This document shows positions 1 through 64,000 of a DNA stretch of 64,000 bases, piece after piece. This DNA is from Ignavibacteria bacterium. Its GTDB lineage: Bacteria; Bacteroidota; Ignavibacteria; Ignavibacteriales; SURF-24. The notes under the pieces are model-generated. The model had not been told where the DNA came from, made no database searches, and saw only the letters and a program-made list of their open reading frames with translations. Made by a program: the position numbers and the translations under genes. The stretch's first letter is position 1, and each line of letters starts with the position of its first letter. Location of the stretch: positions 1 to 64,000 of the forward strand of contig JAAXKQ010000012.1 of assembly GCA_025612245.1 (NCBI GenBank), given 5' to 3'.

Positions 1-2
1 AT

Positions 3-2816
3 TATCAGAAGTTCGTTGACGGTTTATCGGAATTACCTGAAGGTGTTTCTTTTGCAGCTTTGGAAGAATGGATGAAAAAGAGCATGCCTGAAATCAAAGT
101 TAAAGAAGAGACTGTTTCAAAGCCCAATCAGGTTGTCATCGTTGCCGATTTCCCTCTCGAAGTCAACAGCTATGTCGACCAGTATATCTCAATTTTCCAG
201 GGTAAGTGGCGCAAGTACATGGACCTCTGGCTTTCACGTTCAGGCAAGTATTTCCCAATGATGGCGAAGATCTTTGCCGAGGAAAAAGTACCAACACAGC
301 TTATCTTCTTAAGCATGGTTGAAAGCGGCGTCAATCCCGTTGCAAAATCCAGGGCAAAGGCCGTTGGTATGTGGCAGTTTATGAGCTCTACAGGAAAGCT
401 CTACGGGCTTAATTCGGATATTTATTTTGACGAAAGAAGAAATCCCGAAAAAGCTACCAGGGCTGCTGCAAGATACCTGAGAAACCTCTACAACATGTTT
501 GGCGACTGGTATCTTTCACTTGCCTCGTATAACTGCGGCGAGGGTACTGTAAAAAGAGTAGTAAACAGGACCGGAAAGAATACTTTCTGGGATATCAGGG
601 ACTATCTGCCGCGCGAAACACGCGACTATGTTCCGCAGTTTATTGCTGTCTCGCTTATTGCCAGCAATCCGGCAAAGTACGGCTTTAATAATTTGATGTT
701 TGAAAAGCCCCTGGAATATGATACCTATAAAGTTACCGAAGGCATTGACCTGAATGTCCTGGCAAAGTGTGCCAATACGACTTTAGAGGATCTTCAGGAT
801 CTTAACCCTGAACTGACGCAGCGCTCAACACCACCTGATTATCCGGGCGGTTACATGCTGAGAATTCCAAAGGGCAAGGTCGACATGTTTGCCGCAAACT
901 TCAAGAATATTCCTGACGACGCCAAGGTGCAGTTTACTCTTTATTATGTAAAGAAAGGGGAGACCGTTTCTAAGGTGGCCAAGAAGTACGGTATCTCTGC
1001 AACCGAACTTGCAAAGGTTAATAACATATCCACAAGGACGAAGCTTCCGAAGGGCGTTCCCTTAAAGATTCCTGTAGCAGGCTTCAATGCAACCGATTTT
1101 GTGGTCAATACGGATACAGCTCCTGCCGTGGATAAAAATAACGAAAAGAGTTCATCGGCTCCTTATACCGTACAGAACAACCAGCAGCAGACTGAAGTTG
1201 CCGCCACAGATGACAATACGGAAATTGCAGCCAACGATACGGAGGATGATAATCCGCAGCTTGCTGATAACCAGAACAAGGCAGACAACCAGACTACTTC
1301 CGACGACCAGAACTCAAACGACAACGATGAGCAGAGTAACGTAGTTATTCGCCCTGAAGGAAAAGCTCTCGTTCAGTACAGCGTAAAGAAAAACGATAAC
1401 CTTACGGAAATTGCAGACCTCTTTAATGTCAGGGTATCCGACTTAAGAAACTGGAACAACATTTCTTATACTGATGCTATTCACGTCGGACAGACAATTA
1501 GTGTTTACGTCCCGCAGGATAAGAAGGATTACTACGCAAGCCTGGATAACCAGACTGCAGTGGAAAAGAGATCTCTTAAGAATACGCAGCTCAGGAACAA
1601 TTCGAAGTGGGTGACACACAAGGTTAGAAGAGGCGAGTCGCTTGCCAGCATTTCTTCAAAGTACAATGTTACCATTTCACAGATTAAACAGTGGAACGGT
1701 CTGCATAAAAGCAGGATCAATGGCGGTACAAAGCTGAAAATACTGGCTGAAAGCAACAGCCCTTATCTGTCGCCTAACCAGAAGAGCAATTACAAGAGAA
1801 GCGGTCTTACAAAATACAAAGTAAGACACGGCGATACGATTGGTGAAATTGCTTCCAGATTCGGCGTAACCGTAAAGCAGCTCCAGAAGTGGAACAAGCT
1901 TACGTCTAAAAAGCTGACCGCGGGCAAGAGCATAAAAATATTCGGCAATGAGACTACAACTGCACTGGGTGACAATCAAAGCAAGGCTTCAGCTACACTG
2001 AATTACTACAAGGTGAAGCAGGGTGACGCCATCAGCCACATCGCCGATAAGTACCATGTCTCGGTTTCAAACCTGAAGAAATGGAACAAGCTGAACAGCA
2101 ACAGAATTACCGCCGGAAAGACTCTTAAAATCTATTCCGACGAGGGTGAGCAGTATGCTTCTTCAGATACAAAAGTTACAAGAAGATCAAGAAATAACGA
2201 TGACAGTAATGAATCCAGTTCTTCTTCTTCTTCTGCCGGAACTCACACCGTTAAGAGCGGCGAGACCCTTGGTCATATTGCCGAGCTCTACGGCGTAAGG
2301 GCTTCAGACCTGAGGAAATGGAATCATATTTCCGGAAACAAGATTGTTGTTGGCGACAAATTAAAGATCAACACCAGCAAGAAGGGTACTAAAGTTACCT
2401 CTGAGGAAAAGGTCACAAATAAGAAGAATACCAAAGTCGCTACTGAAGACAAGGTTTCTAACAAGAAAAAGACCAAGGTTGCCTCTGAGGATAAGGTCTC
2501 TTCAAAAAAATCGGAAGACAGGATTACTGCAAAGAAAACCGATAAAAAAGAAGTTGCAAATAAAAAGGATACTACAAAAAAAGAGTTGACTGTCAAAAAA
2601 TCGAAAAAAGAGGAGACAGATAACAAAACTAAAAAAGAACTGGCCGTTGATAAGAAGGCTAAGGGCAAGAAGTCTGCTACCCATAAGGTGAAACAGGGTG
2701 AGACTTTGTATGACATTGCTCAAAAGTACGACATGGATGTTAAGGATTTGAAGAAAAAAAATAACATTAAAGGAAATAAATTGTCTATTGGCCAAAAATT
2801 AAAGGTTGATGACTAG
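3..2816 (+). CDS. mltD: MltD-type membrane-bound lytic transglycosylase with seven LysM domains (5' truncated)
   Basis: Lytic transglycosylase that cleaves the glycan strands of peptidoglycan, acting in the periplasm or at the outer membrane. The frame is open to the left window edge, so the signal peptide and true start are missing; the first ATG/TTG in view are internal. The SLT domain has the family motif MVESGVNP with the catalytic Glu at bases 321-323, then GMWQFM and ASYNCGEG. Seven canonical LysM repeats follow (each shaped like KVxxGExLxxIAxxY..L..WN), against two in Escherichia coli MltD, plus one weak LysM-like stretch just after the SLT domain. Between LysM 1 and 2 lies an Asn/Asp/Gln-rich linker, and before LysM 7 a Lys/Glu-rich tract with a repeated TKV..EDKV..KK unit. 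The domain calls are secure; the individual substrate specificity is not visible. Confidence 0.93.
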
Positions 2817-2873
2817 TCTAATTCTGAATTTATTCTTATTTTTGTAGTATCATATTGAACTAACAGGAAAGCC

Positions 2874-2961
2874 GACGTTAGGGGTGTTGCGGGAAATATT
2901 TCCCGTGGCTGAGATTATACCCTTTCACCTGATCTGGATAATACCAGCGTAGGGAAACGAC
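2874..2961 (+). promoter_or_regulatory. TPP riboswitch (THI element)
   Basis: The thi-box consensus is almost complete: GGGGTG, then GGCTGAGAT, ACCC, ACCTGATCTGGATAATACC and AGCGTAGGGAA in the correct order and spacing. A closing P1 helix can be drawn between CGTT at 2876-2879 and AACG at 2956-2959. The variable P3 arm is the GGGAAATATTTCCC hairpin. It sits upstream of a TonB receptor, thiN and a symporter, and is followed 30 bases later by an intrinsic terminator, so it probably works by transcription attenuation: thiamine pyrophosphate bound means operon off. Confidence 0.97.
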
Positions 2962-2991
2962 TAAAGAATTTAAAGAATAATTGATACTTTT

Positions 2992-3025
2992 AGCCGTTTT
3001 CACGAAAACGGCTTTCTTTTTTTTT
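2992..3025 (+). terminator. Intrinsic terminator, expression platform of the TPP riboswitch
   Basis: A 9-bp stem AGCCGTTTT / AAAACGGCT (2992-3000 with 3005-3013) closes a 4-nt loop and is followed by a nearly unbroken U tract to 3025. It lies between the riboswitch and the ribosome-binding site AAAGGAG of the receptor gene, the expected place for an attenuator. I did not identify an anti-terminator pairing with certainty. Confidence 0.9.
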
Positions 3026-3040
3026 AAAAGGAGAAAAGTA

Positions 3041-5560
3041 ATGAAGTATATAATTATTCTTTTTTTGTTTTTTAGCGGGATCGTCCTGGCGCAGAATGAC
3101 CTAATTAAAGGTAAAGTTGTGGATTCCGAAACCCTGAAGGGGCTTAATTCTGCAAGCGTTCTCGTGGAAGGTACAGACCTTAAAACCACCACGGATGAAA
3201 ATGGTTCTTTCAGCCTTTCTTTGGGCGCTTCAAAGCAGCCCGCTTATCTGGTCATTAGTTATGTCGGCTACGGAACGAAGCGCGTAAAAGCAGACCAGGC
3301 AAGCCCCGAGAAGCCCATCCTTGTCAGCCTAGCCCCGCAGATCATCTCCTCACAGACGATTCTTGTTACGGGAAGCATCGGGAAAGAGGGCGTTACGCCA
3401 CTTGCATTCTCAAAGGTAAAAAGAAGCAATATTGAAGAAAAATACATGGAACAGGATGTACCCGAGTTCCTTTCCTCACTTCCTTCAACCACGTTTTATT
3501 CGGAGTCGGGAAGCTCCATCGGTTACAACTATTTAAGCATCAGGGGCTTCGACCAGAGGAGGATCTCGGTAGCCATTAACGGCGTCCCGCAGAATGATCC
3601 CGAGGATCATAACGTATACTGGCTTGATTTCCCCGACATACTCTCCAACTCGGAACTCATTCAGGTTCAAAGGGGTGCAGGCTCGGGAATTACGGGCTAT
3701 CCTTCAATCGGCGGATCAATCAACATAATTACTTCCTCATTCAGCAATAAGCCCGGTTTCGAGTTCGGAGCCTTCACGGGAAGCTATAACACCAGGAAGT
3801 ACAGCGCCAGCTTCTCAAGCGGCCTGATTGACAATACTTATTCAATCCATACAATGCTTTCCAAGACCCTCAGCTCAGGCTACAGGAACAACGCCTGGAG
3901 CAACTTTAATGCTTACTACGTCTCTGCCGTGCGTTATGACAAAAGCCTGACGACACAGGTGAACTTTTACGGCGGCCCGATTTCAGACGGACTTGCATAT
4001 ACTGGCTTGCCCAAGTTTGCAGTAAAGGATAAAGAGTTGAGAAGAATGAATTATTCGGATTGGGGTGCCTCAGACGGGAAATTCGACTATACGGTAGAAC
4101 GCAGGGCGGATGAAATAGAGAACTTCTCACAGCCGCACTTTGAACTGTTAAATGAATACACAATTAACGACCGCATTTCATTTAACTCAGCCTTGTTCCT
4201 TGTGCTTGGGACCGGTTATTACGATTACGACGCCTCCTGGGCCGATACATCATATTTCAGGATGACAAAGGAAAACGGTATTACGGCTACTTCAAACCCT
4301 GCCAACGCACTCGTGCGCGCGCAGGTGGAAAACAAACAGTTCGGGTGGATACCCCGCCTTAGAATTGAGCACGATAACGGGGAGCTTATACTCGGTGCCG
4401 AAATCCGCCAGCACCGATCGCTGCACTGGGGTTCAATTAACTATGCCGATAACCTGCCTTTGGGAATCGACAAAAACTACAGGTACTACCAGTACCGCGG
4501 GGGAAAGGATATATATAACGTTTTTGCACATGAAAGCTATAACTTCTCCCCGGAACTGAACTTGCTGGCAGAGCTGCAGCTTGCATACTTCAGGTACAGG
4601 CTTTATGACGAAAAATACCTGGGCAACGACTTCAAGGTTCAGGACGTGTTTTTTAACCCCCGTGTGGGCATAAACTACAAGATCAATTCCGAACAGAATA
4701 TCTTTCTGACTGCAGCCAGGGTTACAAGGGAACCGAGACTCACCAATTACTACGACGCAGGCGAATCAAGCCATATGTCCTATGACCCCGAAGGAGGCTC
4801 AAAACCGCAGTTTAAGGAGATTGCTGCTGGAAAATACGACTTTAGCAGCCCACTGGTCAGCCCGGAAACCATGAATGACATTGAAGCAGGCACCTCGTTC
4901 TTCGGGAAAAACTATTCAGCCGGCCTTAACCTCTTTTATATGCTCTTTGACCATGAGATTGTAAAGCAGGGACAAGTGGACAGGTTCGGACAACCGGTTA
5001 CGGGCAACATGGATAAGACGGTTCACTCTGGAATTGAATTAAACGGCTTGTTAAAGCTTACCCGAAATTTTGAATTCATACTGAACGGAACCTTCAGCAG
5101 GAATCGCATCCTTAAGGGAAAAACTTTTGTCGGCTACAGCAGCCCATTGACTGGCGCAGATACCGTAGGATCAATCAGTCTTAACGGGAATAGGATTAGC
5201 GGATTTCCGGATTTTCTCCTGAGCGGATCGGTCAGGGTTAACTTCGGCGGCTTGACTTCAATTCTTACGGCAAGGTACGTCGGAAAGTATTATTCGGATA
5301 ATTACGACAAAAACCTGAAGTCTTATCTGGAAGCTTATCCCGGTTTTAACAGCTATACGGATAACGTAGTTGATCCTTACTTTGCGGCAGACATATTTGC
5401 AAGCTATGAGTTCAAGCTCCCGGCAAGCCTGAATTCTCTGAAGATTTCAGCCAGGGTAAATAACCTCTTCGACAGCATGTATGCAGCATACGCCATAGGC
5501 GGGGAATTCTTCCCGGCTGCCGAACGCAACTTCATTCTTGGGTTGCAGCTGGGCTTGTAA
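3041..5560 (+). CDS. TonB-dependent outer-membrane receptor, probable thiamine uptake
   Basis: Predicted outer-membrane active transporter of 839 residues. The start is ATG at 3041, 8 bases after AAAGGAG, and gives a clean signal peptide (MKYIIILFLFFSGIVLAQ). A longer frame from a TTG at 2981 would begin inside the riboswitch terminator and is rejected. After the signal comes a carboxypeptidase-regulatory-like beta domain (LIKGKVVDSETLKGLNSASV), typical of Bacteroidota receptors. The plug follows with SIRGFDQRRISVAINGVP, EDHNVYW and VQRGAGSGI..GGSINI, then a long beta-barrel rich in alternating aromatic residues. Thiamine or its precursors or phosphates as substrate is inferred from the TPP riboswitch and the downstream thiN; the sequence alone does not fix it. 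Confidence 0.9.
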   Translation: MKYIIILFLFFSGIVLAQNDLIKGKVVDSETLKGLNSASVLVEGTDLKTTTDENGSFSLSLGASKQPAYLVISYVGYGTKRVKADQASPEKPILVSLAPQIISSQTILVTGSIGKEGVTPLAFSKVKRSNIEEKYMEQDVPEFLSSLPSTTFYSESGSSIGYNYLSIRGFDQRRISVAINGVPQNDPEDHNVYWLDFPDILSNSELIQVQRGAGSGITGYPSIGGSINIITSSFSNKPGFEFGAFTGSYNTRKYSASFSSGLIDNTYSIHTMLSKTLSSGYRNNAWSNFNAYYVSAVRYDKSLTTQVNFYGGPISDGLAYTGLPKFAVKDKELRRMNYSDWGASDGKFDYTVERRADEIENFSQPHFELLNEYTINDRISFNSALFLVLGTGYYDYDASWADTSYFRMTKENGITATSNPANALVRAQVENKQFGWIPRLRIEHDNGELILGAEIRQHRSLHWGSINYADNLPLGIDKNYRYYQYRGGKDIYNVFAHESYNFSPELNLLAELQLAYFRYRLYDEKYLGNDFKVQDVFFNPRVGINYKINSEQNIFLTAARVTREPRLTNYYDAGESSHMSYDPEGGSKPQFKEIAAGKYDFSSPLVSPETMNDIEAGTSFFGKNYSAGLNLFYMLFDHEIVKQGQVDRFGQPVTGNMDKTVHSGIELNGLLKLTRNFEFILNGTFSRNRILKGKTFVGYSSPLTGADTVGSISLNGNRISGFPDFLLSGSVRVNFGGLTSILTARYVGKYYSDNYDKNLKSYLEAYPGFNSYTDNVVDPYFAADIFASYEFKLPASLNSLKISARVNNLFDSMYAAYAIGGEFFPAAERNFILGLQLGL

Positions 5561-5594
5561 AGAGGATCAATTCTAAAGTAAATTAAGGCAAATA

Positions 5595-6248
5595 ATGAAA
5601 AAGTGTGTTATAATTGCAAACGGAAAGGCTCCGAAGAAAACTATTTTCCCGTTCTTAAAACAAAAAGGGTATTCAACGCTCATCTGTGCCGATGGCGGGG
5701 CTAACAGCGCAAAGCGCCTGAACATAATTCCCGATTACATCATTGGCGACCTGGATTCCATTCAGCCCGGAACGATGAGTTTTTATGAGGGAAAGACCAT
5801 CATAAAAAGGGTCAAAAGCCAGGATGATACCGACGTTGAGAAATGCCTGAAGTTTGCAATTAAACACCATTTCAGCGAGTGCGTCCTTACCGGCGTCATT
5901 GGCGACAGGCTCGACCATTCATTCAGCAACCTTGGCATTGTTTTGAGGTTTTCCAGCCTGATTTCCCTTAAAGTAATCAGTGAAAGGTCTTTCCTTACGG
6001 TGCACAAGGGAGAATTTTGCCTGAGGACAGTGCCGGGTGAAACAATTTCAATTTATGCTTTTGACAAAAAAACAAAAATAAGCTCAAAAGGGCTTAAGTA
6101 TGAGCTTTTAAACGAAACCCTGCCTTATGGCCTGCGCGAGAGTACAAGCAATGAGGCAACCTGCGACGAGGTCCGCCTGAAGGTAAAAGGGGGGCTCATT
6201 TTCATTATACGCAATTTTAACCTGGTAAAGGCGCATGATCTCTTTTAG
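5595..6248 (+). CDS. thiN: Thiamine pyrophosphokinase
   Basis: Transfers pyrophosphate from ATP to thiamine to form thiamine pyrophosphate, the last step of thiamine salvage, in the cytoplasm. At 217 residues it has the normal family length. It carries ADGGANSAK, PDYIIGDLDSI, SQDDTDVEK and GDRLDHSF, the expected substrate and Mg-ATP binding motifs, in the catalytic N-terminal half; the C-terminal beta domain is less conserved. It lies 34 bases after the receptor gene, and its last 14 bases overlap the start of the symporter gene, so the three genes form one riboswitch-controlled unit. No thiamine biosynthesis gene is present in the window, which fits a salvage role. Confidence 0.95.
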   Translation: MKKCVIIANGKAPKKTIFPFLKQKGYSTLICADGGANSAKRLNIIPDYIIGDLDSIQPGTMSFYEGKTIIKRVKSQDDTDVEKCLKFAIKHHFSECVLTGVIGDRLDHSFSNLGIVLRFSSLISLKVISERSFLTVHKGEFCLRTVPGETISIYAFDKKTKISSKGLKYELLNETLPYGLRESTSNEATCDEVRLKVKGGLIFIIRNFNLVKAHDLF

Positions 6249-7653
6249 CTTTTGGGACATAGTAATTATACTCTCTTTTTTCCTGATAGTAATTGTCATT
6301 GGGTTTCTGCCCGAAAAAAAAGAGACTGAAACGGCCGAAGGATACCTGCTTTCGGGAAGGAAGGTAGGGCTTTTTCTCTTTATTCTTACAAACGTATCCA
6401 CCTGGTATGGTGGAATTCTGGGGGTAGGGGAATTTACCTACCGATACGGCATTTCCAGCTGGTTTACGCAGGGACTCCCGTACTACATTTTTGCATTTTT
6501 CTTTGCACTCTTCTTTGCAAAAAAGATACGTAATGCTTCGTTGTTTACAATTCCCGATAAGCTGAGAGATACCTACGGCAGCAAGGTAGCACTTTCGAGC
6601 GCAATGCTGCTGTTCATACTTGTTTCTCCGGCTCCGTATCTTCTCATGATTGGAAGCCTTATAAGCATGATCTTTAAGATCAGTCTTTTCTGGAGCCTGA
6701 TAGTTGCTACATTCTTATCAGCTGCCTACCTTCTGAAAGGAGGCTACCGGTCGGACTTACTGACAGATGCCTTTGAGTTTTTTGTCATGTTTGCGGGTTT
6801 TATTGTAATTCTATTTACTGCATACTCCTCGCTCGGCAATTTTACGTTCCTTAAGACGAACCTGCCTCCCGGACATTTAAGCCTAAGCGGAGGGGCATCT
6901 TATACTTATATCCTCGTATGGTTTTTAATTGCACTCTGGACTTTTACCGATCCGGGCTTCCACCAGAGGTGCTATGCGGCAAAAGACGGCAATGTTGCGG
7001 TAAAGGGGATTATAATTTCAATATTCTTCTGGGCGCTTTTCGATTTTCTGACTACTTTTACGGGGCTTTATTCGCGTGCAGCCCTGCCTGATCTTAAGAC
7101 GCCCGTCTTGTCATTTCCCATGCTGGCCGAAAAGCTCCTTGGACCGGGCCTAAAAGGGCTATTTTATTCGGCCATGTTTGCAACCATCTTATCCACCTCA
7201 AACAGCTTCTTCTTTTTAAGCGCAACTACATTCGGAAAAGATTTTCTCTTTAGCCGAAAGAAGACCAAGGATGATTCTTCACTGAAGAAATATACGGTAC
7301 TGGGCCTAATCGTCTCGGGCGCAGTATCTATTGCGCTGGCATATCTGATCCCCTCGGTAATAGACCTTTGGTACACGATCGGCACCATCTGCATCCCCGG
7401 CATAATAATACCGGTTATCTCGGCCTATTATCCAGGGCTAAGAATAGGCTCCGGCTTTGCACTGGCCGAAATAGTCATTTCATGCCTTGCGAGCCTTATG
7501 TGGTACATACTGAGAGCAGAAATTGCAGATATTGCGTTCTTAAGTGAAGTGGAGCCAATGATAGCAGGACTAGCCTTTGCCGTTGTAATACACCTTGGCG
7601 GAATGCTGTTCTTTAGGACCAGGCAGTCTCCTGAGGTCCAAAAAGCAGGTTAG
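6235..7653 (+). CDS. Sodium:solute symporter (SSS) family, candidate thiamine transporter
   Basis: Inner-membrane protein of 472 residues with about 12-13 hydrophobic segments. It begins with a helix followed by KKETETAEGYLLSGRK, the usual SSS loop in which an FFLAGR-like sequence sits between the first two helices; TWYGGILGVGEFTYRYG and the GGYRSDLLTDAFEFF region also fit the family. The ATG at 6235 lies inside the thiN coding end (14-base overlap), which suggests translational coupling. Bacteroidota thi operons often have PnuT as the inner-membrane carrier; here an SSS protein occupies that position. Transport of thiamine or its pyrimidine or thiazole precursors is inference from operon context only. 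Confidence 0.85.
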   Translation: MISFSFWDIVIILSFFLIVIVIGFLPEKKETETAEGYLLSGRKVGLFLFILTNVSTWYGGILGVGEFTYRYGISSWFTQGLPYYIFAFFFALFFAKKIRNASLFTIPDKLRDTYGSKVALSSAMLLFILVSPAPYLLMIGSLISMIFKISLFWSLIVATFLSAAYLLKGGYRSDLLTDAFEFFVMFAGFIVILFTAYSSLGNFTFLKTNLPPGHLSLSGGASYTYILVWFLIALWTFTDPGFHQRCYAAKDGNVAVKGIIISIFFWALFDFLTTFTGLYSRAALPDLKTPVLSFPMLAEKLLGPGLKGLFYSAMFATILSTSNSFFFLSATTFGKDFLFSRKKTKDDSSLKKYTVLGLIVSGAVSIALAYLIPSVIDLWYTIGTICIPGIIIPVISAYYPGLRIGSGFALAEIVISCLASLMWYILRAEIADIAFLSEVEPMIAGLAFAVVIHLGGMLFFRTRQSPEVQKAG

Positions 7654-7815
7654 GCTCGTATTATTGTCCCTTTTTTTTCCCGGTTTGTGCTTTAAGGTAG
7701 AAGTTTATTGTTTTTTTAGATAAATTTAGGTCCAACATTTTATATTTCAAACTGCAGTTCTCAATTATTCCCGGGGATCATACTTATTTTATATTGATAA
7801 AGAAACGTGCTGAAA

Positions 7816-7843
7816 TTATGCATCCTTAAAGTTATGCATTCTT
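7816..7843. repeat. Short direct repeat upstream of pyrG
   Basis: TTATGCATCCTT (7816-7827) and TTATGCATTCTT (7832-7843) differ at one base and are spaced 16 bases apart, each holding an ATGCAT palindrome. They lie about 75-100 bases before pyrG in an otherwise AT-rich 264-base gap. They could be a paired protein-binding site; chance is not excluded. Confidence 0.35.
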
Positions 7844-7872
7844 CGGGGGAACTCTTTGGATATGTGTGTTAA

Positions 7873-11035
<3,163 letters not shown>

Positions 11036-11222
11036 AACCCGTTTTAAGAAGAGGCAAGCTTAAAAATGTGAAATCTCTCAATGGCCTCAACATGAATTTG
11101 AAGTGAGGGGCAGCTTAAAAGGGGACTGCATTTGGGACAAATTTTATTTGTTTTTCCCCTTGAGATTACATTGATTATTTTTGTTTAAATGACTAACTTT
11201 CCAAACGTTAAAATAGAAGATA

Positions 11223-11837
11223 ATGTTAAAAATAGCGGTATTTGTCTCAGGCAGGGGTTCAAACTTACAGGCTATTCTGGACGCAAAATCGAGCGGTTTT
11301 CTGAACGTTGAAGTTGCAGCCGTTTTTACTGACAGGCCGGATAGCGGCGCAGTTGAAAGGGCAAAGGGCAATTCAATCCCGGTGTGGGTTATATGTAAAG
11401 AAAAAAAGAGCGGCTCGGTTTCCAATGAGGAACTGTCCGGACTGCTGGGGAAATTGAAAATTGACCTGATTGTTCTGGCCGGTTTCCTGAAACTTGTTCC
11501 TGAATCCGTTATTGACCATTTTGAAAATAAAATTATTAATATTCATCCTGCATTGCTGCCATCCTTTGGGGGAAAAGGAATGTACGGAATGAATGTCCAT
11601 AGGGCAGTGTTTAACTCCTCAGCTAAGATTACAGGTCCGACAGTCCATTTTGTTGACAAGCTTTATGACAACGGCAAGATTATTGCTCAAAGAGCCGTTG
11701 ACATATCGGATGTTAATTCTCCAGAGGAAATAGCCGAAAGGGTATTGAAAGTTGAACACGAGCTTTTGCCTTTCGTGATTAAAAAAATTGAAGAAGGCAA
11801 AGTAAAAACAATAAATGAACGTGTCGTCGTTTTTTAA
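11223..11837 (+). CDS. purN: Phosphoribosylglycinamide formyltransferase (GART)
   Basis: Third step of purine synthesis: transfers the formyl group from 10-formyl-THF to glycinamide ribonucleotide. 204 residues, normal length. Motifs: VFVSGRGSNLQAIL at the N-terminus for phosphate binding, the catalytic block NIHPALLPSFGG (Asn and His) and TVHFVDKLYDNGKIIAQ, which carries the catalytic Asp region, although the usual D-T-G is replaced by D-N-G. It starts the purine pair with purH, 18 bases downstream. The 187-base gap before it contains no clear riboswitch or terminator. Confidence 0.93.
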   Translation: MLKIAVFVSGRGSNLQAILDAKSSGFLNVEVAAVFTDRPDSGAVERAKGNSIPVWVICKEKKSGSVSNEELSGLLGKLKIDLIVLAGFLKLVPESVIDHFENKIINIHPALLPSFGGKGMYGMNVHRAVFNSSAKITGPTVHFVDKLYDNGKIIAQRAVDISDVNSPEEIAERVLKVEHELLPFVIKKIEEGKVKTINERVVVF

Positions 11838-11855
11838 TAACATATTGGTAGAACG

Positions 11856-13370
11856 TTGAAAAAACTCGCTTTAATTAGTGTATCAGATAAATCCGGCATT
11901 ACAGAGTTTGCGCGTGACTTGTCCAGCCTGGGCTACGAAATTCTGGCAACAGGCAATACAGCAAAACTTCTTACTCAGAATGATATAAAATGTACAGAAA
12001 TCAGCGATTTTACGGACTTCCCTGAGATTTTCTCAGGCAGGGTCAAAACCCTTCAGCCCCGGATTTTCGGGGGAATACTGATGCGCAGGGATAATGAATC
12101 AGATATTTCTGAGGCTGAAAAAAATAATGTGGTTCCGATTGATATAGTTTGTGTTAATTTGTATCCCTTCCCAAAAGTAGTGGAAGAGGATCTTCCGCTG
12201 GATGTAAAGATTGAAAATATCGACATCGGCGGACCGAGCCTTATAAGGGCGGCTTCCAAGAATTACAAGTATGTTTCCGTATTAACCGATCCAGGCCAGT
12301 ACTCCGGCTTTATAGAGGAATTAAAGAAAGGCGAAATTTCACTGCCTACAAGGCAGTCGCTTGCAGCAGCAGCTTTCTCATATACTTCCTTCTACGATAC
12401 ACTGATTGCAAACTTTTTAGAGAAAGCCTTCGGGCTTGCAAAGACCAGCATGCGTCTTAATTTCCCCCTCAGCCAGTCGCTCAGGTACGGGGAAAATCCG
12501 CATCAGGCTGCTGCTTTATACGGGAGCTTCAACAAGTATTTTGAAATTGTACACGGCAAGGAGATCTCCTATAACAACATAATCGATCTTATTGCTGCCG
12601 TGGAACTGGTGCAGGAGATTAAATCTACTGCATGTGTAATAGTAAAGCACACAAACCCGTGCGGAGCTGCCATGGGCAGTTCGGTATTGGATGCATACCA
12701 GAGAGCTCTGTCTTCAGACCCGGTCTCAGCCTATGGAGGCATTGTAGCCTTCAATGAAGAGGTGGACAAAGAAACGGCGCTGAAGCTGAATGAAATTTTC
12801 TTAGAGATAGTTTGTGCTCCTTCATTTTCCGAAGAAGCAATGGAAATTCTTCTTAAAAAGAAGAACAGACGGCTGGTTAAAGTATTAGGGTCCTTATCAG
12901 ATGAAAGCGTGCTCTATAAGAGCGTGCCGGGAGGGCTGATATCCCAGGCGAAGGACAATTCCAGACTGGACAAGAGCCAGACGAAAACGGTCACAAAAAA
13001 ACAGGTTAATGAAGATCTCTGGAAAGATCTTGAACTGGCCTGGGTTGTTTGCAAGCATACCAAGTCCAATGCTATTGTTTATGCAAAAGACCGGAAGATC
13101 ATTGGAGTCGGGGCTGGTCAGATGTCCAGGGTTGATTCGGCCAGGATAGCAGTCTTAAAGGCAAAAGAACACGGGCACGATCTGGAAAATGCAGTGGCTG
13201 CTTCGGACGCATTTTTCCCATTTGCAGATGGAGTTATTGAAATGGCATCCAACGGCATACAGGCTGTTATTCAGCCCGGTGGCTCTGTCAGAGATGATGA
13301 AGTAATAAAAGCAGCAGATGAAAATAATTTAGCAATGGTATTTACCGGAATAAGAAATTTTAAGCACTAA
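11856..13370 (+). CDS. purH: Bifunctional AICAR formyltransferase / IMP cyclohydrolase
   Basis: Catalyses the last two steps of IMP synthesis. 504 residues from a TTG start (MKKLALISVSDKSG), matching the family N-terminus. The N-terminal MGS-like cyclohydrolase domain has GRVKTLQPRIFGGI, where most PurH proteins have KTLHP.(I/V)HGGI: the key Lys is kept but two His positions are Gln and Phe. The C-terminal transformylase has QSLRYGENPHQ, KHTNPCGAAMG and the closing FPFADGVIEMA and QPGGSVRD motifs. It lies between purN and mreB (8-base gap), an order common in Bacteroidota. Confidence 0.95.
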   Translation: MKKLALISVSDKSGITEFARDLSSLGYEILATGNTAKLLTQNDIKCTEISDFTDFPEIFSGRVKTLQPRIFGGILMRRDNESDISEAEKNNVVPIDIVCVNLYPFPKVVEEDLPLDVKIENIDIGGPSLIRAASKNYKYVSVLTDPGQYSGFIEELKKGEISLPTRQSLAAAAFSYTSFYDTLIANFLEKAFGLAKTSMRLNFPLSQSLRYGENPHQAAALYGSFNKYFEIVHGKEISYNNIIDLIAAVELVQEIKSTACVIVKHTNPCGAAMGSSVLDAYQRALSSDPVSAYGGIVAFNEEVDKETALKLNEIFLEIVCAPSFSEEAMEILLKKKNRRLVKVLGSLSDESVLYKSVPGGLISQAKDNSRLDKSQTKTVTKKQVNEDLWKDLELAWVVCKHTKSNAIVYAKDRKIIGVGAGQMSRVDSARIAVLKAKEHGHDLENAVAASDAFFPFADGVIEMASNGIQAVIQPGGSVRDDEVIKAADENNLAMVFTGIRNFKH

Positions 13371-13378
13371 GAGGTTAT

Positions 13379-14404
13379 ATGGGAATATTCGATTTTTTTT
13401 CAACAGACATCGCAATTGATTTAGGAACAGCAAATACCTTAATTTATCTCAAGGGCAAAGGTATTGTTTTAAATGAGCCATCGATTGTTGCCTACGATAG
13501 AAATACAAAGAAAATAATTGCACTCGGAAACAAAGCCAAAGAGATGCAGGGCAGGGAGCACAAGGAAATCCGAGTTACCAGGCCCATGAGAGACGGCGTT
13601 ATTGCCGATTTTGAGATTGCCGAAGGAATGATAAAGGCCTTCATTAAAAAGGTAAGCAACGGTCCTATCTCCAGCAGGAGAATTATAATTGCAGTTCCAA
13701 GCGGTGTTACAGAGGTTGAAAAAAGAGCCGTGCGCGACAGTGCTGAGCATGCCGGCGCAAAGGAAGTTCATCTGATTGCTGAACCTATGGCTGCGGCAAT
13801 AGGTATTGGAATTGACGTTGAAGCCCCCGTAGGCAGCATGATCATCGATATCGGCGGCGGTACGACTGAAATTGCTGTAATTGCACTTTCAGGCATTGTA
13901 AACGAAGAATCCATCAGGATTGCAGGCGATGAAATGAATAACGCAATAATGCAGTTCTTCAAGAAAAACCATAACCTCCTGATTGGTGAAAGGACAGCAG
14001 AGGCCATCAAATGCGAGGTCGGAAGCGCAGTGCCGTTAAAAGAGGAAATTACGGTTCAGGTAAAAGGACGCGACCTGGTGGGAGGCGTTCCCAAAACGGC
14101 CGAGGTCAGCTCGGTTGAAATCAGGGAAGCGCTCAATGAAAACGTTTCTCAGATTGTTGAAGCCGTTAAGCAGTCCCTGGAGCGTACTCCTCCTGAACTC
14201 TCTGCAGATATTCTTGACCGCGGCGTTATGATTACGGGCGGCGGAGCCCTCCTTAAGGGCATAGACGAGAGGATCCGTATGGAAACCAATCTGCCGGTTC
14301 ACGTTGCCGAGGATCCATTGACCGCAGTGGCAAGGGGTGCGGGAAAAACTATTGATAACTTAAATAAGTATTCCAAAGTATTTATTCGCAATAGAAGATA
14401 CTGA
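13379..14404 (+). CDS. mreB: Rod-shape determining actin homologue MreB
   Basis: Bacterial actin that forms membrane-associated filaments and positions the elongasome. 341 residues. Actin-fold motifs are clear: phosphate-1 DIAIDLGTANTLIY, connect and phosphate-2 IIDIGGGTTEIAVIAL, and the adenosine motif MITGGGALLKGID. The N-terminus (MGIFDFFS) suits an amphipathic membrane anchor. The stop codon overlaps the mreC start as TGATG, and the gene is the first of the shape cluster mreB-mreC-mreD-mrdA-rodA, all joined by overlaps. Confidence 0.97.
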   Translation: MGIFDFFSTDIAIDLGTANTLIYLKGKGIVLNEPSIVAYDRNTKKIIALGNKAKEMQGREHKEIRVTRPMRDGVIADFEIAEGMIKAFIKKVSNGPISSRRIIIAVPSGVTEVEKRAVRDSAEHAGAKEVHLIAEPMAAAIGIGIDVEAPVGSMIIDIGGGTTEIAVIALSGIVNEESIRIAGDEMNNAIMQFFKKNHNLLIGERTAEAIKCEVGSAVPLKEEITVQVKGRDLVGGVPKTAEVSSVEIREALNENVSQIVEAVKQSLERTPPELSADILDRGVMITGGGALLKGIDERIRMETNLPVHVAEDPLTAVARGAGKTIDNLNKYSKVFIRNRRY

Positions 14405-15237
14405 TGAGGGGATTCTTTTCTAAATTCTGGTTCGGATATAAAGAATACATAATAGTAGTATTACTACTGGTGTTAAGCCTTTCGGTACTTTCACTAAACA
14501 GCAAACCAGGAATAAAAAAGGTGAAAGCCTTTGCTTTCGGAGGGTTTGCTGTTTTTACTTCGGGCCTATCGAAGGTAGTAGAACCTTTTAGTACAGCTTT
14601 TGAAGTTAAAAACTTGAGGGAAGAAAACGCCCGCCTCATGCTGCAGGTAAACAGCCTCAGGGAATATGGCATTCAGAACGAGGAGTTAAGAAGACAGCTG
14701 GCACTGAAGGATACTTCCAAATACCCCTTGATTTCGGCCAAGGTCGTCTCCAAGTTTGCCTCAGCCTCACAGGGTAATTTCATCATTAACGCTGGCGAAG
14801 GGGAGAATATAAAAATCGGCATGCCCGTCATTAACAGCCAGGGGCTTCTGGGGGTCGTTACATCCGTTTCAAAGGATTATTCGATTGTAAGGACTCTGAG
14901 GAACCGGGAGCTTAAATTTGCTGTTAAAAATCAGAGAAGCAGGTATGACGGTGTTCTGGAGTGGAACGGAAAGGAATTGACCATTAAGAACGTGCCTAAG
15001 ACTTATGACATGCAGGTGGGAGACAGGATAGTAACCTCAGACTTCAGCACAAAATTTCCTCCTTCCATTCCCGTTGGAGTCGTTGCCGGAGGCAACAGGG
15101 ATAAGACCGGAATATTTAATGATATTGTAGTTAATCCTTATGCAGATTTTTTGCGTGTTGAACACGTTTTTGTCATTGCTTTTGTCCCCAGTGTTCAGAA
15201 GAATAATTTAGAGCTAAATTTAATTAAAAATAACTGA
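14404..15237 (+). CDS. mreC: Rod-shape determining protein MreC
   Basis: Periplasmic scaffold of the elongasome that activates PBP2-RodA. 277 residues: a short cytoplasmic N-terminus, one membrane helix (about residues 13-32), a coiled coil near residues 55-80 (FEVKNLREENARLMLQVNSL) and two beta-barrel subdomains marked by NAGEGENIKIGMPVIN, QGLLGVVTSV and DRIVTSDFSTKFPPSIPVG. The start ATG overlaps the mreB stop and the stop overlaps mreD, both as TGATG, implying coupled translation. Confidence 0.95.
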   Translation: MRGFFSKFWFGYKEYIIVVLLLVLSLSVLSLNSKPGIKKVKAFAFGGFAVFTSGLSKVVEPFSTAFEVKNLREENARLMLQVNSLREYGIQNEELRRQLALKDTSKYPLISAKVVSKFASASQGNFIINAGEGENIKIGMPVINSQGLLGVVTSVSKDYSIVRTLRNRELKFAVKNQRSRYDGVLEWNGKELTIKNVPKTYDMQVGDRIVTSDFSTKFPPSIPVGVVAGGNRDKTGIFNDIVVNPYADFLRVEHVFVIAFVPSVQKNNLELNLIKNN

Positions 15238-15725
15238 TGCGCGCCGACTATTTTATTGCAATATTATTGATGATTCCGTTGACTATTCTTCAGCTGACGG
15301 TTATCCCATTTCTCTCATACAATCAGATTGCCCCTGATCTGCTGCTGATACTTCTGGTCTATTATACTCTGAAAATGGGGCAGATGCACGGGACAATACT
15401 GGGGTTTATATTTGGACTTTTCTTCGACCTTGTTTCAGGAGGCATTCTTGGCAGCGCAATGTTTTCAAAAACACTGAGCGGGTTTCTTACAGGCTACTTC
15501 TATAACGACAACAAGGTTGAGCTTAATATTCATACTTTCATGTTTTTGTTCATTGTTCTGGTTATCGGTACCGTGGATTCAGTTACTTCCTCTTTCTTCG
15601 GCTCGGCTGAGACCAGTTCAAACATTATTACACTGATTTTAATGCAGGGCCTTTTCCCTGCAATGTATTCGTCTGTTTTATCGTTACCTATGGTTATATT
15701 TCATTCACGAAAGATATTCGCATGA
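15237..15725 (+). CDS. mreD: Rod-shape determining protein MreD
   Basis: Small integral membrane partner of MreC. 162 residues with five or six hydrophobic helices; PFLSYNQIAPDLLLILLVYY and the following GFIFGLFFDLVSGGILG are typical of MreD. It overlaps mreC by one base and mrdA by four (ATGA), which places it firmly in the shape operon. Sequence conservation in the family is low, so position in the cluster is part of the evidence. Confidence 0.92.
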   Translation: MRADYFIAILLMIPLTILQLTVIPFLSYNQIAPDLLLILLVYYTLKMGQMHGTILGFIFGLFFDLVSGGILGSAMFSKTLSGFLTGYFYNDNKVELNIHTFMFLFIVLVIGTVDSVTSSFFGSAETSSNIITLILMQGLFPAMYSSVLSLPMVIFHSRKIFA

Positions 15726-17602
15726 CTAGCAGTAGAAAATTTGGTCCTGATATAAGGCGTAGCATCCTTTACTACGTCCTGATATCCTTTTTTGCCGCCG
15801 TAGTGCTGCAGCTTTTTAACATGCAGGTCATCAAGCACGACTTTTTCGATGAAAAGTCGGCTGACAACAGCATTAAAGGAATAGTACAGACACCCTTGAG
15901 GGGAGTCTTTTACGACAGGAATTACAGGATTGTTGTAAACAACAAACCGTCTTATACTCTTCTTATTACGCCCGCATATTACAGCAGGAAACTCAATAAC
16001 GTGATCGAAACCGTCATCGGTGCCGACCCGGGATATATAGACGAGATCCTCACCGACAATGCCCAGTATTCAAAGTATCTGCCCATCAGGGTACAAAGGG
16101 ACGTCACCTTCCAGGTCATCTCATGGATCGAGGAAAACAAGGAACAGCTCCCGGGCGTAAGCTATATTGTTGACATGGAAAGGGAGTACCCCGACAGCAT
16201 TATGGCTGCTCACATGTTCGGCTACACGAAAGAAATTTCCCGCAAACAGCTCGAAATGAATAAAGATTATTACGACATGGGCGACTTTATCGGGAACAAC
16301 GGCATTGAGAAGACATACGAAAAGTACCTGAGGGGAATTAAGGGCGTAAAATACGTGCTGGTTGATTCCAGGAGAAAAGAGATCGGACGCTTCAAGGACG
16401 GGCGGAATGACAAGGAATCCATCAAAGGTGATGACCTGGTACTGACTATTGATGCAGACGCACAGAAAGCGGCCGAAAGGGGCTTTAAGGGACTCAAAGG
16501 CGCACTTGTTGCAATTGAACCCTCAACGGGTGAAATCATTGCTTTTGTCAGCTCCCCGCAGTATGATTTGAACAATTTTACTACCGTGACTCCAAAGGAG
16601 ATCTGGAGAAACTTAAACAGCGACCCCGATAAACCCCTTTATAACCGTGCAACGCTTTCAGCCAACCCGCCGGGATCTACCTTTAAGCCTTTGGCCGCAA
16701 TAGCCGCGCTAGAGGAAGGGATCATCACTCCGCAGTCGGTTATCAACTGCCCCGGTGGCTTTTATTTCGGAAGGTTCTTCAAATGCCACGGTGGCGCGCA
16801 TGGACCTTTGACGGTTGAACACGCAATTGAAAAATCCTGCAACACATTCTTCTACCAGCTGATATTAAGGATCGGTCTGGATAAATGGGCCGACTATGCA
16901 AGGCGTTTCGGCTTCGGTCATAAGACGGGCGTGGATATAAGCGAGGAGAACAGGGGTATCCTGCCTTCAACTGAATATTATAATAAAAGATACGGCCGTA
17001 ATGGCTGGACGAAAGGTTTTATTGTCAGCCTGGGTATCGGACAGGGTGAACTTAGCGTTACACCAATGCAGCTGGCACAGTACGTCGCCCTGATTGCAAA
17101 CGACGGTAAATCCATTAAGCCTCATCTTGTAAAGGGATATATGGATCCTGAGACAAACAGGCTTGTTCCTTTCAGGTTTGACCCTATTGACACTAAGGTG
17201 AGCCGGAAAACGATGGAAATTGTAAAGCATGGCATGTACCTGGTGGTCAATGGCGCCGGTACGGCTGCTATTGCTAAAATTCCGGGAATTACGGTTGCCG
17301 GAAAAACAGGTACCGCACAGAACCCGCACGGCAAGGACCATGCCTGGTTTATGGGCTTTGCGCCGTATGAAAACCCGAAGATCGCTGTAGCAGTACTGGT
17401 TGAAAATGCCGGCTTCGGCGCCACCTGGGCGGCACCAATTGCAAAGAGTGTAATTCAGGCTTATCTGAATAAATCGGGCACGCCAAAGAAAACTGACGTT
17501 CCGAACAAACAAAATGCGCCAAATAAACCAAACGTGCCAAAGAAGCAAAATAACGGACTAAAAGGTGAGGAGAAGATAGTTGAGGCCTCGATCAAGAATT
17601 GA
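15722..17602 (+). CDS. mrdA: Penicillin-binding protein 2, elongation transpeptidase
   Basis: Class B PBP that cross-links peptidoglycan during elongation, paired with the RodA glycosyltransferase. 626 residues: an N-terminal membrane helix (about 15-30), a dimerisation domain with [20 protein letters not shown], and the transpeptidase domain with SxxK as [10 protein letters not shown], SxN as EKSCNTFF and KTG as [13 protein letters not shown]. The C-terminus carries a Lys/Pro/Asn-rich repeat tail ([20 protein letters not shown]) not needed for catalysis. The last codons hold the ribosome-binding site and the start of rodA. Confidence 0.96.
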
Positions 17603-18827
17603 TTATCAGTTAGAAGACAAGTTTGACGTAGTACTTTTTCTCTCGGTTTTTCTGCTTACGGGAATAGGGCTTGTTGCCATTTACAGTGCCACGCTCAATA
17701 ACCCGTCTGCGAGCGGAAATTTCGGTAAACAGCTCTTCTGGGTAGGTGTGTCTACGTCCATCTTCTTTATTACTTATTTCGCTTCTCCCAGAAGCTTCAG
17801 CCTCGTTTCCGTCCCTGCTTATATAGTTACGGTCCTTCTGCTGGTTGCAGTGATCTTTGTCGGAAAGAAAGTCTACGGACAGAGGTGCTGGATCGATATA
17901 GGCTTCTTCAACATGCAGCCTTCCGAGTTTGCAAAAGTTGGTACAGTTCTGTTCCTCTCAACATTTTTAAGCCGGGAAAAAACCAACATTGAATCTATCT
18001 GGAGCATAATTTCGGGGTTTGCCATCGGTTTTATTCCCGTCGTACTCATTCTCATGGAGCCCGACATGGGAACGGCGCTGGTTTTTATTTCACTTACAGT
18101 TGTACTCGTCTTCTGGAAGGGGATAAGCCTTTTCGGTCTGTTTACAATGATTTCCCCGGGGCTTGCAGTTTTTTCTTCCATGTTCGGTACAGTAGCCTTT
18201 ATAATATGCCTGGTGGCAATTGCTGCTGCACTCTTCTTCTTCAAGAAAAAACTCATCATAAGCGGAGCCATTTTTGCCCTTAACGTATCGGCCGGTTATT
18301 TGTTTAATATTGCCTTCAAATACCTGAGTCCGCACCAAAAGCAGCTCATTGAAACCTTTGTTGACCCTAATGCCGATCCTTTGGGATCCGGCTACAATGC
18401 AATTCAGGCCAAGGTTGCAATCGGTTCAGGGGGACTGCTGGGCAAGGGATACCTTATGGGTAACCAGACACAGCTGAGGTTTATACCCGAGCAGTGGACT
18501 GACTTTATTTTTTGCGTAATTGGAGAGGAGTTCGGCCTTATTGGCAGCCTGATCGTAGTGTGTCTTTTCTTCTTCCTTTTCTTCAGGCTCCTGAAAATTG
18601 CTGCCTCGGCAAGGGAGAAAAGTGAGTTCAACAGCCTGGTTACGGTGGGTACGCTGGCCATACTTTTTACGCATTTTGCCATAAATGTCGGCATGACCGT
18701 AGGCATAATGCCCATAATCGGGGTTCCGTTGCCGTTCTTGAGCTATGGCGGCAGCTCTCTGATGACTAATACGTTCCTGGTTGGCATTGTTGCCAACATA
18801 TACAGAAACAGGAAACAATATACCTGA
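17580..18827 (+). CDS. rodA: RodA, SEDS-family peptidoglycan glycosyltransferase
   Basis: Polymerises lipid II into glycan strands together with PBP2. 415 residues with about ten or eleven membrane helices. SEDS motifs are visible: [67 protein letters not shown] and the C-terminal [12 protein letters not shown]. It starts at TTG 17580, with GGTGAGGAG seven to eight bases before it, and overlaps mrdA by 23 bases. It is somewhat longer than E. coli RodA because of an extra hydrophobic hairpin in the middle, as in other members of this branch. Confidence 0.95.
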
Positions 18828-18850
18828 AAAATCATGACAAATCCTTTTTT

Positions 18851-19666
18851 ATGACTGCACAAGAAAAACTTCAACTCAAACTGAAATCCGGCAGGCACAT
18901 TGCCGTTGGTCTGGATACGGATATAAAGAAAATACCACAGCACCTGCTGAAAGAAAAAGAGCCGGTGCTGAAATTCAACGAGATCATAATTGAATATACA
19001 TACGAGTATGCTGCTTCCTACAAGCTGAACCTCGCATTCTATGAAAAAGACGGAAGCCGCGGACTTGAACAGCTTCAGAGGACGCTGGAATTAATTCCGC
19101 AGGACGTGCTTACAATTGGAGACGCAAAAAGAGGCGACATTGGCAACACGAGCAATATGTACGCCGTCTCTTTGTTTGAACATTTTAAGTTTGATGCCGT
19201 TACACTGCACCCTTATATGGGTTTCGATTCCGTCGAGCCTTTCCTTCAGTATGAAGATAAGCTAAGCTTTATGCTGGCCCTGACCTCAAACCCGGGCTCA
19301 AGTGATTTTGAAAAAATGAAGTTAGATAACGGGCAATATCTCTTTCAGCAGGTCATCTCAAAAGTAAAGGACTGGAACAGTCGCGGCAATTGCGGAATTG
19401 TTTTTGGCGCAACAAATGAAAAAGAGCTTTTGGAAAATGTTGATTCTTTTGAAGGACTGACCGTTCTGCTCCCGGGCGTGGGGGCACAGGGAGGCAGCCT
19501 TGAAGGGGTGGTAAAAGCATTTAAGAAAAGCCAAAAGGAAAAATTCCTCGTAAATGTAAGCCGTGCGCTCATATACAGGAGCCAGAATGAAGACTTCGGT
19601 AAAGCGGCAAAGCAGGAGATCATTTCTCTGAACAACAGGGTCAGTGAGGTCTGGCACAAAGGCTAG
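18851..19666 (+). CDS. pyrF: Orotidine 5'-phosphate decarboxylase (type 2)
   Basis: Last step of UMP synthesis. 271 residues, the longer type-2 form found in Bacteroidota and mycobacteria. The substrate and catalytic motifs are GLDTDIKKIP near the N-terminus and DAKRGDIGNTS, containing the Lys-Asp catalytic array. TLHPYMGFDS and GVGAQGGS (phosphate gripper) follow. It lies 23 bases after rodA, so it may be read from the same transcript. Confidence 0.93.
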   Translation: MTAQEKLQLKLKSGRHIAVGLDTDIKKIPQHLLKEKEPVLKFNEIIIEYTYEYAASYKLNLAFYEKDGSRGLEQLQRTLELIPQDVLTIGDAKRGDIGNTSNMYAVSLFEHFKFDAVTLHPYMGFDSVEPFLQYEDKLSFMLALTSNPGSSDFEKMKLDNGQYLFQQVISKVKDWNSRGNCGIVFGATNEKELLENVDSFEGLTVLLPGVGAQGGSLEGVVKAFKKSQKEKFLVNVSRALIYRSQNEDFGKAAKQEIISLNNRVSEVWHKG

Positions 19667-19799
19667 CAGGGAATACAAACGGGCCTCCCCACGGCGCATT
19701 TTTTATTTGTCAGCAGGATTTTAAGAAATATTTTTATATATTATATAGTCTCAGGTTCTCATATATCGTCCATTTTGAACAATAAATTGAGGATATCAT

Positions 19800-21281
19800 A
19801 TGAACCGTGCTGCCAAGGTCACTGAAAAAGCTCTCTATGAGGTCTGGAAATCCGACGAACTGAAACGCTCGGTTAATACTATTGATGGTGAATCGGTATC
19901 CATTCTGGATACCGGCTTTCACAACACCGACACTTCGGGCCCAGATTTCAAGAACGCCCGGATACGCATAGGAAACCTCACCTATGTGGGGGACGTTGAA
20001 ATTGATGTTGACATAAGTGACTGGCGGAACCACGGCCACTTCCAGGACGCCAAGTATTCAAGCGTAATTCTTCACGTAGTATTTAACAACAAACATCGCC
20101 ATCCATTCGTTTTTAGCTCAGATAAAAGAAAAATTCCGGTCCTCTGCATAACGGACTTCCTGGACACGAACATTTCACTCGAAGTTTTTGAACAGGCCTC
20201 TCTTGAAAACACCGCAGGCATCAACCACCTCAGGTGCTCACAGAAAAGCCAGAAGGTGGAAAATAAACTAAAGCTGGATTTCCTCTACAGCCTTGGCATT
20301 TCACGCTTCCGCAAGAGGTGCGACAAAATATACGAAAGACTTAAAGAGCTTGCATACGTAAAAGAGCTCGACCTCAGGGAGCCCGTGATCGGGTACGACT
20401 TGAGCGAACAGTTCCTCTCAAGGGAATTCTCATACAAGGATTTTAAGGACAAGGAGCTTTGGCAGCAGCTTTTCTATGAGTTCATCTTTGAGGCCCTGGG
20501 ATATTCAAACAACAAGGCAATTATGCTTAAGCTCGCACAGTCGGCAAACCTGAAATTCTTAAGAGAAGTGGTCTATGAGGCAAATTCACTTGAAACAATC
20601 AGGGCCTGCCTGTTTTATATATCGGGACTGATTTCTTTTGATAAGACGTACGAGGACAAGGAAATTGCAGAGCACGTGGATAATTCAATTATGCTGTGGG
20701 ATACGGTTAAGGACCGCTACGACGGAAAGGTTTTTTCCGAAATTAACTGGCATTTCTTCAAGCTGAGACCCCAGAATTTCCCTACGATACGGCTTGCCGG
20801 GGGCGCCGTGCTTCTGCAGAGGATAATGTTTGAGGATATGATTGGCCGTATGATTAAAAAGTTCGAAGAAATTAAAAATAAGGAAGTCCTGCTCCGCTCC
20901 GTAAAGTCGCTTTTTATCGTTCCTTCGGATGGCTTCTGGAAGACTCACTATGTACTGGATAAGCCAACTGAAGATGAAATCAAATATTTCATCGGTGGTT
21001 CTAGAATTGATGACATCATCATAAATATTGTTTTGCCTTATGTATCCATATATTCGGAAATTCACGGCAACAAGGAACTTTCCAAAACCGTGCTCCAGAT
21101 ATTCTCTTCATACATACAGCCGGATAATAACAATATCGTCAAGACCGTTGCCAGCTCTCTTTATGTAGAGGACTCGTGGAAAAGGAGCATCCTTTCTCAG
21201 GGAATGATTGAACTCTTCAGGAGCTTCTGCAGCAAGGATAAGTGCAGGGAGTGCGAAATAGGCAAGGTGCTTGCAGACTGA
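19800..21281 (+). CDS. DUF2851 family protein
   Basis: A 493-residue protein recognised as DUF2851, a family of unknown function found mainly in the Bacteroidota-Chlorobiota group. The N-terminal block is most typical: SILDTGFHNTDTSGPDFKNA followed by GDVEIDVDISDWRNHGHFQD, an acidic His-rich pattern that could suggest a nuclease-like or metal-binding fold, though this is speculation. The rest is mainly helical, and the C-terminus ends in a small Cys cluster (CSKDKCRECEIGK). No signal peptide or membrane helix. It stands alone, with 133 bases before it and 251 after. Confidence 0.8.
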   Translation: MNRAAKVTEKALYEVWKSDELKRSVNTIDGESVSILDTGFHNTDTSGPDFKNARIRIGNLTYVGDVEIDVDISDWRNHGHFQDAKYSSVILHVVFNNKHRHPFVFSSDKRKIPVLCITDFLDTNISLEVFEQASLENTAGINHLRCSQKSQKVENKLKLDFLYSLGISRFRKRCDKIYERLKELAYVKELDLREPVIGYDLSEQFLSREFSYKDFKDKELWQQLFYEFIFEALGYSNNKAIMLKLAQSANLKFLREVVYEANSLETIRACLFYISGLISFDKTYEDKEIAEHVDNSIMLWDTVKDRYDGKVFSEINWHFFKLRPQNFPTIRLAGGAVLLQRIMFEDMIGRMIKKFEEIKNKEVLLRSVKSLFIVPSDGFWKTHYVLDKPTEDEIKYFIGGSRIDDIIINIVLPYVSIYSEIHGNKELSKTVLQIFSSYIQPDNNNIVKTVASSLYVEDSWKRSILSQGMIELFRSFCSKDKCRECEIGKVLAD

Positions 21282-21354
21282 AAGGCATGAGTCAGTAAAC
21301 AGGTACAAAAAGTCGACGGTAGAGAGTCCAATGTGAACACTCAAATCTGCCAGG

Positions 21355-21390
21355 CCTGGGGATTCTCCAGGCTATTGCACTTCCTGGAGA
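21355..21390. repeat. Overlapping inverted repeats downstream of the DUF2851 gene
   Basis: CCTGG (21355-21359) can pair with CCAGG (21367-21371), while TCTCCAGG (21364-21371) pairs perfectly with CCTGGAGA (21383-21390). The two hairpins share an arm and are mutually exclusive. No U tract follows, so this is not an ordinary terminator. The remainder of the 21282-21532 gap shows nothing I recognise apart from AT-rich sequence before the next gene. Confidence 0.4.
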
Positions 21391-21532
21391 GCCTATTACC
21401 CAAGGCATGGCAAACCTTTAATTAGACTTCCTTTAATATTTTCTCTAAGTATAAATTTTATTATACTTATTCTGATGCAATCCGTATTGCAAAGTGTTCC
21501 CATTTATTTACTGACATAAAAGCAGGAGAAAT

Positions 21533-22324
21533 ATGGATTTTCAGTTGAAAGACAAGACAGTGCTTGTAACGGCTTCAAGTTCAGGCATTGGGCGTGCAGT
21601 AGCAGAAGCTTTCGTTCAGGAAAGCTGCAACGTGGCAATCTGCGCACGCTCAAAGGATCAGCTAATTAAAACTGCGGATGAAATAAAGAAATCTTCCGGC
21701 ATTGAGCCGCTCTGGTGTGTTTGTGACATTAACACCACAAAAGACATAAACGCAACAATAGACGTAGTCAATAAAAATTTCGGGCATATTGACATACTGG
21801 TCAATAACTGCGGGGGACCGGTGGCAGGGATTTTTGAAAATCTGAATGACGAGGACTGGCAGTCGGCTTTTGAGCAGGTGCTGCTGAGCGTGGTCAGGTT
21901 CAGCCGGGGGATACTTCCAATGATGAAGGAAAGAAGGTGGGGAAGGATCATTAACATTACTTCTGTTGCCGTTAAGCAGCCCCTGGAAAATCTTATGCTT
22001 TCAAACAGCCTTAGAAATGCAGTAATTGGTTTTGCAAAGACGCTCAGCAATGAGGCGGGAAAATTTAACGTAACGGTAAACAATGTGGCTCCGGGCTACA
22101 CACTTACTAAGCGCCTGTACGAGCTTTCAATCAATAAGTCTAAGCTGACGGGCGAAAGCCATGAGCACACGCTGGCTGAAATGGCAAAAGAGGTGCCCCT
22201 TGTACGCCTTGCGCGCCCGGATGAAATTGCCTCGGCAGTGGTATATCTGGCTTCGGAACAGGCTGGCTACATTACGGGCAATACCATTCAGGTAGATGGC
22301 GGCTTATATAAGGGCGTATACTGA
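21533..22324 (+). CDS. Short-chain dehydrogenase/reductase with altered catalytic residues
   Basis: 263-residue Rossmann-fold protein of the SDR superfamily, annotated generally as 3-oxoacyl-ACP reductase-like. The cofactor motif is TASSSGIGRAVAEA (first Gly of the usual TGxxxGIG is Ala), and VNNCGGPVAG replaces NNAG. In the active site the Ser is kept (NITSVAV), but where the YxxxK motif is expected the sequence reads LSNSLRNAVIGFAK, so Tyr and Lys are replaced by Ser and Arg in my alignment. The C-terminus (GNTIQVDGGLYKG) is classical. A conserved SDR subgroup with imperfect tetrads is known; whether it reduces 3-oxoacyl substrates is doubtful. Good ribosome-binding site (GGAG) before ATG 21533. 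Confidence 0.85.
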   Translation: MDFQLKDKTVLVTASSSGIGRAVAEAFVQESCNVAICARSKDQLIKTADEIKKSSGIEPLWCVCDINTTKDINATIDVVNKNFGHIDILVNNCGGPVAGIFENLNDEDWQSAFEQVLLSVVRFSRGILPMMKERRWGRIINITSVAVKQPLENLMLSNSLRNAVIGFAKTLSNEAGKFNVTVNNVAPGYTLTKRLYELSINKSKLTGESHEHTLAEMAKEVPLVRLARPDEIASAVVYLASEQAGYITGNTIQVDGGLYKGVY

Positions 22325-22480
22325 ATAAAAGATTTCAAGCGAAACAAGATGGCTTTCCCTTGATGCCGGTAAAAGTGGAGGCCCTGTTAAAGTTCAGGCA
22401 GTGATACTAATTTACCGATGCAGGCTTTTGGCGCTGAATATTTTGTGAATTATCTGTACATTTGGCTTTCTCTTTAACAA

Positions 22481-24046
22481 ATGATTAAAATGATAAAAAA
22501 GACAGAACTTGTAGTTGAGCCGGCAAAAATATCGGATAAGGAATTTATAAAAAAGCTTGCCTCAGAGAAGCTTCATGTTAATGAAAATGAAATCACTGCC
22601 GTCGTACAGGACAGGCGCTCACTGGATGCCCGCAGCAGAAGGCCCGTTTACAGGATATCTTCCGTTGTATACCTTAATGAAGTTCCCGAAGAAGTCTATC
22701 CAAGGATAAACTATGAGCCGGTAAAGGGGAAAAAGCAGGTAATAATAGTCGGATTTGGTCCTGCGGGAATGTTTGCCGCCTTAAGGTTAATTGAGCTCGG
22801 TATAAAGCCGGTAATCCTGGAAAGGGGCAAGGATGTGCAGTCAAGAAGACGGGACTTAAGGGCCATACAGCAGTTCAGCATCGTGGATCCTGATTCGAAT
22901 TACTGCTTTGGTGAAGGAGGGGCCGGAACATACAGCGACGGCAAGTTATATACAAGATCCAACAAAAGGGGAGACATAAAAAAAATTCTCGGTCTTTTGG
23001 TTCAGCACGGTGCCGATGAAAGCATAATGATTGAAGCCCACCCGCACATCGGATCGAACAAGCTTCCAAGAATAGTCCAGGCAATAAGGGAAACAGTAAT
23101 TAATTGCGGTGGCGAGGTTCACTTTAATTCAAAAGTTACGGATTTTATCTTAAGGGAAAATAAAATCTCGGGCGTAGTTGTCAACGGGGAATTAGAGGTG
23201 ATGGGGGATGCAGTAATCCTGGCTACCGGGCATTCGGCAAGGGACATATTTTACCTCCTAAAAAAACATGACCTTTCTCTTGAGGCAAAACCATTTGCAA
23301 TGGGAGTTAGAATTGAACACCCGCAGCATATAATAGATGAGATCCAGTACCATGCAAAAGAAAGAAACCCCCTGTTGCCCGCGGCAAGCTATAGCCTGAC
23401 CTGCCGGGTAGGGGACCGCGGAGTCTTTTCCTTCTGCATGTGCCCGGGCGGAATAATTATTCCTGCCTCAACGGGACAGGAGGAACTGGTCCTGAACGGC
23501 ATGTCTGTCTCAAGGCGCGATTCAAAGTACGCTAATTCAGGCTTTGTCGTCACTGTAAACGAAGAGGACTGGGTAAAGTATTCCGCTCATGGTGCTTTTG
23601 CAGGTCTGATGTACCAGATGGAAGTAGAGAAGATGGCTTTCCTTGCCGGAGGCAGTACGCAAAGGGCGCCGGCGCAGAGGATAACTGATTTTGTTAAGGG
23701 GAAGGTTTCCGGAAGCCTTCCCGGAACATCCTATATCCCGGGAGTTACCCCCGCAGCACTGCATGAAATGCTCCCGCCGGTAATTTCAAAAGGCCTTAAA
23801 GGCGCCTTGATTGAATCCGGAAAGAAAATGAGGGGCTACTTTACCGAAGAAGCCCAGTTCCTTGCCGCAGAGACGAGGACCAGTTCCCCCATACGCGTTC
23901 CAAGGGACGAGGAGACTTTCATGCACGTGAGCCTTGCCGGGCTTTTCCCGAGCGGGGAGGGAGCCGGGTACGCCGGCGGAATTGTTTCGGCTGCAATGGA
24001 TGGTGAAAATTCCGCAACGGCAGCGGCAAAATATATAAAAATATAG
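22481..24046 (+). CDS. FAD-dependent dehydrogenase (COG2509-like flavoprotein)
   Basis: 521-residue cytoplasmic flavoprotein. An N-terminal domain of about 85 residues (with ARSRRPVYRISSVV) precedes the dinucleotide-binding motif VGFGPAGMFAALRL and a FAD motif ILERGKDVQ. CFGEGGAGTYSDGKLYTR is characteristic of this uncharacterised dehydrogenase family; a second FAD signature, ILATGHSARD, lies in the middle, and GEGAGYAGGIVSAAMDG closes the fold. The physiological substrate is unknown. ATG at 22490 (MIKKTEL) is an alternative start. It stands between an SDR gene and a thioredoxin-like gene; no operon is proven. Confidence 0.85.
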   Translation: MIKMIKKTELVVEPAKISDKEFIKKLASEKLHVNENEITAVVQDRRSLDARSRRPVYRISSVVYLNEVPEEVYPRINYEPVKGKKQVIIVGFGPAGMFAALRLIELGIKPVILERGKDVQSRRRDLRAIQQFSIVDPDSNYCFGEGGAGTYSDGKLYTRSNKRGDIKKILGLLVQHGADESIMIEAHPHIGSNKLPRIVQAIRETVINCGGEVHFNSKVTDFILRENKISGVVVNGELEVMGDAVILATGHSARDIFYLLKKHDLSLEAKPFAMGVRIEHPQHIIDEIQYHAKERNPLLPAASYSLTCRVGDRGVFSFCMCPGGIIIPASTGQEELVLNGMSVSRRDSKYANSGFVVTVNEEDWVKYSAHGAFAGLMYQMEVEKMAFLAGGSTQRAPAQRITDFVKGKVSGSLPGTSYIPGVTPAALHEMLPPVISKGLKGALIESGKKMRGYFTEEAQFLAAETRTSSPIRVPRDEETFMHVSLAGLFPSGEGAGYAGGIVSAAMDGENSATAAAKYIKI

Positions 24047-24129
24047 TTTGTCCTAAATTCCGGAATACGTATTTTAAGGGAAATAATTTCATAAATTAAT
24101 TCTTCAGAATAGTAAAAAGAGGAGTTGCC

Positions 24130-24642
24130 TTGAAAACAATTAAAGTAATCTTTTTATCTTTCCTGCTCTTTTCTTTCGTATCGGGTTATGCACATGAAGG
24201 CGGCAAGAAAAAGGTGGAGAAAAAGACTTCAGACGTCGAAAAGTTTGATCCCAAAAGGGATGCCGCCAAGGACATTGAAAACGCGGTTAAAGAAGCAAAG
24301 AAATCGGGAAAGAATATTCTTCTAGACGTGGGCGGCGAGTGGTGCCCGTGGTGCCGCGCTCTCGGCAAGCTTTTTGCGGAAAATAAGGATATTGCCTCCT
24401 ACATGAAAGAAAACTACGTGGTTGTTAAAGTAAATTACAGCCCCGAGAACAAAAACCAGGAAGTCCTTTCAAAATACCCGAAAATTACCGGCTACCCTCA
24501 CCTCTTTGTGCTCGACAAAGACGGGAAGCTCCTGCACTCACAGGAAACCGGAGCCTTGGAAAAGGGAAAAGGCCACGATCCGGAAAAAGTGCTGAGTTTT
24601 CTGAAGGAGTGGGCCCCTAAAAATGAAAAGAAGGCAAGCTGA
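24130..24642 (+). CDS. Secreted thioredoxin-like protein (CPWC motif)
   Basis: 170-residue protein with a signal peptide (KVIFLSFLLFSFVSGYA) and a thioredoxin fold. The redox motif is GGEWCPWCRALGKLF, followed by a cis-proline region TGYPHLFVLDKDGKLL. It is probably a periplasmic disulfide-handling protein of the thioredoxin_7 type. Starts at TTG 24130 after AGAGGAG; no in-frame ATG gives a better signal peptide. A strong terminator follows at 24711. Confidence 0.85.
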   Translation: MKTIKVIFLSFLLFSFVSGYAHEGGKKKVEKKTSDVEKFDPKRDAAKDIENAVKEAKKSGKNILLDVGGEWCPWCRALGKLFAENKDIASYMKENYVVVKVNYSPENKNQEVLSKYPKITGYPHLFVLDKDGKLLHSQETGALEKGKGHDPEKVLSFLKEWAPKNEKKAS

Positions 24643-24710
24643 TTTTTCCCTTTCTTCCGGAAAGTGTTCAGATGTTTAAGAGTTTATAATTAGTCATAAA
24701 ACATGAGCCT

Positions 24711-24760
24711 CAGGCGGCTGATAAAAAAGAATTCTTTTTTTTCAGCCGCCTGCTTTTTTA
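24711..24760 (+). terminator. Intrinsic terminator between convergent genes
   Basis: Perfect 11-bp stem CAGGCGGCTGA (24711-24721) / TCAGCCGCCTG (24742-24752), with a further A/T-paired inner arm around GAATTC, then CTTTTTTATA on the plus strand. It ends transcription of the thioredoxin-like gene. It may also act for the minus-strand gene, but that side lacks a good U run. Confidence 0.85.
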
Positions 24761-27700
24761 TACGGGTAAAGCCGTGAGGTTTGCCTTCAGGTTGTTTAGC
24801 TTGTATTCGGAGCTGTCGGAAATTTCCTTTAGGTAACGGTTCAGGTAGTAGCTGTCCTTTATGTAGCTTAAAAGGGCAGTAGTGTTATTATCCTTTATAT
24901 CTTCAAGCCCGCACATGTAATTCATGATTCTTAGCGTAAGGCGCCAGTTTCCCAGCTCCTCAAGGTTTTCCTTGCTGTAGTACCATTCGCCTTCAAAATA
25001 GTTTACGCCGATAAAGGATTTTACTTCCTCGTCGCCAAGGAGCCTTTCAATCATTTCTCTTTCTTCCTTTTCAAGCTCGGTCATGGATGAAACCTTGTTG
25101 TCTGTTGCTTTTTCCGTGGCTTTGGAAGTGCTTCCTTTCTCACCCGGAGCCGTCTGTGGCTGACCGGACTTTCTTGCCAGGGAGGATTTATTCTTAATCA
25201 GCACTCTTATTAGCTTAACAACCTGGTCAATTTCATAAGAGCTTCTTCCCAGGCGGCTAAGGACCTGTGTAAGCGGCTTTATTAAGTACAATTCGTCAAA
25301 AAGCTCAATCGTACGCACGCCGTTGTCCTCTTTTTGCCTTAACATGCCAATGTCTTTAAGGCACAGCCACAGAGCGTAAATTAAAAGGTTTCTTGGATAA
25401 TTGGAGTCCTTGCTAAGAAGAAGTGAATTCCTAAAGTCGTTTGTAACAGCCTCGTTTTCAACAATTATTTCGTTTTCCAGGAGCATTTCATTTATGGATT
25501 TAATAGCATATAACCCGTTTCTGAAGTTGTTTGTAAGAGTCGGTACGATGCCGTTAGCCTGAATTTGATCTTTGACTTGGTTGATGAAAAATTCATACTG
25601 GTTAATTATGGGCTTCAGAGCTCTTTCTTCGTCCTTGAGTTCTTTTTCTTTTACAAAAATTTCAGTAACCAGTTCAATTGATTTATTGTCAAAAAGGTTC
25701 AGCATGGCTTCGTGTACTGAAGAGAGCCTGAGCTCAATTACGGTCTGTTCAATGCTTGGCACACCTGCGCCGTTAAGAGTTCTCCATATCTCTTCGTATT
25801 CTCCCGTTGCGTCATAAACCTCCCTGAAATCCAGGAACACGTTGTACTTAAAAGGCTTCAGGTGAATGAAAAGTCCCTTTTCTCCCATCTCGCGCCCGAG
25901 CCTGATGTATTCCAGGTTGGCTACAAGGTCGCGGTATATATAGAAAAATTTGTCCTCTGTCTTAAGCCCCAGGGCAGGGGCGAGGCTTGAATAAATTGTC
26001 GTCCTTTCTTCTCCTCCGTTGCCCGTAGGAACGGATTTTCCCGTGGTGCGGTTGATCCAGCCCGTGGTTTCGGAGAATTTATTGTTATAGACGACTATTG
26101 CCTTTTCATCGCCGAACTTGTTCGTATAGGCAAAGACGTTCTGGTTGACGTTTCCGTCACTTGTGTAGAAGTCGTAGAACCAAAAATTGTCCACCTGGCT
26201 GAACATGTATCTTTTTTTCATTAAGGGGAATATCTCGCGCCTGTGGCGGTCGACTAGGTATTCATTTATAAACTCGTTATAGTACGCTCTCTTGTATTCC
26301 ATCCCGTATTTTTCAGAATAGCCTTCAATCTGCCCGTGAGCGAACATGGGCAGGCCTGGTAGTGTAACCATGAGCGTGGCCACACCGAAATACTTGTCGT
26401 CAGTTCCGAACTGCCTTATTGCGGTTTCCTCGTCGGGGTTGCTCATAAAGTTAACGTAGCGCTTTAGTATTTCGGGATTAAATTCGAGCGTACTGGAAAT
26501 AACCTTGCGGTACTTTTCGTTTTCCTCTTTCATCATCATGTGCATAAATGCGCTGTTATAGACGCGGTGCATGCCGAGAGTGCGCACGAAGTAGCCTTCC
26601 ATGAGCCAGAAGGCTTCAGCCAGAAGCAGCGTGTCCGGCATCTCCTCGTTTATTCTGTCGACCACTTCACGCCAGAACTCTTTTGGGAAGAGCTGATCGA
26701 ACTCTTCCTGCCTCAGTCCGTAATCGCTGCGAGATGGAATGTCGCCTCCTGAACCCGGCTGCGGGTACCACAGGCGGTGGAAGTGTCTTTTTGCAAGCGT
26801 CATTGCGGCGTCAAAACGGATGATGGAGGTCTTTCTGGCTACGTGGAATATAGTCTGAATTACAGCCTCCCTGACGTAATCTTTCAGCATGTCCAACTGT
26901 GCCGTATCATTCCAGGGCATGTTGGTCCCGTCGTTGCCGTGGTAAATATAGCGGACTTCCCCCGTATTGTTATCAATTCTCTGAAAAACAACGGCTGCAT
27001 CCGTCTTAGTCCAGTATCCGTCCTCAATCCTTAGCTGTACGCTTGGGTCTTCGGACAAGTCAGGCCCGGTAAACCTGTAATTAGGGAAGGGGCTGTAGGG
27101 AGTCTGGATGAAGTAATCCGGGTGCTCTACGACCCACTTGGAAAAAATGCCCATGTGGTTTGGAACCATGTCACTTGCAAGCCTGATTCCTCTTTGCCGG
27201 CACCTGTAGTTCAGGTTCTGAAATGCGTGCTCTCCGCCTAAGTCGTATGCAATCATGTAATCATAGACGGAATAAGCCGATGGCACAGCTTCGGGGTTAC
27301 CCGTAAGCTGCTTAATTCTTTGTGAGGCACGGCTTCTTTCCCAGAGGCCAATGAGCCATAGCCCCGTAAAATTGAAGCCCGCCAGCATGTCCAGCTCCTC
27401 GTCGGGTATCTGGTCGAGGTGGGCTATATGCCTGCCGTATTTTCTTGAAAGCTGGTCGAGCCATACGTAAACATTCTTTGCCAGCAGCACAACCTGGGGC
27501 ATCCAGTGTACATCGGGAGTAAACCTTTCCGCCTCAAGGAAATCAAGGTGAGCGTCTTTGCCGTACCTGTAGCCCGACTTTCCGAGTGTAAGAAAATCCA
27601 AGTCACCCGCTCCTGACTTATACCGGGGAACGGCCGTAGGTGCTCCGCCGCCGCCGCCGAAAGCCCCAAGCCTGGCATCTTCCTTTATCATGTCCATGCC

Positions 27701-28495
27701 GCGAAGTAGCTTATCCAGGTATCTCAAGTCGAGAATAATCGACCAGCGGTTGGAGATAAACTTCAGCTGTTCTTCCAGGCTTTCCGGGTTTGCAATTATT
27801 GGCGTCCTCAGCAGGTCAAATATCGCCTGGTCGTCCGGTCCGTACTTCTTTTCTCCCATAAAGAAGTCTTCAAGCTGGTTGATAATCCTGGAATATGGGG
27901 TAAGAACCGTGAGTTCCTCGTCGCTGAAGAGTTCCTTAAAATCCCTGTTTGCCGGATTATAATTGGCAAAGAAAAGGAGCATCATCTCCTCCAGGACTAT
28001 TTCGGAGTTGGGCTTGCCCTCGTGGTAATTCCCGAGGTATTCTTCCGGGTCCTGATGATCTTTGTAGACTTCCATGGGTGGAAACTGCCTTACAAAACTA
28101 AGGAGTGTTCTTTTAAGCTCTTCCTCGCCTGAATTTTTCCTTACGAATTCCAGTGCTCTTCTGAAAACCTCCGGGTTGGCCTTCAGTTCATATTGACGCA
28201 ATACGTAGTGGTATATTTCATCCAGCAGTCCCATGGCGTTAATCTGTCCTGCCCTTAGAAAGTTCTCCGGCTTTCGGTTCTCGTTTAGTTTCTGGGCAAA
28301 AACGCGCGAAGCGTGGAAATTTGCAAAAATAACGTTCCCGTTAAAAGAGAAGATTGATTCATCAAATTTGTATTTATCACGTACTCTTTTTGAAATATGG
28401 AATTCAAAGCCTCGTTGCAAAGTGTGGATTTTTTCCGGTAGTCCGCCTTCCATCAGGCATACAGGGATGTTCAAAATCCCATCTTTTTTCTGCAT
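24758..28495 (-). CDS. Very large GH13 (alpha-amylase family) protein
   Basis: About 1245 residues, two to three times a normal alpha-amylase. The start chosen is ATG 28495 (MQKKDGILNIPV), preceded by ACAGGAA; a GTG at 28510 would add five residues. No signal peptide, so probably cytoplasmic. After about 400 residues of helical N-terminal sequence come the GH13 regions: I as SDMVPNHMG (about residue 447), II as IIRFDAAMTLAK with the nucleophile Asp (about 560), III as LLLAEAFWLMEG with the acid/base Glu (about 628), and IV as NFMSNPDEETA (about 685), where the usual NHD is NPD. HGQIEGYSEKYG follows. The last 400 residues are helical and contain a Ser/Thr/Lys linker (KSGQPQTAPGEKGSTSKATE). Action on stored glycogen or maltodextrin is likely but unproven. 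Confidence 0.88.
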   Translation of the reverse strand: MQKKDGILNIPVCLMEGGLPEKIHTLQRGFEFHISKRVRDKYKFDESIFSFNGNVIFANFHASRVFAQKLNENRKPENFLRAGQINAMGLLDEIYHYVLRQYELKANPEVFRRALEFVRKNSGEEELKRTLLSFVRQFPPMEVYKDHQDPEEYLGNYHEGKPNSEIVLEEMMLLFFANYNPANRDFKELFSDEELTVLTPYSRIINQLEDFFMGEKKYGPDDQAIFDLLRTPIIANPESLEEQLKFISNRWSIILDLRYLDKLLRGMDMIKEDARLGAFGGGGGAPTAVPRYKSGAGDLDFLTLGKSGYRYGKDAHLDFLEAERFTPDVHWMPQVVLLAKNVYVWLDQLSRKYGRHIAHLDQIPDEELDMLAGFNFTGLWLIGLWERSRASQRIKQLTGNPEAVPSAYSVYDYMIAYDLGGEHAFQNLNYRCRQRGIRLASDMVPNHMGIFSKWVVEHPDYFIQTPYSPFPNYRFTGPDLSEDPSVQLRIEDGYWTKTDAAVVFQRIDNNTGEVRYIYHGNDGTNMPWNDTAQLDMLKDYVREAVIQTIFHVARKTSIIRFDAAMTLAKRHFHRLWYPQPGSGGDIPSRSDYGLRQEEFDQLFPKEFWREVVDRINEEMPDTLLLAEAFWLMEGYFVRTLGMHRVYNSAFMHMMMKEENEKYRKVISSTLEFNPEILKRYVNFMSNPDEETAIRQFGTDDKYFGVATLMVTLPGLPMFAHGQIEGYSEKYGMEYKRAYYNEFINEYLVDRHRREIFPLMKKRYMFSQVDNFWFYDFYTSDGNVNQNVFAYTNKFGDEKAIVVYNNKFSETTGWINRTTGKSVPTGNGGEERTTIYSSLAPALGLKTEDKFFYIYRDLVANLEYIRLGREMGEKGLFIHLKPFKYNVFLDFREVYDATGEYEEIWRTLNGAGVPSIEQTVIELRLSSVHEAMLNLFDNKSIELVTEIFVKEKELKDEERALKPIINQYEFFINQVKDQIQANGIVPTLTNNFRNGLYAIKSINEMLLENEIIVENEAVTNDFRNSLLLSKDSNYPRNLLIYALWLCLKDIGMLRQKEDNGVRTIELFDELYLIKPLTQVLSRLGRSSYEIDQVVKLIRVLIKNKSSLARKSGQPQTAPGEKGSTSKATEKATDNKVSSMTELEKEEREMIERLLGDEEVKSFIGVNYFEGEWYYSKENLEELGNWRLTLRIMNYMCGLEDIKDNNTTALLSYIKDSYYLNRYLKEISDSSEYKLNNLKANLTALPV

Positions 28496-28623
28496 AAATA
28501 TTCCTGTCACTTGTAATTAGAAGAAAAATAAAGCCCTCTTCACTGGCAAAAAATCTTAGTCGCAATGCCCTTTAAGATGCATTGCTGCTAATATATCAAT
28601 TAAACATACCTCGAATGAAAATC

Positions 28624-28671
28624 AATTAACAATAAATTACCAAATTCCTGCCTAACTATCTATTGTTAATT
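28624..28671. promoter_or_regulatory. Inverted repeat in the divergent amylase-mutS intergenic region
   Basis: Perfect 11-bp inverted repeat AATTAACAATA (28624-28634) / TATTGTTAATT (28661-28671), 26 bases apart, in the 356-base AT-rich gap between the minus-strand GH13 gene and plus-strand mutS. It may be an operator or a weak hairpin. The rest of this gap (28496-28851) shows no gene, RNA or terminator that I can support; AAATAAAGG just before ATG 28852 is the mutS ribosome-binding region. Confidence 0.4.
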
Positions 28672-28851
28672 ATTCATGAAAGCCTGCATAAAGACGAAAA
28701 GGAATCCGCTTCGCCTTTCCCGGTGAAAGGTTATCCGGAACAATGGAGAATATATCCGAAAATAGTTACTTTAAGGGGAGCTAATAAGCCTCTTAAAAAT
28801 TGATATTATTTGCATATTAAAGTATATTTTTGAATAAAAAATAAAGGTTTT

Positions 28852-31461
28852 ATGTCAACCCCCTTAATGTCCCAATATCACAAGATAAAGGAAAGTCATC
28901 CGGATACGATACTGCTTTTCAGGGTAGGCGATTTTTTTGAAACGTTTGAAGATGACGCAAAAATTGCATCCAAAGTGCTTGGAATTACGCTTACAAGAAG
29001 GTCGAACGGCTCCTCCGGGGACACTCCTCTTGCAGGTTTCCCGTTCCATGCTCTGGATGCCTATCTGCCGAAGCTTGTCAGAAGCGGCTACAGGGTGGCT
29101 GTCTGTGAGCAGATTGAAAATCCCAAGTTCGCAAAAGGGATCGTAAAAAGGGAAGTAATTGAAGTTGTTACTCCGGGCGTTGCTCTTTCAGATAAACTCC
29201 TCGACCATAAAAAAAATAATTACCTGGCTGCGCTCTTTCTAAAAGACGGCCTGGCAGGCATATCATTCTGCGACATTTCAACTGGCGAATTCTTCGCCTA
29301 TGAGGTCGCAAGCTCCGATATACTAAGCCAGCTGGAACTGATCAGTCCGGCAGAAATTCTTGTTCAGAAAAAGGATAAAGATGAAATTTCCAGGCTGACC
29401 GAAAGGTGGAACTCGCATGTTCGCCTTACAAAGATGGATGACTGGATATTTAACCTGGAATACTGCCGGGATAATCTCCTGGGGCACTTTAAGACCGTAA
29501 ACCTGAAAGGATTCGGAATAGACCACCTTACTTATGGAATTGTTGCCGCGGGCGTAATCCTTCAGTACCTCCAGGAAACGCAGAAGGTTAACCTTTCGCA
29601 CCTGAGCAAGATTGCAAAGTATAATCCATCAGATTACATGATGCTGGACTCTGCAACAAAGAGGAACCTTGAGATCACATACAGCATGAATGACGGTGCA
29701 CGCGAGGGCTCTTTGATATCCATTCTCGACAAGACCGAGACGGCAATGGGTGGACGTATGCTGAAAAAATGGATATCGGCCCCATTAAGAAAGCTTGAAC
29801 CCATTCTTCAGAGGCAGGAATGCATAGAGGAATTTTACTTAAATAAAACCCTTAGGGGCGGCCTTTCTACTGAACTGAGGGAAATCGGTGACCTGGAAAG
29901 GCTCATTTCAAAGGTCTGTACCGGGAAGGCAAACCCCCGCGAAATTGTAGCACTCAAAAATTCACTGAAAAAAATACCGGTTATAAAGGAGCTCCTTAAG
30001 GATGTCAGCTCCGGGGTATTAAAGAAAATTACCTCAAGGCTCGAGGACCTGGAAAAAACAGTTGAGCTCATTGAAAGTGCCATAGCTGAGTTTCCTCCTC
30101 TAAGCCTCAGCGACGGCGGGGTAATTTCCTACGGCTTTAATCCCGAGCTGGATGAACTGAGAGACCTGTCCAAGAACGCTAAAACCTGGATTGCAAACCT
30201 GCAGAAAAGTGAAAGGGAAAGAACAGGCATTTCATCGCTCAAGGTCAGCTACAACAAAGTATTTGGCTATTATATTGAGATCAGTAACGCAAACAAAGAT
30301 AAAATTCCGGACGACTACATAAGAAAGCAGACACTTGTTAACGGGGAACGCTACATTACGCCCGAATTAAAGGTCTATGAGGACAAAATATTAAATGCAG
30401 AAGAGAAAATCTCAGACCTTGAGTACCAGCTTTTTAATGAAATCAGGCAGTCGGTTTCCATGCAGGCGGAAAAAATTCAGCAGAATGCAGGACTGATTGC
30501 CATGCTGGACTGCTATTTGTCCTTTGCCGAATGCGCCTCGCAGTTTAATTACGTAAAGCCCGCGGTAAATGACTCGGATTTGATTAACATAACCGAAGGC
30601 CGACATCCCGTAGTTGAAAGAATACTAAAGCCGGGAGAAAAGTTTACCCCAAACAGCTACGTTCTTAATAACTCAGATACGCAGATCATTGTCCTTACGG
30701 GACCTAACATGGCGGGTAAGTCCGTTTACTTGAGGCAGCTGGGCCTTATCGTACTGCTTGCACAGGTGGGCTCTTTTGTCCCGGCCAGGGAAGCTACAAT
30801 AGGGCTCGTGGATAAGATATATACAAGGGTAGGTGCCAGCGACAACATTTCAGCCGGAGAAAGCACGTTCCTGGTGGAAATGCAGGAGGCGGCAAACATC
30901 CTGAATAACGCCACGAGCAAAAGCCTCATACTTCTTGACGAAATCGGGCGCGGCACGAGCACCTTCGACGGTATTTCAATTGCGTGGGCCATTACGGAAT
31001 ACCTTCACGAAAATCAGGAAATTTCGGCCAAGACGCTCTTTGCAACGCACTATCACGAACTGAATGAAATGGCCTCATTGTTCCCGAAAATTAAAAACTT
31101 CAAGGTTGAGGTAAGGGAGTATGGCGACAAGGTGATCTTCCTGCACAAGGTCTCGCCCGGCGGGGCGGACCACAGCTACGGAATTCAGGTGGCGCAGATG
31201 GCGGGACTTCCCGACTTTGTCACTAAAAGGGCAAGGGAGATTCTGCAGAACCTGGAAGGTAAAGAACTGACGCCTATGGAGGTCAAGAAGGCAAAACTTG
31301 CAAAAATGAAGTCGAAGGATGACGAGATGCAGTTCAGCCTTTTTGAGGTAAAAGACGATTCAATCCGCCAGGAAATATCCGACCTTCAGATAGATAACCT
31401 GACTCCAATTGAGGCCCTGAATAAATTAAATGAGCTGAAAAGAAAAGTCGCCAACCCGTAA
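28852..31461 (+). CDS. mutS: DNA mismatch repair protein MutS
   Basis: Recognises mismatches and starts methyl-independent or directed mismatch repair with MutL. 869 residues, full-length MutS1. The N-terminal mismatch-binding motif is FRVGDFFETFEDDA with the Phe-x-Glu pair intact. The ATPase domain has Walker A GPNMAGKSVYLRQ, Walker B LLDEIGRGTSTFDG and the ATHYHEL switch; a helix-turn-helix and C-terminal dimer tail follow (NLTPIEALNKLNELK). It is a single gene with its own upstream region, and DUF1684 follows after 103 bases. Confidence 0.97.
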   Translation: MSTPLMSQYHKIKESHPDTILLFRVGDFFETFEDDAKIASKVLGITLTRRSNGSSGDTPLAGFPFHALDAYLPKLVRSGYRVAVCEQIENPKFAKGIVKREVIEVVTPGVALSDKLLDHKKNNYLAALFLKDGLAGISFCDISTGEFFAYEVASSDILSQLELISPAEILVQKKDKDEISRLTERWNSHVRLTKMDDWIFNLEYCRDNLLGHFKTVNLKGFGIDHLTYGIVAAGVILQYLQETQKVNLSHLSKIAKYNPSDYMMLDSATKRNLEITYSMNDGAREGSLISILDKTETAMGGRMLKKWISAPLRKLEPILQRQECIEEFYLNKTLRGGLSTELREIGDLERLISKVCTGKANPREIVALKNSLKKIPVIKELLKDVSSGVLKKITSRLEDLEKTVELIESAIAEFPPLSLSDGGVISYGFNPELDELRDLSKNAKTWIANLQKSERERTGISSLKVSYNKVFGYYIEISNANKDKIPDDYIRKQTLVNGERYITPELKVYEDKILNAEEKISDLEYQLFNEIRQSVSMQAEKIQQNAGLIAMLDCYLSFAECASQFNYVKPAVNDSDLINITEGRHPVVERILKPGEKFTPNSYVLNNSDTQIIVLTGPNMAGKSVYLRQLGLIVLLAQVGSFVPAREATIGLVDKIYTRVGASDNISAGESTFLVEMQEAANILNNATSKSLILLDEIGRGTSTFDGISIAWAITEYLHENQEISAKTLFATHYHELNEMASLFPKIKNFKVEVREYGDKVIFLHKVSPGGADHSYGIQVAQMAGLPDFVTKRAREILQNLEGKELTPMEVKKAKLAKMKSKDDEMQFSLFEVKDDSIRQEISDLQIDNLTPIEALNKLNELKRKVANP

Positions 31462-31564
31462 AATGGGAGAGGAAATTAAAATAAGAAATATAAATTAAGG
31501 GGCGGGAAAAGGGAATTTTAAGTTACTGACGGTAAAAAGGAAAACAATTTTACTTGAGTTATAA

Positions 31565-32212
31565 ATGGCACAAACACTTAAACCTAAACATGTAATTGTC
31601 ATAGCTGCCCTTTTCTTAATTATGGCAGGGCTTTTTTTTAGCGGCATCTTTAACAGGCATTATACTCCTGAAGAGAAAAGCTACATTGCAGAAATTGAAA
31701 GCCTGAGAGCCAGGAAGGATTATGAGATGCTGAACGACCCGGCCTCGCCCTTTAACGCGAAGGGTAAAGTCCATTTCGAAAAGCTGAAGTACTTTGACGT
31801 GGATCCCGGCTTTGTCTTTAAGAGTAAACTTTATGAGTATGATAATAAGGATACCATTACAATATATGGTACGAAAGGAGAACCCAGAAAGGCCCTGAAA
31901 TACGGTTATGTCGGCTTTGAGCTCGACAATAAAGATATCAGGATGAATGTCTATAAGGGCTTTACGCGTTCCGGTCAGGAATACTTCATCATCTGGTTTA
32001 CTGACCGCACAACAAACAATGAATCCTATGGGGTTGGAAGATATCTGGATTTTGAGAAACAGGACAATCCGGATTATATTTATACAGTTGATTTCAATCT
32101 GGCATACAATCCATACTGTGCATATAGCCCGAACTACAGTTGTGCTATTCCGACAAAAGATGATTATGTTGACGTTGAAATAAAAGCTGGTGAAAAGAAG
32201 TTTCATAATTAA
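31565..32212 (+). CDS. DUF1684 family membrane-anchored protein
   Basis: 215-residue protein with one N-terminal membrane helix (about residues 9-28, or an uncleaved signal) and an extracytoplasmic DUF1684 domain. Typical motifs are IWFTDRTTNNESYGVGRYLD and DFNLAYNPYCAYSPNYSC followed by IPTKDDYVDVEIKAGEK, the family's most conserved segment, with two Cys. Function is unknown. Its stop codon lies inside the ribosome-binding region of aroF, so the two may be cotranscribed, although no pathway link is apparent. Confidence 0.82.
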   Translation: MAQTLKPKHVIVIAALFLIMAGLFFSGIFNRHYTPEEKSYIAEIESLRARKDYEMLNDPASPFNAKGKVHFEKLKYFDVDPGFVFKSKLYEYDNKDTITIYGTKGEPRKALKYGYVGFELDNKDIRMNVYKGFTRSGQEYFIIWFTDRTTNNESYGVGRYLDFEKQDNPDYIYTVDFNLAYNPYCAYSPNYSCAIPTKDDYVDVEIKAGEKKFHN

Positions 32213-32222
32213 GGAGTCAGAC

Positions 32223-33236
32223 GTGGTAGTCGTTTTAGAAAAAAATGTGACAGAACAGCAAATTGAAGAGATCATCAGGCACCTGGTGGATTTTGGCTTT
32301 GATGTTCATAAATCAACCGGTATTGAACAGATTGTCCTCGGCGCAATCGGTGTCAAGCCCGACTTTGATATAAGAAAAGTAAAGGTCCTCGACGGCGTTC
32401 AGGAAGTCTATAGAATTACCGAGCCATTCAAGCTTGCAAGCCGCACCTTCAAGAAGGAAAATACGGTTGTGGATGTTAAAGGGGTTAAAATCGGCGGCAA
32501 TGAGGTAGTTGTAATGGCAGGCCCTTGTTCGGTCGAAAGTGAGGAGCAGATATTCAGCCTTGCCGGGACGGTTGCCAAGTTTGGCGGCAAGATCTTAAGG
32601 GGCGGGGCATTTAAGCCGAGGACTTCCCCGTATTCGTTCCAGGGACTCGGGGAAGAAGGTCTCAAGATGATGAGACAGGCTGCCGATAAGTATAACCTTC
32701 TTGTAGTTACTGAAGTCATGCAGATCGAACAGATCGCACTGATTGAAGAGTATGCAGACATTCTGCAGGTCGGTGCCCGCAACATGCAGAACTATCCTTT
32801 CCTAAAGGAACTCGGTAAATCCAGCAAGCCCGTTATGCTCAAAAGGGGCCTTGCTGCGACAATTGAAGAATGGATGATGTCTGCCGAATATATACTTGCC
32901 AGCGGAAACAGGGACGTAATTCTTTGCGAAAGGGGGATCAGGACGTTCGAGACCTATACAAGGAATACATTTGACCTTTCTGCAATTCCGGTAGTTCATA
33001 AGAAAAGCCACCTTCCGGTGATTGCCGACCCCTCGCACGCAACGGGCTACAGGGACCAGGTGATCCCTATGGCAAGAGCAGCAGTTGCTGCGGGTGCTGA
33101 CGCAATAATGGTCGAGATTCACAGCAACCCTGAGAAGGCTCTTTCAGACGGACCGCAGTCGCTCTATCCTGAACAGTATGAAAGAATGATGCTTGAGCTT
33201 AAGGCAATTGCTGCTGCAATTGGAAGAACGGTTTAG
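32223..33236 (+). CDS. aroF: 3-deoxy-7-phosphoheptulonate synthase (DAHP synthase, type I-beta)
   Basis: First step of the shikimate pathway: condenses phosphoenolpyruvate and erythrose 4-phosphate. 337 residues when started at GTG 32223, which sits six bases after AAGGAG and gives the M-VVVL-type N-terminus of the Thermotoga enzyme; a GTG at 32190 would overlap the previous gene and adds unlike residues. The N-terminal 70 residues form a ferredoxin-like regulatory domain known in this subfamily to give Tyr/Phe feedback. The catalytic barrel has AGPCSVES, GGAFKPRTSPYSFQGLG, CERGIRTFE and DPSHATGYRD. tyrA follows 35 bases later. Confidence 0.95.
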   Translation: MVVVLEKNVTEQQIEEIIRHLVDFGFDVHKSTGIEQIVLGAIGVKPDFDIRKVKVLDGVQEVYRITEPFKLASRTFKKENTVVDVKGVKIGGNEVVVMAGPCSVESEEQIFSLAGTVAKFGGKILRGGAFKPRTSPYSFQGLGEEGLKMMRQAADKYNLLVVTEVMQIEQIALIEEYADILQVGARNMQNYPFLKELGKSSKPVMLKRGLAATIEEWMMSAEYILASGNRDVILCERGIRTFETYTRNTFDLSAIPVVHKKSHLPVIADPSHATGYRDQVIPMARAAVAAGADAIMVEIHSNPEKALSDGPQSLYPEQYERMMLELKAIAAAIGRTV

Positions 33237-33271
33237 TTTTTATTCATTTTAACTTCATAGGCAGGTCAAAT

Positions 33272-34342
33272 CTGAAGGTTTCAATAATTGGACTCGGTTT
33301 AATCGGGGGCTCCATAGCAAAATCCCTTAGAAAGAGCGCTGCTGGTTTTACCATCAGCGCCTGGGACATGGATGAGGTCCTGGATAAAGCTCTTAAGGAA
33401 AGGGCAATAGACGTGAAGCTTCGCTCGATGGAAGATTCTCTTTCAAGCGAGGTCATTTTTCTTTGTCTTCCGGTTGAAGAGTCTCTTAAGGCATTTGAAG
33501 CTCTTGCGCCAAAGCTAAAAAAGGGCGCTCTAATTACGGACGTCTGCGGAATAAAGGGCAGGTTTGAGGATTTATGGAAATCTCTTGAAAGCAGTGGAAC
33601 CTATATCGGGGGCCACCCGATGACGGGAAAGGAAAAAGGGGGCTTTATAAATTCCGATCCCTTGCTGTTTGAAAATGCCGTCTATATTGTATCCGAACGG
33701 GGGAAAAACACGCCTGAGATGAAAAAATTTCTGGACATGCTGGCAATACTGGGTGCAAGGCCTGTCTATCTGGACCCGTACGTTCACGACAGGGTTGTAG
33801 CTAACGTAAGTCACCTGCCGCAGCTGCTCTCGGTTGCACTGGTAAATACCGTTGCTAAGAATTCATCAGGAGTAAATAACCTCGACTTTGCTGCCGGCGG
33901 CTTCAGGGATATGACGCGCATTGCCTCAAGCAGCTTCAATATCTGGAAAGACGTCGTAAGGCTGAATAAAAAAGAAATAATGACTGCTCTGGACCAGTTT
34001 ATCCTGGAACTGGGCATAATGAGAAATGAGATCGAGCGTGAGGAGAGCACGGCTCTGGCTTCTTCTTTTGAATCTTCAAAAGACAGCAGGGAAAGAATTC
34101 CAAAGGTTAACAAGGGCTTTATTACCCCGCTATTTTATATTTCCGTTTTTATTAAAGATGAACCTGGCTCAATAAGCAGGATTTCTTCGGCATTATTTGA
34201 GGAGTCAATTAATATAAAGGATATAGAACTTCTTAAGTTTCGCGAGGGAACCGGAGGAACGTTCCAGATTGCCTTTGAATCGGAGTCTGAAAGCATCAGG
34301 GCGGCACAAATTCTCAGAAATGCCGGACTTGAGGTATACTGA
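33272..34342 (+). CDS. tyrA: Prephenate dehydrogenase with C-terminal ACT domain, apparent CTG start
   Basis: Oxidative decarboxylation of prephenate to 4-hydroxyphenylpyruvate in tyrosine synthesis. The Rossmann motif VSIIGLGLIGGSIAKSL lies upstream of the first ATG (33368), which would delete the cofactor site. In frame between the upstream stop near 33200 and 33368 there is no ATG, GTG or TTG; CTG at 33272 falls exactly where homologues have Met (MKVSIIG) and has AGGCAGG about seven bases before it. This gives 356 residues. Other features: GGHPMTGKEKGG with the catalytic His region, and an ACT domain from about residue 285 (ISVFIKDEPGSISRISSAL) for allosteric control. Placed directly after aroF. 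Confidence 0.9.
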   Translation: MKVSIIGLGLIGGSIAKSLRKSAAGFTISAWDMDEVLDKALKERAIDVKLRSMEDSLSSEVIFLCLPVEESLKAFEALAPKLKKGALITDVCGIKGRFEDLWKSLESSGTYIGGHPMTGKEKGGFINSDPLLFENAVYIVSERGKNTPEMKKFLDMLAILGARPVYLDPYVHDRVVANVSHLPQLLSVALVNTVAKNSSGVNNLDFAAGGFRDMTRIASSSFNIWKDVVRLNKKEIMTALDQFILELGIMRNEIEREESTALASSFESSKDSRERIPKVNKGFITPLFYISVFIKDEPGSISRISSALFEESINIKDIELLKFREGTGGTFQIAFESESESIRAAQILRNAGLEVY

Positions 34343-34372
34343 CTCCTTTTCTGGATTCTTAAAATAGAATAC

Positions 34373-34603
34373 TTAATATTCGAAATATGTTATTTTCTTG
34401 ATTGTCTCAAAGCACAGGTCCGGAAATTCTTCCAGAAGCATTCCCATGGCTGCCTGTGTGGTGACGTCCATGGATTTCAGCTTGTGGTATTTTGCAATTA
34501 TCTGGTATTCCCTTACTTTTTTCTTGTTCAAGAGGCCTTCTTTGCTTAATAGTTCAAAAGTTTCCTGATTAATTAAGTCTTCTAGTGGATTGCTGGCTGT
34601 CAT
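34373..34603 (-). CDS. Small 76-residue protein of unknown function
   Basis: No family recognised. ATG 34603 is preceded by AGGAAA at good spacing on the minus strand. The product is cytoplasmic, charged and probably all-helical (NQETFELLSKEGLLNKKKVR, then KYHKLKSMDVTTQAAMGMLL), with no membrane segment; the middle could form a helix-turn-helix-like pair, but that is a guess. It converges with tyrA, 30 bases apart, and has no plus-strand gene opposite, which supports real coding. Confidence 0.6.
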   Translation of the reverse strand: MTASNPLEDLINQETFELLSKEGLLNKKKVREYQIIAKYHKLKSMDVTTQAAMGMLLEEFPDLCFETIKKITYFEY

Positions 34604-34755
34604 TTTTTTTCCTGATTTTCCGGAATTAATTTTTAATTTCTAAATGATTATCGGCGATTTTTCATTATATTACAACGAAATTGAAGGTATTAATTTTGGG
34701 ATAATTCTTCTCCCGGAGCCCTTGGCCTCCGTGCTGCCGGAAATTTGTCCCATTT

Positions 34756-34803
34756 AGTCACTCATTTTGCAGATACTGCTTTGGTGACTGAAGTCATTTT
34801 TTT
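34756..34803 (+). terminator. Terminator-like hairpin in the leader of the GH9 gene
   Basis: AGTCAC (34756-34761) pairs with GTGACT (34784-34789), with an inner GCAG/CTGC helix, followed after seven bases by a run of seven T (34797-34803). It is 40 bases before the GH9 start, so it could attenuate that gene. The stem is interrupted, hence the low confidence. Confidence 0.35.
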
Positions 34804-34841
34804 GATGCATGTCATTTTTTATCTTTAGCAAGAGACTCTCT

Positions 34842-36533
34842 ATGATCCGGAATCTTTTTCGCAATTTACTGCAAAAAGTTGAATTTAACATAAATATTTG
34901 CCTGATCTTTCTGGTAATTTGTCCCTTTGCATTTATTTATTCCTCTGATAATGTTTTTATCAGGTTAAATCAGGTGGGCTTTCTGCCCGGGGACATAAAA
35001 ACGGCGGTCATTATCACTACCGGGGAAATCTCAAGAGGGGAATTCAGCATCTTTGAGGAACAGGGCAAAAGTGCCGTCTTTACGGGACCCCTGGGCCCGG
35101 TCCTGAAAGGTGAAGGCAGGTTTAAGTTTAACTACAAAATAGATTTTTCAGGATTCAGCAAACCGGGGAAATACGTAATCAGATGCGGAGGTGCAAAGTC
35201 ACTTCCATTTTTGATCGGAAGCGGCGTTTATCAGGGCATTACGGATTCTCTTTTGGCGTTCTTCAGGGTCCAGAGATGCGGCTATACGGCTCCGTTTTTG
35301 CACGGTATATGCCACATTGCAGATGCAACCAGCCTGATCGGGGCAAAGCCTCAGCAGGCGGGAAAGTTCGACCTTACGGGAGGCTGGCACGATGCAGGAG
35401 ATTACGTCAAGTTTTTCAATACTACGGCGTTTTCTACTTATATGATGCTCTTTTCGTTTGAATTTGACCCCGTGAAGTTCGGCTTTGATTCTAACCACAA
35501 CGGTGTTGCAGACATACTGGAAGAGGCAAAGGTAGGGCTCGACTGGCTTTTAAGGGCCCACCTGGGGGGCGAAAGATTTGTAATTCAGGTGCAGGATTTG
35601 AGGGACCATGAACAGGGATGGAGGCTGCCTGAGGAGGACAAGCTGACTTTTGACCGTCCGGCATTTTTAGGGGGAGGAAAGAATACGGCCGGAATATACA
35701 GCGCCGTTATGGCACTGGCCTCAAGGATTTGGAAAAACAGCCTGCACTACGATGAGTTTGCAGATAAATGCCTTAAGGAAGCCCTGAATGCGTATGCGGC
35801 CTCGGGAAAAATGCCCGACCTTGACAAGAGCGGAACCGGGATGTATCTCGATTCAAAGTTTCAGGGCAAAATGGCACTTGGTGCAATTGAGCTCTATGAG
35901 AGTACAAAAAATGCCAGCTACCTTAATGAGTCCATTCAGTTTGCTGAAGAGGCTAAGTCCGACTACTGGTGGAGCTGGGGAGATATGAACTCGGTTGCCG
36001 ACTATAAAATAGCAAAATACGAACCCGGCATTAAAAATTATTTGTTTAATAACCTGAAAAACTTTAATGAAATTAAAAATAAGAGTATTTTTGGGGAAGC
36101 TGCTTCAGACAACTGGGGCTTGAATACTGCCCTGATGGGGGCTGCCTTTCAGGCTGCCTTGTGGAAAAAACTGACAGGCAGCAGCAGTTTTGATTCTTTA
36201 ATGACGTTTCAGAGGGATTACATCTTGGGCAAAAACCCCTGGGGCGTGAGTTTTATCTATAATATAGGGAAAGTCTTTGCCAGGAATTTCCACTCCCAGG
36301 TCGGTTTCCTGAATAAAGGATATCTCCCGGGTGCTGTAGCTGCAGGCCCGGTAAGCAGAAAAAAACTGGAGGGCTATAAAATAAAAATAACCGAAGGGGA
36401 TCCCTTTAAGGAATTTCAGACAGATTCGGCGGTTTATCAGGACAGCAGGCAGGACTACGTTACAAATGAGCCTTCAATTTCGACCAACGCAACTGCACTG
36501 TTCTTGTTCGGCTACTTCTCAGGAAAACCGTAG
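34842..36533 (+). CDS. Secreted glycoside hydrolase family 9 (cellulase / endoglucanase type)
   Basis: Predicted beta-1,4-glucanase exported by a long signal peptide or membrane anchor (hydrophobic ICLIFLVICPFAFIY after a basic N-terminus). ATG 34842 gives 563 residues; ATG 34809 is possible. An N-terminal Ig-like CelD_N domain (RLNQVGFLPGDIKTAVI to about residue 110) precedes the (alpha/alpha)6 barrel. The catalytic Asp pair lies in GGWHDAGDYVKF, the substrate-binding histidine region in ARNFHSQVGF, and the proton-donor Glu in TNEPSISTNATAL, all at the expected places; DYILGKNPWGVSFIY is also diagnostic. It may degrade external cellulose or beta-glucan, or edit a self-made polymer. Confidence 0.92.
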   Translation: MIRNLFRNLLQKVEFNINICLIFLVICPFAFIYSSDNVFIRLNQVGFLPGDIKTAVIITTGEISRGEFSIFEEQGKSAVFTGPLGPVLKGEGRFKFNYKIDFSGFSKPGKYVIRCGGAKSLPFLIGSGVYQGITDSLLAFFRVQRCGYTAPFLHGICHIADATSLIGAKPQQAGKFDLTGGWHDAGDYVKFFNTTAFSTYMMLFSFEFDPVKFGFDSNHNGVADILEEAKVGLDWLLRAHLGGERFVIQVQDLRDHEQGWRLPEEDKLTFDRPAFLGGGKNTAGIYSAVMALASRIWKNSLHYDEFADKCLKEALNAYAASGKMPDLDKSGTGMYLDSKFQGKMALGAIELYESTKNASYLNESIQFAEEAKSDYWWSWGDMNSVADYKIAKYEPGIKNYLFNNLKNFNEIKNKSIFGEAASDNWGLNTALMGAAFQAALWKKLTGSSSFDSLMTFQRDYILGKNPWGVSFIYNIGKVFARNFHSQVGFLNKGYLPGAVAAGPVSRKKLEGYKIKITEGDPFKEFQTDSAVYQDSRQDYVTNEPSISTNATALFLFGYFSGKP

Positions 36534-36668
36534 TGTCTTAAAATGGCACAGAGCAGGTTTAATTTCTCAATGTGAGTCAGAGTGAGCTCTAGAGTGAACC
36601 ATAATTCCCGGAATCGGAGGCCATTTAACGGCATAAAAATTGAACTATATTAAAAAAACGAGCAACAT

Positions 36669-37955
36669 ATGAAAAGAAGTATACAATTAGTGCAAACCGG
36701 TTTACCCCTGATTGACCAGGCTTGGGGAGGATTTTATAAAGGGGGAACATATCTACTCATTGGTCCAAAGAAGTCCGGGCGTACGCTCCTGGGCCTGCAG
36801 TATGCTATGCAGTCTGCAAGGCAGAAGGAAGTCTGCTTGTATTTTACCAATATGCGGCCTAAAGACCTGATGATACACGCAGCCTCAATTGATTTCGACA
36901 TCCAGACTTATATGAATCAGAACCTCATAGTTGTTGTTCGTGTAACTCCGCCGGTTGACTTGTACGACCTTCGCGATCCGGATGAATACCTGATTGAATA
37001 CTTAAAAGATATAGTTACTGTTGTCGAACAGTTTGCGCCAAAGAGAATAATCTTTGATGAGCTTACGCCTTATATCGGTTTCAGTAACCTGAATTTACTC
37101 AGGGAGTCATTTCTTGAGACCCTGGAGAATATAGAGCAAAGGGACGTCACGAGCCTCTTTACTATCGGCGAACCCGCAACACCGGTTGCACAGTCAATCG
37201 TGGACGAGCTCGTGCAGCACGTTACGGCTACAATCTATCTGCAGAAAAAGATTACTCCAGGCGACTATAAGTCACAGGGTGGAAAGATGACAATTACTCC
37301 CAATATCGGGCATACGGAAGGGCAGTTTACTGCAAACTATTCAATTGAGCCCTACAAGGGAATTATTACTGACTTCAAGCCCGCATGGCCGCAGCAGGCT
37401 GAACACACCTCAATGCAGGTGGAAACTAAACAGACTCCCCCCAGTGAGGAAGGCGGCTATCAGTCCTTGTCCGATTTTGACACTTTCCAGGAACCGTACT
37501 CGTTTTCGAATTTTTATGAGTATAACGACTTTCTCCTCCTTTTGAACAACCAGATCGCATTGTACAAAAGCACGGGACAGGTTTTCTCCTTAGTATCCTT
37601 TAAGCTGGACTCGGCGGCTGAAAAAGAACGCCTCATTACAATAAACCAGCTCCAGAATGCCGTCAGGCTTTCTACGGATAAAAAGGACAAAATCTGCGTC
37701 TACGACAACAAGGTCATTGTACTTCTAATCAGGAGTGACAAAAAAAGCCTTGCGGGGCTGGTTGCAAAAATCCAGGCTAATTTCCCTTCAAGCGACAAGA
37801 ATTATATAAAGGCTGTACAGCAGTATATTTCGGTTTTAACCGTGGAAGTCGATGAAAGCGTTGAAAATGCCGAGTCCTTCATGAAAATTGTGCTTGGTGA
37901 AGAATACCGGAGTGATAAAAATAACGACTCATTTAACAGGTATAATTCCAACTGA
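36669..37955 (+). CDS. KaiC/RecA-like ATPase-fold protein with degenerate GGDEF-like C-terminus
   Basis: 428-residue cytoplasmic protein. The N-terminal 230 residues have the KaiC/Rad55 fold: GLPLIDQAWGGFYKGGTYLL, Walker A as GPKKSGRT with Arg in place of the catalytic Lys, and Walker B as KRIIFDELTPYI. After a Pro/Ser/Gln linker, residues about 285-415 resemble a GGDEF domain stripped of its motif: LNNQIALYKSTGQVFSLVSF aligns with the domain start, and KICVYDNKVIVLLIRSD lies where RYGGDEF is expected. It may therefore be a regulatory pseudoenzyme. ATG 36669; its stop overlaps the next gene (TGATG), so the two are translationally coupled. The GGDEF relation is my inference. Confidence 0.75.
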   Translation: MKRSIQLVQTGLPLIDQAWGGFYKGGTYLLIGPKKSGRTLLGLQYAMQSARQKEVCLYFTNMRPKDLMIHAASIDFDIQTYMNQNLIVVVRVTPPVDLYDLRDPDEYLIEYLKDIVTVVEQFAPKRIIFDELTPYIGFSNLNLLRESFLETLENIEQRDVTSLFTIGEPATPVAQSIVDELVQHVTATIYLQKKITPGDYKSQGGKMTITPNIGHTEGQFTANYSIEPYKGIITDFKPAWPQQAEHTSMQVETKQTPPSEEGGYQSLSDFDTFQEPYSFSNFYEYNDFLLLLNNQIALYKSTGQVFSLVSFKLDSAAEKERLITINQLQNAVRLSTDKKDKICVYDNKVIVLLIRSDKKSLAGLVAKIQANFPSSDKNYIKAVQQYISVLTVEVDESVENAESFMKIVLGEEYRSDKNNDSFNRYNSN

Positions 37956-40822
37956 TGAAAAAAATTATTCTTTTTATATTCTTTCTGTCTTCAGCCTTAG
38001 TAACTCTATCTGCTCAGACGAGTCAGTTTGCCTTGAAGTCAGAAGCTATGAAGCAGATCAGGGCAGGTAGCTTCGGTGAAGCAATTGATCTGCTTAATAA
38101 ATACGTTGCTGCTTACCCGCACCTTTCCGACGGGCTTAATTTAAGGGGCTTCTGCTTTGAAAAAAGGGGACAGTATGGCGATGCCCTGCTGGATTACAAA
38201 CGAGCACTCCAGCTCAGCCCTAACAACTCTGAGATCAAGAAAAACCTCGCACGCGCGGAAAATGTGTGGAACGCCCTGCTGTATAAAAAAATTGAGGGCC
38301 ATAAAAGGGAAATTGCCATAAATCCGAACAATCCCGTCAACTATCTGGAAATCGGGAAATGCATGAAAAACCTGGGTCGCTGGAAAGAAGCCGAAAGCTG
38401 GTACGACAACTATTTGTCGCGTGCAAAGGCCTCTCCGGACGAAATCATCAGGTACAGTGAGATCCTGGCTCACAATAATAATATCTCCAAGGGGGAGAAA
38501 ATCCTGAAAACCTATACCGAACACTACCCCGACGACCAGAGACTCTGGAGCAGATACGGATTTTTTACCATGTGGCTCGGCAAATATAAACTGGCAATTA
38601 AAGCCTTTGAAAACGCACTCGCAATAAAACCCTTCTTCAAGGAGGCCCAGGACGGGCTTGACCAGGCAAAAGGACACGGCTACATTTTTGAGTGGACGGA
38701 TACCACGGCAAGGCACAAGCGCAATAATGTTGCTAAGGTTAAGGAATATCCGGTTGACAAATATTACAGAATAATCAAGAAAAATCCCTCGGACGACAAT
38801 TCAAGATTCCTTCTGGTTGACGAACTGATGAAGGTTAAGAGATATGAAGAGGCCTACCAGCAGCTTCAGGCACTCTCCAGGAGCCACAGCGACGAGCAGA
38901 AGTTCCAGGCTCTCTATGACAGCGTTACCGCTTTGAGGGAGAACCTGGCAAAACAGAAAGTTGAAGAGTATAAAGCACGCATTGAAAAGGACCCCAAGGA
39001 CAAGGAAGCCGTTCTGGCTCTGGCCGACGCCTACAGCGGGCTTTTTGACTATGACGGCGCCGTTAAAGTGCTGGAGGATTACCTGGCGCAAACGGAAAAC
39101 ACCGATAACCCGGAGGCCAGGTTCAAAATTGCAAAATATGCCGGATGGAACAGGGATTTCGGCAGGTCGCTGGAGCAGGTTAACTTTTTGCTCGGGAAAG
39201 ATCCCGACAATCTTCAGTACCAGCTCCTGAGAGCACAGCTTGCCGTATGGACCAGCCAGGACTATGACGTGGCTGAAAAATACCTCTTGAACGTGGTTCA
39301 AAAAGAGCCCGAAAACATTGACGCACTGCTTGCCTTCGGAACGCTCAGGACAAATCAGGACAATTTTGACGAGGCAAAAAAATACCTTGAAACGGCACGC
39401 GCTGTTGATTCATCAAGCAAATATGTAGAACAGTTAAGCACATATCTTTCGGCTTCTATCTCAAGGGCAGAAGAAAGAAAAATTTTTGAAATCCTTGAAG
39501 AGGGAAGAAAAATCCTCGTCGAAAAGCACGACTGCGCAGAGGCACTGCCCAAGTTTGATGAGTATTATTCAAAGGCTCCTGCAAACCGACTTTTCCTCAT
39601 GGAATATGCAGATGTGTATGCATGCCTTAATAACTATTCAAAAGCCGTTGAGCTTTATACACAGGCTTTGAATGATGAGTACAGCTTTGATGCCGCCTAC
39701 GGAAGGGCTAAGGCTTACCTGTGGGGAAAGGATTCCATTAACGCATTAAATGAGTTTAAGAAGCTTGCCGCCGAGGCACCGGATAACTTCGAGGTCCACA
39801 TGCTGCTTGGCGACTCTTACTATGCCATGCACCAGTATGACGAAGCCAGGGAGGTTTACGACAGCCTCTTGGATAAAACGACCGATTCGGCACAGGTGGC
39901 TCTCATTCAGCCCCGCTATAGCTGGCTTCCTGCCTCGGGCTTCAGGACTTTCTTTGCAACCTTCCCGAATTATGTCGGCATTGCACCGCAGTATAACTAC
40001 TATTCGGATAATATGAACCTCAGGTTCCAGAATTCCGGGGGAAGACTTGAAGTTGGCCTGACGGGCTTTCTTTCCGCCGGCGTTACATTCATCAGGGGAA
40101 GCCTGAGCTCCAAGACGGCCTCGAACAACTATTCCTCTTTCCAGGGAAATCTCTATCTCAGGCTTTCACGCTATATGATGCTCTCGGGCGGCTTTGGTAA
40201 CCTGACGTACAGGGGAACAAAGAATACTTCCATCTCCGATGCGAGCCTGAGATTCGACAGGGATAGTAAAGAAAATAAAATTCATGTCAATGGAAACTAC
40301 CAGAGGACAGATGCCGGCTTAATACTGTTCTCGACGCGCCTTATAGATTACAGGACACTGGTTGATATGTTCAGGTTTCAGGGAAGCTTCCAGAATAAGT
40401 ACGGACTGAAATTGTCTGGCCTGTTTGACTACCTGAAGCTTTCCGACGGCAATGCCGCCAACGACCTGCAGCTCAGGCTGGGAAAAGCTTTTGAAGAGGA
40501 TATTACGGTAGGATATGAATACAGCTATACCAATTATTCCAGGAAATCCAACTATTACTATTCACCCAGGAATTTTGAGTCGCATAGCCTCTGGGGAGAA
40601 TGGATGCTTGAAAACAGCCAGGATCTTGAAGTTACCCTTGGCGCAAAACTGGGCTACGTACCGATGAGCGATTTTATAATGAGAGAGATTTCAGGTATGG
40701 TTAATTACAAGATATTTAAGTCGCTGACACTGATGGGAAGGCTGAATGCCGGGGGAACATACCGCTTTGATGCTGCCTATAATTACGTTTCCGGAACCGT
40801 TTCGGCTTTCTGGTCGTTCTAA
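37955..40822 (+). CDS. Outer-membrane TPR protein with C-terminal YaiO-like beta-barrel
   Basis: 955 residues with a signal peptide (MKKIILFIFFLSSALVTLSAQ). Residues about 25-640 are TPR-type helical repeats (for example GEAIDLLNKYVAAYPHLSDG and YDEAREVYDSLLDKTT). From about 650 the sequence changes to alternating beta strands rich in Tyr, Ser and Gly, ending in aromatic WSF as outer-membrane barrels do. This resembles the TPR-plus-porin design of exopolysaccharide exporters such as BcsC and PgaA, and the YaiO family barrel. It overlaps the ATPase-fold gene by one base. Polysaccharide export or surface assembly is a guess from architecture. Confidence 0.82.
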   Translation: MKKIILFIFFLSSALVTLSAQTSQFALKSEAMKQIRAGSFGEAIDLLNKYVAAYPHLSDGLNLRGFCFEKRGQYGDALLDYKRALQLSPNNSEIKKNLARAENVWNALLYKKIEGHKREIAINPNNPVNYLEIGKCMKNLGRWKEAESWYDNYLSRAKASPDEIIRYSEILAHNNNISKGEKILKTYTEHYPDDQRLWSRYGFFTMWLGKYKLAIKAFENALAIKPFFKEAQDGLDQAKGHGYIFEWTDTTARHKRNNVAKVKEYPVDKYYRIIKKNPSDDNSRFLLVDELMKVKRYEEAYQQLQALSRSHSDEQKFQALYDSVTALRENLAKQKVEEYKARIEKDPKDKEAVLALADAYSGLFDYDGAVKVLEDYLAQTENTDNPEARFKIAKYAGWNRDFGRSLEQVNFLLGKDPDNLQYQLLRAQLAVWTSQDYDVAEKYLLNVVQKEPENIDALLAFGTLRTNQDNFDEAKKYLETARAVDSSSKYVEQLSTYLSASISRAEERKIFEILEEGRKILVEKHDCAEALPKFDEYYSKAPANRLFLMEYADVYACLNNYSKAVELYTQALNDEYSFDAAYGRAKAYLWGKDSINALNEFKKLAAEAPDNFEVHMLLGDSYYAMHQYDEAREVYDSLLDKTTDSAQVALIQPRYSWLPASGFRTFFATFPNYVGIAPQYNYYSDNMNLRFQNSGGRLEVGLTGFLSAGVTFIRGSLSSKTASNNYSSFQGNLYLRLSRYMMLSGGFGNLTYRGTKNTSISDASLRFDRDSKENKIHVNGNYQRTDAGLILFSTRLIDYRTLVDMFRFQGSFQNKYGLKLSGLFDYLKLSDGNAANDLQLRLGKAFEEDITVGYEYSYTNYSRKSNYYYSPRNFESHSLWGEWMLENSQDLEVTLGAKLGYVPMSDFIMREISGMVNYKIFKSLTLMGRLNAGGTYRFDAAYNYVSGTVSAFWSF

Positions 40823-40847
40823 AAAATTTATATCTGTTATTCCATAA

Positions 40848-40887
40848 AGAAGCCGGCATTTGGATTTTGCCGGCTTCTGAAGTTTTT
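40848..40887 (+). terminator. Intrinsic terminator after the TPR-barrel gene
   Basis: Perfect 11-bp stem AGAAGCCGGCA (40848-40858) / TGCCGGCTTCT (40868-40878) with a nine-base loop, followed by GAAG and five T to 40887. It closes the two-gene unit that starts at 36669. Confidence 0.88.
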
Positions 40888-41075
40888 ATCCGCGCATTTA
40901 CTTTATATCCTGCTTTTATTGTTTCCTAAGAGTCCACCGTGAAGCTCCTTTCAAGTCCTTTTCCCGTGGAGAATATTATTCCGGAAGAACTGCCATTAAT
41001 TCTGAGACTTTAACAGAAATTTGTGCTATATTATACAATAAGCACTTTTATGAGCGGCTTTGGAGGCTTCAAAAA

Positions 41076-41267
41076 ATGACAAACGAAGTGAGAAATAAAT
41101 TCTTCTGGGTATGGCTTGGTAGCATAGTCATAGGCATCATTTTGATATTAAGCATATTTTTTATGGAAGAAAGACACAACAGCGCTCAGCCTTCTACACA
41201 AGGGACTACTGCAACATCCCCGCAAAGCATTCAGAAGAAAGATTCAGTAGGTCAGGTAAATAAATAA
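41076..41267 (+). CDS. Small single-pass membrane protein upstream of an SSS symporter
   Basis: 63 residues: charged N-terminus (MTNEVRNKFF), one membrane helix (about 11-30, VWLGSIVIGIILILSIFF) and a Ser/Thr/Gln-rich hydrophilic tail. A strong ribosome-binding site GGAGG lies ten bases before ATG 41076. No family recognised. It precedes the symporter by about 100 bases, so it may be an accessory subunit, as known for other SSS carriers (YhdT with PanF, YjcH with ActP), but it is not obviously homologous to those. Confidence 0.65.
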   Translation: MTNEVRNKFFWVWLGSIVIGIILILSIFFMEERHNSAQPSTQGTTATSPQSIQKKDSVGQVNK

Positions 41268-41370
41268 GGCTTTTTGAAAATTGAATTTCTTTTTGTTAGA
41301 CCATCCGGTTTTCCGGGCTCAATAATAGAAAGCGTTAAAGCATTTTTCATTTACCGGGGAGAAGACAGTT

Positions 41371-43032
41371 ATGAATGCTATCGGAATGACATTTATAGAC
41401 TGGTTGATTATTGCCATCTATTTTGCCTTCGTCATGGGAATCGGCATCTATTTAAGGAAATTTACCAAAAGCGAAGAGGATTTCTTTCTGGCTGGAAGAA
41501 GGAACAGCTCCTGGGTAGCGGGCCTGGCTTTTTTGTCTGCCAACCTTGGCGCGCTTGAACTCCTGGGAATGACGGGCAATACGTTTAAGTACGGCATGTA
41601 TGTAGCCCATTTCTACTGGATCGGGGCAATTCCGGCAATGCTTTTTCTTGGCATATACATGATGCCCTTTTATTACAGTAGCCGTATAAAATCCATACCG
41701 GGTTACCTGAAATTGAGGTTTGATGAAAAGACCAGGGTATTAAACGGCATTTCTTTCGGCATAATGACGCTCCTTGTCTCGGGCATAAATCTATATGCAA
41801 TGGCACTCGTTCTGCATACATTTCTGGGCTGGCAGTGGGATATCAGCATGTGGATCTCGGCAATTACAGTTGCCGCATACGTAACTTTAAGCGGCCTCAT
41901 GTCGGCCATTTTTACAGAGATACTGCAGTTCTTTATGATCTGGTTCGGGCTTTTCTTAGTCTCAATACTTGGTATAATTGAAGTTGGCGGAATTGACCAG
42001 GTTTTTCAGAGGATTCCTCCGGCATTCAATACGCTTTGGTCCACCTCTTCAGACCCCTCGCAAAACGGAATGATGGTTACATGGGGAGGAATAGCTCTGG
42101 GACTAGGCTTCGTACTGTCTTTCGGCTACTGGACGACAGACTTTCTGGTAGTTCAGAGGGCTTTTTCCGCCAGGGATTTGAAGGCGGCAAGAATGACTCC
42201 CATAATCGCCTCGTTTTTTAAGATGGCTCTACCTTTCATTGTAATCCTGGCCGGACTGGTAGCCCTGATTCTGGCAAATGACCCCCATAGCGGCTTTAAG
42301 CTGCTGCACGACGGAAATACGGTTAATTACGATTCCGCTCTGCCGCTTTTAATTGCAAGATACTATCCTTCGGGTTTAATCGGACTCGGTGTCACGGCGC
42401 TCCTTGCGGGCTTTATGGCCGGTCAGGCAGGCAACATCAGTGCTTTTAATACTGTATGGACTTATGACATATACAAGTCCGTAATAAACAGGAATGCCTC
42501 AGACGTACATCTTCTGTGGATGGGGCGTGCAGCTACGATCGTTGGCATCATTATCAGCCTCGGAACCGCCTACTGGGCAAAGACATTCCCGAGTATCATG
42601 GATTATATGCAGGCGATTTTCTCATGGATAAACGCTCCCTTGTTTGCAACAATGCTTTTGGGCATGTTTGTCTCCTGGATTACCCCGAACGGTGCCTTCT
42701 ACGGGCTAATTACCGGAATGGCTTCTTCTTTCATCATGTTCCTGGGGTTAAAATTTCAGTGGATCAGCACAAAACTTCTTACATTTTCAGACGTAACGAG
42801 CGACATGGCGGCAAATTTCTGGAGGGCCTGGTGGGCATGGTTAATCTGCTTTGCCGTCACAATCATTGTAAGCCTGTTCACAAAGAAAAAACCTAAAGAA
42901 GACCTGGTGGGACTTGTAAAAGGGCTCACTAAGGAGACCGTGGAAAATGAGGTGCCGTTCTTCAGGAGGCCGGAATTCTTTGCCTTAATTTCATTGCTGA
43001 TCCTGATAATTCTGAACATTTATTTCTGGTAA
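41371..43032 (+). CDS. Sodium:solute symporter, SGLT-like SSS family
   Basis: 553-residue inner-membrane carrier with about 13-14 helices. Clear SSS hallmarks: IGIYLRKFTKSEEDFFLAGR in the first loop, FLSANLGALELLGMTG in helix 2, the IPGYLKLRF pattern, and VTLSGLMSAIFTEILQFFMI, close to the (A/T)xxGGLxAVxxTDxxQ signature. GFMAGQAGNISAFNTVWTYD corresponds to the conserved Na2-site helix. The substrate is not visible; sugar or sugar-derivative uptake is typical of this subgroup. GGGGAGA precedes ATG 41371. Small membrane proteins lie on both sides (41076 and 43050). Confidence 0.9.
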   Translation: MNAIGMTFIDWLIIAIYFAFVMGIGIYLRKFTKSEEDFFLAGRRNSSWVAGLAFLSANLGALELLGMTGNTFKYGMYVAHFYWIGAIPAMLFLGIYMMPFYYSSRIKSIPGYLKLRFDEKTRVLNGISFGIMTLLVSGINLYAMALVLHTFLGWQWDISMWISAITVAAYVTLSGLMSAIFTEILQFFMIWFGLFLVSILGIIEVGGIDQVFQRIPPAFNTLWSTSSDPSQNGMMVTWGGIALGLGFVLSFGYWTTDFLVVQRAFSARDLKAARMTPIIASFFKMALPFIVILAGLVALILANDPHSGFKLLHDGNTVNYDSALPLLIARYYPSGLIGLGVTALLAGFMAGQAGNISAFNTVWTYDIYKSVINRNASDVHLLWMGRAATIVGIIISLGTAYWAKTFPSIMDYMQAIFSWINAPLFATMLLGMFVSWITPNGAFYGLITGMASSFIMFLGLKFQWISTKLLTFSDVTSDMAANFWRAWWAWLICFAVTIIVSLFTKKKPKEDLVGLVKGLTKETVENEVPFFRRPEFFALISLLILIILNIYFW

Positions 43033-43049
43033 GAAAAGGAGAAAATAAA

Positions 43050-43253
43050 ATGAAACCGATCTGGTTTTTTGTAGGGCTTCTTTTAACCGTATTGGGCCTT
43101 GTTATACTGGCTACAGGAGTTTATTATATTTTTGACCCTGCGCATAACAGGACAGTTCTTTCAGGGCTTCATCCAAGCATATGGTGGGGAGGGATTATGC
43201 TCATCTCTGGAATAATTTTTATACTGACAAATAAAAACAAGATTGTTGAATAG
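43050..43253 (+). CDS. Small two-helix membrane protein downstream of the symporter
   Basis: 67 residues with two hydrophobic helices (about 4-27 and 45-59) joined by a loop FDPAHNRTVLSGLHPSIWW. AAAAGGAG stands eight bases before ATG 43050, and the gene is 17 bases after the symporter stop, so cotranslation is likely. No family recognised; possible symporter partner. Confidence 0.65.
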   Translation: MKPIWFFVGLLLTVLGLVILATGVYYIFDPAHNRTVLSGLHPSIWWGGIMLISGIIFILTNKNKIVE

Positions 43254-43471
43254 GTCAGCTGTCCCAAAATGCAGAGCTAAGGCCCGGCTTGTGTTTTGGT
43301 TAAATCAGCCCGGTAAAGTTTATAAATCGCCTGGAATTTTTCACGCCTTTTTAGGAACCTGCCGCATGTTTTCAAGTTATCCAATTATGTATTGTAAGTA
43401 ATAAAGGAAAAAGTAACTTATAATTGATAAATATGTTTCTTTTTTTATGCTTCATCATTTCCAAGTATAAG

Positions 43472-45601
43472 ATGGGACATTTAAGTAAAAATATACTGCT
43501 TTGCATTTTGCTCGCTTTTACACGGGTCTTTTCACAGTCTCCGCCTTTTCCGGAAAATCAGCTTTACCGGGGCGGGCTGGAATACCTGAAGAGGCACGAC
43601 CTTCAAATGGCTGAGAGAAGTTTCAAGGAATCAGTAAGGAAGTATTCCGATGCCGCGTCAATGTTCGAGCTTGCAAAACTCTACAGCAATGAGAACACCA
43701 TTTCCGGGCGCGACCGCGCAAGAGACCTCGTTCAAAGGGCAATCTGGAAGGAGCCGAAGAATATAGAATACAGGATGCTGCAGGCTTCTTTGGCCGAAAA
43801 GTTCGGCCCTTCGATGGCCTTTGACAGATATGAGAAGATAACTGAGATCGACAGTACATGCGCCAGGGCCTGGTTTAATATGGGCAGGATTAAGGAGGCG
43901 GACTTCAATGAGTATCATAACTCGGTTTTTATGGAAGACGCTGAAAGCCCCCAGTTAAGCTATGAGAAATTTGCAAAAGAAGACATGCAGGAGGCAGAAG
44001 GATACTTCAGGAAAGCTCTTCTGTATGATCCTAAAAATCTGGATGCAAGGCTTCATCTGGCATTTTTGTTTGAGGACGCAGACCTTCCGGAAAAAGCCAT
44101 ACCCCTGCTTTGGGAAATGTGCAGGATCGATTCCTTGAACAAGGATGCCCACCTCTACCTCGGTCTAATATACTATAAAACCTCAAAGATCAAGCAGTCC
44201 TACGAGGAGTACAAAAAAGCCTTAAGGCTTATGTCTTATGATGAAGAAACGGACTTTACATTTAATTCGGTTAAGAAACTCCTTGAGCCGCTGCTTGGCG
44301 AGGAGTACAGAAAGTATTCGGACGGGGAGCTAAGGGAAATTATTGACCTGTACTGGAAGGTGAACGACCCGTTGAACCTTACAGAATACAACGAAAGACT
44401 GCTTGAGCATTATTCGCGCGTGGCATACGCAAACCTGCGCTTTACGAGCAAGACTGACAAAACACCCGGCTGGAAGACTGACAAAGGAGAAGTGATACTA
44501 CGATACGGCGACCCCATACGCAAGCTCCGCCTGAGGCCGCATATAAATGCCGGCGGAAGGACGACTGTAATGATGAAGACCGATGTCTGGCAGTACAATG
44601 GTCTTTCATTTGGCTTTACTGACGACTATATGTCGGGCAATTACAGGTTCAGCGTGCCTTCCTTTGGAAGCAGATATATCTCCCAGTATCCCGGAGATTC
44701 ACAGTGGCTCATGGAATACTTAAGAAGGGTAAAGTACGAAGACTACGCTCCAAAGTACGACGGCCCGGCCTTTAGGCTTCCGTATTATATCGTGCAGTTC
44801 AAAGACCTGGAAAAAGAAGGCTCCACGGATATTTATGTTACTTATGCCCTGGATTTCCCGGACAGCGTAGTTAAAAACAGGAAGTTTACCAGTGCCCACA
44901 ATTACGGCATATTCCTTACTGACAGAAACTACGAAACAGTCTTTGGAAAGAAAAGCAATGTTGCAGGCCTGCCCGAGAAAAGTAAAATTACCATTCCTTT
45001 CGACAAGGACTATTATGTAAATGCAGTTTCTGCCGTGGCTTCTCCCGACTCCGGGATGCTTGCCTTTGAGGTGGTGCGGGATATAGACAGCGGGGTTGCC
45101 TCAAATCATAAGCGCTTTAAGGTAAGGGAGTTTGCACCAGGTGAGTTTTCCGTAAGCGACCTCCTCCTGGCCTCAGGTCTGAGTTCCGGCAGCCTGGAGG
45201 GTTCAGTGCTGAAAAGAAAGGATATAAGCATAATTCCTAATCCGTTAAACACGTTTTCCAGGGCACAAAACCTTTACCTTTATTATGAGGTTTATAACCT
45301 GAAGTTAAATAAAGACCAGAAGACAGACTTTTTGCAGAAAATAACGGTAAGTAAAGTTGAGGATGAATCGGCTCTTAAAAAGGTATTTAATGCCATTACC
45401 GGAGTGCTGGGCCTTGGAGGCAGGAAAAAAGAGGAAGTGTCCCTGACTTCTAGATATCAGACCAGTCAGATAAACGCGCAAGTATACGTTCAGCTGGATA
45501 TGAGCGAATACGAAGCAGGGGAATACCTGGTGCAGACAATTATTATTGATAACCAGACGCAGAAGGAATCCAAAGCGGAGACACTGCTGCACTGGAAATA
45601 A
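43472..45601 (+). CDS. TPR and GWxTD-domain exported protein
   Basis: About 709 residues from ATG 43472, which gives a normal signal peptide (NILLCILLAFTRVFSQS); earlier TTG/ATG codons (43424, 43433) would add a second hydrophobic stretch. N-terminal TPR repeats (about residues 25-300, for example EAEGYFRKALLYDPKNLDAR) lead into a GWxTD domain: TPGWKTDKGEVILRYGDP, then DVWQYNGLSFGFTDDYMSGN. The C-terminal third is beta-rich and holds FRLPYYIVQFKD and YLYYEVYNLKLN. GWxTD proteins are found mainly in Bacteroidota, Ignavibacteria and Acidobacteria; their function is unknown. Single gene with 218 bases of unremarkable AT-rich sequence before it. Confidence 0.8.
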   Translation: MGHLSKNILLCILLAFTRVFSQSPPFPENQLYRGGLEYLKRHDLQMAERSFKESVRKYSDAASMFELAKLYSNENTISGRDRARDLVQRAIWKEPKNIEYRMLQASLAEKFGPSMAFDRYEKITEIDSTCARAWFNMGRIKEADFNEYHNSVFMEDAESPQLSYEKFAKEDMQEAEGYFRKALLYDPKNLDARLHLAFLFEDADLPEKAIPLLWEMCRIDSLNKDAHLYLGLIYYKTSKIKQSYEEYKKALRLMSYDEETDFTFNSVKKLLEPLLGEEYRKYSDGELREIIDLYWKVNDPLNLTEYNERLLEHYSRVAYANLRFTSKTDKTPGWKTDKGEVILRYGDPIRKLRLRPHINAGGRTTVMMKTDVWQYNGLSFGFTDDYMSGNYRFSVPSFGSRYISQYPGDSQWLMEYLRRVKYEDYAPKYDGPAFRLPYYIVQFKDLEKEGSTDIYVTYALDFPDSVVKNRKFTSAHNYGIFLTDRNYETVFGKKSNVAGLPEKSKITIPFDKDYYVNAVSAVASPDSGMLAFEVVRDIDSGVASNHKRFKVREFAPGEFSVSDLLLASGLSSGSLEGSVLKRKDISIIPNPLNTFSRAQNLYLYYEVYNLKLNKDQKTDFLQKITVSKVEDESALKKVFNAITGVLGLGGRKKEEVSLTSRYQTSQINAQVYVQLDMSEYEAGEYLVQTIIIDNQTQKESKAETLLHWK

Positions 45602-45781
45602 AAACAAATGATTTTTCAGTGCATTTGATTCCTGTCACTTCGGTGAAAAAGCTTCCTGATTTATGCTGAAAACACGTGCTCTTAATTTGATTATTATATT
45701 CCTTTTTATTACTAATACCTTAGAGACTCACCTAAATCCTCATGTTAAGAAAATGACCCGATATTAAAGGCAAAAGCAACT

Positions 45782-46441
45782 ATGATATTATTTATCCTGA
45801 TTTTTTTAGCGTTTCAGCAACCGGTTATCTTTCCGCAGTCAGCCGCAAAATTTCTTGAAAAAGGCAGCTTAATGGCAGAAAAAGGTGACCTGAAAAAAGC
45901 AATCACACTGTTTACAAAATGTATTGAACAGGATTCTTCAATATATGATGCCTACCTGTACAGGGGCGACTCCAAAAGAATGATGGAGGATTACGCGGGG
46001 GCTCTTTCTGATTACAACAGGGCAATTCTCTTGGTAAAGGATGACTACAGGGGATATTTTAAGAGGGCTCTTGCAAACTGCATGCTGAAAAATTATACCG
46101 GTGCCCTAAAGGACTTTGATTCTTCGCTTGACTTAAACCCAGGAAACGGGAAGGTCCTTCTTGGACGCGGATGCGCAAGGTATCTCGCAGGGGATTTTAA
46201 GGGTGCTATCCTGGACTTAACAAAGGCTCTGGAGCATAATTCACATAACGGACTGGCTGCTTTCAGCCGTGCTGCGGCAAGGGAAGACAGCGGCGACATA
46301 AAGGGGGCCATTGAAGATTATAAGCTTGCTGCCTCATTGAACCCGGATCTGAAAGTAATGGACTACTTTCTAAGGAAGGCGGAGTCTAAGCTAAGTGAGA
46401 AAAAAAGTTCAAAGGAAGTGCTTTCGGAAATTGCCCCATAA
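45782..46441 (+). CDS. Exported TPR protein
   Basis: 219 residues: a short signal-like N-terminus (MILFILIFLAFQQPVIFPQS) followed by about five tandem TPR units with canonical residues, such as YRGDSKRMMEDYAGALSDYN and GRGCARYLAGDFKGAILDL. Probably periplasmic; TPR proteins act as protein-interaction scaffolds and no partner can be named. It follows another TPR-bearing gene (GWxTD) by 180 bases, without evidence of an operon. Confidence 0.75.
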   Translation: MILFILIFLAFQQPVIFPQSAAKFLEKGSLMAEKGDLKKAITLFTKCIEQDSSIYDAYLYRGDSKRMMEDYAGALSDYNRAILLVKDDYRGYFKRALANCMLKNYTGALKDFDSSLDLNPGNGKVLLGRGCARYLAGDFKGAILDLTKALEHNSHNGLAAFSRAAAREDSGDIKGAIEDYKLAASLNPDLKVMDYFLRKAESKLSEKKSSKEVLSEIAP

Positions 46442-46765
46442 GCCTAAAGCCCTGTAAATTTAGCGCCTCAGAATTTTGAAAGCTCCTTTTTTCAGCAGCA
46501 ACGGTTTTTTTTAGCTGCTGAAGTCTTCAGGGACCAATGCCTGCTTTTTTGACCTCTATTGAGGCTATGCATGATTCTGTTTTATGGGAGAGAATGTTTG
46601 TGTGTCAAAATGTGATAAAAATCACTCGATTTATCAGAATGAGACATCCCATAAAAGCAGAAAACTTAAAAATGTACCCCAAACCAGACAAAATCCGCTT
46701 TTGAAATTTTGGCACTTTATTTGGTTTTCTTTTAGTCCAACAGCATTCAAACAAACGGTGGAGAA
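46442..46765. other. Intergenic region before the histidine kinase
   Basis: 324 bases. It holds a 9-bp inverted repeat TTCAGCAGC (46491-46499) / GCTGCTGAA (46514-46522) with a T-rich loop but no U tract after it. The remainder is AT-rich and probably carries the kinase promoter. An open frame at 46584 has no family resemblance and overlaps the kinase, so no gene is called. Confidence 0.5.
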
Positions 46766-48370
46766 ATGTTTAGAGATACTTTTCACGAAAACAGGTTGCT
46801 TGACACTTTAGTATTCCCGATCCTGGACTCTAGTGAAATCGGGATCTGCATCATAGGGAAAAACGGCGTCATTCAGGAGACAAATGATGCTTTCTTAAAA
46901 CTTTTTGGATTTGCCCGCAGTGAGGTAATTAATGAACATTTCTCTTCGGTTATTGTTGAGGAAAATAAGGAATATTCGCTCAGACAGCACCAGGAGTTTA
47001 TAGAAAACGGCTACTTCGATAAAAGAGAAATACTGCTGAGGAAAAAAAACGGACACTTTTTCTTTGCACAGGTAACTGACCTTAAAATTAATGATGAGGC
47101 AGGCAATATCTACAGGACCACCTCCTTCCTGGACATTACAGAAAAAAAACACAACGAACTGGTCAAGTCAATTCTTGGAAAGCTTCCCTCCGAGGCTGAG
47201 CCGGCAGATACATTCGAGTCGATGTTTAGAATAGTCCATGCTTCCACTGAACAGCTCATGCCCGCCTGCAATTTTTATGCTGCACTTAGCGATGAAAGCT
47301 GTGAAAATATTAATTATCTGTATAGTGAAAATGAACTTTTTGAGGGTGAGCAGGAGGAGAGCAATAAACAGGTATATGACGAGATTGTGCGCTATATAAT
47401 GCAAGCCGGCGGATCTGTACTGCTCAAAGGAGAGGATCTGAGGGGCATTTTTGACACAAAAACATTAAATGAAAACCTGGTCCCCAGGGTTGTTCTGGGT
47501 TCAGTGCTCAAGATCAAGGGGCAGACTGCAGGCGTAATGTTTCTTCCCGACTTTGAGGAGCAGGATGCCTTTACGGGCAGCCACCTTCCGATTATCGGGC
47601 GCCTTTCGGAAATTGTTTCCGCTATTATGGAAAGAAGGAAGTACGAGGAACAGCTCACGCTTACAAAGGAGAAGGCCGAAGAATCCAACAGGATGAAGAC
47701 TGCCTTCCTGGCGCAGATGTCTCATGAAATCAGGACTCCCATAAATACAATACTTTCATTTACTTCGCTTCTTAAGGAGAAGTGTGAAGGGATACTCGAA
47801 GAAGAGCTGAAGGAAAGCTTTAATATAATTGAAAGCGGCGGAAGAAGGCTCATTAGAACCATAGACATGATACTGAGTATGTCGCAGCTGCAGTCGGAAT
47901 GCCTGGATCTCAATCCTCAGCAGCTGGACCTTTCAGCTGAAATTATTGTGCCGGTTATGAAGGAGTTCTGTGCCTCAGCCAAGGCAAAGAGCTTGTCCTT
48001 CTCATTCAATAACCAGGTGGTAGGCGAAAAGATTGTTGGCGACCAGAGCACCATAAAACAGGTCTTCGAGCAGCTGATAGATAATGCCATTAAATTTACC
48101 AGAAAAGGCAGGGTTGAGGTGACGCAACATCTTGATTCCATGGGACGCGTATGTGTATCCATTAAGGATACGGGCGTTGGAATCTCAAAAGAATACCTGC
48201 CGCAGCTTTTTACCGCGTTTTCACAGGAAGAGATGGGGTATACGAGGAGGTTTGAGGGCAATGGCCTGGGGCTTGCAATGGTGAAGAAGTATATTGAGCT
48301 TAACAACGCCAAAATTACGGTTGAAAGCGAAAAGGGTAAGGGTTCCACCTTTACGGTAATATTCCCATAA
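46766..48370 (+). CDS. Soluble PAS-GAF hybrid sensor histidine kinase (orphan)
   Basis: 534 residues without membrane helices, so a cytoplasmic sensor. A PAS domain lies at about 15-135 (IGICIIGKNGVIQETNDAFL, with the PAC-like RTTSFLDITEKK), a GAF-like region at about 150-295, and a HisKA domain with the phospho-acceptor His320 in FLAQMSHEIRTPIN. The HATPase domain shows the N box EQLIDNAIKFTRKG, G1 DTGVGISKEYLPQLF and G2 FEGNGLGLAMVKKY. There is no receiver domain and no response regulator next to it, so its partner lies elsewhere. GGTGGAG precedes ATG 46766; a terminator follows at 48394. Confidence 0.9.
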   Translation: MFRDTFHENRLLDTLVFPILDSSEIGICIIGKNGVIQETNDAFLKLFGFARSEVINEHFSSVIVEENKEYSLRQHQEFIENGYFDKREILLRKKNGHFFFAQVTDLKINDEAGNIYRTTSFLDITEKKHNELVKSILGKLPSEAEPADTFESMFRIVHASTEQLMPACNFYAALSDESCENINYLYSENELFEGEQEESNKQVYDEIVRYIMQAGGSVLLKGEDLRGIFDTKTLNENLVPRVVLGSVLKIKGQTAGVMFLPDFEEQDAFTGSHLPIIGRLSEIVSAIMERRKYEEQLTLTKEKAEESNRMKTAFLAQMSHEIRTPINTILSFTSLLKEKCEGILEEELKESFNIIESGGRRLIRTIDMILSMSQLQSECLDLNPQQLDLSAEIIVPVMKEFCASAKAKSLSFSFNNQVVGEKIVGDQSTIKQVFEQLIDNAIKFTRKGRVEVTQHLDSMGRVCVSIKDTGVGISKEYLPQLFTAFSQEEMGYTRRFEGNGLGLAMVKKYIELNNAKITVESEKGKGSTFTVIFP

Positions 48371-48393
48371 AAGAAGCCAAGATTGAAAATTAT

Positions 48394-48440
48394 ATGGGCG
48401 GGGAAAGCCAAAAGAGGCTGCTCCGCCCATTTTATTTTTA
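48394..48440 (+). terminator. Intrinsic terminator after the histidine kinase
   Basis: ATGGGCGG (48394-48401) pairs with CCGCCCAT (48423-48430), with an inner AGCC/GGCT helix, followed by TTTATTTTTA. This is a typical GC-rich stem with U tract. Confidence 0.85.
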
Positions 48441-48578
48441 AAACACATTTATTTTAACCATGAATTCGCTATTTTTGCAAGACAGTTATTCTCTTCCTGC
48501 TAAAGAAACATTTTCTCTTAAGTTTAAGTATAATGGGCGGTTTCAGTAAAATTCTGTTCTGCTTCCAAGAGGTAATTC

Positions 48579-50024
48579 ATGTTTGAATCCGTGCTGGAAT
48601 TTTTCAGCGATTTAATAAAGAACATTCGTTTTGTTGATCTTCTTGATATCGGAATCGTTTCTTTCTTTTTATATACATTTATTAACTGGTTCAGGAAAAG
48701 CGCTTCAAGAAGGCTTTTAATTGCAGTGACCATTTTTATTGTGGTTTATCTCCTGTCCAGAATATTTGGCCTGTACCTGACTGAAATGCTGATCAAGATT
48801 GTAATTGGCGTTATACTGATTGCGGCAATTATTCTCTTCCAGTCGGACATAAGGCGCCTTATAGATCTCATAGGCACATGGGGAGGCCTGAGGGGTTCAA
48901 AGAGGACCGGGATCCTGAATACATCGGTCGATACCATTATTTCAGCCTGCTCAAAAATGGCAGAAAAGCGTGTAGGAGCGCTTATTGCAATAAGAGGGCG
49001 TGAGATATGGGATAACTGCATCAATGGCGGCATTGAGCTCGACGGTAAATTGAGTCAGCCCCTTTTATATAGCATATTTAACACCAAGTCGCCCGGTCAC
49101 GACGGCGCCATACTTATTGAAGACAACAGGATTATTAAGTTCGGTGTCCACCTGACTCTTTCTACAAACCTGAAGGAGCTTAGTGTGGGTGGAACGCGCC
49201 ATGCTGCTGCACTGGGGCTTTCGGAAAAGTGCGATGCATTTGTCATTGCAGTTTCAGAGGAAAGAGGAACAATAAGCGTAGCCGAAGACGGAAAGCTTAA
49301 GATCATGTCCTCAAGCAGCGAGCTAAAGGAAAGAATTGAAAGTTTCTGGGATAAAAACTTCGGTAAAAAGGAAGAAACAATTTCAAGGTGGTGGAAAAGC
49401 AAGAGCCTTCAGACGGCAATTGTTGCAGTGTTTCTTTCCATGGTCTTCTGGGCACTGTTTGCTTACCAGTCGGACAAGATTTATAAAAGCTATACCGTAC
49501 CGATTGAATTCCGCAATCTGCGGCCTGACCTGGCCTTGGAAGACCCCATTCCAATTGAAGGAAGGGTTACTTTATCCGGCTCTGAACAGGCATTCAGGCT
49601 TTTTAACTCAAATAACCTGAACATATCAATTGACATGGAAAGGCTTGAAAAAGGGGAAAACGAAATCATGGTTGCAAGAGACAACCTGGAACTCCCCTCA
49701 GGCATTAACCTCTACAGGGTAGATCCCCGCGTACTTAAGATTAAGGCCTCAGCAATGAAACTGGTGCGCGTGCCCGTAAAGGTGCAGGTAACAGGCAGGA
49801 TGCACAAGAATCTGAGCCTCTATGCTGAACCCGGATATATAATGCTGAAAGTACCTGCAAACAGCTATAATGTACCCAGGTATGTTTCCACGGAACCTGT
49901 GGATCTTTCAGAGGTCAGTGAATCATCTGCCATTCCAAGCAGACTTATTCCGCCAAAGACCGCAAGGCTTCTGCCGGATCAGAGTCCAGAGATAACCGTC
50001 AGGGTTCAGGTTCCAAACAGGTAG
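48579..50024 (+). CDS. cdaA: Diadenylate cyclase CdaA fused to YbbR (CdaR-like) domains
   Basis: 481 residues. The N-terminal 270 are CdaA: three membrane helices (about 22-95) and a DAC domain that makes c-di-AMP from two ATP. It carries GHDGAILIEDNRI (the DGA motif) and GGTRHAAALGLSE, the counterpart of RHRAA..SE, then FVIAVSEERGTISVAEDG. A further membrane helix (about 273-290, TAIVAVFLSMVFWALFAY) leads to an extracytoplasmic region of about 190 residues with YbbR-like repeats (VPIEFRNLRPDLALE; VPVKVQVTGRM..). In Firmicutes CdaA and its regulator CdaR are separate adjacent genes; here they appear as one chain, with about two YbbR units instead of four. AGAGG precedes ATG 48579. Confidence 0.9.
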   Translation: MFESVLEFFSDLIKNIRFVDLLDIGIVSFFLYTFINWFRKSASRRLLIAVTIFIVVYLLSRIFGLYLTEMLIKIVIGVILIAAIILFQSDIRRLIDLIGTWGGLRGSKRTGILNTSVDTIISACSKMAEKRVGALIAIRGREIWDNCINGGIELDGKLSQPLLYSIFNTKSPGHDGAILIEDNRIIKFGVHLTLSTNLKELSVGGTRHAAALGLSEKCDAFVIAVSEERGTISVAEDGKLKIMSSSSELKERIESFWDKNFGKKEETISRWWKSKSLQTAIVAVFLSMVFWALFAYQSDKIYKSYTVPIEFRNLRPDLALEDPIPIEGRVTLSGSEQAFRLFNSNNLNISIDMERLEKGENEIMVARDNLELPSGINLYRVDPRVLKIKASAMKLVRVPVKVQVTGRMHKNLSLYAEPGYIMLKVPANSYNVPRYVSTEPVDLSEVSESSAIPSRLIPPKTARLLPDQSPEITVRVQVPNR

Positions 50025-50109
50025 AAAAAATTTCCGTGTTTCATTTTTGAACGGTCCTGGTTAATTTTACCTGTTTATTATTCACAGAAGTAAGAATGGA
50101 AATCTAATC

Positions 50110-52428
50110 TTGGCTGACGAGGCGAAAGTTTTTATTTTAACCGGAGAGTGGCAGGATCTTCAAAAAGGGAACACTTTGAATTTCTGGGGCATTTCGGATA
50201 CCGGGGTGCCCGTAGAGTTTATTATCGATGAGATAAGGCCGGTCTTTTTTATTGACAGGCTTAACACACCCTTAAACTTACCATTCCAGCATAACCGCAG
50301 GGAAGTCAAGTTAAAATCCTTTGACTTTAAGGACGTCGATGCGCTGTATTTCAGGACGCAGAGGGACCTGAAAGCCGCCGCCGAATTCCTGCGTTCAAAT
50401 GCCATAAGGACCTATGAGTCGGACGTGGACCCCGTAAGACGGTTTTTAATGGAACGCTTCATTTACGCACAGGTTAAGCTTACAGGTGAGAGCACCAATC
50501 AGGGCAATTCCATACGCTTCATAAACCCAAAGGTTGCCCCCTGCGAATTTGAACCTGGCTTTAGAATTGCCTCAATTGACATTGAAACAGGCATTCAGGA
50601 TGGCAGGCTTTACTCAATTGCTGCCGACCTTAGGGGAGCATCTGGAATCGAGCAGATTGTGTTTATGCTGGGGGATAACCCGCCTGAGGCTCATCAGGAT
50701 CCCAGGTTAAAACTTTTTCCGACAGAAAAAGAGCTCCTGCAGAATTTTATCGCCTGGTTTAAGTCTTCCGATCCGGACATTATTATCGGGTGGCACGTAA
50801 TAGGCTTTGACTTAATGTTCCTGGAAAATAAGGCCCGGGAGCTTCATGTCCCGTTTGACATTTCAAGAGGGGGCAGAATCTCTCTTGGCACCGGAAGAAT
50901 GGGGAACTACTATGCCTATATACCGGGAAGAGTTGTAATTGACGGACCACCCGCCTTAAGAGGGGCATTTTATTCCTTTGAGGATTATAAGCTTGAAACA
51001 GTGGCGCAGGAGCTCCTGGGTAAGGGAAAGACAATTGCGCCTGATGAAGATAAAGTAGGCGAAATTGAAAGATATTTCAGCCAGGATAAGATTAAGCTTG
51101 CCGAGTATAACCTCCAGGACGCCGTACTTGTAAGCGAAATATTTGCTAAAACCGGGCTCATAGAGCTCTGCGTAAAAAGGTCGCAGATCTCGGGCCTCAT
51201 GATGGACCAGCTTTCAAAGATGACGGCGGCTTTTGACAACTTCTACCTCCCGAGGCTCCACAGGGCGGGGTTGGTGGCTCCGGACAGTACAAGCCCAAAG
51301 ATGGAGGAAAACCTCCTGGGAGGCTATGTCATAGATCCAAAACCCGGAATTTATGACGATGTAATTGTAATGGACTATAAAAGCCTTTATCCTTCCATAA
51401 TAAGGACTTTTAAGATAGATCCTCTTTCCATGCTCTCCTCGGATATAAATCCGGTAGTAACCCCCGGTGGCTACAGGTTCTCGGCAACAAAACACATATT
51501 GCCCGACTATATAGGCCTTCTTATGGAAAAAAGAGCCGGAGCCAAGAAAAGCCGTAACAGGCACCTGGCACAGGCAATTAAAATCCTTATGAACAGTTTC
51601 TATGGCGTTATGGGCGCATATGGATGCAGGTTCTTTCGTCCTTATCTTCCTAACGCAATTACAACTACAGGGCAGTGGGTCCTTCTTGAAAGCAGGAAGT
51701 TCTTTGAGGAAAAAGGCTATGAAACTGTCTATGGGGATACAGACTCACTGTTCTTAAGGCTAAAGACCGTTGAAAAGGGAGACAAGGCACTCAAAGCCGG
51801 GGAAATGCTTGCCCGCGAGATGAACGAATTCTGGAGAATGCGCCTTAAAAGTGAGTTTTCTCTGGATTCCTTTCTTGAAATTGAATTTGAAAAGCACTAT
51901 AGCCGATTTATTCTGACACAGGCCAGGGGAACGGAAAACGGGGCTAAAAAACGCTACGCCGGGCTGATTGAAACCGGGGGAAAACGTGAACTGGAGTTTA
52001 CGGGTATGGAAATCGTGCGCTCGGACTGGACACGACTGGCAAAGGAATTTCAGCAGGAACTCTACAGCCTCATCTTTAACGGCCAGGATGCGGGAGAATG
52101 GATAAGAGAATTTGTAGATGGAATAAACCGCGGCGTGCATGACGACAAGCTGGTCTACAGGAAAAGGCTCAGAAAGGACCTGGACCTCTACACAAAAAGT
52201 ACGCCTCCGCACGTAAAGGCTGCAAGAATGATTAACCAGTCTTCCGGCGTCATCAGGTACGTAATGACAAAGAGGGGGCCCGTTCCCGTGGAGCTTGAGC
52301 ACGGTGACTATGACTACCAGCACTACATTGAAAAACAGATAAAGCCCATAGCCGATTCTGTGCTCGGTCTTTTAGGGCAGTCATTTGAGACTCTCTTTAA
52401 GCCCACACAGCTGAATTTCTTCTCCTAG
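50110..52428 (+). CDS. polB: DNA polymerase II (family B)
   Basis: 772 residues, close to the 783 of E. coli Pol II, with 3'-5' exonuclease and polymerase domains. Exo I is SIDIETG (about residue 157), Exo II DPDIIIGWHVIGFDLMFL and Exo III YNLQDAVLV. Polymerase motif A is MDYKSLYPSI (about 420), motif B ILMNSFYGVMGAYGCRF and motif C VYGDTDSLF (about 540), so both active sites look intact. Starts at TTG 50110; the nearest upstream ATG is followed by a stop. In E. coli this enzyme works in replication restart and translesion synthesis. No LexA-type site was recognised upstream. Confidence 0.93.
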   Translation: MADEAKVFILTGEWQDLQKGNTLNFWGISDTGVPVEFIIDEIRPVFFIDRLNTPLNLPFQHNRREVKLKSFDFKDVDALYFRTQRDLKAAAEFLRSNAIRTYESDVDPVRRFLMERFIYAQVKLTGESTNQGNSIRFINPKVAPCEFEPGFRIASIDIETGIQDGRLYSIAADLRGASGIEQIVFMLGDNPPEAHQDPRLKLFPTEKELLQNFIAWFKSSDPDIIIGWHVIGFDLMFLENKARELHVPFDISRGGRISLGTGRMGNYYAYIPGRVVIDGPPALRGAFYSFEDYKLETVAQELLGKGKTIAPDEDKVGEIERYFSQDKIKLAEYNLQDAVLVSEIFAKTGLIELCVKRSQISGLMMDQLSKMTAAFDNFYLPRLHRAGLVAPDSTSPKMEENLLGGYVIDPKPGIYDDVIVMDYKSLYPSIIRTFKIDPLSMLSSDINPVVTPGGYRFSATKHILPDYIGLLMEKRAGAKKSRNRHLAQAIKILMNSFYGVMGAYGCRFFRPYLPNAITTTGQWVLLESRKFFEEKGYETVYGDTDSLFLRLKTVEKGDKALKAGEMLAREMNEFWRMRLKSEFSLDSFLEIEFEKHYSRFILTQARGTENGAKKRYAGLIETGGKRELEFTGMEIVRSDWTRLAKEFQQELYSLIFNGQDAGEWIREFVDGINRGVHDDKLVYRKRLRKDLDLYTKSTPPHVKAARMINQSSGVIRYVMTKRGPVPVELEHGDYDYQHYIEKQIKPIADSVLGLLGQSFETLFKPTQLNFFS

Positions 52429-52533
52429 AGGCTCACGCTGTCTGGGCTTCTTTGGGCGTGAAAAGAAAAAACACTTGTTTTTCTTTAGAGGAATTAATAT
52501 TCTCAATATCAAAAAATATTTTATTGGGGGCTT

Positions 52534-53469
52534 ATGAACGCTTTGGAAGTTCGGAATCTGAGCAAATCCTTCGGAAATCTAAGGGCAGTGGATGATGTCT
52601 CCTTCTCTGTCCCGGAAGGGTCCATATTTGGACTGATTGGACGAAACGGGGCAGGAAAGACGACTACAATCAGGATGATGATGAATATCTACCTGCCGGA
52701 TAAGGGGGAGGTGCTGCTGAAAGGTGAGAAAATTGGGGCAGGCTTTAAGGACAAAGTAGGCTACCTGCCTGAGGAAAGAGGGCTCTATAAAAAGATGAAG
52801 GTGCTTGAGACTATCCTTTACTTTGCCGAGCTGAAAGGCTGCCAGGGCACGGCTGTGGAAAAGAAAGCCCTCGGCTACCTGGAAAGATTCCAGCTCATGG
52901 ACAGGAAAAATTCTAAAATTGAGGACCTTTCAAAGGGTAACCAGCAGAAGGTTCAGTTCATTACCACAATACTCCATGAGCCTGATTTCTTAATACTTGA
53001 CGAGCCCTTTTCGGGGCTGGATCCCGTGAACATTAATACACTGAAGGAAATTATCCTTGAGCTCAGGAAAAATGGCAAGGTAATTATACTTTCAACACAC
53101 CTCATGGACTTTGCCGAGAAAATGTGCGATCACCTGGCAATGATTGAAAAAGGTAAAATTATACTCAAAGGATCACTCCAGGAGATAAAGAACCGCTACC
53201 AGCAGAAGAATGTAAGGATCGATTATGAAGGGGACATCTCATTTCTTAAAGATAACCCGGCAATTGAAAAAATTGATGACTTTGGAAACAGTGCAGGCAT
53301 ACGCCTGAAGGATGCCTCGCACTGCAAAGAGCTGCTGAAAACAATTGTGGAGCACGATGTTACGGTGACGAAATTCGTATTAAATGAAATTACCCTTCAG
53401 GAAATATTCATTGAGCTCGCCGGAAACAACGCCCGGGGCATTGAAACGGAGGATGCATATGTTAAATAA
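52534..53469 (+). CDS. ABC transporter ATP-binding protein (NatA-like)
   Basis: 311-residue ATPase of an ABC-2 exporter. Walker A GRNGAGKTTTIR, Q-loop region VGYLPEERGLYKKMKV, signature LSKGNQQKVQ, Walker B FLILDEPFSGLDP and H-loop LSTHLMDFAEKM are all intact. The C-terminal 80 residues form the extension common in NatA-type proteins. Ribosome-binding site TTGGGGG before ATG 52534. It overlaps the permease gene by 11 bases. The substrate is unknown; sodium or antibiotic export is the usual guess for the family. Confidence 0.93.
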   Translation: MNALEVRNLSKSFGNLRAVDDVSFSVPEGSIFGLIGRNGAGKTTTIRMMMNIYLPDKGEVLLKGEKIGAGFKDKVGYLPEERGLYKKMKVLETILYFAELKGCQGTAVEKKALGYLERFQLMDRKNSKIEDLSKGNQQKVQFITTILHEPDFLILDEPFSGLDPVNINTLKEIILELRKNGKVIILSTHLMDFAEKMCDHLAMIEKGKIILKGSLQEIKNRYQQKNVRIDYEGDISFLKDNPAIEKIDDFGNSAGIRLKDASHCKELLKTIVEHDVTVTKFVLNEITLQEIFIELAGNNARGIETEDAYVK

Positions 53470-54727
53470 GAAAACTCTTGCCGTGATGAAAAGGGAATTA
53501 AGGGAGAAACTTTTTTCCAGGTCCTTCATACTTATGACGGTACTTATCCCGGTCTTCATGTTCGGCATACTGGCGCTGCAGACTTTTTTCCTCTCGTTTT
53601 CAGGAGAAGGGAACGTCCGCCTTCAGATAATTTCCTCTTCCCCGGAGATAACTGAAAAAGTGAAGTCCGAATTTGAAAAAGGAAGCCTCATGAAGGATAA
53701 GTCCTACAAAATTGAATTCCAGACCATGGAAAGGAGTGAACTTTCAAATTACCTGGATAAAATTAAAAGTGAAGTTGTAAGCGAAAAGCTGACCGGCGTC
53801 GTCTATATACCGCAGGAATCACTGAAGGAAAAAAAAGTTGAGTATTATTCAAAGACGCCAAACAATCAGAAGGTGCAGGATAAACTCAAGAGTGCAATCA
53901 ACAAGGCCATTTCATCCATTTATTTCTCCGGGCGTGGCTTTACGGCTTCCGACATCACCTTCGCAAGCGAGAACGTTGGATTTCAGGCCTTTAAGGTCTC
54001 AAAAGACAATAAAATTGAAGAGGCAGGCTACGGCAACCAGGTTCTTTCTTTCCTGTTCTCATTTCTGCTTTATTTCAGCCTCATTTTTACCGGTTCAATT
54101 ATGATGAGGTCCGTGGTGCAGGAAAAGAATAACAGGATTGTTGAGGTTCTGTTGTCCTCGGTTGAAAGTAAGGAACTCATGACGGGGAAGATTTTGGGGA
54201 GTTCTATTACGGCGCTGTTCCAGATGGCAATCTGGCTTTCCCCTCTGATGGTCCTGATTTCGACGAGCTGGTTTATTCTTCCGCCCAAGCTCGTGCTATC
54301 AATCAGCGCCATGCAGCTCATTTATTTTTTGATTAACTATTTCGTGGGACTCTTAATTTTCATGGGGCTTTTTGCCGCAGTAGGTGCCATATTCGACAAT
54401 GAGCAAGATACACAGTCGGGGATGTGGCCCGTGATGATGCTCATAATGATTCCTTTTTTCATATCACTGTCTTTGCAGACGAACCCCGGGAGTCCGCTGG
54501 TAAAGGTTGCCTCCATTTTTCCGGTCGCCTCAATCATAGTTATGCCGGCAAGGATGGCTGTAACTGAAGTACCGTGGGTTGAGGTTGCAATATCGTTTTT
54601 CCTTAACATTTCAGCCATGTCATTCGTCTTCCTTCTGGCGGGCAAGATATACAGGGTTGGCATACTGATGACGGGGAAGAAACCCAAATGGTCCGAAATC
54701 GTGCAGTGGGTTAAGTACAAGTATTAA
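53459..54727 (+). CDS. ABC-2 type transporter permease (NatB-like)
   Basis: 422 residues from ATG 53459, six bases after GGAGG; an ATG at 53453 is too close to that site, and a longer frame from 53384 lies inside the ATPase gene. One N-terminal membrane helix (SRSFILMTVLIPVFMFGILA) is followed by a large extracytoplasmic domain (about 50-200) and five or six C-terminal helices, including the IVEVLLSSVESKELMTGKIL stretch typical of ABC-2 permeases. Functions with the ATPase directly upstream. Confidence 0.92.
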   Translation: MLNKKTLAVMKRELREKLFSRSFILMTVLIPVFMFGILALQTFFLSFSGEGNVRLQIISSSPEITEKVKSEFEKGSLMKDKSYKIEFQTMERSELSNYLDKIKSEVVSEKLTGVVYIPQESLKEKKVEYYSKTPNNQKVQDKLKSAINKAISSIYFSGRGFTASDITFASENVGFQAFKVSKDNKIEEAGYGNQVLSFLFSFLLYFSLIFTGSIMMRSVVQEKNNRIVEVLLSSVESKELMTGKILGSSITALFQMAIWLSPLMVLISTSWFILPPKLVLSISAMQLIYFLINYFVGLLIFMGLFAAVGAIFDNEQDTQSGMWPVMMLIMIPFFISLSLQTNPGSPLVKVASIFPVASIIVMPARMAVTEVPWVEVAISFFLNISAMSFVFLLAGKIYRVGILMTGKKPKWSEIVQWVKYKY

Positions 54728-54750
54728 AGAATTGTTGAAAAATGTGTTCA

Positions 54751-54790
54751 AAATGAGCGGCTTTTCTGGCCGCTTATTTATTTGTGCCTA
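54751..54790. terminator. Probable bidirectional terminator between convergent genes
   Basis: AGCGGC (54756-54761) pairs with GCCGCT (54769-54774) around a TTTTCTG loop; flanking A/T pairs with one G-T wobble extend the stem to 54751-54779. A-rich sequence precedes it and T-rich sequence follows, so it may serve both the ABC permease and the minus-strand DUF2071 gene. Confidence 0.75.
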
Positions 54791-55549
54791 GTATATAACT
54801 TTGTCGGGTGAATAAACCTCGGCATCGACTCCTGTTGAATAGACCTGGTGGTCGGCAGGCCTGCCGTTTAGCATAAAACCGTTAAGCCTTAGGAGGTTTT
54901 GATCGTACTCGGGAACTTCCGCACTGTATAGCGGATAAGGGCGGTGGTATACCCGGCCCGAATAAACTTCTCCTGTTTCCTTGTTCAAGGAAAAAAGGAG
55001 GTATCTTTCTATTAAGAAAAAGTCGAGCGTTTTACTTTCGGCAAAAAATTCTTCCCCTTTGAACCTGTAGCGAAAGTTGGAGCGGGGGATAGTCACATCA
55101 TTTTCTTTTCTCTGTACAGAGAATACGGTCTCTTCAATTCCTTCAACGGCTTCAATTTCAGAAGTATGATAGGGGAGGTGAAAGAAAATGTTTGCCGCCT
55201 GAACAGCAAGTGCCTGAGTGGCATCCAGCGAATAAAACCAGATCCCTGGATTTCCTTCGCTGTCAAACACATAAGTCCTGACGTTTATTTCCGGGAAGTT
55301 TGATATTCCCGGGATTGCGGGCGTAAAGATCGGACGTGCGTCTTTGACAAAAAAGGGCGTTATGCCCAAATAGGCATTTCCTTCAAATGTGTCTGCGTGC
55401 AGTTTCTCAGGCAGCGTCCTTTGGATTACCTCGGGCTCAATTTCCCAGTGAAGGAATAAAAGGCTCCGCCATTTCTGGTACATGACCGCAACGCGGTCTA
55501 TTGGCCTTTCTCTCAAGGAAAGTCTTCCTTTTAATGTCGGCAGTTTCAT
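54788..55549 (-). CDS. DUF2071 (YqjF-like) family protein
   Basis: 253-residue cytoplasmic protein of the YqjF/DUF2071 family, whose biochemical role is unknown. Diagnostic features are WRSLLFLHWEIEPEVIQRTL, then YLGITPFFVKDARP, NVRTYV, GIWFYSLDATQALAVQAAN and LPYH. No signal peptide. Encoded alone on the minus strand, head-to-tail after the efflux operon's terminator at 55693, so it probably has its own promoter in the 55550-55690 gap. Confidence 0.88.
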   Translation of the reverse strand: MKLPTLKGRLSLRERPIDRVAVMYQKWRSLLFLHWEIEPEVIQRTLPEKLHADTFEGNAYLGITPFFVKDARPIFTPAIPGISNFPEINVRTYVFDSEGNPGIWFYSLDATQALAVQAANIFFHLPYHTSEIEAVEGIEETVFSVQRKENDVTIPRSNFRYRFKGEEFFAESKTLDFFLIERYLLFSLNKETGEVYSGRVYHRPYPLYSAEVPEYDQNLLRLNGFMLNGRPADHQVYSTGVDAEVYSPDKVIY

Positions 55550-55692
55550 ATTTCCACTAATTCTTAAGTGTATAAAGTTTCTATATAGATAATTATATAC
55601 CGGGAAGCAGATAAAAGCAATTGCGAAAGGAAGTGAGCTTTTAGTGGATCTGGGGAAGAGGGAAAAGCCTGAACGGACTAATCACTGAACGT

Positions 55693-55728
55693 AAAAAAAC
55701 AGGAAGCAGTGTACCATCCACTGCTTCC
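55693..55728 (-). terminator. Intrinsic terminator of the TetR-TolC-HlyD-permease operon
   Basis: Perfect 10-bp stem GGAAGCAGTG (55702-55711) / CACTGCTTCC (55719-55728) with a seven-base loop. On the minus strand it is followed by C and seven T (complement of 55693-55699). It lies about 60 bases beyond the last permease gene. Confidence 0.92.
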
Positions 55729-55791
55729 CGGGGTCTTGTGAATAGAGGAGGCATGATGCCGCATGCCCCATCTAGAGAACACTTTTTTTTT

Positions 55792-56994
55792 TCAGCTGAC
55801 AGACAATCCCGGCTGTGCCTCGGGTTCTTTAATTTCCTTCTTAAAAAGATTCCTGAACCTTAGATACGTAATGGCAAAAAACGCCAGCGCAAGGAGCGAA
55901 AGATGAACGAATTCAGGCATGATATCCTGCCATCCGGCGCCCATCTGAATAATCCTGTTAAAGGCGTTCAGGTACGGAGTACTCGGAAGAAGGCCTCCCA
56001 GCACGACAATAAAGCCTGGCATAGCCTGGAAAGGCCACGGATAACCCGACATCAGAAAGACCGGGTAAGAGGTAAAAACAAGTACCTGAAGCGAAATGAT
56101 CTTTCTCTTAAAGAACGATGAAATAAGCATTGCCATGCAGATTACGGCAACAAGAAAAATTGCCGTCATTACAGCCGCGGCGCTGACGCTGCCCTTGAAA
56201 CTGATCTTGAATATCGAAAAATGCAGCGTATAGAAAAGCAGGGCGTATGAAGCATAAAGAAGAAAGTAAAAAGCCCCCTTGCCTGAAATTGTACCCGTCA
56301 GGCTCCTTTTGGCCGCAGTGTAAAGCCCGGACAAAGAGCCTTCCTCTCTTTCCTTGGCGACGCTTTCAGAAAGCCCGATTAAGAGTGTCTGCTGAAGAAT
56401 CAGTACAAGGAGTCCCGGAATCAGGAAGTCCCCGTAGCTTTCCGTCACGTTAAATAGCGGTTTTACCTCGTTTTGCAGAGGCTCCGATATTTCCATTGCC
56501 TGCTCGAAGCTGAAGCCCTGTGCCTGGAAATACCTGATCCTTACGCCTGCCGAGAGTGTGCCCGCAACTTCATTGATGGCCTTATTGATGTCGTTTGAGA
56601 CCAGGAAACGCGAAGTGTTGAGATAAATCTTAAGGTCAGTGCCCTTGGCCGACTTAAGCGACCCTTCAAAGCCTTGCGGGATATAGACAACTCCCTGTGC
56701 CTCAAGTTTATAGACACGGTCTATGCCGGAGGCGTAATCGGGCACTACTTCCTTTACGTTTATCATCTGGTGGGCGTCCAGCTCTCTTATGAATGCCTTG
56801 GAAGAGTTGGAACGGTCCATGTCAACAATGACAACCGGAACCTTCTGTTCAGTCTTGTTTGTATATATTGAAGTATAGAAAATGGCGTAGAATAAGGGCG
56901 AAAGAAGAATAATTGTAACTAGGTCCTTATCCTTTATAATGAGTCCGGCTTCTCTTTTTAAGACTTCCCAAAAACCTGTTAAGATTCTTTTCAT
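55792..56994 (-). CDS. ABC-2 type permease (second of a pair)
   Basis: 400 residues: an N-terminal membrane helix (LVTIILLSPLFYAIFYTSIY), an extracytoplasmic domain (about 45-175, with VPVVIVDMDRSNSSKAFIREL) and five C-terminal helices. This is the YhgE/ABC2_membrane_3 design of the YbhS/YbhR exporters. It overlaps the upstream permease by four bases (ATGA) with GAGGAG before the start, so the pair is cotranslated and probably forms a heterodimer. No ATPase is encoded in this operon. Efflux of a small hydrophobic compound is inferred from the TolC and HlyD partners. Confidence 0.9.
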   Translation of the reverse strand: MKRILTGFWEVLKREAGLIIKDKDLVTIILLSPLFYAIFYTSIYTNKTEQKVPVVIVDMDRSNSSKAFIRELDAHQMINVKEVVPDYASGIDRVYKLEAQGVVYIPQGFEGSLKSAKGTDLKIYLNTSRFLVSNDINKAINEVAGTLSAGVRIRYFQAQGFSFEQAMEISEPLQNEVKPLFNVTESYGDFLIPGLLVLILQQTLLIGLSESVAKEREEGSLSGLYTAAKRSLTGTISGKGAFYFLLYASYALLFYTLHFSIFKISFKGSVSAAAVMTAIFLVAVICMAMLISSFFKRKIISLQVLVFTSYPVFLMSGYPWPFQAMPGFIVVLGGLLPSTPYLNAFNRIIQMGAGWQDIMPEFVHLSLLALAFFAITYLRFRNLFKKEIKEPEAQPGLSVS

Positions 56995-58205
56995 TTTATA
57001 AACTCCTCTCTTTTGTCTTGCGCAATTTCAGGTAACTCGTTCATTCTGAAGCGCAGTACGATGAAAGAGGCTATAAGCGAAATTACCAGGAATACAGAGA
57101 GCCTTAAGAATTCAGGCATAACGTATCTTAAAGGTGTGCCCATCTGGTATAGCTTTATGAATCCGCTTAAGAAGTGTGTATAGGGAATCAGCTGTGCAAA
57201 ATAATTATGCAGAGCCGGCATGCCCCAGAGAGGGAACGTAAAGCCGCTGAAAATAAAAGCCGGAGTATTTATAAACACGGCCACTTCAGTTGCAAAGAGC
57301 TGCTCGTGGAACATGCATGAAAACAAAAAGCCGAGGAAGAAAGAAACCAGTATGAAATACTCAATAAACGCCAGCGTAAGCCACACTGAGCCGTTAATTT
57401 CAATTGAGAACATGGGAAATATAATCCCTATAATTCCCAGTGCCGTTGCCGTATGCAGGGCTATGTGAGGGAACGCCTTGCCTGAAACGAGAGTAAAAAG
57501 GTTTTTCCCGGAGATTTCAACTAGCTCGTTGAAAGTGCCGTGCGTAAACTCTGAACTGATGATTAAAACCGCTGAAATCATTATAATCATCTGCAGCAAG
57601 GCGGTAAGAAGCCCGGGGACGAGGTAAGACAGGTAATTATAGCCAGGATTATAAAGTGACTGTGTCTCAATCCTGACCGGGTTAATTACGTTCATTGCCT
57701 GACTTTCCGAGAGGCCTTTCGAGCGGAGTTTCTTAAGAAGTATGCCGCCGGAAACTGTTCTTGCAATGGTTACGCCGTCTTTATAGATAAGATTCCCGAT
57801 AATAAGGCTTGAAGTATTCTTGAATATGACCATAGAAGAAGGTCTGCCTTTCTTAACGTCACTTTCCATATTGCCCGGGAAATAAAAGGCTCCCTGAATA
57901 TGGCCTTTCAGAAACTCCGACTTTAATTCGTCTAATGAATAAACGTGTTTAGTGACTTCCATTGAGCTTGAAGCGTCTATGGAACGCGTGATCAGCCTGG
58001 AAAGCGAGCTATTGTCCTGGTCATATACTGCCACCGGAAGATCCCTGGCTACGGCGTTCTTATAAACGAGAGCCAGTAACAGAAAAAGAATTATAGGCAG
58101 AATTACCGAAAGCAGGTAAATTGTCTTTCTTTCGGTGATCCTGGTAATCTCTCTGAAAAGTACTCTCAAAAAGGGTGAACTTGCGATATTATTATTTATT
58201 CCCAT
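56991..58205 (-). CDS. ABC-2 type permease (first of a pair)
   Basis: 404 residues, same architecture as its partner: a membrane helix at about 29-47, then an extracytoplasmic domain with LPVAVYDQDNSSLSRLITRS and IQGAFYFPGNMESDVKKG, then five or six helices (for example LIPYTHFLSGFIKLYQMGTP). The ATG at 58205 lies 21 bases after the HlyD stop. The closely similar ectodomain motifs suggest the two permeases arose by duplication. Confidence 0.9.
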   Translation of the reverse strand: MGINNNIASSPFLRVLFREITRITERKTIYLLSVILPIILFLLLALVYKNAVARDLPVAVYDQDNSSLSRLITRSIDASSSMEVTKHVYSLDELKSEFLKGHIQGAFYFPGNMESDVKKGRPSSMVIFKNTSSLIIGNLIYKDGVTIARTVSGGILLKKLRSKGLSESQAMNVINPVRIETQSLYNPGYNYLSYLVPGLLTALLQMIIMISAVLIISSEFTHGTFNELVEISGKNLFTLVSGKAFPHIALHTATALGIIGIIFPMFSIEINGSVWLTLAFIEYFILVSFFLGFLFSCMFHEQLFATEVAVFINTPAFIFSGFTFPLWGMPALHNYFAQLIPYTHFLSGFIKLYQMGTPLRYVMPEFLRLSVFLVISLIASFIVLRFRMNELPEIAQDKREEFIK

Positions 58206-58226
58206 AGTGTTCGTATGCGTCCCGGA

Positions 58227-59207
58227 TCACATTATTATGTTTACCGTCATTCCGGGCCTTAAATCTTTAAGCAAAGATTTAGCCCTCAGGCGGACTTCAA
58301 AAGTCTTAAGGTCAAATTCACCTTTCTGGTTTGTGGGCTTCCATGTGGCAAACTCTGCCATAGGGGAGATATATGTCACCACAAACTGGAACTTCTGGTT
58401 TCCTAGAGCGGGAACCCTGCCATAGAAAAGCGAGCCTTTTTTAATTGAACTCATCTTGTCTTCTCTTACCTGGAGCACCACCCAGCTGTCGTTGGGATCC
58501 ATAACGGTAAACAGGGGATACCCGCTTGCAATTATCTCTCCCGGGTTTGTGATCTTTTTACTTAATTCTCCCGTTATGGGGCTTACAAGGTTGAGCTCCT
58601 GGTGGTAGGCGTTGGCTTCATTGTAAGTATTCTGTGCCTGATAGTAAAGAGCCTCGGCGCCGGAAATTTCTTCCAGTCGGGCGCCCTTTCTGACCATATC
58701 CAGGCGTGCTTTGGCTGCTTCCATCTGTTCTCTTGCGGCCTTAAACTGAAACTCTGCCTGGTCTTTTTCCTGCGCTGAAATTACGCCGTCTTTAAAGAGC
58801 GCCTGGACCCTGTTCCAGGTCTTGTTTGCCAGGTCGTACTGTGCCTGTGCCTGCGAGAAGAGCTTTTCGGCAGCTTCTTTTTCCTCGGGGCGTGCCCCGT
58901 TGTGCGCCATCTGCATTTTGCTCTTTGCGGCATCAACCAGTCCGCGGGCCTGCTCCAGCTTGGCATCCATTTCCTTGCTTTCCAGCCTGGCCAGGACCTG
59001 TCCTTTTTGAACAATGTCGCCTTCCGAGACAAAAACCGTATCTACTCTGCCGGGGATTTTTGAAGCAACATCAACCTGAGTTGTTTCAACAATACCGGTC
59101 ATTATATTTTCTTCTTTATTTAGTGACTTTGCAACCAGAACTGTTACTGCAACAATTGCAATTACTACCGGAATAATTAGCACCATGCTTGACTTGGTAA
59201 ATTTCAC
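58227..59207 (-). CDS. HlyD-family periplasmic adaptor (membrane fusion) protein
   Basis: 326 residues from GTG 59207, which shares bases with the TolC stop (GTGA) and has AAAGGAG upstream; an ATG at 59228 is an alternative. One membrane helix (SSMVLIIPVVIAIVAVTVLV), a lipoyl half-motif (KIPGRVDTVFVSEGDIVQKG), a long coiled-coil hairpin from about 75 to 210 rich in Ala, Glu and Gln, a second lipoyl half (LVSPITGELSKKITNPGE) and a beta-barrel domain. It bridges the inner-membrane permeases and the TolC channel. Confidence 0.93.
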   Translation of the reverse strand: MKFTKSSMVLIIPVVIAIVAVTVLVAKSLNKEENIMTGIVETTQVDVASKIPGRVDTVFVSEGDIVQKGQVLARLESKEMDAKLEQARGLVDAAKSKMQMAHNGARPEEKEAAEKLFSQAQAQYDLANKTWNRVQALFKDGVISAQEKDQAEFQFKAAREQMEAAKARLDMVRKGARLEEISGAEALYYQAQNTYNEANAYHQELNLVSPITGELSKKITNPGEIIASGYPLFTVMDPNDSWVVLQVREDKMSSIKKGSLFYGRVPALGNQKFQFVVTYISPMAEFATWKPTNQKGEFDLKTFEVRLRAKSLLKDLRPGMTVNIIM

Positions 59208-60682
59208 TTTTTGTTCTCCTTTAACCATACTGATAAAATCTTTTGTGGGTCTCCCGTTGCGACGTATAAATCTGTAAGGGATTTGTAATAATCATAAAGA
59301 GACAGGAGGCTTTCAACCTGGTTTTTCTCCAGCGAGAGCTGTGCGTCAATTACTTCCAGTGAAGTTCCCATGCCTGACTCAAAGCGTTTTGTGTTTAAGC
59401 GCAGGTTTTCCTGCGCAAGGCTCAGCGTTTTGCCCAGTTTTATGTATCGTGTCCGTGCATTTGTCATGTCCCTGTAGGATTTATTGATCCACAGGTCAAT
59501 TTTTCTTCTTGCGTCAGCCTCCACGTAATTAACCTCTCTTTGAAGGTGAACCGCATTCTGAAGACCCGTATAGTCCTTAAAGCCGTTGAACAGGTTGAAC
59601 TTCAGCTGAAGGCCAACGGCCCAGTGTGGCTCAATGCTTGAGAGGTACTCGGGAAGCATCTCATATTTTCCGAAGGCGGCAACTGTAGGCAGAAAATTTG
59701 CGCGTTCGGCCTTATATTTTTCAGATGCTGCTTCCTTTTTCTTCTCAATTAACCTGAGAATTGGCTGGTTGCTTCTTGCCGCTTCCAGGTAATACTCCAG
59801 AGAGTCTGAAACCTCAGTATAAGAAAGTGTATCTGAAAGATTAAGGTTTGCATTTTCTTCCAGTCCCATCGTATTTTGCAGTGAAATGCGGGCCAGCTCA
59901 AGCTTATTATCGTCGTCAGTAAGACTTCTTTCGGCGTCAGCTTCAGCAACCTCCGCCCTTAGGAGGTGGTAATTTGCAATCAGTCCTTCCTTCAGGAGCT
60001 TATCTGCATCCGCCTTGTGCTTTCTTATGCCCTGAAGAACATCCTGGCGGGTCTTTACAATGCTGTTCATCAGAATGACGCTCAGGTAGTCGTTTACAGT
60101 TTCCTGTACGACCTCATTCTGCACTTTCTGAAGCTCAATTAAAGCGGAGGTCTTTTCCTCGGAGGCGAAATTTTTTGCCGCCAGAAGTTTCCCTCCGGTA
60201 AACAGGGGCTGAACTCCTACGAGTGTTGCAGTCTTAAAATCCTGTCTTTTGAACGTCTCAATGAAAGGGGGCAGCAGTGTATTTAGCTGCGAGGAATACT
60301 GCTGGAATAGCCCTGCCTTCTGCTGGTCGTTCAGGCCGGGTTGCCCCTGAAGTATCCTGTAAATATTGGCCAGTTCAGTCTGATCCTTAGCCTGAAGCGT
60401 GATTATCGCGTCCCTGATCGGGTTTAAGTCGATAGTCATTGGGTCATTCAGGTGGTTGTAACTGCTTTCAAATGTGACCGAGGGGAGGAAATTACCCCAG
60501 GCTTGAAGGTCCTGAAATTTCTTCTGGGTGAGCTTTTCCTCGTACTGTTTTATTTTCTCATTATTCTTCAGCGAAATCTGTATTGCTTCACTTAAAGTCA
60601 GTGACTGTCCGTATGTATATGCTGAAAGGCCGGTCAAAGACACTATCAGGGCCAGGAGCACTTTTCTTGATATTTTAACCAT
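59204..60682 (-). CDS. TolC-family outer-membrane efflux channel
   Basis: 492 residues with a signal peptide (VLLALIVSLTGLSAYTYGQ). Two outer-membrane efflux repeats: LTLSEAIQISLKNNEKIKQY at the N-terminus and the second helical repeat around ARSNQPILRLIEKKKEAASE. The C-terminal part carries FNLFNGFKDYTGLQNAVHLQ, a typical strand-helix transition, and RFESGMGTSLEVIDAQLSLE. It precedes the adaptor gene with a four-base overlap and is separated from the TetR gene by 81 bases holding an operator-like palindrome. Confidence 0.93.
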   Translation of the reverse strand: MVKISRKVLLALIVSLTGLSAYTYGQSLTLSEAIQISLKNNEKIKQYEEKLTQKKFQDLQAWGNFLPSVTFESSYNHLNDPMTIDLNPIRDAIITLQAKDQTELANIYRILQGQPGLNDQQKAGLFQQYSSQLNTLLPPFIETFKRQDFKTATLVGVQPLFTGGKLLAAKNFASEEKTSALIELQKVQNEVVQETVNDYLSVILMNSIVKTRQDVLQGIRKHKADADKLLKEGLIANYHLLRAEVAEADAERSLTDDDNKLELARISLQNTMGLEENANLNLSDTLSYTEVSDSLEYYLEAARSNQPILRLIEKKKEAASEKYKAERANFLPTVAAFGKYEMLPEYLSSIEPHWAVGLQLKFNLFNGFKDYTGLQNAVHLQREVNYVEADARRKIDLWINKSYRDMTNARTRYIKLGKTLSLAQENLRLNTKRFESGMGTSLEVIDAQLSLEKNQVESLLSLYDYYKSLTDLYVATGDPQKILSVWLKENKK

Positions 60683-60705
60683 TAATGACCTTAATTATTG
60701 TATAA

Positions 60706-60719
60706 TGAATCAGGATTCA
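60706..60719. promoter_or_regulatory. Operator-like palindrome between the tetR and tolC genes
   Basis: TGAATC-AG-GATTCA, a 14-base near-perfect dyad (TGAA-N6-TTCA core), lies in the 81-base gap before the TolC gene. A matching element stands at the front of the TetR gene (61370-61383). The half-sites resemble those reported for FadR-type TetR repressors (TGAAT...ATTCA). Likely repressor site; unproven. Confidence 0.6.
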
Positions 60720-60763
60720 ATAATAAAGCAAAAAAATTCAAGCTGGAGAGTTGCTTCAGCCTT

Positions 60764-61351
60764 TTACTTTAATAATCCACGTTTACTGAAATATTTTACG
60801 TTTTCTCTAATCGAGTCCAGTGAGTATTCCTCAGGACTCTGCGCCCATTGGTGCAACAGGTGGCGCAGCCCCCCGAAGATGTAGGACCTGATTATCTTTA
60901 CATCGATGTCCGGGGTGAAAGCATTCTTATCTATGCCTTCAACCACAATGCATTCACCCAGATCGATGAACTTTTGGTAATAGGGAGTAAATCCTTTCGG
61001 ATCTTTCTGAATGAGATAATTCTGTTCATTGACAAAAACAACTGCAAGTGCGGGATCCTTGATGAACATATCAAAAAGAAGGTCTATCAAGCCGTCGAAC
61101 TTTTCAATTGCATTGATGTCTGTGCGCCTGGAAATGGCAGCAAGCTCGTTATAGAGCCTCTCCCATAGCTGCTCGAAAATCCTCTGCAGAATGGTTTCTT
61201 TGTTTTTATAGTAGACATATATGCTTCCGGTGGCCACACCCGCGAGTTCGGCAATTTTGTGTATCTTTGCATTGTGATACCCGCTTTCTGCAAATACCTT
61301 TATGGCTGCAAGCAGTATGTCGTTTCCTTTGTTACCTTCTTTTAGTCTCAT
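60764..61351 (-). CDS. TetR-family transcriptional repressor, FadR-like
   Basis: 195 residues from ATG 61351 (MRLKEGNKGNDILLAA), which has AGGTG six bases upstream; ATG 61366 and TTG 61384 are longer alternatives. The N-terminal helix-turn-helix is standard (HKIAELAGVATGSIYVYYKN). The ligand domain resembles the FadR/YsiA group of acyl-CoA-binding TetR proteins, with a KDPALAVVFVNEQNYLIQKD segment. It heads the operon in the same direction as tolC, so it probably represses itself and the exporter. The ligand is not visible in the sequence. Confidence 0.88.
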   Translation of the reverse strand: MRLKEGNKGNDILLAAIKVFAESGYHNAKIHKIAELAGVATGSIYVYYKNKETILQRIFEQLWERLYNELAAISRRTDINAIEKFDGLIDLLFDMFIKDPALAVVFVNEQNYLIQKDPKGFTPYYQKFIDLGECIVVEGIDKNAFTPDIDVKIIRSYIFGGLRHLLHQWAQSPEEYSLDSIRENVKYFSKRGLLK

Positions 61352-61369
61352 CTCATGCACCTGCATTAT

Positions 61370-61383
61370 TGAATCGCAGTTCA
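61370..61383. promoter_or_regulatory. Second operator-like palindrome at the tetR start region
   Basis: TGAATCGCAGTTCA shares the TGAA-N6-TTCA pattern and the flanking ATTATTGAATC with the minus-strand reading of the site at 60706. It lies just upstream of the preferred tetR start, where a bound repressor would block the operon promoter. Confidence 0.55.
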
Positions 61384-61432
61384 AAAATAAACCTGAATTA
61401 CAAAATTGTCAAGAGCTATCGTAAAAGTTCTT

Positions 61433-61496
61433 AAAAAAAAGTAACTGCGAAAAGGGAAAAAGTACTTTTTCTCAAAGTTTTCCTTTCCGCAGTTAC
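61433..61496 (-). terminator. Intrinsic terminator of the alcohol dehydrogenase gene
   Basis: GTAACTGCG (61441-61449) pairs with CGCAGTTAC (61488-61496); the arms continue imperfectly through A/T-rich sequence toward an inner AAAAAGTACTTTTT hairpin. On the minus strand the stem is followed by eight T (61433-61440). It separates the dehydrogenase gene from the tetR promoter. Confidence 0.9.
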
Positions 61497-61516
61497 ATTC
61501 CAGGATATTTTCCAAT

Positions 61517-62806
61517 TCAAAAATTGTGAACAAAAGATTTACCGTTCTGAGCGGTTACTTCCTCAAGGTGCTTCTGCCTTTTCATGTCGTGTTCTTCCGA
61601 AGCCAGTATTTCAACCTTCAGCCATCCGGGTTGTCTTTCGTCAAAAGCCTTGTAAGCCTTTATTATGGAATCGAGGTTCCCGACCTGTGTAATGATGCTC
61701 TTGGGACTGACAACTCCGCCCTGGACCATCTCAAGGAGCATGGGAATGTACTTACGGTGGTTGCAATTTCCGGCCTTAATTGTCAGGTTCTTGTTCATTA
61801 TCATGCCGAACGGGAATGACTGGAAGGTCTGCGGGTAGACACCAATTACGGACATGGTCCCTGCCTTGGCTATTGCCTCGGTCTGCCAGAGTAGTGCCTG
61901 TGAAGGGCCATTACCGGGAATCCAGTTTTTTCCGTGCGGATTTATTCTTGGTGCAACCTGATCGACTTCTTTTCTGAACTGGCTGTCGAGTTTTCTGGAT
62001 TTCTTGAGTGCGGGACCCTTCTCGGGCTGCATGGCATCCACGCCAACGGCGTCAATTGTGCGGTCAACGCCGATTCCGCCTGTTAGTTCATGTATGACTT
62101 CAACAGGGTCCTCGTCATCAAAGTTTATGACTTCGGCACCCAGTGTCCTGGCCATTTCAAGTCTTGAAGTGATCCTGTCTACTGCCAGCACCCTTCCTGC
62201 GCCCAGGAGAAAGGCACTTATAATTGCAAACTGCCCGACCGGGCCGCAGCCGAAAACGGCAACCGTGTCGCCATGTTTGATTTCAGCCATTTCAGCGGCG
62301 AAATACCCTGTCGGGAAGATATCCGAAAGCAATATTGCGTCGTCATCCGTAACGTCTTCCGGAATTTTTACAAGTCCCGCATTTGCAAATGGAACGCGTG
62401 CTTTTTCGGCCTGGAGGCCGTTAAAGGCCCCGCTCATCAGAGGTCCGCCAAAGAAGCTCGTTCCGGCGTTCTTTCCCATGGGGTTTGCGTTATCGCACTG
62501 CGAGAAGTATCCGGCGCGGCAGTAAGAGCAGTAACCGCAGGCAATTGTTGAAGGGATGATTACCCTGTCACCGGCTTTAAGGTTCCTGACCTCTTTGCCT
62601 GCTTCTTCAACTATGCCGATTCCCTCGTGCCCGATTATAGTGCCCGGTTTCATTCCCGCCATGGTTCCTCTTACTAAATGCAGGTCGGTTCCGCATATGG
62701 CACAGGAAGTTATTTTTACGATTGCGTCGTGCGTATCTTTAATCTTTGGTTCCTTTACCTCTTCAAGCCTTATATCGCCAATGCCGTGAAATACAACCGC
62801 TTTCAT
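61517..62806 (-). CDS. Zinc-dependent alcohol dehydrogenase, formaldehyde-dehydrogenase-like
   Basis: 429 residues of the medium-chain dehydrogenase family. Of two tandem ATG codons the second (62806) is better placed behind AAGGAGG and gives MKAVVFHGIGDIRLEEV, the usual family start. Catalytic-zinc motif CAICGTDLH and GHEGIGIVEE, structural-zinc tetrad in CGYCSYCRAGYFSQC, and the NAD site VFGCGPVGQFAI followed by AVDRITSRLEMA. An insertion of about 50 residues after VDRTIDAVGVDA (Lys-rich, then INPHGKNWIPG) matches the glutathione-independent formaldehyde dehydrogenase group. True substrate unknown. Probably a single-gene transcript with the terminator at 61433. Confidence 0.9.
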   Translation of the reverse strand: MKAVVFHGIGDIRLEEVKEPKIKDTHDAIVKITSCAICGTDLHLVRGTMAGMKPGTIIGHEGIGIVEEAGKEVRNLKAGDRVIIPSTIACGYCSYCRAGYFSQCDNANPMGKNAGTSFFGGPLMSGAFNGLQAEKARVPFANAGLVKIPEDVTDDDAILLSDIFPTGYFAAEMAEIKHGDTVAVFGCGPVGQFAIISAFLLGAGRVLAVDRITSRLEMARTLGAEVINFDDEDPVEVIHELTGGIGVDRTIDAVGVDAMQPEKGPALKKSRKLDSQFRKEVDQVAPRINPHGKNWIPGNGPSQALLWQTEAIAKAGTMSVIGVYPQTFQSFPFGMIMNKNLTIKAGNCNHRKYIPMLLEMVQGGVVSPKSIITQVGNLDSIIKAYKAFDERQPGWLKVEILASEEHDMKRQKHLEEVTAQNGKSFVHNF

Positions 62807-62809
62807 CAT

Positions 62810-63186
62810 TCCTCCTTCTTTTGTTATAATTATATTATGATTATTAAAAACAATTTCAAGGTGAATTGCTTGGAATAGGGAAGTGCCTGAAACCTGACTT
62901 CACGTGCAGCTTCCTTATTGCCAGTGGAAGATGTATGGGAAAACTTGGGTTTTCTAAAAAAATATGTTTATTAAGTTCCTGAAAGTTTGTATTGTAGATT
63001 AAGAGCAGATACGGGGGCATGGATTAAAAAGGCGCAATAAGTAAGACGTGCTTATCCATGCTGTTTGGCTGGTAAGTTCCTCCTTAATTCTTTTTCTTGT
63101 GTCTGGGTGAAATTCCGGTTTCGGAAGGTATAAAAGAGCCTTAAGAAGAATTTAATTTCACAATTTCCGAATCATAAGAGGTTAAA
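62810..63186. other. Divergent intergenic region between the dehydrogenase and the cytochrome gene
   Basis: 377 bases with promoters for both directions. An imperfect dyad CAATTTCA-AGG-TGAATTG lies at about 62851-62868, near the dehydrogenase start. I see no riboswitch, terminator or further gene. AGAGG at about 63176-63180 is the ribosome-binding site of the cytochrome gene. Confidence 0.5.
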
Positions 63187-64000
63187 ATGCAAAGAAAGTT
63201 TCCTCTTTCGACCTATAACTGGACTTCTCTTATCGGATTGACCATTGCCATTATTGCCGCATTGATGATAATTTTTCTTTTTGTCATTTCCTCATTTATT
63301 CAGCAGGGAAGTTCATACCTGGGTCTGGTAATCTATATACTGCTTCCTGCCTTTTTAATAGTGGGGCTGATTTTAATACCCGTAGGGATGTATTTTAAGT
63401 CCCGCAAGGACAGGAGGCAAAAAGAGTCTGAAACGGGCAGGTGGCCGCAGATCGACCTGAACGACCAGCGTCACAGGAACGGGTTTCTGGTCTTTGCCGT
63501 AGGCACGGCAGTTTTTCTCCTGCTCTCGGCAATCGGAAGCTACGGGGCATTTAATTTCACGGAGTCCGTCGAATTTTGCGGAACGATCTGCCACAAGGTT
63601 ATGAAGCCCGAATACACGGCGTACCAGCATTCCCCGCATGCAAGGGTGGCATGTGTGGAGTGCCACGTCGGAACGGGTGCCAACTGGTACGTGAGGTCCA
63701 AATTGTCCGGCCTTTACCAAGTCTATGCAGTTACCGTGGGCAACTATCCGCGCCCCATACCGACGCCAGTAAGAAACCTTAGGCCTGCGCGTGAGACGTG
63801 TGAGCATTGCCACTGGCCTTCAAAGTTCTATGCCAGGCAGCTTACGCTCGAAAGGCACTATCTGGCAGATGACACGAACTCCGAATGGGATATTAACCTT
63901 GTGCTTAAAATCGGTCCCAGCATCAGCGCTCTCGGGCTTCAGGAAGGAATCCACTGGCACATCAATCCCAATACAAAAATTGAATACGTTGCCAAAGACG
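63187..64000 (+). CDS. NapC/NrfH-type multiheme cytochrome c, 3' end beyond the window
   Basis: Open from ATG 63187 (AGAGG upstream) to the right edge: 271 residues seen, no stop. Two N-terminal membrane helices (about 13-38 and 46-68, IGLTIAIIAALMIIFLFVI and VIYILLPAFLIVGLILIPVG) precede a third (about 99-120), which directly leads into the heme part. Three CxxCH sites are visible: FCGTICHKVM, ACVECHVG and CEHCHWPS, with further sites probably past the edge. NapC/NirT/NrfH proteins take electrons from menaquinol and pass them to periplasmic reductases. The two extra helices are not in classical NapC. Redox partner genes, if any, lie outside the window. Confidence 0.9.
   Translation, partial: MQRKFPLSTYNWTSLIGLTIAIIAALMIIFLFVISSFIQQGSSYLGLVIYILLPAFLIVGLILIPVGMYFKSRKDRRQKESETGRWPQIDLNDQRHRNGFLVFAVGTAVFLLLSAIGSYGAFNFTESVEFCGTICHKVMKPEYTAYQHSPHARVACVECHVGTGANWYVRSKLSGLYQVYAVTVGNYPRPIPTPVRNLRPARETCEHCHWPSKFYARQLTLERHYLADDTNSEWDINLVLKIGPSISALGLQEGIHWHINPNTKIEYVAKD

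What the first reader, a model, noticed from the sequence alone, without database searches (positions are those of the whole stretch)
36669..40822. Translationally coupled pseudo-KaiC / GGDEF-like regulator and TPR-barrel outer-membrane protein
Seen: a KaiC-like fold whose Walker A Lys is Arg (GPKKSGRT), with a C-terminus that looks like a GGDEF domain without its motif, overlapping by one base a 955-residue TPR plus beta-barrel protein, with a terminator after the pair. Known: TPR-porin proteins such as BcsC and PgaA export exopolysaccharides, and GGDEF domains or their degenerate relatives often control that process. Inferred: this may be a two-gene surface or export system controlled by a nucleotide-sensing pseudoenzyme, not one I can name.
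Basis: partly seen in the sequence, partly recalled or inferred. Interest (0 to 1): 0.68.

Follow-up and report, generated by a model that had tools for sequence, protein, structure and literature searches.

The report
Dead clock-type regulator of sugar-polymer export
Two overlapping genes encode a catalytically dead clock-protein (KaiC-like) and signal-enzyme (GGDEF-fold) fusion and an outer-membrane export pore; across Ignavibacteria and some related classes they sit with, and almost only occur with, a gene set for making and exporting a surface sugar polymer, so the fusion probably controls that export in bacteria that seem to lack the usual control signal, cyclic di-GMP.

Summary
ORF 36669-37955 is a KaiC-fold domain (Z 26.8 to KaiC) with Walker A Lys replaced by Arg (58 of 67 homologues) and the KaiC catalytic Glu pair lost (67 of 67), joined by a disordered linker to a GGDEF-fold domain (all top Foldseek hits; Z 10.9 to PelD) without the motif. 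It overlaps by 1 nt a TPR plus predicted beta-barrel protein, and an 11-bp hairpin with T5 follows. The pair is not free-standing: in 76 of 80 named relatives the pore gene follows the regulator, usually within GH9 / KaiC-GGDEF / TPR-porin / (SGNH) / GT2 synthase / small TM / deacetylase-like / FnIII / histidine kinase. In the window's genus this cluster is split over two loci. Over 395 genomes the regulator and the deacetylase-like gene co-occur (50 both, 4 regulator only, 0 deacetylase only). The architecture recalls E. coli BcsE, but without detectable sequence similarity or a REC domain, and the order has no EAL or PilZ hits in 21 genomes and only one, motif-degenerate, GGDEF protein per genome. 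Best reading: a BcsE/PelD-like scaffold-regulator of a synthase-dependent exopolysaccharide machine, not read by canonical c-di-GMP. Function is inferred; no paper found describes it.

The parts
34809..36533 (+). GH9 glycoside hydrolase (endoglucanase family) with CelD_N domain; conserved upstream neighbour of the regulator
   Evidence: PF00759 E 2e-73, PF02927 E 2.3e-17; directly upstream of the regulator in 67 of 80 relatives
36669..37955 (+). regulator ('KAI'): pseudo-KaiC domain + GGDEF-fold domain, 428 aa
36669..37388 (+). residues 1-240, KaiC (CII-like) fold
   Evidence: VIA-align Z 26.8, rmsd 2.4 over 216 residues to 7s65 KaiC
36762..36785 (+). degenerate P-loop GPKKSGRT (residues 32-39)
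   Evidence: Arg at position 38 in 58 of 67
36849..36860 (+). residues 61-64 NMRP in place of the KaiC E-E-S/T-P catalytic Glu pair
   Evidence: HMMER alignment to KaiC; no homologue of 67 has EE, Arg63 in 67 of 67
37044..37061 (+). Walker B RIIFDE (residues 126-131), kept in the order
   Evidence: D130 and E131 invariant
37515..37901 (+). residues 283-411, GGDEF-fold domain without GGDEF motif
   Evidence: AF2 pLDDT 90.8; top matches GGDEF domains, PelD Z 10.9
37955..37955 (+). one-base overlap TGATG of regulator stop and pore start
   Evidence: -1 or -4 nt gap in 37 of 76 relatives
37955..40822 (+). TPR plus predicted beta-barrel outer-membrane export protein, 955 aa
39905..40819 (+). predicted beta-barrel part (residues 651-955)
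   Evidence: amphipathic strand count, aromatic C-terminus
40848..40878 (+). intrinsic-terminator-like hairpin, T5 at 40883-40887

Best explanation
The first protein is a cytoplasmic scaffold-regulator of a synthase-dependent exopolysaccharide secretion machine, and the second is that machine's periplasmic TPR scaffold and outer-membrane channel. The KaiC-fold domain probably oligomerises, perhaps as a ring, and may hold a nucleotide without turning it over; the GGDEF-fold domain probably docks onto the inner-membrane GT2 synthase (or its small TM partner), as GGDEF* of BcsE docks BcsQ. The polymer made by the GT2 would cross the periplasm past the deacetylase-like protein and TPR repeats and leave by the barrel, with GH9 trimming it. 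Shown here: folds, lost catalytic residues, gene order, co-occurrence. Inferred: oligomerisation, docking, regulation, export. A canonical c-di-GMP input is unlikely in this order.
For: KaiC fold and GGDEF fold, PelD among the best matches. Conserved order GH9-KAI-OMP-(SGNH)-GT2-sTM-DEAC-Fn3-HK; core KAI-OMP-GT2-DEAC also in several other-class genomes of the phylum. GT2 is nearest to PgaC/IcaA, E 2.7e-61 but below that model's cut-off; DEAC hits polysaccharide deacetylase E 9e-7. Co-occurrence of regulator and DEAC over 395 genomes: 50/4/0/341; outside the order 13/3/0/339. Four regulator-lacking genomes of the order also lack a close GT2 orthologue. In the window genome the GT2-sTM-DEAC-Fn3-HK half is intact on another contig. 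Published precedent for the architecture and role: BcsE (PMC7439463).
Against: No experiment. No sequence similarity to BcsE. The polymer is unknown: the synthase resembles PgaC, the hydrolase is a GH9 cellulase type, and the deacetylase-like protein appears to have lost the NodB metal motifs. Walker B is intact in the order, so ATP binding or hydrolysis is not excluded. Fisher tests ignore relatedness of genomes.
Confidence: 0.62

Rival explanations
1. A true BcsE/PelD-type c-di-GMP sensor: the GGDEF-fold domain binds c-di-GMP through an I-site-like patch and switches the synthase on.
For: Fold and setting match BcsE and PelD. Arg333 and Asp340 sit where the I-site Arg and Asp lie and are conserved (56 of 67; 65 of 67), though 6 residues lie between them rather than 2. 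Several distant relatives have a proper RxxD there (RNTD, RPAD, RRGD, RPQD, RPKD).
Against: No PilZ and no EAL hit in 21 genomes of the order; one GGDEF-family protein per genome in 30, and 24 of 24 inspected lack GG[DE]EF. Of 16 genomes with distant relatives only one has a GGDEF match.
Confidence: 0.1
2. An active ATPase: despite Arg in the P-loop the KaiC-like domain cycles ATP (conserved Lys35, intact Walker B) and powers assembly or transport.
For: Lys35 invariant, FDE invariant; 9 of 67 homologues keep the Walker A Lys; KaiC-only tandem paralogues with GKT exist.
Against: Catalytic Glu pair lost in 67 of 67; distant relatives have N-D in place of D-E in Walker B and no Thr after the Arg (read by eye).
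Confidence: 0.13
3. The regulator acts on expression or on another process (for instance surface sensing through the cluster's histidine kinase) and is in the cluster only because it is co-expressed.
For: A PAS histidine kinase-receiver protein belongs to the cluster.
Against: Co-occurrence with the synthase set holds where gene order is broken (G000, G001) and in other classes; no DNA-binding domain was found.
Confidence: 0.15

Closest known systems
BcsE (E. coli type II cellulose secretion)
   Same: KaiC/RecA-like N-domain with degraded Walker A plus a degenerate GGDEF domain, in a synthase-dependent exopolysaccharide system with a TPR-barrel exporter and an endoglucanase (PMC7439463; gene list)
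   Different: No REC domain (disordered linker instead); no detectable sequence similarity; c-di-GMP machinery apparently missing; no BcsR/BcsQ/BcsF seen next to it
PelD (Pel polysaccharide)
   Same: Degenerate GGDEF fold regulating a synthase-dependent exopolysaccharide; Z 10.9, rmsd 3.1 over 120 residues
   Different: PelD has GAF and TM helices and binds c-di-GMP; this has a KaiC domain
KaiC
   Same: Fold, Z 26.8; sequence E 3.8e-21
   Different: Single domain, catalytic Glu pair lost, P-loop Arg, fused to a GGDEF fold
BcsC / PgaA exporters
   Same: TPR scaffold then predicted beta-barrel; TPR part aligns to BcsC
   Different: Only the TPR part aligns; below the NCBIfam cut-offs for PgaA and BcsC
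pga operon (PNAG)
   Same: PgaC-like GT2, deacetylase-like protein, small TM protein, TPR porin
   Different: GH9, KaiC-GGDEF regulator, FnIII and kinase; deacetylase-like protein seems catalytically dead

Membership tests
KaiC / RadA-type RecA-fold ATPases | KaiC/RecA fold | tested here: met
   PF06745 E 6.6e-23; Z 26.8
KaiC / RadA-type RecA-fold ATPases | Walker A GxxxxGK[ST] and catalytic Glu pair | tested here: not met
   GPKKSGRT; Arg in 58 of 67; EE replaced in 67 of 67
GGDEF (diguanylate cyclase) superfamily | GGDEF fold | tested here: met
   the 22 Foldseek matches with E<=0.001 are GGDEF-domain proteins
GGDEF (diguanylate cyclase) superfamily | GG[DE]EF active-site motif | tested here: not met
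   YDNKV at that place; absent from the alignment
BcsE | sequence homology to BcsE (PF10995) | tested here: not met
   no PF10995 hit at E<=1; hhalign probability 0.2% to E. coli BcsE, single-sequence template
BcsE | RecA/KaiC-like N-domain with degraded Walker A plus degenerate GGDEF domain | tested here: met
BcsE | REC domain between the two | tested here: not met
   residues 242-278 have pLDDT under 50 and no fold
BcsE | c-di-GMP binding | not testable with these tools
   needs binding assay; genome context argues against
BcsC/PgaA-type TPR exporters | signal peptide, TPR superhelix, C-terminal outer-membrane barrel | tested here: inconclusive
   TPR clear; N-terminus looks like a signal peptide; barrel only by strand periodicity and aromatic C-terminus
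Polysaccharide deacetylase (neighbouring cluster gene) | NodB metal-binding motifs | tested here: not met
   TFDDG and HxxxH positions not conserved in aligned homologues (read by eye)

The most novel reading that the evidence does not exclude
A class of exopolysaccharide-synthase regulator built from two dead nucleotide-enzyme folds (KaiC and GGDEF) that works without c-di-GMP, either as a pure protein scaffold or by reading another nucleotide; BcsE and PelD would then be the c-di-GMP-reading cases of a wider use of the fold.
Probability: 0.35. Interest if true: 0.78.

Novelty: new variant of a known kind. Interest (0 to 1): 0.6.

Why it matters
BcsE and PelD are textbook cases of degenerate GGDEF domains that sense c-di-GMP to switch on polymer export. 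Here the same kind of domain, again joined to a KaiC-like fold as in BcsE, is a core part of an exopolysaccharide gene set in bacteria that seem to lack c-di-GMP enzymes and PilZ receptors. If right, it separates the scaffold role of such domains from ligand sensing, gives a name and a test for a gene set present in nearly every Ignavibacteriales genome examined and in relatives, and offers a comparison for how BcsE arose.

Tried and rejected
Two-gene export system: rejected, the pair belongs to a larger cluster that is split in the window's genus. BcsE membership: rejected by sequence and by the missing REC domain. c-di-GMP control: made unlikely. Profile search of the C-domain against PDB sequences gave only chance-level hits such as AP-2 beta; the relation to GGDEF is by fold only. 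Foldseek with the full-length model listed only KaiC, so the C-domain was folded alone. The terminator scan missed the hairpin. A search with wrong coordinates failed. A 38-residue stretch of L146 entered by mistake means nothing. Literature searches for KaiC with exopolysaccharide in Ignavibacteria or Bacteroidetes gave nothing.

Full report
What is in the sequence. ORF 36669-37955 (regulator, 428 aa) and ORF 37955-40822 (pore, 955 aa) overlap by one base in TGATG. A perfect 11-bp hairpin at 40848-40878 with T5 shortly after ends the unit. Upstream, 135 nt away, is a GH9 glycosidase (34809-36533); downstream is an unrelated sodium:solute symporter.

Regulator, N-domain. Pfam finds KaiC (E 6.6e-23). 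The AF2 model (67 homologues, pLDDT 86) matches KaiC CII at Z 26.8, rmsd 2.4 over 216 residues. The P-loop Lys is Arg in 58 of 67 homologues; nine keep Lys. In the HMMER alignment to KaiC the catalytic E-E pair falls on N61-M62; no homologue has EE, and the next residue, Arg63, is invariant. Walker B D130-E131 is invariant in the order but reads N-D in most distant relatives. ATP hydrolysis therefore looks lost; nucleotide binding is open.

Regulator, C-domain. Residues 277-412 modelled alone (pLDDT 90.8) match GGDEF domains: best Foldseek E 3.8e-5, all 22 hits at E<=0.001 are GGDEF proteins; VIA-align Z up to 11.8, PelD Z 10.9 with the lowest rmsds of the leading rows. The GGDEF motif is absent. 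Sequence profiles do not find the relation, so it rests on fold. Between the two domains lies a disordered linker, not a REC domain.

Pore. TPR repeats are clear; the TPR part aligns to E. coli BcsC. The last 305 residues have the strand periodicity and aromatic end of an outer-membrane barrel; no structure was predicted.

Neighbourhood. In 59 genomes (the window's genome and relatives, mostly of the same order) the regulator is found in 56 and the pore in 56; one of the 56 regulator matches (G056) is only a weak hit to an ordinary two-domain KaiC. In 80 named relatives (Ignavibacteria, Melioribacter and others) the pore follows the regulator in 76, and GH9 precedes it in 67. The usual order is GH9-regulator-pore-(SGNH)-GT2-small TM-deacetylase-like-FnIII-histidine kinase. 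Regulator, pore, GT2 and deacetylase-like gene stay together in several genomes of other classes, where the regulator's C-domain is recognisably the same (hhalign E 2.5e-9). In the window's genome the GT2 half is on contig C15 (L161), and the sister species shows the same split (L162).

Co-occurrence. Over 395 genomes of the phylum: regulator and deacetylase-like gene both present in 50, regulator alone in 4, deacetylase-like alone in 0 (two weak partial hits not counted), neither in 341. Genomes are related, so the Fisher p-values overstate the evidence; outside the order the table is 13/3/0/339. Four genomes of the order without the regulator have no close orthologue of the GT2.

Signal. The order shows no PilZ and no EAL match in 21 genomes, and the same searches ring in control genomes. 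Each of 30 genomes has one GGDEF-family protein; in 24 of 24 inspected the GG[DE]EF motif is missing, so diguanylate cyclase activity is not expected. HD-GYP was not searched. Of 16 genomes with distant regulators one has a GGDEF match. Some distant regulators carry RxxD at the I-site position, which may be a relic or may bind something else.

Interpretation. The arrangement works like BcsE (KaiC/RecA-like domain with degraded Walker A plus degenerate GGDEF, PMC7439463) but is not a BcsE by sequence and lacks REC. I take it as a scaffold-regulator of a synthase-dependent exopolysaccharide machine. The polymer is undetermined: GT2 resembles PgaC, GH9 points to beta-1,4-glucan, and the deacetylase-like protein seems dead. 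I found no paper that describes this system, within the library's limits.

Noticed in passing
window 48579-50024 (+): CdaA-like diadenylate cyclase (DAC domain E 5.2e-36) with a YbbR-like match: the organism probably makes c-di-AMP. No link to the regulator was tested.
   Followed up: no
L165:1998-3845 and equivalents in 30 genomes: Every Ignavibacteriales genome searched has exactly one GGDEF-family protein, in the four full-length examples read an N-terminal TM-like stretch, apparently GAF-like middle and a degenerate motif; conserved even where the regulator is absent (G024).
   Followed up: partly
L161:11803-13701 and homologues: Deacetylase-like cluster protein seems to have lost the NodB catalytic motifs: a further apparent pseudoenzyme in the same gene set.
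   Followed up: partly
L042-L046, L048: A second pore paralogue without the regulator lies in another cluster, in most cases with MBOAT and SGNH genes (O-acylation type) and an M23 peptidase.
   Followed up: no
L027:6914-7843, L049:12432-13265, L050:12717-14579: Tandem KaiC-only copies next to the full-length regulator lack the GGDEF-fold domain; some have a GKT P-loop.
   Followed up: no
window 24758-28510 (-): 1250-aa protein with an alpha-amylase domain.
   Followed up: no
window 43424-45601 (+): 725-aa TPR protein with a GWxTD domain just downstream of the symporter.
   Followed up: no

Follow-up and report, generated by a model that had tools for sequence, protein, structure and literature searches.

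We analysed a window of 64,000 nucleotides from the genome of an Ignavibacteria bacterium, in which an open reading frame that starts with ATG and runs uninterrupted by a stop codon encodes a single protein joining a CdaA-type diadenylate cyclase to a YbbR region (Table 1). The frame is preceded by AAGAGG, its likely ribosome-binding site. The upstream neighbour is a PAS histidine kinase gene, while directly downstream lies a gene for a family B DNA polymerase (50110-52428), and this kinase-fusion-polymerase order is found also in the two nearest relatives (L036 and L037). As judged by Pfam, the protein contains CdaA_N (PF19293; residues 15-91, E 1.4e-7, above the curated cut-off), DAC (PF02457; E 5e-36, 123.3 bits against a cut-off of 27) and YbbR (E 2.2e-7, 31.5 bits against a cut-off of 22.3, in two stretches of which 398-461 is the best), with no significant domain beyond these three found in the same scan; the protein also exceeds the equivalog cut-off of the NCBIfam model TIGR00159, 'diadenylate cyclase CdaA' (197 bits versus 188.8).

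Table 1. Features of the fused gene and of the protein it encodes, in positions of the window.
Feature	Position	Strand	Evidence
Likely ribosome-binding site, AAGAGG	48567..48572	+	sequence
ORF of fused CdaA-YbbR protein, 481 aa	48579..50024	+	open frame; Pfam CdaA_N + DAC + YbbR; TIGR00159 over cut-off
Transmembrane helix 1, residues 18-39	48630..48695	+	model, hydropathy
Transmembrane helix 2, residues 45-63	48711..48767	+	model, hydropathy
Transmembrane helix 3, residues 66-86	48774..48836	+	model, hydropathy
DAC (diadenylate cyclase) domain, residues 122-240	48942..49298	+	Pfam PF02457; fold match to CdaA, Z 26
HDGA motif, residues 174-177, with G173 before it (canonical CdaA: L)	49098..49109	+	alignment columns
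R207-H208-A209, altered RHR motif	49197..49205	+	alignment columns
S226-E227-E228-R229 (SEER; canonical CdaA: SEET)	49254..49265	+	alignment columns
Transmembrane helix 4, residues 277-295, homologous to YbbR signal anchor	49407..49463	+	model, hydropathy, alignment with separate YbbR protein
YbbR unit 1, residues 301-393, predicted outside membrane	49479..49757	+	3lyw, Z 11.1; phmmer 2l3u, E 0.0013
YbbR unit 2, residues 397-478, predicted outside membrane	49767..50012	+	Pfam YbbR 398-461; 2kxy, Z 7.3; 4qdy

Hydropathy places four helices near residues 18-36, 47-65, 70-88 and 277-295, with positive charges flanking the helices on their presumed cytoplasmic sides, a pattern that fits a predicted cytoplasmic DAC domain and a YbbR tail on the outer side. 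The AlphaFold2 model, computed from an input of 84 sequences (mean pLDDT 88.8), consists of three helices, the DAC domain, one helix and two beta-rich domains. Structure comparison superposes residues 107-257 of the model on CdaA and matches residues 290-481 to the YbbR protein 4qdy (Z 11.1, rmsd 7.0), residues 301-393 to the YbbR structure 3lyw and residues 387-481 to 2kxy. An earlier note, made from the letters of the window, had read the protein as a CdaA with three helices and a DAC domain that runs via a fourth helix into about two YbbR units; Pfam, hydropathy, the AlphaFold2 model and the fold matches bear this reading out, the YbbR identity of the C-terminal region being secured by its profile score and the number of units by the 3lyw and 2kxy matches.

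The same genome encodes a second DAC protein, a standard CdaA of 269 residues with the motif MRHRAGLG, which is 34% identical to the fusion and has directly ahead of it a gene that reads as folP (by eye rather than by profile). It also encodes a separate YbbR protein, in a 332-residue frame at about 135 kb on the contig of the window (L039:4694-5689 = G000:C17:135193-136188), with an apparent thymidylate kinase gene (likewise by eye) directly behind it, and a PgpH-type hydrolase (PF07698, a family linked to c-di-AMP hydrolysis). With a standard CdaA and a separate YbbR protein present, the idea that the fusion is the cell's only route finds no support, and the fusion is an extra, paralogous cyclase in this genome. 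The separate YbbR protein aligns to the tail of the fusion from the signal-anchor helix onward (E 2e-6); the joint lies just ahead of this helix, so that the fusion is in effect a cdaA joined to a cdaR, and homology supports reading the joint as the end of the one gene and the start of the other. Chance or an assembly artefact as the source of the fusion was ruled out, since independent genomes carry it with the same joint; identity among relatives ranges from 86% within the same genus down to 24-27% elsewhere.

A DAC protein was found in 58 of the 59 genomes near that of the window, four of which (the window's own, G000, and G001, G004 and G028) carry the fusion besides a standard CdaA, this second DAC lying in a frame of 480-499 residues. 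Across 296 genomes of the phylum, a match reaching residue 390 or beyond was obtained in eight (G000, G028, G144, G193, G211, G248, G262 and G318). The same search returned three further long frames (G222, G086 and G266), and those of G222 and G086 were rejected as fusions, the frames being extended upstream and having no tail. In a species-level genome collection at least 568 stretches encode relatives, and 76 of the best 80 of these loci have at least 113 residues behind the DAC domain, the exceptions being L121 and L138, whose tails are short, L123, which runs into a contig end, and L129, whose frame stops early; the expectation that the fused architecture would be rare did not survive this count. 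By record title, the best 80 of the at least 568 include Omnitrophota, Planctomycetes, Myxococcota, Deltaproteobacteria/Desulfobacterales, Elusimicrobia, Ignavibacteria, Bacteroidetes, Longimicrobiaceae, Dadabacteria, Latescibacterota and others, in proportions biased by search patterns that were built from RH[AT] forms. From the 86 fusions found we removed a broken copy (L043), a frame-split one (L088) and the window's own copy (L002), and added the window protein; among the resulting 84 aligned fusions DAC was detected at E 0.001 in 84, CdaA_N in 66 and YbbR in 53. One-unit and two-unit YbbR forms both occur, and helix 4 and the tail are kept throughout the fused lineage. The fusion is a real, conserved architecture common to many phyla, and no freak. 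The broken copy, L043 (G262:C1:1082277-1083716), is a fused gene with one in-frame stop in a genome whose standard CdaA frame is open, so the fusion seems dispensable there.

As for the motifs of standard CdaA, the fusion has an intact HDGA, while GxRHRxA reads GTRHAAA (within GTRHAAALG), the second arginine being absent, and the metal-site motif SEET reads SEER, with the S and both E retained. The alignment confirms the altered arginine motif that had been pointed out earlier, and with two standard features departed from we file the fusion as a variant rather than as a standard CdaA. Position 209, the second arginine of RHR, is A in 35, R in 25, T in 13, S in 6, H in 3, L in 1 and Y in 1 of the 84 fusions, as compared to R in 43 and K in 2 of the 45 standard CdaA rows that entered the alignment (R/K lost in 0/45); the full set of 77 non-fused rows has R there in 74 cases and K in 3. 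The residue before HDGA, position 173, is G, S or T in 60 fusions and V, I or L in 24, and R209 is lost in 58 of the former 60 and kept in 23 of the latter 24. Position 229 is R in 74/84 fusions versus 1/45 standard rows; a one-to-one swap of R209 for R229 was rejected, as many fused RHR proteins also have SEER. Position 191, where the window protein has H191 in place of the adenine-stacking tyrosine (Y187 in Listeria), is H in 46 of the 58 fusions that combine G, S or T at 173 with a residue other than R at 209, and is Y in just 5/45 canonical CdaA. D175, G176, R207, S226 and E227 are invariant in the 84 fusions, with H208 kept in 83 and E228 in 82. In the standard CdaA rows the threonine before RHR is replaced by M (16/45) or L (10/45), and this substrate-contact position therefore varies in canonical enzymes too. 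Published work describes the residue ahead of HDGA as a dimer contact in B. subtilis CdaA (L169) (PMC8573169). In the Leptospira enzyme, activity is abolished by D172A and by R203A, which fall in the motifs that contain D175 and R207 here (PMC12974146), and both DacA of M. tuberculosis and CdaS of B. thuringiensis become inactive when RHR is changed to AAA (PMC3328451, PMC4568413). Since the RHR changes in these studies are all triple, they do not judge the single loss of the second arginine.

In a tree built without the motif columns, the 45 standard CdaA fall on one branch (support 99, starred), a separate fused branch unites 21 rows (support 100, starred), of which 20 have RHR and most carry titles naming Desulfobacterota, and 58 altered fusions group with two RHR fusions (support 93, not starred). 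The tree requires one change for the fusion itself, one at position 173, three at position 209 and ten at position 229, which suggests that the fusion is old and, in this sample, perhaps of single origin. Independent coevolution of positions 173, 191 and 209 was ruled out: with one change at 173, three at 209 and just three independent pairs on the tree, common ancestry explains their correlated change. As judged from the alignment and the tree, the altered motif is no peculiarity of this locus: it is the mark of one lineage and not evidence of repeated coevolution.

We searched 61 altered-motif genomes for DACs and found a further one in 45 and none in 16, the latter being the sum of 14/42, 1/9 and 1/10 (G144); the genome of L123 (with 5) was left out of the nine, its locus being cut. 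G144, the single one of the 16 with a completeness figure, is 100% complete. This solitary occurrence is the best clue that the altered fusions may be catalytically active. A gene for a Pde2-like DHH phosphoesterase lies immediately next to the fusion and in the same orientation, at times within a few bases, in 8/16 sole-DAC genomes (loci L048/L197, L071, L087, L091, L101, L103, L109 and L122) and in 0/45 of the altered-motif genomes with a further DAC (Fisher p 4e-6, uncorrected for kinship, seven of the eight pairs belonging to one subclade, and with flanks of differing lengths). The four abutting proteins scanned score just below or above the Pfam cut-off for DHH. The closest solved relative of the abutting proteins is 5xsi, 'Phosphodiesterase acting on cyclic dinucleotides' (Pde2; E 2.3e-6); manganese pyrophosphatases of the same superfamily come next, followed by TmPDE (E 0.003). 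With a looser search this DHH family turned up in 18 of the 40 genomes examined, and the subfamily was not found in that of the window.

Within the window's phylum, all nine examined genomes that have another DAC besides the fusion contain PgpH (PF07698), the window's own included. Absence of PgpH was considered a signature of the altered lineage on a first contrast of 9/9 with a further DAC versus 0/6 without, and this contrast failed in a wider set of 49 genomes, in which PgpH is present in just 12/28 genomes with a further DAC and in 3/14 sole-DAC altered-motif ones. It is absent from G144, and missing from 12/15 of the sole-DAC genomes tested.

Among the fetched flanks of 59 altered-motif loci, with Pfam run on representative flank genes, an MscS-type channel gene lies at six loci, a trehalose-phosphate synthase gene at five and a TreT-like trehalose synthase gene at four, together eight loci; G144, L078 and L106 have MscS and both trehalose genes, and L091 has both trehalose genes. 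At L197 (G144:C28:37500-52500) genes for a DHH phosphodiesterase, the fused cyclase, MscS, a TreT-like protein and OtsA/OtsB-type trehalose synthesis lie together in a compact stretch. No MscS or trehalose gene was seen at the 45 standard CdaA loci, whose flanks are much shorter (median locus ~3.4 kb versus ~10 kb of flank) and so provide no control, and none of the three kinds of gene, DHH, trehalose or MscS, was detected next to the fusion in the window's genome. According to PMC6108528, c-di-AMP governs osmoresistance where its role is known, and the trehalose/MscS setting fits this. Clustering of the neighbours, with families assigned by eye and from crude gene calling that serves GC-rich loci poorly, gave no GlmM or FolP family present in at least four loci. 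A DUF2914 protein gene lies upstream, often ~10 bases away, in 19/25 fused RHR loci (among L113-L149) and also at L136 (e.g. L136:1634-2047), making its product a possible partner of the fused RHR cyclase.

Our preferred reading, to which we give a probability of roughly two in three, is that the fusion is a functional diadenylate cyclase whose YbbR part, in the periplasm, controls it in cis. Three helices would hold the DAC domain in the cytoplasm, and helix 4 would take the chain across the membrane to two YbbR units in the periplasm. c-di-AMP formation by CdaA is described as requiring two DAC domains face to face, which GlmM blocks in B. subtilis (PMC8573169), and a ybbR insertion or loss of YbbR in S. 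aureus as raising c-di-AMP (PMC11520302). Because helix 4 tethers the YbbR pair to each cyclase, a change outside could alter DAC pairing inside: the state of the tethered pair, responding to an envelope or osmotic cue, would set whether the DAC domains can meet, with the tethered YbbR acting as the separate CdaR does by binding. In the window's genome this would provide a second, envelope-coupled cyclase besides the standard CdaA. By analogy, control by an envelope signal is plausible; we infer catalytic activity, c-di-AMP as the product, the cis control and its sign, and the osmotic signal. The domains and fold, the kept catalytic residues, the sole-DAC genomes (16/61), the DHH pairing (8/16), PgpH in the genomes of the phylum with both DACs (9/9), the trehalose and MscS genes (8/59) and the S. 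aureus ybbR effect argue for this explanation; the loss of the second RHR arginine, the lack of a DHH, trehalose or MscS neighbour and of that DHH subfamily in the window's genome, the missing PgpH (12/15), the stop in G262 and the fact that the DHH pairs follow the tree argue against it.

It is improbable, in our estimation, that the DAC domain of the fusion is catalytically dead and acts instead as a regulator that binds nucleotides or c-di-AMP, for instance through mixed dimers with the genome's standard CdaA. Such a role would agree with the loss of the second arginine, with the change of the dimer-contact residue before HDGA (B. subtilis L169; PMC8573169), with the further DAC in 45/61 altered-motif genomes and with the one broken copy, but the remaining catalytic residues are nearly or fully invariant in the 84 proteins, and half of the 16 genomes in which the fusion is the sole DAC found have an abutting gene for a cyclic-dinucleotide-type phosphodiesterase. 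We likewise doubt that an active cyclase carries its YbbR half as a purely passive membrane or scaffold tether: the partners that are fused here form a regulatory complex in Firmicutes (PMC8573169, PMC11520302), and helix 4 and the tail have been kept throughout the lineage, even though one-unit and two-unit forms both occur and the YbbR sequence is poorly conserved, reaching E 0.001 in 53/84 fusions.

There is a slim chance that the altered lineage makes a different product or uses a different substrate, given that the residue before HDGA, the adenine-stacking position (H191, in 46/58 altered fusions) and the second arginine have all changed, that SEER is present in 74/84 fusions and that PgpH is absent from 12/15 sole-DAC genomes tested; however, canonical CdaA too mostly lack the stacking tyrosine (Y in 5/45), PgpH is retained in 3/14 sole-DAC genomes and the abutting phosphodiesterases are related to known cyclic-dinucleotide enzymes. 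Just as slim is the chance that the RH[AST]-type fusions are a separate enzyme class with a rebuilt active site (a small residue before HDGA, a histidine at the stacking site and the SEER arginine), in which synthase and DHH phosphodiesterase would make up a self-contained module serving osmotic or envelope stress and perhaps using a cyclic dinucleotide other than c-di-AMP.

Having cyclase and CdaR-like part in one chain fixes their stoichiometry, and as a single protein that can be purified and cut by domain the fusion makes envelope-to-CdaA signalling testable. The lineage raises the question of whether the second RHR arginine, which is treated as a hallmark, is needed, and it draws attention to signalling of the c-di-AMP type in groups such as Omnitrophota and Elusimicrobia, with the fusion as the only DAC found.

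Our literature search listed no publication whose entry tells of a CdaA-YbbR fusion, the DAC-family review by Galperin lying outside its reach. This review (Galperin 2023, J Bacteriol, 'All DACs in a row') reportedly sorts DACs into families by architecture, and Heidemann 2019 is said to report crystal structures of CdaA; it seems likely that the DAC and YbbR architecture has already been described in print. With CdaA (DacA, TIGR00159) the fusion shares the three N-terminal helices, the DAC domain, HDGA, the first R and the H of RHR, and SEE, but it has RHA rather than RHR, G rather than L before HDGA, SEER rather than SEET, and the added helix and YbbR half. The fusion resembles CdaR/YbbR proteins (4qdy, 3lyw, 5hqh and 2l3u) in the sequence and fold of helix 4 and of its two beta-rich units; CdaR of Firmicutes is a separate protein (PMC8573169, PMC11520302), whereas the two YbbR units of the fusion sit behind the cyclase. 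The cdaA-cdaR-glmM set of Firmicutes (PMC8573169) has the same two partners with the cyclase first; in the window they form one gene, with the PAS kinase and the family B polymerase rather than glmM as neighbours. In the intact-RHR fused branch, mostly Desulfobacterota (e.g. L113, L132, L142), the members likewise consist of CdaA, a helix and two YbbR units, but they keep RHR and V before HDGA, and a DUF2914 gene lies upstream at 19/25 fused RHR loci. The motif lineage, the solitary occurrence and the DHH pairing are the likeliest parts of the finding to be new.
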